This document shows, piece by piece, positions 1-16,522 of a DNA stretch of 16,522 nt. A model generated the notes under the pieces. That model was not told the origin of the DNA and did no database searches. It saw nothing but the letters and a program-made list of their open reading frames with translations. The translations under genes were made by a program, and so were the position numbers. The first letter of the stretch is position 1, and each line of letters begins with the position of its first letter. Source of the stretch: an uncultured bacterium (GTDB lineage Bacteria > Patescibacteriota > Patescibacteriia > UBA1558 > GWA2-36-10); contig CALDOH010000083.1 in assembly GCA_937912185.1 (NCBI GenBank), positions 1 through 16,522 on the forward strand, in the 5' to 3' direction.

Positions 1-55
1 ATAAATTAGCCTATTGTGTTCCTACCACTCACCAGTCAAGCGCTCACCACCCATC

Positions 56-62
56 AAGGAGG
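56..62 (+). promoter_or_regulatory. Strong Shine-Dalgarno setting a TTG start
   Basis: AAGGAGG lies 5 nt before the TTG at 68-70, which is in the frame of the membrane-protein gene. The frame is open only from position 5 (TAA at 2-4) and has one other TTG at 14, which has no Shine-Dalgarno. The ATG at 63-65 is out of frame and meets a stop after two codons. The site therefore decides the start at 68. Most other genes in the window have no recognisable Shine-Dalgarno. Confidence 0.85.
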
Positions 63-67
63 ATGCT

Positions 68-409
68 TTGAGTACTGTCCCTGGACCGGATGATCGTAAT
101 ATCTGCAAGATTATTGCGGCAAAAGAGACCAAGCCACACACTTACTTTATATGGGTGTTCATCGCCGCCATGGCCATCCAGGTCATTTTTATCCTCATGT
201 ATCTGGACTCTCTTGTTCGATACAAACTCATCGCCGCTGCTCTGTGCTACGGCGCCCATCGCATGATGTTCAACTACCTCAAAAACAACTTCCTACTGGC
301 CATCAAAGATGACGACACCTACTCCTATGCCCTCGGTGGCCGACTGACCAACGCTTGGTCAACTTTCAGTATGATACTGGTCTTGATCGCAGTTTTCCGC
401 TTCTGGTAG
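68..409 (+). CDS. Small hypothetical membrane protein
   Basis: I do not recognise the family. With the TTG start chosen from the Shine-Dalgarno at 56-62 the product is about 113 residues. It has a hydrophilic N-terminus of about 26 residues, a clear membrane segment at about 27-46, a shorter hydrophobic stretch at about 53-67, and a C-terminal membrane segment at about 97-112 ending in FRFW. Two or three membrane spans are likely, with no signal-peptide cleavage site apparent and no catalytic motif. The gene is richer in G+C than its neighbours (34 of 60 bases at 301-360) and ends in TAG. It stands alone, with a terminator directly downstream and trpS under its own promoter. An upstream longer start (TTG at 14) is possible but less likely. 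The frame and coding character look real; the function is unknown. Confidence 0.75.
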   Translation: MSTVPGPDDRNICKIIAAKETKPHTYFIWVFIAAMAIQVIFILMYLDSLVRYKLIAAALCYGAHRMMFNYLKNNFLLAIKDDDTYSYALGGRLTNAWSTFSMILVLIAVFRFW

Positions 410-416
410 CCTACCC

Positions 417-445
417 ACCGCTTGATTTCAAGCGGTATTTTATTT
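417..445 (+). terminator. Rho-independent terminator of the small membrane protein gene
   Basis: ACCGCTTG, loop ATTT, CAAGCGGT form a perfect 8-bp hairpin, followed by a T-rich tract (TATTTTATTT). It begins 7 nt after the TAG stop. Its T-tract overlaps the -35 region of the trpS promoter, so the two transcription units abut. Confidence 0.85.
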
Positions 446-472
446 GACCAGGGGGTCTTATTTAGCTACAAT
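444..472 (+). promoter_or_regulatory. Sigma-70-type promoter of trpS
   Basis: TTGACC (444-449) and TACAAT (467-472) are separated by 17 nt, the optimal spacing. Transcription would begin near 479 and give a leader of about 20 nt before the trpS ATG. A second TATAAT at 478-483 lacks a matching -35 element. Confidence 0.7.
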
Positions 473-499
473 ATAGCTATAATTTGTTAAAAAGCTACG

Positions 500-1453
500 A
501 TGAAAACTTTACTCTCTGGTATAAAACCAACTGGACACATTCATATCGGTAACTATTTGGGTACTGTAAAAAATTGGGTTGAGCTACAAGACAAGTATGC
601 TTGTTATTTTTTTCTAGCTGACCTCCACGCCCTAACCATCAAAATAGATCCCAAAGAGTTACAAAAACAAAGTTTTGATTTAGCGGTAGATTTACTTTCT
701 TTAGGAATAGACCCTAAAAAATCTATTTTTTTCAAACAGTCCGATGTAGTCGGTCATACTGAGCTGGCTTGGATTTTCAATTGTCTTGTTCCAGTATCTG
801 AACTAGAGAGAATGACTCAGTTCAAAGATGAAAGCGCCAAGCAACCAGATAATGTTAATGCTGGACTACTGACCTACCCGGCCCTACAGGCGGCTGATAT
901 ATTACTTTATTTGGTAGAAAATGTACCAGTAGGTCAAGATCAAATACAACACCTTGAGCTTAGTCGTACGATTGCCAGAAAATTTAACAAACGTTATGGC
1001 AAATTCTTTCCAGAAGTAAAACCAGTCCTCTCGCCAACACCAAAAGTAATGGCTCTCAATAATCCCATTAAGAAAATGAGTAAATCTATGGGCCCAGCTA
1101 GCTATGTCGCTATTCGTGACGATAAGGAAACGGTCATAAAAAAAATCAAAAAAGCCATCACCGACGAGCAGGGTGTAAAAAATCTTTTGGAGCTTTATTC
1201 CTATTTTGGCAACCAGAAAAAATACGAGGCTATGTTCAAAGATTATAAGGCCGGCAAATTAATGAATATAAAACTGAAAGAAGAATTAACTATTTCTATT
1301 TTAGCTTTCCTTGAACCAGTTCAGAAAAGAATTAAAGACTTAGAAAAAAATCCAGGCCTGGTCCAGAAGATTTTGGATGACGGTACTAAGAGAGCACAAA
1401 AAATCGCTCAAAAAAATATGAGTGAAATTAAAAAACTAGTTGGTCTAAAATAA
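500..1453 (+). CDS. trpS: Tryptophanyl-tRNA synthetase
   Basis: This cytoplasmic class Ic aminoacyl-tRNA synthetase charges tRNA-Trp with tryptophan using ATP. At 317 residues it is close to the usual bacterial length of about 330. It starts with the Rossmann-fold region. The HIGH-type signature is PTGHIHIGN (residues 10-18), and the KMSKS loop is KKMSKSMG at about 191-198. The GLLTYPALQAADILLY stretch (about 122-137) and VGQDQIQHLELSR (about 144-156) are the conserved family segments around the tryptophan pocket. The C-terminal helical region is lysine-rich. The gene has its own promoter at 444-472 and no Shine-Dalgarno. Its TAA stop lies inside the left arm of the palindromic element at 1451-1522, which should terminate it. 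The gene appears complete and intact. Confidence 0.97.
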   Translation: MKTLLSGIKPTGHIHIGNYLGTVKNWVELQDKYACYFFLADLHALTIKIDPKELQKQSFDLAVDLLSLGIDPKKSIFFKQSDVVGHTELAWIFNCLVPVSELERMTQFKDESAKQPDNVNAGLLTYPALQAADILLYLVENVPVGQDQIQHLELSRTIARKFNKRYGKFFPEVKPVLSPTPKVMALNNPIKKMSKSMGPASYVAIRDDKETVIKKIKKAITDEQGVKNLLELYSYFGNQKKYEAMFKDYKAGKLMNIKLKEELTISILAFLEPVQKRIKDLEKNPGLVQKILDDGTKRAQKIAQKNMSEIKKLVGLK

Positions 1454-1522
1454 AACAACCCCCTCTATTTCTCCCCCTTGTATAAGGGGGAAATGTCCGT
1501 AAGGACAGAGGGGGTTGTTTTA
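1451..1522. repeat. 72-nt palindromic element acting as bidirectional terminator
   Basis: A perfect 16-bp inverted repeat (1451-1466 with 1507-1522) encloses two further hairpins. The first is TCCCCCTT/AAGGGGGA with loop GTAT (1472-1491). The second is TGTCC/GGACA with a GNRA-type GTAA loop (1494-1507). As RNA this would fold as a three-way junction. The outer stem ends in A/T tracts on both strands, so it can terminate trpS and the opposing operon. The TAA stops of both convergent genes (1451-1453 and the complement of 1520-1522) are the outermost base pairs of the element. It is likely a dispersed element, but no second copy of this sequence is present in the window. Confidence 0.85.
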
Positions 1523-2563
1523 TTTAACCAAATTCTTTATTTTTTTACCCGAACAACAGGACTTTATGTTTTCTATAGTAGTGTCGAGAATTCTCTCCAA
1601 TGCTTCTTGGCTATTAAAGGCGTTGTGTGGTGTCACTATTACCTTGTCAGAGATCAACAACATATGCCCTTCTACTATGGTCTGTAAGTATTCTGTAATA
1701 TCCTTTTGGGTCTTGGCCATAAAATGAGGTGAGAGAAGTTCTGCTTCTTCTTTGAGGATGTACTTTTCCTCTTCCAAAACATCAAGACCAATACCCGCCA
1801 ACTTACCAGATCGTAAGCCATCGACTAGGGCTGTAGTGTCTATCAAACCACCACGAGCAGTATTAATAATCATGGCTCCGTCTTTGATCAGTTTGATATT
1901 CTTGCGATCAATCAAGTGATGAGTTGATTTATTATACGGTGCGTGTAAAGAAATGATATCTGATTTTCTAAGCAGGTTGTCTAAAGTGGTATATTTAAAG
2001 CCAAGTTTTTTAGCTAACTTAGAGCTTCTTTTGATATCAAAGGCTAATACATCCATACCAAAACCCTTAGCCATACGAATAGCATGTTGACCAATATTAC
2101 CAGTGCCAACAATACCAATGGTCTTGCCTCGTAGGTCAAAACCACGCAAGCCATCTAGACTAAAATCACCCCGAGAAGTGCGCTCATAGGATTGATGAAT
2201 TTTGCGAGACAAAGAAAGTATCAAGGCAAAGGTATGCTCGGCTACAGTATTGGCACCATAAGTTGGAACATTAGCTACCTTGACCTTGGCCTTAGCAGCG
2301 GCCTTGAGATCAATATGATCAAAACCAGTTGAACGAGTAGTAACTAGTTTCAAATTTGGCAAATCAGCCAACACATCCTTTGTTACTTTGGAGTATATAA
2401 AAGGAGATAATATATCTATATTTTCTATCTCTTTGATTTCTTTTGGCGAAATAACCTCATGAAAAAAATAAAGCTTAAAACCTTTAAGGGATTTTTTGAG
2501 ATATTCTTCTTCCCAAGGCTCTACTTCAAAAAAGGCTACTTGTGGTTTTGTTTTCTGTGACAT
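1520..2563 (-). CDS. D-2-hydroxyacid dehydrogenase (D-lactate dehydrogenase-like)
   Basis: This NAD-dependent cytoplasmic oxidoreductase of the D-isomer-specific 2-hydroxyacid dehydrogenase family has 347 residues, typical of the family. The N-terminal catalytic domain contains TTRSTGFDHID (about 75-85) and the hinge NVPTYGANTVAEH (about 98-110). The NAD-binding motif GTGNIG is at 153-158. The catalytic triad is visible as Arg237 (NTARGGLID), Glu264 (GLDVLEEE) and His313 (TPHNAFNS). The stretch between Glu264 and His313 is long, as in D-lactate dehydrogenase and VanH-type members. That makes pyruvate to D-lactate the most likely reaction, although other 2-oxoacids cannot be excluded. It is the last gene of the operon, 5 nt after murI, and its stop is in the terminating palindrome. 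It might regenerate NAD in fermentation; a role in cell-wall precursors is only a possibility. Confidence 0.92.
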   Translation of the reverse strand: MSQKTKPQVAFFEVEPWEEEYLKKSLKGFKLYFFHEVISPKEIKEIENIDILSPFIYSKVTKDVLADLPNLKLVTTRSTGFDHIDLKAAAKAKVKVANVPTYGANTVAEHTFALILSLSRKIHQSYERTSRGDFSLDGLRGFDLRGKTIGIVGTGNIGQHAIRMAKGFGMDVLAFDIKRSSKLAKKLGFKYTTLDNLLRKSDIISLHAPYNKSTHHLIDRKNIKLIKDGAMIINTARGGLIDTTALVDGLRSGKLAGIGLDVLEEEKYILKEEAELLSPHFMAKTQKDITEYLQTIVEGHMLLISDKVIVTPHNAFNSQEALERILDTTIENIKSCCSGKKIKNLVK

Positions 2564-2568
2564 ATATT

Positions 2569-3369
2569 TTAAAAATTAATTGTTTTAGATTTAATGTACC
2601 TGCCCAAAAATTTTTGAGCAGCTTGATCAAATTTTTCACTACTATTGCTAGTCAAAAAAATCCTTTGCGGCTGATCTGACTTTTTTACCAAATCATCATG
2701 TCTAAGTAAATACTCTTCCAGCTTATGAGCTACCACCTCTCCACTATTCAATACTTTAGTTTCTGGACCAAAATATTTTTTTATTAAATCTTCCAAAAAT
2801 CCATAATGCGTACAACCAAGCACCACAGCATCTGGTCTCTCTTGCCTCAGTGGTCTGATATATTCCATCAATACTATCTTGGTTTCTGGCTGATCTTCGC
2901 GGGATTGCTCTATTAGAGGTACCAATAATGGACAAGCTTGCTGTATCACTCTTATGTTTGGATCAATATCCGCAAATTCATTTATATAGGCCCCAGAATC
3001 AACAGTGCTGTTTGTACCCATAACTGCTACAGCCCTGTTTTGTGTCAGCTCGCCAACCGCTTCAGCTAGTGGTCTGATAACCCCTAAAATTCTTTTATCT
3101 GGATAACGTTTAGGGAGATATTCTTGCTGTAATTTTCTCAAAGCCATTGAAGAGGCAGTATTACAAGCCAATATAATTAAATCGCAATCTTGAGCAAACA
3201 AATAATCAACTGCCTGCTTAGTATAATTATAAATTATACTCTGACTTAGTTCTCCATAGGGCGCTCGAGCGTTGTCCCCTAAGTAAATATAATTATACTC
3301 TGGCAATTTCTCTTCAATATATTTAAAGATAGTCAGACCCCCATAGCCTGAGTCAAAAATTCCAATCAT
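2569..3369 (-). CDS. murI: Glutamate racemase
   Basis: The enzyme is cofactor-independent and interconverts L- and D-glutamate, supplying D-Glu for the peptidoglycan stem peptide. Its 266 residues match the family. The N-terminus has FDSGYGGLT (5-13) and GDNARAPYG (31-39). The two catalytic cysteines are Cys69 in ACNTAS and Cys186 in GCTHY. The first 4 residues before FDSG are short but sufficient, so the ATG at 3367-3369 is accepted. The gene sits 6 nt after the slipin gene and 5 nt before the dehydrogenase, consistent with one transcript from the promoter at 5570-5599. It shows that the organism makes its own peptidoglycan precursor. The product could also accept aspartate, but the motifs fit glutamate racemase best. 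Confidence 0.95.
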   Translation of the reverse strand: MIGIFDSGYGGLTIFKYIEEKLPEYNYIYLGDNARAPYGELSQSIIYNYTKQAVDYLFAQDCDLIILACNTASSMALRKLQQEYLPKRYPDKRILGVIRPLAEAVGELTQNRAVAVMGTNSTVDSGAYINEFADIDPNIRVIQQACPLLVPLIEQSREDQPETKIVLMEYIRPLRQERPDAVVLGCTHYGFLEDLIKKYFGPETKVLNSGEVVAHKLEEYLLRHDDLVKKSDQPQRIFLTSNSSEKFDQAAQKFLGRYIKSKTINF

Positions 3370-3375
3370 TAAAAA

Positions 3376-4125
3376 TTATTTTTTAGTCATACCTTCAAAA
3401 GCCCTGAGTATCTCTAGCGGCAAAGCAAAAATAACAGTGTTTGACTGATCTGAAGACAGGTCATTAATTGATTGCAGTGTCCTTAGATGAAGTGCACCGT
3501 TTGAACCTGCTAAGATACCAGCAGCTTTGGCCATATTGTCAGCGGCCAAAACTTCACCTTCAGCCTTGATGATGACTGCTCGTCTTTCACGTTCGGCCTC
3601 GGCTTGTTTAGCAATGGTTCTTTGCATATCTTTTGGTAGCTCAATATGCTTAAGATCTACAGACACCACTTTGATACCCCAAGGATCCGTAGCGGCATCA
3701 ACGATCTGTTGGATACGATCAGAAATATCATCTCTCTTGCTGAGCAACTCATCTAAGGTGACCTCACCAACTACATCACGCATTGTAGTCTGAGCAAGTT
3801 GAGACACAGCATAATAAAAATGCTCTACCTCTAAAATTGCTTTTTCAGCAGCTATTACTTTGTAATAAAGAACTGCGTTGACGTTAAGAGTCACGTTGTC
3901 TTTGGTAATAGCATCTTGATCTGGCACATCGACCGCTTTGACACGAATGTCGACTTTAGTCATAGATTGAAAGATTGGCAATACCAAGCGCCAGCCAGGG
4001 GCGGCCATCTTGTAGTACTTACCAAATTGAAATTTTATACCTCTTTCATATTGATTGACCTGACGAATAGAGATCAACAAGATAAAAAGGACAAAAATCA
4101 CTAAAATTACTAAAAATACTCCCAT
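3376..4125 (-). CDS. Slipin (SPFH/Band 7 membrane protein)
   Basis: This 249-residue protein belongs to the stomatin/prohibitin-like SPFH superfamily, which forms membrane-associated oligomers and organises membrane microdomains. The N-terminus carries one hydrophobic segment (residues 2-20) that anchors it. The SPFH core begins at VNQYERGIKFQFGKYY (about 23-38) with the PGWR turn, and includes TKDNVTLNVNAVLYYKV. A charged helical region with AKQAEAERERRAVIIKAEGE (about 172-191) is the typical slipin coiled coil. Slipins are often encoded beside an NfeD-type protein; none is present here. The gene lies between the phosphomannomutase (22 nt upstream) and murI (6 nt downstream). The family assignment is firm, the cellular role is not. 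Confidence 0.93.
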   Translation of the reverse strand: MGVFLVILVIFVLFILLISIRQVNQYERGIKFQFGKYYKMAAPGWRLVLPIFQSMTKVDIRVKAVDVPDQDAITKDNVTLNVNAVLYYKVIAAEKAILEVEHFYYAVSQLAQTTMRDVVGEVTLDELLSKRDDISDRIQQIVDAATDPWGIKVVSVDLKHIELPKDMQRTIAKQAEAERERRAVIIKAEGEVLAADNMAKAAGILAGSNGALHLRTLQSINDLSSDQSNTVIFALPLEILRAFEGMTKK

Positions 4126-4147
4126 AATTTTATATTAAATTAATAAA

Positions 4148-5542
4148 TTATTCTTTTATGTCAATCAACCCAATTACTTCAGTTATCTTTTCCTGGAGCA
4201 ACTCGGCTGTTTTAGCCTCAATTGTTATTCGAAGAAGTGGCTCGGTATTTGAAGGCCTGACGTTGAACCACCAATCTTTAGTCTCAACTGTAATACCATC
4301 TATTTCATCCAAAATGTCTTTTCGATAATTATCCCTAATCTTATCTAACTCCAAATCAATATTATCAACCGTAAAATTCATTTCTTCACTCTTGTGATAA
4401 AGATTATACCCCTTCATGATTTCTGAAGCTGGACGACCATCTTGGGATATTGCTTCTAAAATAAGCACCAGAGCAATAAAGGCATTGTCAGCATAATAAT
4501 TTTTCTTAAAAGCAAAATGAGCTGATACCTCCCCACTCATGACTCCATTTTGTTCTCTCATATGACGGGCTAAATTCATATAGCCGACTTCACTTCTGAT
4601 AGCAACGCCTCCCCATTCCTTTATCATATCTTTTACCGAGTGACTGCAAATTAAATTATATACAATACCAGCGCCTGGATTTCTATCTAACATTGATTTG
4701 ACCATAGGAAGCATGGTCATGTCACCTTTATAAAAATTTCCTTGTTCATCCAAAAAATTTATCCGATCACCATCAACATCACAAATAAATCCTAGATCTG
4801 CCTCAGTTTCTTTTATCTTAGCGGCTACTTTATCTGGCGCACCTTCTGTCAGTGGATTGGGTGGACGGTTGGGAAAATCTTCATCGGGCTCTGGAAAAAT
4901 ATGTATCAACTCACATGGTAATTTATCAAATATTTTTGGCAGTAGCAAACCATTCATACCATTGCCAGTGTCAACCACTACTTTTAATGGTTTTATTTTT
5001 TTTGTATCAACAAAAGAAAATATTTGTTCTAAATGATCAACTTCGATATTCTTGTCACTTATCTTGCCTGCTACTTTTTCATCATTCAAAGGAAAATCCA
5101 AATCTTGTAATATCTTGTAGAGCTCTTTACCAGAAATAAAATCAATGCTATCTGGATAGTCTAAATTTTTATAAGCCATCTTCACACCACCATACTGAGG
5201 TGGGTTGTGTGAAGCCGTAGCCAAAAATCCACCATCATAACCATAACGACCGACAGCAAAATAATAATCGTTGATTGATACCATTCCAAGATTATCAATA
5301 GTAACTCCATAATCCAAAAACACCTTTATGGCCTCGTCTAATATTGGACCAGAAGATTTCCTGACATCGCGACAAACTACCAATTTTAAATCTTTAATTG
5401 GTTTACTTAATTTATCAGACAAAAACTTAAGATAAGTTTGAGCAATTAAATTGGCTATTTGCTCATTTATCTGACTAGGATATATACCCCTAATATCGTA
5501 GGCCTTAAAGATAGATGCATCTAAATTTTCCTTATAGGGCAT
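4148..5542 (-). CDS. Phosphomannomutase/phosphoglucomutase
   Basis: A 464-residue alpha-D-phosphohexomutase that moves phosphate between C6 and C1 of mannose or glucose, feeding GDP-mannose and other nucleotide sugars. Domain 1 starts with FKAYDIRGIYP (12-22) and has the phosphoserine loop TASHNP with Ser111. The Mg-binding loop CDVDGDR has Asp255, Asp257 and Asp259. The sugar-selectivity loop GEVSAH (337-342) is of the dual-specificity PMM/PGM (AlgC) kind, differing at one residue from GEMSAH. The C-terminal phosphate-binding loop RPSNTEP is present near residue 435. It is the first gene of the four-gene minus-strand operon, behind the promoter at 5570-5599. The GDP-mannose 4,6-dehydratase at the window end could use the product of this pathway. 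Phosphoglucosamine mutase is less likely because of the loop sequence. Confidence 0.93.
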   Translation of the reverse strand: MPYKENLDASIFKAYDIRGIYPSQINEQIANLIAQTYLKFLSDKLSKPIKDLKLVVCRDVRKSSGPILDEAIKVFLDYGVTIDNLGMVSINDYYFAVGRYGYDGGFLATASHNPPQYGGVKMAYKNLDYPDSIDFISGKELYKILQDLDFPLNDEKVAGKISDKNIEVDHLEQIFSFVDTKKIKPLKVVVDTGNGMNGLLLPKIFDKLPCELIHIFPEPDEDFPNRPPNPLTEGAPDKVAAKIKETEADLGFICDVDGDRINFLDEQGNFYKGDMTMLPMVKSMLDRNPGAGIVYNLICSHSVKDMIKEWGGVAIRSEVGYMNLARHMREQNGVMSGEVSAHFAFKKNYYADNAFIALVLILEAISQDGRPASEIMKGYNLYHKSEEMNFTVDNIDLELDKIRDNYRKDILDEIDGITVETKDWWFNVRPSNTEPLLRITIEAKTAELLQEKITEVIGLIDIKE

Positions 5543-5569
5543 AGATTACGGTTAATTATCAATATCCTT

Positions 5570-5599
5570 ATTTTATCATATAAAGCAGTAAAAACACAA
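5570..5599 (-). promoter_or_regulatory. Promoter of the phosphomannomutase-slipin-murI-dehydrogenase operon
   Basis: Read on the minus strand, TTGTGT (complement of 5594-5599) is followed after 18 nt by TAAAAT (complement of 5570-5575), preceded by TGA as an extended -10. The start would fall about 20 nt before the ATG. The -35 is imperfect. Confidence 0.5.
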
Positions 5600-5600
5600 T

Positions 5601-5626
5601 AAAAAACTGCCCTAGGGCAGTTTTTA
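5601..5626 (-). terminator. Terminator of the Trm9-like methyltransferase gene
   Basis: AAAAACTGCCC and GGGCAGTTTTT form a perfect palindrome (5602-5625). On the minus strand the stem CTGCC/GGCAG is followed by six Ts and begins at the TAA stop of the methyltransferase. It is symmetric, so it could also stop transcription from the plus strand. Confidence 0.85.
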
Positions 5627-6310
5627 AATAAATTCTTCTTTTGATTTTCTCACCAGACAATTGATATTAAATTTTGTCTTGTAGACTCCTTCGGGCCTGA
5701 GCTCGAAGTGAGCAGTCTGAAGTAGGCGGGTCAACTCCTTGTCCGAAAAGCTATGATAATAACGCCAAGCCTTAGAACCCTCGTAAGTTGTCCAAGGAAT
5801 AAAGAAATCATTCCAAGATTTTTTCTGCCAAAGATTTTTCATAGCATACTGGACATATTTTTTCTGCCAAAGATTCCAATTGGTCATAAACAAATAACCT
5901 CCTGGCCTTAACCAACGATGAATTTTAAAAAGTAAATCCAATCTTTCCATTTTGGTAGGTAGATGATGAAAAGAGGCTATCATACAAACCACATCAAAAC
6001 TATCAGGATTAAAATTAACCTCTGTCATATCAGACACCAAAAACTTGTGACCTGGAAATTCCTCTTTGGCTTTTTTTACCAGCTCTTTAGAAAAATCAAC
6101 TCCTAGATAGCTGAAGTTTTTATCAATTTTATCAAAAGACTTGAGTAGACGTCCATTACCACAACCTAGATCTAGAATCTTGAAATCTTCTCGCAAATAT
6201 GGTATAAAAACTTGTAACTCCTCCCACGGATAAGCTCGAGAAGAGGAAAACTCCTCGGCAATATCATCATATACCTGCCTTACATTATCTTTTATTTTTT
6301 GAGATTTCAT
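5624..6310 (-). CDS. Trm9/ALKBH8-like tRNA wobble-uridine methyltransferase
   Basis: A 228-residue class I SAM-dependent methyltransferase. Motif I is ILDLGCGNGRLL (45-56), the next acidic strand is GVDFS (70-74), Asp94 follows in SDM, and RPGG (135-138) is motif III-like. Features beyond the generic fold resemble eukaryotic Trm9 and the ALKBH8 methyltransferase domain: VYDDIAEEFSSSR followed by PW (13-29), the HHL with T..ER (115-123), FIPW (170-173) and RYYHSFSDKEL (183-193). Those enzymes methylate cm5U34 in tRNA to mcm5U34. Its ATG overlaps that of divergent elp3, whose product would make cm5U. Yeast Trm9 needs the small partner Trm112; none is visible here. The methyltransferase class is certain. 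The Trm9 assignment rests on remembered family sequence plus context, and a generic type-11 methyltransferase remains the alternative. Confidence 0.8.
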   Translation of the reverse strand: MKSQKIKDNVRQVYDDIAEEFSSSRAYPWEELQVFIPYLREDFKILDLGCGNGRLLKSFDKIDKNFSYLGVDFSKELVKKAKEEFPGHKFLVSDMTEVNFNPDSFDVVCMIASFHHLPTKMERLDLLFKIHRWLRPGGYLFMTNWNLWQKKYVQYAMKNLWQKKSWNDFFIPWTTYEGSKAWRYYHSFSDKELTRLLQTAHFELRPEGVYKTKFNINCLVRKSKEEFI

Positions 6311-7916
6311 GACTAAAAATATTGATCAAAATTTAATTGAAGAAATTTTACTGGAACTACTGCAGAAAAACTGTTCCAGTGAGCTTGAATTTATCCGGGC
6401 ATCACGCCAGGCTTTTTCAGCCCGCAAAATGGTCCCAGTATCTAAAGCTAAGTTAATTGTAGCATATAAAAATCTGATAAAAAAGGGCAAAATTAAGGAG
6501 GACAAGAACTTTGCTAAATTACTAACAAAAAGAGCAGTTCGTACTTTGTCTGGTGTTTCGGTCATTACTGTCCTGTCCAAGCCCTTTACCTGCCCTGGTA
6601 AGTGCGTCTATTGTCCCCTAGAGCCTGATATGCCCAAAAGCTACCTTTCCAACGAGCCGGCTGCTGCTCGCGCCAAAATGAACCTATTTGACCCAATCCG
6701 TCAGGTCAATATGCGTGTTCAGGCGCTACTAAACAACGGCCACCAAGTCGACAAACTTGAGGTCTTGGTCCTAGGTGGAACTTGGTCATTTTACCCTGTA
6801 GAATATCAAGATGAATTCATCCGTGATTTATTTTATGCAGCCAATACTTTTGATGAAGAACAAAAAAGGGCCCCCCTATCATTAGAAGAAGAACAAAATA
6901 TAAATGAAACTGCTAGATATAAAATTATTGGTCTGACTCTAGAGACTAGACCAGACTATATCAATGAAGAAGAAATAAAGAGGCTTAGGCGCCTCGGTTG
7001 TACTCGTGTACAAATTGGTGTTCAACATACTGATAATAAAATTTTAGAACTAATAAATCGTGGCCATGACATTGAAGAGAGTATCCACGCTACCAAACTT
7101 CTTAAGGAAGCTGGTCTTAAGGTAGACCAACACTATATGCCAGACTTACCCGGATCTACACCAGCCAAAGATCTAAAAATGTTTGAGTATGTATATTCGT
7201 CACCAGATCTACAACCAGACCAAATAAAAATATACCCCTGCGTAGTCAATGAGTATGCTCCGCTCTATCGTTGGTATGAGCAGGGCAAATACAAACCCTA
7301 TTCTGAAAAAGATTTAATGGAGCTTTTACTTAGTGTAAAAAAAATTACTCCCCCCTGGGTCAGAATCAATCGCCTGATCAGAGACATACCTGAAGAAAGT
7401 ATTGTTGCTGGCAACAAAATCACCAACCTCCGTCAGTACCTACAAGTTGAGATGAAAAAACGAGGACAGCAGTGCAAATGTATCCGCTGTCGGGAAGTCC
7501 GCAGCGACCTTGTCGAAAAACCCAAGCTAGTCAAACGAGAATATCCAGCCTCAGATGGTCAAGAAATTTTCCTGAGTTTTGAATCAGCTGACGAAAAAAC
7601 AATCTATGCCTTCCTCAGACTTAGATTTAATGAAGACCCTAAAAAAAATATCTTTCCTGAACTAAAAAATGCCTCTCTAGTAAGAGAACTACACGTCTAC
7701 GGTCAGATGATACCAGTCTATAACGAGGCTGTTGATGATGAGATCAGCCAAGCCCAACATTTAGGACTAGGCAAAAAACTAATGTTAGAAGCAGAAAAAA
7801 TAACTAAAGAAAATGGTCTAAGTAGAGTGGCGGTTATCTCTGGTATTGGCGTCCGAGGATACTATCGCAAACTAGGCTACACACTTGAAGGTACCTATAT
7901 GACCAAAGAGCTCTAA
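6309..7916 (+). CDS. elp3: Elp3-type tRNA U34 carboxymethyltransferase (radical SAM + GNAT)
   Basis: A full-length 535-residue Elp3. Elp3 uses acetyl-CoA and SAM radical chemistry to build cm5U at the wobble uridine of tRNA. The N-terminal tRNA-binding region (about 1-85) is basic. The radical SAM cluster motif is CPGKCVYCP with Cys95, Cys99 and Cys102, followed by the Elp3 segment SNEPAAARAKMN (114-125), LVLGGTWS (153-160) and LTLETRPDYI (209-218). A Zn-type cysteine group is at CKCIRC (389-394). The C-terminal GNAT domain has QHLGLGKKL (483-491) for acetyl-CoA and GYYRKLGY (517-524). Most bacteria instead use MnmE/MnmG at U34, and stand-alone Elp3 is typical of archaea and a minority of bacteria. 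The start shares CATG with the Trm9-like gene, so its promoter must lie inside that gene. Intact. Confidence 0.93.
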   Translation: MTKNIDQNLIEEILLELLQKNCSSELEFIRASRQAFSARKMVPVSKAKLIVAYKNLIKKGKIKEDKNFAKLLTKRAVRTLSGVSVITVLSKPFTCPGKCVYCPLEPDMPKSYLSNEPAAARAKMNLFDPIRQVNMRVQALLNNGHQVDKLEVLVLGGTWSFYPVEYQDEFIRDLFYAANTFDEEQKRAPLSLEEEQNINETARYKIIGLTLETRPDYINEEEIKRLRRLGCTRVQIGVQHTDNKILELINRGHDIEESIHATKLLKEAGLKVDQHYMPDLPGSTPAKDLKMFEYVYSSPDLQPDQIKIYPCVVNEYAPLYRWYEQGKYKPYSEKDLMELLLSVKKITPPWVRINRLIRDIPEESIVAGNKITNLRQYLQVEMKKRGQQCKCIRCREVRSDLVEKPKLVKREYPASDGQEIFLSFESADEKTIYAFLRLRFNEDPKKNIFPELKNASLVRELHVYGQMIPVYNEAVDDEISQAQHLGLGKKLMLEAEKITKENGLSRVAVISGIGVRGYYRKLGYTLEGTYMTKEL

Positions 7917-7946
7917 TTGACAATAATACTTTAATATAGTTAAGAT
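7917..7946 (+). promoter_or_regulatory. Promoter of the helix-turn-helix gene
   Basis: A consensus TTGACA (7917-7922) starts on the base after the elp3 TAA stop. TAAGAT (7941-7946) follows after 18 nt. Transcription would begin near 7953, leaving a leader of about 46 nt that carries the Shine-Dalgarno at 7986-7992. Confidence 0.65.
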
Positions 7947-7985
7947 ACAAACGAAACGATCTTTCTAGCGTCCTACTTCACTAAC

Positions 7986-7992
7986 AGGGAGG
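7986..7992 (+). promoter_or_regulatory. Strong Shine-Dalgarno setting a TTG start
   Basis: AGGGAGG is 6 nt upstream of the TTG at 7999-8001, and there is no in-frame ATG until codon 71. It resembles the site at 56-62 before the other TTG-initiated gene. Confidence 0.85.
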
Positions 7993-7998
7993 TTAATT

Positions 7999-8703
7999 TT
8001 GGCCGATAAAGCGACAATCCAGCTATACCGTGCTGACGGGAAACTAGGAGTTGATTTTGACTCCCCTCAAACCCTATCTAAATTTCTAGCCTTCATCAGG
8101 TGGTCAAAAAACACACGCAGCAGCGTGTATATACCCATACTTGAAAATGGGGGCGTCATCCCCCGAGAAGATCCTAAGTTCCAGGCTCTACTTAAGAGAC
8201 TGGGCATTATGGATTTTGATATTCCAAACAACCTACGAGCTGTTTTTCTGGTCGATTTCCTTCAATTTGAAAGGAGTCTCGCGATGGATTTGACATGGTG
8301 GGAAAGAATTCCCCGTGATCGTAAGGTCGATTTCCAGACCTATCTGGAAAAACGGCAGATCCCTCAGATCAGCGACGATCGCCAGACAACCCGTGAACGG
8401 GAGCTGATCAAGCTGGTCATCCTACCCCTACTCCAGGCTGATGGAGAATTCAATCCCTACAACGTGGAGATCGAGCTAGCCCAAGCCTGGGACATGACGG
8501 TGGGCCAGATGCTGACCAAGTTCCACGATCTGTGGCTGGAGATGGTTCGTTTGTGGACGGTCCGAGAGGTTGCCAAACACCTCGGCAAGAAACCACGAAC
8601 CATCCAGAACTGGGCCAGTACTGGCCAGCTCTTTGGTGAAAAAGGACGCCGCGGTCACTGGTACTTCACCCACGAAGTACTGATCGACTACGAAGCGGCC
8701 TAG
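7999..8703 (+). CDS. Helix-turn-helix domain protein, MerR/excisionase-like C-terminus
   Basis: A 234-residue soluble protein. The C-terminal 45 residues (about 186-230) read WTVREVAKHLGKKPRTIQNW, then a basic wing (GEKGRRGHWYF) and HEVLIDY. That is the layout of HTH_17/MerR-like winged helix domains in excisionases and small regulators. The N-terminal 180 residues match nothing I recognise; they are mixed alpha/beta without membrane segments, with a charged stretch at 105-140. The gene starts with TTG behind a strong Shine-Dalgarno, ends in TAG and is clearly richer in G+C (36 of 60 bases at 8461-8520 against 18 of 60 at 9241-9300 in glyA). It is monocistronic, with its own promoter and terminator. 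DNA binding is likely. Regulator, recombination factor or nucleoid protein cannot be distinguished. Confidence 0.8.
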   Translation: MADKATIQLYRADGKLGVDFDSPQTLSKFLAFIRWSKNTRSSVYIPILENGGVIPREDPKFQALLKRLGIMDFDIPNNLRAVFLVDFLQFERSLAMDLTWWERIPRDRKVDFQTYLEKRQIPQISDDRQTTRERELIKLVILPLLQADGEFNPYNVEIELAQAWDMTVGQMLTKFHDLWLEMVRLWTVREVAKHLGKKPRTIQNWASTGQLFGEKGRRGHWYFTHEVLIDYEAA

Positions 8704-8709
8704 TGTATC

Positions 8710-8732
8710 GACCGAGTTTACTCGGTCTTTTT
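8710..8732 (+). terminator. Rho-independent terminator of the helix-turn-helix gene
   Basis: GACCGAG, loop TTTA, CTCGGTC form a perfect 7-bp hairpin followed directly by TTTTT. It starts 6 nt after the TAG stop. Confidence 0.9.
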
Positions 8733-8739
8733 ATTATAC

Positions 8740-8767
8740 TTGATTGTCGGCCCAAATGTGCTAAACT
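8740..8767 (+). promoter_or_regulatory. Promoter of glyA
   Basis: TTGATT (8740-8745) and TAAACT (8762-8767) are spaced by 16 nt. TG followed by one base precedes the -10, giving an extended -10 (TGCTAAACT). It leaves a leader of about 23 nt with no Shine-Dalgarno. Confidence 0.5.
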
Positions 8768-8796
8768 AAATATCGTATTATTAAAACTACAAATAC

Positions 8797-10059
8797 ATGC
8801 CAAAGCTAGAAAATATTGACGCTGAGATATCCGAAATATTAAATAAAGAACTAGATAGACAAAGACAAGGCGCTGAAATGATTGCTTCAGAAAACTTTGT
8901 ATCATCAGCCATTCTTGAGGTTGCTGGCTCAGTACTAACCAATAAGTATGCTGAAGGCTATCCTAACAAAAGATACTATGGTGGCAATGAATTTATCGAC
9001 CAATCAGAACAACTAGCTATTGATAGAGCCAAGAAACTCTTTGGCGCCGAGCACGCCAATGTTCAACCACACGCCGGCTCTCAAGCCAACATGGAAGCCT
9101 ACTTTGCCTTAGCTGAGCTAGGTGATACCATCTTAGGATTTTCACTAGACCATGGCGGACATTTGACTCACGGCCACTCAGTGAATTTTTCTGGAAAATT
9201 TTATAACTTTGTTCACTATGGTGTAGACAAAGAAAAAGAATTGATTGACATGGATCAAGTCAGAAACTTGGCTAGAAAACACAAACCAAAAATTATTTTA
9301 GCTGGGGCCTCTGCCTATTCAAGAAGTATTGATTTTGTACCCTTTGCTGAAATTGCCAAAGAGGTCGGAGCATATCTGATGGTAGATATGGCACATATCG
9401 CTGGACTGGTTGCCGCTGGACTACATCCCGACCCAGTCCCTTACGCCGATGTTGTCACTACTACCACCCACAAAACCCTGCGTGGTCCACGGGGAGCTAT
9501 GATACTTTCCAGGACAGAAGACCGACTCAGACCGGCTGACAAAAAAAACTTAGCTAGAAAAATCGACTCAGCGGTTTTCCCTGGTATGCAAGGTGGTCCC
9601 CTAGAACATATCATTGCTGCTAAGGCCGTTGCCTTTGGCGAGGCTCTCAAACCAGAATTTAAAACTTACCAAGCGCAAGTTATAAAAAATTGTAAAACAC
9701 TGGAAAACAATTTCCGTGAAGCTGGCATCCGTATGGTCTCCGATGGTACTGACAACCACTTACTAATGATTGATGTCAGCACTATAGGTCTTGATGGTAA
9801 AGAGGCTGAAACCTTACTTGATAAAGTAAATATTTTTACCAACAAAAATATGATCCCGTTTGATAAGGGCACTCCTGTCAGACCCTCTGGTATTAGACTT
9901 GGCACCGCTGCCCTAACTACTCGCGGTCTCAAAGAGCCAGAAATAGAGTTGATTGCCTCTATTATGATAAAAACCTTAAAAGAAAAAAAAGCCACTAAAG
10001 AAAGTAAAGAAAAAATAATTGAGCTCATGAAACAATTTGAGCTTTATCCTGAATTATAA
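8797..10059 (+). CDS. glyA: Serine hydroxymethyltransferase
   Basis: This PLP-dependent cytoplasmic enzyme converts serine and tetrahydrofolate to glycine and 5,10-methylene-tetrahydrofolate. Its 420 residues match the family. Hallmarks are [12 protein letters not shown] (29-40), [15 protein letters not shown] (49-63), [11 protein letters not shown] (88-98), the PLP aspartate region VDMAHIAGL (196-204), and the PLP lysine Lys226 in [13 protein letters not shown]. The C-terminal [15 protein letters not shown] segment is intact. It is probably cotranscribed with folD, 87 nt downstream across a palindromic element without a T-run. The pair makes and interconverts one-carbon folates. The gene appears complete; no unusual residues were noticed. 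Confidence 0.98.
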
Positions 10060-10063
10060 TCAT

Positions 10064-10137
10064 TTGTCACTCTGGAACGCAGTGATAGAGTCTAAAAGTT
10101 TCTAGATTCTATCGGCCTTCGGCCTCCAGAATGACAA
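10064..10137. repeat. Intercistronic palindromic element between glyA and folD
   Basis: Outer arms TTGTCACTCTGGA (10064-10076) and TCCAGAATGACAA (10125-10137) pair at 12 of 13 positions. Inside are two hairpins: GATAGAGTCTA with TAGATTCTATC (10084-10113, 10 Watson-Crick pairs and one G-U in RNA), and GGCC-TTC-GGCC (10114-10124). The predicted RNA is again a three-way junction of about 74 nt, like the element at 1451-1522 but of unrelated sequence. No T-run follows, so it is more likely a dispersed element or mRNA-processing/stability structure than a full terminator. Confidence 0.8.
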
Positions 10138-10146
10138 TTCAAAACT

Positions 10147-10974
10147 ATGGAAAAAATAATCAACGGTCGCGCTTTAGCCCGAAAAATACGACAAGAAATA
10201 AAAGAAGAAATATATAGCAAACACCTGAGGCCTAGTTTGGCTGTTGTTTTGGTTGGTGAGGATCCAGCTTCACAACTATACGTTGGTCTCAAAAAAAGAG
10301 CCTGCCAAGAAGTAGGGATTGATTTTCATGAATACCTATTGGCTGAAAATTCTAGTGCTAAACAAGTTTTAGAAGTAATTAATTTTTTAAATAAAGATGA
10401 AACAGTGGATGCTATCTTGATCCAATTACCCCTACCTGAACACTTAGACGCCGATGAAATCATTTTTGCTATGGATCCCAAAAAAGACGTCGATGGTTTC
10501 CATCCAAGTAGTATTAAAAATTTTTTAGATAACCAATCTAGCTTTGTCCCTGGCCTAGCTCTAGGTATTTACAAGCTAATTGCTAGTACCGAAGAAAACT
10601 TAGCAAACAAAAAAGCGACTATTGTCGCTAAAAGTAATATTCTCTATCAACCAGTAGCCAAGCTTCTAAATGACCAAGGAGTTACTACTACCATTGTTCA
10701 TCCTGGTGACAAAGATTTGACTAATAGATGCCAAGAGGCTGATATTTTGATTTCTGCCTGTGGTAAGGCTTTTTTTATCACCGCTGACTTAGTCAAAGAT
10801 GGGGCTACTGTCATTGATGTTGGTACCAATCAAGTTGGCGACCACACCGTTGGTGATGTAGATTATTCGGCAGTATTTTCTAAGGTAAAATATATTACCC
10901 CTGTTCCTGGCGGAGTAGGTCCAATGACTGTCGCGATGTTGCTTTATAATGCTTTGAGGTTGACCGAGGATTAA
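10147..10974 (+). CDS. folD: Bifunctional methylene-THF dehydrogenase/methenyl-THF cyclohydrolase
   Basis: FolD oxidises 5,10-methylene-THF with NAD(P) and hydrolyses the methenyl product to 10-formyl-THF in the cytoplasm. At 275 residues it is family length. The catalytic YVxxK is Tyr45-Lys49 inside VGEDPASQLYVGLKKRAC, with QLPLPEHL (93-100), KDVDGFHP (113-120) and the C-terminal TPVPGGVGPMT (251-261). Two motifs are unusual: the usual PCTPxG is VPGLALG (134-140), and the NADP-loop G(R/A)SxxVGxP is AKSNILYQP (161-169). Cofactor preference may therefore differ from standard FolD. It follows glyA and its stop overlaps, by 4 nt, the stop of the convergent exonuclease gene, with no terminator between. 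The start ATG at 10147 has no Shine-Dalgarno. Confidence 0.94.
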   Translation: MEKIINGRALARKIRQEIKEEIYSKHLRPSLAVVLVGEDPASQLYVGLKKRACQEVGIDFHEYLLAENSSAKQVLEVINFLNKDETVDAILIQLPLPEHLDADEIIFAMDPKKDVDGFHPSSIKNFLDNQSSFVPGLALGIYKLIASTEENLANKKATIVAKSNILYQPVAKLLNDQGVTTTIVHPGDKDLTNRCQEADILISACGKAFFITADLVKDGATVIDVGTNQVGDHTVGDVDYSAVFSKVKYITPVPGGVGPMTVAMLLYNALRLTED

Positions 10975-11756
10975 ATCAAAGTATTTTGCCAAGAGTCCAT
11001 CTTGCCAGCCGTTTTGGCTGTTTTTATTTTATCTATATCAAACACCCTGACTGCTCCCCTAAGGTGACAAAATGCTTTTACTTTATTACCCGTTATTCTC
11101 TGCACGTCAATTTTGCGATTGGTAGTCTGACCCTTCTCGTCAATATAATCTATTTCTAATTGTTCTCCCCTATCCAGTGCATCATGGACCCTTTGCTCGA
11201 CTGTGTTGGCACTACCATTGGCCCAACGGGCCACGATCTTTTCTTTAACACCCGAATTGGTATACCAGATATGTCCATGCTCCTTGCCGTAGTCATAGAC
11301 CTCTTTGGTGACCTTAACATCGTCCAAACAATACTTAATCAAATTATCCCAATCATTATTACGAAGATACATAATAGCGTCTAGGCCACTACCAGACTTG
11401 CCGTAGCCCAAAGTGCTCATGGCTACAGACTCCAATTTGAGCCTATGACCCAGGGCATGAACCACTTCTTCCAAAATATCTAAGTGAGGAATGGTTGATA
11501 AATCAAAATCTTTAAAATATGGCTGGAGAACTACATTGTCAAAACTTTTACTATTGAAACCAATCAATAATTCTGTATTTTTGAGAACCTCCAAGAGTTC
11601 ATCAAACTCCTCTTTTTTAAAAGCGCGGTATTTATCTTTATTATAAGAATAAACACCTACTACAGAGACGCCTAGTTTGTGATTATTATGATGACCGCCT
11701 ACTTCATCAAAGGTTCTTTCAGTTTCTAAATCAAATACTATTTTATCTTTTTCCAT
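10971..11756 (-). CDS. DEDD-type exonuclease (YprB-like) fused to a WYL-like domain
   Basis: A 261-residue protein with two parts. Residues 5-160 form an RNase H-like 3'-5' exonuclease domain: motif I FDLET (Asp9, Glu11), motif II IGFNSKSFDN (Asp73), and motif III YCLDD (Tyr142, Asp146), i.e. a DEDDy arrangement like the YprB/RNase_H_2 family. Residues about 187-247 (LEIDYIDEKGQTTNRK, then VKAFCHLRGAVRVFDIDKI) resemble a WYL domain, a ligand- or nucleic-acid-sensing fold, with the WYL tripeptide itself degenerate. It is the last gene of the minus-strand operon, 30 nt after the UvrD/PcrA-type helicase, suggesting DNA repair together with it. RNA as substrate is possible. The exonuclease half is more certain than the WYL half. 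Confidence 0.82.
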   Translation of the reverse strand: MEKDKIVFDLETERTFDEVGGHHNNHKLGVSVVGVYSYNKDKYRAFKKEEFDELLEVLKNTELLIGFNSKSFDNVVLQPYFKDFDLSTIPHLDILEEVVHALGHRLKLESVAMSTLGYGKSGSGLDAIMYLRNNDWDNLIKYCLDDVKVTKEVYDYGKEHGHIWYTNSGVKEKIVARWANGSANTVEQRVHDALDRGEQLEIDYIDEKGQTTNRKIDVQRITGNKVKAFCHLRGAVRVFDIDKIKTAKTAGKMDSWQNTLI

Positions 11757-11786
11757 ATGTCCAATATTATAATAAATTTAAAAATT

Positions 11787-13805
11787 TTACCAATCACTGG
11801 CATCAGGCAAAAATCCATTGTCGTCACTCTCTTTATAATCTTCATCTACTACATACTCTACACCATCTGAAGCATAAGTAACACCGCGGGAAAGCTCATT
11901 GTGCTGAAAGAGATTACTATCTAAATCAACAATAAAAGGCGAAGCCTTCAAACTCTTGTGCCCATCATAGCGAAACATAGACAAAGGATAGGTTAAATAC
12001 AGATATTTTTCTGCTCGAGTAGCTGCTACATAAAACAAACGACGTTCTTCCTCTTTCTCTTCTTCACGGACACATAGTGGATGGGGGAATGATTGATCCG
12101 TCATAGAAATGACAAAAACTGCATCCCATTCCAGACCTTTGGCCTGATGAATAGTTGAAAGTACAATGTTACCACCATCTTCTTGTCGGCCTTCTCGTCC
12201 AGAAAATGTTTCTTGCAAACTTATTTCATGTAAAAATAAATCTAGCGCCTCATATTCTGAGGCAAAAATTACCAACTGATCCAAATCATCCTGGCGCTGT
12301 CGATAATCAGTATATTTTTCAGATAAATAATCCCCATAAGGGTTAATTATGATATTCAATAATTTACCAACATTCTGCTCTTCGCTTCTTATCAGTCTGG
12401 TAAATATTTCCATGATCTTTGACCAACTATTTCCTGCCTTAGAGGCTAGTTCAATTTTCGAATCTGGCAATTCTTTGATATCTTTTATCTCAACAATTCG
12501 TCGATAAAGCTGTTGAGCTGTAACCGGTCCAATGCCCTCATACATTTCCAAAATTCTCAACCAAGCAACTTCATCTCTAAAATTGCCCAAAACTTTTAAG
12601 TAAGCCAAAACGTCTTTGACGTGAGCGCGCTCAAAAAATCTCAGCCCTCCTCTCATTTCATAGGCAATACCACGTTTGTTGAGCTCCATTTCTAAAGCCT
12701 GACTGTGGTGAGCTGCTCGAAATAAAACCGCAATCCCCTTGGCATTCATTCCACGATCAAGTAACTGATCAACTCTATCGGCTACAAACCAAGCTTCTTC
12801 TAGATTGCTACGCAGAGCTACTAACTCTGGACGCGTATGACTATCTTTGACTGCCTTAAGATTTTTTTTGAACTGATTGCCATTGTCGGCAATAATTTGG
12901 TTGGCTAAATTTAATATTTCTGGAGTAGAACGATAATTAGTTTCTAGCTTGTGTAGCTGACAATTTTTGAACTTATCTGGAAATTCCAAAATATTTCTAA
13001 TATCAGCTGCCCTAAAAGAATAAATACTCTGAGCGTCGTCACCGACCGCTAGAATATTTTTGTGTTCCCGAGATAAATTAAAAATAATCTCCGCTTGAAT
13101 CACATTGGTGTCCTGATATTCATCAACCAAGACATACTCCCACTTTTTGGCAAAAATTTTTGCCACATCCGGGTGAGCAGTTAACACTTTCCACTCCAAC
13201 AGCAAATCATCAAAGTCCAAAACATTTGATTCTTTTTTGCGACGTTTATACTCAGTGGCTACTTTTTCAAAATAAGCCAAAAGAGGTAACCATTCTGGAA
13301 ACTTATGTTCTAAACTTTCTTCAATGCTAATTTTAGAATTATTAGCAAAACTGATAGTTTCTCTCAGCAAAGCTGGAGCTGGTTTATTTTTGGCCGAAAT
13401 GTTTTTGAACAACTCTTTGCCGATAGTCTTGAACAATTTATCACTATCATCACGATCCAAAATAGTAAAATCTGACTGAATACCTATTTGCTTACCATAG
13501 ATTCTAAGTAATCGATTGGCTACTGAATGAAAAGTGCCGCCCCAAAGAGGAAATTTGTCATTATTTTTGATAGATAAAAGTTTCCTGACCCGCTCAATCA
13601 TTTCATTGGCAGCTTTATTGGTAAAGGTAAGTAATAATATTTTTTCTGGTCTTACTCCTTGCTCAATCAACCAAGCTGCTCGATAGACCAAAGTTCTAGT
13701 CTTACCAGAGCCAGCACCAGCCAAAACCAAATGAGGCCCATTACCAGCAGTAACGACCCCATATTGTTCTTTGTTTAACTCTTTTTTAAAATCAATCTTT
13801 TTCAT
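11787..13805 (-). CDS. UvrD/PcrA/Rep-family superfamily 1A DNA helicase
   Basis: A 672-residue ATP-dependent 3'-5' DNA helicase. Motifs occur in order: Q motif LNKEQ (10-14), Walker A AGAGSGKT (29-36), motif Ia LTFTNKAANEM (59-69), Walker B DEYQDTN (228-234), motif III GDDAQSIYSFRAAD (255-268), motif IV ETNYRST (288-294), motif V STIHQAKGLEWD (550-561), and motif VI ERRLFYVAATRA (587-598). It lacks RecB-type nuclease residues and ends in a short acidic tail (from about 655) instead of the longer C-terminal region of typical PcrA. Such enzymes act in nucleotide-excision and replication-fork repair. Its start overlaps the end of the GT-C gene by 14 nt, and the exonuclease gene follows 30 nt later. 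The IHQAKGLEWD version of motif V departs from the LHSAKGLEF form of classic UvrD/PcrA, so the orthologue name is left open. Confidence 0.94.
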   Translation of the reverse strand: MKKIDFKKELNKEQYGVVTAGNGPHLVLAGAGSGKTRTLVYRAAWLIEQGVRPEKILLLTFTNKAANEMIERVRKLLSIKNNDKFPLWGGTFHSVANRLLRIYGKQIGIQSDFTILDRDDSDKLFKTIGKELFKNISAKNKPAPALLRETISFANNSKISIEESLEHKFPEWLPLLAYFEKVATEYKRRKKESNVLDFDDLLLEWKVLTAHPDVAKIFAKKWEYVLVDEYQDTNVIQAEIIFNLSREHKNILAVGDDAQSIYSFRAADIRNILEFPDKFKNCQLHKLETNYRSTPEILNLANQIIADNGNQFKKNLKAVKDSHTRPELVALRSNLEEAWFVADRVDQLLDRGMNAKGIAVLFRAAHHSQALEMELNKRGIAYEMRGGLRFFERAHVKDVLAYLKVLGNFRDEVAWLRILEMYEGIGPVTAQQLYRRIVEIKDIKELPDSKIELASKAGNSWSKIMEIFTRLIRSEEQNVGKLLNIIINPYGDYLSEKYTDYRQRQDDLDQLVIFASEYEALDLFLHEISLQETFSGREGRQEDGGNIVLSTIHQAKGLEWDAVFVISMTDQSFPHPLCVREEEKEEERRLFYVAATRAEKYLYLTYPLSMFRYDGHKSLKASPFIVDLDSNLFQHNELSRGVTYASDGVEYVVDEDYKESDDNGFLPDASDW

Positions 13806-15084
13806 CGGTCAGACCATTATAACCAATAAAATAAATTATGACCAGTAGTTGAAATATAAAGACTACATAGTTGGCCTGAAAAAATCTAGAAAAAAACCAG
13901 AAACAAGCCAATACTAGAGTATAGGAAAATAACATTAGGGTTGTTGAATTTTTCTTGGCCTGAATTTTTATCAGCCACCAGGCTAGTGGTACACAAAATA
14001 CTAATTGCCAGATTATAAATGGATAATAATCACGAATCGATTTTATCACGCCGGTATGATAGAGAAAACGAGATAAGCCAAAACCATTTATTGGCCAACT
14101 AGTTGCTAATGTTCCGCTAGGATACTGGTAGATATCCTGCCAAAAGGATTTAAAGTCCCAAAACAAGAATGGTAAAAGTATTACTAGTCCAGCGAGGATG
14201 CCCCATTTTGTTTTTTGCCAAACATAAACCAATGAGTCTCTCCAGTTTTTCTTTTGCCAAAAAAGGTAGAAAAAATAAAAAGGTAAAAGCAGCCAAGCGG
14301 TCTGTTTGGTCAGTACGGCTAAAGCTAAAATTATAGACGACTGAACTATTTTATTTTGTCTAAGTAAATAAACTATCCACAAAATAAAAAATAATAACAA
14401 AACATCATTCTTACCCTCTATTAAATCTTGGACAAACCAAGGATTGAAAGCAAATAGGGTTAAAGCTAATAATTTATTTTCTTTTCCTTTGACTAATTTA
14501 TAAAGTAAATATAACGCCGCTAAAAATGCAACATAAAGCAAAATACGCTGATCGTAAAAACCAAAAATGTTTTCTATCAACAAAACTGCTGGCACTGTTA
14601 AAATTGGATAAAATGGTAAATACACATAATGATACAAGGTTGGTATTTCATCATACTCTTCTCCTAAAAAAGAAAAAGCTTGGTTGTCATTCCAGTCTGC
14701 AAAAATACCATCGGTAAAATCTTCAGTATAAAAATTACGGCCAGCCATTAATTTTTTGGCTGCTAGCTCTGTCTGCAAAGCACCATCGTGTATGTAAAGA
14801 TAACCACCTGGTTGCCGACTACTACTTATCAACATAGCAATACCTCCGCCAGTAGTAAAAATTATACAAAACAAAACAATCGCCAACTTATGATAATGAA
14901 GATCTTTGTTGCCAAAACGTTCCTTTATTTCTAGAATTAAATATATAGCGAATAAAATAAAAAATATGCTTAAATAAAAAGTTTGAAAATACTCCAAGCC
15001 AAAAAAATCATACGCTCCCATAAGTTCATAGGAAAACATAAATAATATTATCGGCGTTAAATTGACCCAAGGTTTTTTATTCAT
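13792..15084 (-). CDS. GT-C-fold polytopic membrane glycosyltransferase (GT87-like)
   Basis: A 430-residue integral membrane protein with roughly ten to twelve hydrophobic segments, including about 9-27, 34-51, 66-86, 150-172, 180-197, 220-240, 248-276, 290-310 and 370-425. An extracytoplasmic loop after the third segment (YIHDGALQTELAAKKL, about 96-111, then GRNFYTEDF) has the acidic residues expected near the active site of GT-C enzymes. NDVLLLFFILW and LTKQTAWLLLP are also typical of GT87/DUF2029-type mannosyltransferases. Such proteins transfer sugars from polyprenyl-phosphate donors to surface glycans. The donor and acceptor here are not predictable. It is the first gene of a three-gene operon and overlaps the helicase start by 14 nt. 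It ends in TGA, the only TGA stop in the window. Confidence 0.8.
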   Translation of the reverse strand: MNKKPWVNLTPIILFMFSYELMGAYDFFGLEYFQTFYLSIFFILFAIYLILEIKERFGNKDLHYHKLAIVLFCIIFTTGGGIAMLISSSRQPGGYLYIHDGALQTELAAKKLMAGRNFYTEDFTDGIFADWNDNQAFSFLGEEYDEIPTLYHYVYLPFYPILTVPAVLLIENIFGFYDQRILLYVAFLAALYLLYKLVKGKENKLLALTLFAFNPWFVQDLIEGKNDVLLLFFILWIVYLLRQNKIVQSSIILALAVLTKQTAWLLLPFYFFYLFWQKKNWRDSLVYVWQKTKWGILAGLVILLPFLFWDFKSFWQDIYQYPSGTLATSWPINGFGLSRFLYHTGVIKSIRDYYPFIIWQLVFCVPLAWWLIKIQAKKNSTTLMLFSYTLVLACFWFFSRFFQANYVVFIFQLLVIIYFIGYNGLTDEKD

Positions 15085-15099
15085 AAATTTTATGCCTAT

Positions 15100-15129
15100 A
15101 TCATATCATGATTTAACGGGCCAAGACAA
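15100..15129 (-). promoter_or_regulatory. Promoter of the glycosyltransferase-helicase-exonuclease operon
   Basis: On the minus strand TTGTCT (complement of 15124-15129) and TATGAT (complement of 15100-15105) are 18 nt apart. The start of transcription would lie about 10 nt before the ATG at 15082-15084, so the leader is very short. No convincing opposite promoter for ychF was found in the same 100-nt divergent gap, apart from a TATAAA at 15168-15173 without a well-spaced -35. Confidence 0.5.
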
Positions 15130-15184
15130 TTGTTGCCATTTGAGTCATTATATGATTTAATTCTGTCTATAAAAGCAAAAAAAT

Positions 15185-16246
15185 ATGTCATTTTCCCTAG
15201 GAATCGTCGGCTTACCAAATGTCGGCAAATCAACACTATTTCAAGCACTAACTCGCAATAAGGTAGAAGCATCCAACTACCCTTTTTGTACTATTGATCC
15301 AAATGTCGGTGTAGTACCTGTGCCAGATCCTCGACTAGAAAAACTAGCTGAGATATCAAAATCGGCCAAGATCATTCCTACTACCATTGAGTTTGTTGAT
15401 ATCGCTGGTTTAGTTAAGGGTGCCTCTGAGGGTGAGGGCTTGGGTAATAAATTTTTATCTCATATTCGAGAAGTTGATGCCATTGTCCAGGTAGTCCGTC
15501 GCTTTAAAGACACCAATGTCACTCATGTCCATGGTGAGATCAACCCCGACTATGACAAACAAATCATAAATCTAGAACTGATACTAGCTGACTTAGACAC
15601 CGTTTCCAAGCATCTATCCAAGGTCATTGCCAAGATGAAGGGCTCTTATGACAAGATTCTAGATAAAGAAAAAGTAATACTGGAAAAATGCCAAGAGACT
15701 TTGGAAAAAAATGAATTGCTTAATACACTAGACTTAGAACCAGAAGAAAAAAAGATTTTACATCAACTAAATCTTTTGACCACCAAACCGTTTATTTATC
15801 TCTATAATATTGATGAGAATGATATCGGCAAAGATATAGGACTGCCCGATGGCTCAATTGCTATTTGTGCCAAAACTGAAGCTGAGCTAGCCGATCTTGA
15901 AGAGGGTGAGGCCAAAGAATATCTCAAAGAACTTGGTATTGAAAAAAGTGGACTCGAATCTTTGATTGTTGCTAGTTATAAGTTACTGAACCTAATTACC
16001 TTTATAACTACTGGGCCAGAAGAAACTCGAGCCTGGACCGTGACTGATGGAGCCAAGGCACCACAGGCCGCTGGTGTTATCCATACTGATTTCGAAGCTG
16101 GCTTTATTCGAGCCGAAATCATCAACTGGCAAACTTTGCTTGATGATGGTGGTTGGAATCAAGGCAAGGAAGCTGGTCATATGCGTATGGAGGGCAAAGA
16201 ATATATTATTAAAGATGGTGATACAGTCCATTTTCACTTTAACTAA
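15185..16246 (+). CDS. ychF: Redox-regulated ATPase/GTPase YchF (OLA1 family)
   Basis: A 353-residue Obg-related P-loop protein that binds ribosomes. YchF/OLA1 prefer ATP over GTP and act in translation and stress control. G1 is GLPNVGKST (9-17). Switch I contains [12 protein letters not shown], and G3 is [19 protein letters not shown], which is diagnostic for YchF rather than Obg. The G4 position is NIDE instead of NKxD, which is the known basis for relaxed nucleotide choice in the family. A coiled-coil insertion spans about 125-200, and the C-terminal TGS domain runs from about 275 to the end ([17 protein letters not shown], with GFIRAEI). It starts at the ATG of 15185 without Shine-Dalgarno, divergent from the glycosyltransferase operon. 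Complete and ordinary. Confidence 0.97.
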
Positions 16247-16259
16247 AATCTGCTAAAAT
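16231..16259 (+). promoter_or_regulatory. Possible promoter of the GDP-mannose dehydratase gene
   Basis: TGCTAAAAT at 16251-16259 is an extended -10 (TAAAAT at 16254-16259). It is preceded at 17 nt by a poor -35, TTTTCA (16231-16236), inside the end of ychF. The same TGCTAAA form occurs in the glyA promoter. Confidence 0.35.
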
Positions 16260-16270
16260 ATATTATATGA

Positions 16271-16343
16271 ACCCCGTTAGAAATTCTTACACTTTTACTC
16301 TTACGGGGCGAGAAACTAACTAAAAATTAATTTCTAACGGGGT
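16271..16343. repeat. 73-nt palindromic element overlapping a start codon
   Basis: ACCCCGTTAGAAATT (16271-16285) and AATTTCTAACGGGGT (16329-16343) are a perfect 15-bp inverted repeat with 43 nt between. An internal CTTACGGGG (16300-16308) can instead pair with CCCCGTTAG of the left arm (8 of 9). The GTG start codon of the following gene begins at 16342, inside the right arm. It matches the two other palindromic elements in size (72-74 nt) but not in sequence. Confidence 0.8.
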
Positions 16344-16522
16344 GAAAAAAGCATTAATTACTGGAATAAGCGGACAAGATGGGGCCTACTTGGCAAAATT
16401 TTTATTGGCCAAAGATTATAAAGTCTATGGCCTGGTCAGACGTATTGTCAATCGTGATCTATCCAATCTAGAATATTTGGGTATTGATCAAGATATTGAA
16501 TTTGTCGATGGTGATTTGACTG
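16342..16522 (+). CDS. gmd: GDP-mannose 4,6-dehydratase, 5' part (cut by window end)
   Basis: Only the first 60 codons are in the window. The N-terminus ALITGISGQDGAYLAKFL carries the TGxxGxxG NAD(P)-binding loop with the GQDG form typical of GDP-mannose 4,6-dehydratase. It is followed by VYGLVRR, NLEYLGI and EFVDGDLT, which fit this short-chain dehydrogenase family. The enzyme makes GDP-4-keto-6-deoxymannose, the precursor of GDP-fucose, GDP-rhamnose and related surface sugars. GTG at 16342-16344 is the best start, because an in-frame TAA at 16321-16323 leaves only five codons of room upstream, with no ATG, GTG or TTG among them. The start codon overlaps the right arm of the palindromic element. 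The phosphomannomutase in this window could supply its pathway. Another nucleotide-sugar epimerase/dehydratase is the alternative. Confidence 0.87.
   Translation, partial: MKKALITGISGQDGAYLAKFLLAKDYKVYGLVRRIVNRDLSNLEYLGIDQDIEFVDGDLT

Follow-up and report, generated by a model that had tools for sequence, protein, structure and literature searches.

A divergent elp3 and Trm9-like methyltransferase gene pair, conserved in Patescibacteria, is a candidate two-protein route to mcm5U34 in tRNA

Could two genes lying back to back in a bacterial genome carry out the tRNA U34 modification that is established in eukaryotes? The question is raised by a stretch of 16,522 nucleotides (the window, by which we mean that whole stretch), for which a preliminary description had reported a full-length Elp3 encoded divergently from a 228-residue methyltransferase, and had read the two as a possible bacterial mcm5U34 pathway. 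Both reading frames are present, with start codons that overlap on opposite strands:

5624..6310, minus strand: Trm9-like class I SAM methyltransferase, 228 aa; best PDB sequence match, Yarrowia Trm9 (5cm2_Z)
6309..7916, plus strand: Elp3, radical SAM and GNAT, tRNA U34 carboxymethylase, 535 aa; matched by TIGR01211 and 6iaz_A
6308..6311, no strand: overlapping divergent start codons, CATG, read from the sequence, with starts supported by relatives
5602..5625, minus strand: terminator-like stem-loop where the methyltransferase gene ends, from a scan

The methyltransferase starts at the same methionine that opens its close homologues, and the start methionine of Elp3 is retained in 12 of 14 aligned relatives (absent in L011 and L025); because relatives support both starts, the gap between the two genes is zero. 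The stem-loop is weak, since 2 such sites were found against 2.2 expected, and the promoter scan was uninformative (10 found against 6.2 expected). The source assembly comprises 866 kb in 163 contigs and is 89.3% complete; the window is its contig 83.

The identity of the first partner is clear from curated models and structures. The window's Elp3 passes TIGR01211 with 546.9 bits against a cut-off of 350 and is matched by the ELP3-family structure 6iaz_A at 1.3e-125. Alignment places its proposed catalytic elements as follows:

6591..6614, plus strand: radical SAM cysteines C95, C99 and C102, by alignment with the ELP3-family chain
6942..6944, plus strand: E212 (in ETRPD), proposed equivalent of M. 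infernus E207, by alignment
7227..7235, plus strand: K307-I-Y309 (in KIYPC), proposed equivalents of M. infernus K302 and Y304, by alignment
7755..7772, plus strand: QHLGLG loop, residues 483-488, by alignment and position

We take the QHLGLG segment to be the acetyl-CoA loop. In M. infernus Elp3, the substitutions E207A, K302R, K302A and Y304A leave no or nearly no activity according to the accessible part of the source (PMC13315578), and the spacings in the window, 95 residues from E212 to K307 and 2 from K307 to Y309, equal those of E207, K302 and Y304 in the numbering given there. Judged from its sequence, the window's Elp3 would thus have the full catalytic residue set and would be expected to form cm5U34 on tRNA.

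The methyltransferase is placed closest to Trm9 by searches of the PDB. Its single sequence finds Yarrowia Trm9 (5cm2_Z) first, at 7.3e-16 with the next match at 2.9e-15, and a 30-sequence profile widens that gap (2.1e-27, next 8.1e-21). The segments that had been quoted as shared with Trm9 are real and recur in the fungal proteins: VYDDIAEEFSSSR..PW, an (I/V)PW segment and RYYH...EL, together with an N-terminal VY(D/N)xIAxxFSxxR..PW common to full-length fungal Trm9. The AlphaFold model has a mean pLDDT of 92.6, and in fold comparison Trm9 could not be told apart from the remaining class I methyltransferases. The nearest named relatives come from Candidatus Komeilibacteria, names that put the window within the Patescibacteria, or Candidate Phyla Radiation. 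Database names are mostly generic; among the 120 relatives listed, P0073 is called TRM9 and P0031 an alkB homologue, names from one source which indicate that automatic annotation had already picked up the likeness to Trm9.

Residues that matter in characterized Trm9 provide a further comparison. In the available portion of a review (PMC5372719), the yeast Trm9 substitutions R29A, H115A, R241A, Y243A and N271A have strong effects on both catalysis and affinity for tRNA, from which the review infers that these five residues orient cm5U34. The spacings of 86 residues between R29 and H115 and of 30 between R241 and N271 fit the Yarrowia sequence and so fix the alignment columns. By direct alignment, yeast R29, H115, R241 and Y243 correspond to R25, H115, R183 and Y185 of the window's methyltransferase; N215 pairs with N271 only when the C-terminal strand is shifted by hand, the profile placing a fungal tryptophan there. 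Conservation was counted over 81 aligned rows from the loci of the best 80 of 380 relatives, two of these loci being archaeal:

6224..6238, minus strand: R25-A-Y-P-W29, R25 equivalent to Trm9 R29; R25 in 80/81 and W29 in 73/81 rows (best 80 of 380)
5963..5968, minus strand: H115-H116, H115 equivalent to Trm9 H115; H115 in 70/81 and H116 in 78/81 rows (best 80 of 380)
5753..5764, minus strand: R183-Y-Y185-H, equivalent to Trm9 R241 and Y243; R183 in 77/81 and Y185 in 61/81 rows (best 80 of 380)
5666..5668, minus strand: N215, proposed equivalent of Trm9 N271; N in 69/81 rows, 10 unaligned (best 80 of 380)

W145 is likewise conserved, in 80/81 rows from the best 80 of 380 relatives. As comparison proteins, in this analysis and in the tree described below, we used ten other methyltransferases, nine from relatives' genomes and one (L002) from the window's own. 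None of the ten has R25, W145 or Y185 and one (L140) has R183, several being unaligned at these positions. H115 occurs in five and H116 in all ten, frequencies at which the histidine pair is not specific. Two copies of the methyltransferase itself depart from the pattern: those of G049 and G038 (L150 and L151) have leucine in place of R183, and that of G049 also lacks H115 and N215.

Linkage of the two genes was surveyed at three scales, beginning with 53 genomes of the class, the window's among them (40 of them with completeness of 90% or more and contamination of 5% or less). Elp3 is present in 41, in 40 over the cut-off and in G020 in two pieces. The methyltransferase, counted only above 130 bits, is also present in 41; ten weaker matches, at 73.8-91.3 bits and including the sole match of G022, were taken as other methyltransferases, and nine of them form the comparison set together with L002. 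Both genes occur in 40 genomes, neither in 11 and one alone in 2, namely G046 (Elp3 only, on a contig that stops about 160 bases upstream) and G038 (methyltransferase only, in a genome 80% complete). As read from coordinates, 38 of the 40 genomes with both have the two genes directly next to each other and diverging, with G031 and G020 counted by a piece of a split elp3. This conservation, in genomes from many families of the class, excludes chance as the reason for the layout. The exceptions are G049, with the genes divergent and 3.5 kb apart, and G047, with both on the same strand and 5 kb apart; among the 30 of the 41 Elp3 genomes that were given as loci, the divergent arrangement was found in 28. 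The adjacency that had been offered as support for a working pair is therefore strongly conserved.

The association extends to the phylum, sampled evenly with 153 genomes (126 of them with completeness of 90% or more and contamination of 5% or less). Elp3 was found in 59 at 1e-40, 57 of them over the cut-off; with a threshold of 1e-28, 37 genomes have the methyltransferase. All 37 carry Elp3, so that none of the 94 genomes lacking Elp3 has the methyltransferase; the Fisher p of 2e-20 for this co-occurrence treats related genomes as independent and is hence overstated. Within the 37, the genes are divergent at no more than 500 bases in 28, divergent at 1.1-3.5 kb in 4 and on different contigs in 5. 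Upstream of elp3 in the 22 genomes with Elp3 only, 3 hold adjacent divergent copies below the 1e-28 threshold and 19 hold none, so 19 of the 59 Elp3 genomes have no such partner in view, including G109 with only 0.6 kb of upstream sequence. MnmE was detected at 1e-45 in 4 of the 153 genomes, none of which carries Elp3.

Among the loci of the best 80 of 380 methyltransferase relatives, a set biased toward close ones, Elp3 lies divergently upstream of the methyltransferase in 66, within 500 bases in 57 of these and at 500-1500 bases in 9. Fourteen of the 80 lack this arrangement, 4 of them with less than 2.5 kb of upstream DNA available. Some of the 80 are records of the class sample (L037, for example, is G008), and the two sets of counts are consequently not independent.

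We then considered what else these genomes hold for modifying U34. MnmE exceeds its cut-off in none of the 53 class genomes, the window's included, and in 9 of 14 controls; the same figures, 0/53 and 9/14, apply to MnmG. Partial MnmE matches in 52 of the 53 score no higher than 115.8 bits, the cut-off being 252.6; they cover mostly the GTPase part and are presumably Der and other GTPases. Weak MnmG matches in 15 of the 53 are limited to the first 32-49 model positions. A complete MnmE/MnmG route, the usual bacterial alternative against which the preliminary description had set its proposal, was rejected on these counts.

The suggestion that the pair works perhaps without the Trm112 partner also agrees with what was found. 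PF03966 has no match in the window's genome and identified no free-standing Trm112 in the 53 genomes, whereas all four archaeal controls match. It has matches in 4 of the 53, one over the cut-off and all within frames of at least 325 codons, and a diverged or fused partner may exist. Because Trm112 is required by the characterized enzymes and was looked for and not found, we call the protein Trm9-like, not Trm9. A bacterial homologue of Trm112 is known from E. coli, as YcaR (PMC5372719). In yeast, tRNA from a trm9 deletion strain bears cm5U34, and ncm5U accumulates as well (PMC3110198).

CmoB (TIGR00452) is over its cut-off in 0/53 genomes and in only 1/14 controls, with partial matches in 7/53 at up to 43.6 bits against 275. 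MnmA is over its cut-off in 46/53, the window's genome included. The 23 tRNA matches in the window's genome include U34-containing tRNAs for Lys(UUU), Glu(UUC), Arg(UCG), Thr(UGU), Leu(UAG) and Ile(UAU); Gln(UUG), Arg(UCU), Gly(UCC) and Leu(UAA) are absent from those 23 matches, in an assembly that is incomplete.

Taken as a pathway, the pair would act as follows. Elp3 would attach a carboxymethyl group to C5 of U34 by radical SAM chemistry with acetyl-CoA, giving cm5U34. The Trm9-like enzyme would then use SAM to methylate the carboxylate, converting cm5U34 to mcm5U34 with no Trm112 partner. MnmA would probably add the 2-thio group on tRNA-Lys(UUU), tRNA-Glu(UUC) and, if present, tRNA-Gln(UUG), giving mcm5s2U34, and the Elp3/Trm9-like pair would replace MnmE/MnmG. 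The computation shows the two genes, their active-site residues (N215 by hand alignment), their linkage and the lack of MnmE, MnmG and CmoB over cut-off and of a free-standing Trm112; we infer which substrate the methyltransferase takes, what the pair makes, in which order the steps run and that no activator is needed. We consider it likely that the pair is such a two-protein U34 pathway, with Elp3 forming cm5U34 and a Trm112-free Trm9-like enzyme forming mcm5U34, probably thiolated by MnmA. The bacterial pathway first proposed for this locus is in this way supported by the conserved pairing, the Trm9-type residues and the lack of MnmE/MnmG, and mcm5U itself would be its expected product.

Other readings of the methyltransferase differ in what they take its substrate to be. 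It might act on another carboxylate, or on another position of the anticodon loop, downstream of an Elp3 that does make cm5U34, so that the product would not be mcm5U34. We regard this as unlikely: the window's enzyme retains the residues with which Trm9 orients cm5U34 (N271 by hand alignment), and METTL6 is named neither among the 56 PDB sequence matches with E values up to 0.001 nor among the best 60 of 182 profile matches, both of which Trm9 heads. The enzyme might instead resemble CmoM and convert cmo5U34 to mcmo5U34 as in gamma-proteobacteria, a reading that draws some appeal from CmoM being a bacterial tRNA U34 carboxyl methyltransferase. CmoB, which cmo5U requires, is however the enzyme found over cut-off in 0/53 genomes (and in 1/14 controls), the CmoM model is missing from the best 25 of the 32 NCBIfam family matches, and the methyltransferase is linked to Elp3. 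The CmoB result led us to drop the CmoM identity, which we find scarcely credible.

A small-molecule methyltransferase, next to elp3 through inherited synteny and with no common pathway, was the refutation that the preliminary description had itself foreseen, in the form of a grouping with small-molecule or quinone enzymes. Generic names prevail in the databases, as they do in Pfam, where general models lead (Methyltransf_25, 74.6 bits), and the broad models Ubie_methyltran (PF01209, 34.3 against a gathering threshold of 20.1) and MetW (PF07021, 23.2 against 21) both pass; UbiE also heads the NCBIfam scores with 47.8 bits. That score faces a cut-off of 216, as the 47.7 bits for DVU1556 faces one of 155, and none of the best 25 of the 32 NCBIfam families comes near its cut-off. 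On this ground we dropped UbiE, BioC and other quinone or small-molecule enzymes as identities, the passing of the broad PF01209 notwithstanding. Part of the foreseen test thus goes against a small-molecule enzyme, with no NCBIfam cut-off reached among those 25 and Trm9 first in the PDB, and part is less decisive, with PF01209 and PF07021 passing and a tree test of the methyltransferase and fungal Trm9 as one clade giving p-AU 0.277, a value that neither rejects the clade nor demonstrates it. The Patescibacterial set of that tree was 22 of the best 80 (of 380) loci, three further loci and the window, and long-branch paralogues fell among its rows. Synteny alone is also an unlikely account of the linkage: the next commonest neighbour family appears in 20 of the best 80 (of 380) loci against 66 for Elp3, and the two genes co-occur even in genomes where they are placed apart. 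We judge this explanation very improbable.

The two-protein mcm5U34 pathway that we favour has relatives of several kinds. It resembles the route of eukaryotic Elongator with Trm9-Trm112 or ALKBH8-TRMT112 in the catalytic residues of Elp3, in the Trm9-type residues that are reported to orient cm5U34, and in the presence of U34 tRNAs and a thiolase in the window's genome. It differs in that no free-standing Trm112 was found here and the genes are divergently paired, and MnmA would serve for thiolation where eukaryotes use Ncs6/Urm1. The description of the two-step route as one known from eukaryotes is right as to where it is established and too narrow otherwise: the accessible part of a 2008 paper (PMC2584109) already proposed that archaeal homologues of Elp3, Trm9 and Tuc1 make a base similar, not identical, to mcm5s2U, so the idea extends beyond eukaryotes. 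As far as that part goes, the archaeal proposal (Haloferax volcanii, Sulfolobus solfataricus) likewise involves a lone Elp3 and a Trm9 homologue, whose genes form a cluster in S. solfataricus (PMC2584109). Fusion to Trm112 occurs in some of the archaeal Trm9 candidates, according to the portion of the review at hand (PMC5372719), in contrast to the lack of a free-standing Trm112 here, and the thiolase here is the bacterial MnmA, unlike in the proposed archaeal route.

Relative to bacterial MnmE/MnmG(/MnmC), which yields (c)mnm5(s2)U34, the target base is the same and the enzymes and side chain differ. The stand-alone Elp3 of Dehalococcoides mccartyi is likewise a single-protein bacterial Elp3, for which the accessible source text describes no downstream methyltransferase partner; a lone Elp3 occurs in numerous bacteria according to the available part of PMC13315578. 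The literature searched, which leaves out most subscription journals, contained no report of a Trm9-like partner of Elp3 in bacteria and no papers that treat Elp3 or MnmE in the Patescibacteria or Candidate Phyla Radiation. Within that literature, the route is established for eukaryotes and proposed for archaea, and we saw none built on Elp3 and a Trm9-like enzyme in bacteria.

That the usual U34 enzymes are seemingly missing and a pair like that of yeast and humans is kept suggests that these bacteria have the yeast and human kind of modified tRNA. On balance, we lean towards many Patescibacteria carrying mcm5s2U34 made by a one-protein Elp3, a Trm112-free Trm9 and MnmA in place of MnmE/MnmG. 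The Elp3/Trm9-like pair offers a concrete, testable answer to how split codon boxes are decoded in reduced bacteria without MnmE/MnmG. If the proposal is true, the Trm112-free enzyme would reveal what the activator contributes, the pair would be a simple two-protein system in which to study mcm5U34 formation, the Elp3 encoded in many bacterial genomes would gain a function, and a eukaryotic-type tRNA side chain would have a place in bacteria.

Across 153 Patescibacteria genomes drawn evenly from the phylum, MnmE, part of the usual bacterial route, was found in 4 genomes (threshold 1e-45) and Elp3 in 59 (threshold 1e-40), with no genome carrying both; neither protein was found at these thresholds in 90 of the 153.

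Relatives of the window methyltransferase are also filed outside the Patescibacteria, as seen among the best 80 of 380. An Elp3/methyltransferase pair lies on a contig assigned to an Ignavibacteriales metagenome-assembled genome (L038, QZJX01000010.1), which may be a misbinned Patescibacterial contig; its methyltransferase shares 63% identity with that of the window. Methyltransferase homologues occur in Thermoplasmata archaea at two loci (L111 and L115), and no Elp3 match was found within 5 kb on either side of the methyltransferase gene at either locus.

Two other genes of the window encode the following proteins.

7999-8703, + strand: protein of 234 residues that carries a helix-turn-helix (Pfam PF12728) at its C-terminal end
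10971-11756, - strand: 261-residue protein likened by eye to a 3'-5' exonuclease

The first 180 residues of the former had no Pfam match at 0.001. The latter, whose motif we take by eye to resemble that of a 3'-5' exonuclease, had no NCBIfam match at 1e-30.

Decoding of AUA by a tRNA-Ile(UAU) is unusual for a bacterium; in the window genome, ARAGORN identified a tRNA-Ile with anticodon UAU and loop CTTATAA (G000:C156:3512-3585; L119:1501-1577).

Finally, six genomes of a single family, f45 (G070, G089, G106, G122, G164 and G178; loci L165-L170), keep Elp3, and neither a genome search nor inspection of the DNA beside elp3 found a Trm9-like gene in them. In these six genomes, the modification may end at cm5U, or another enzyme may take over.
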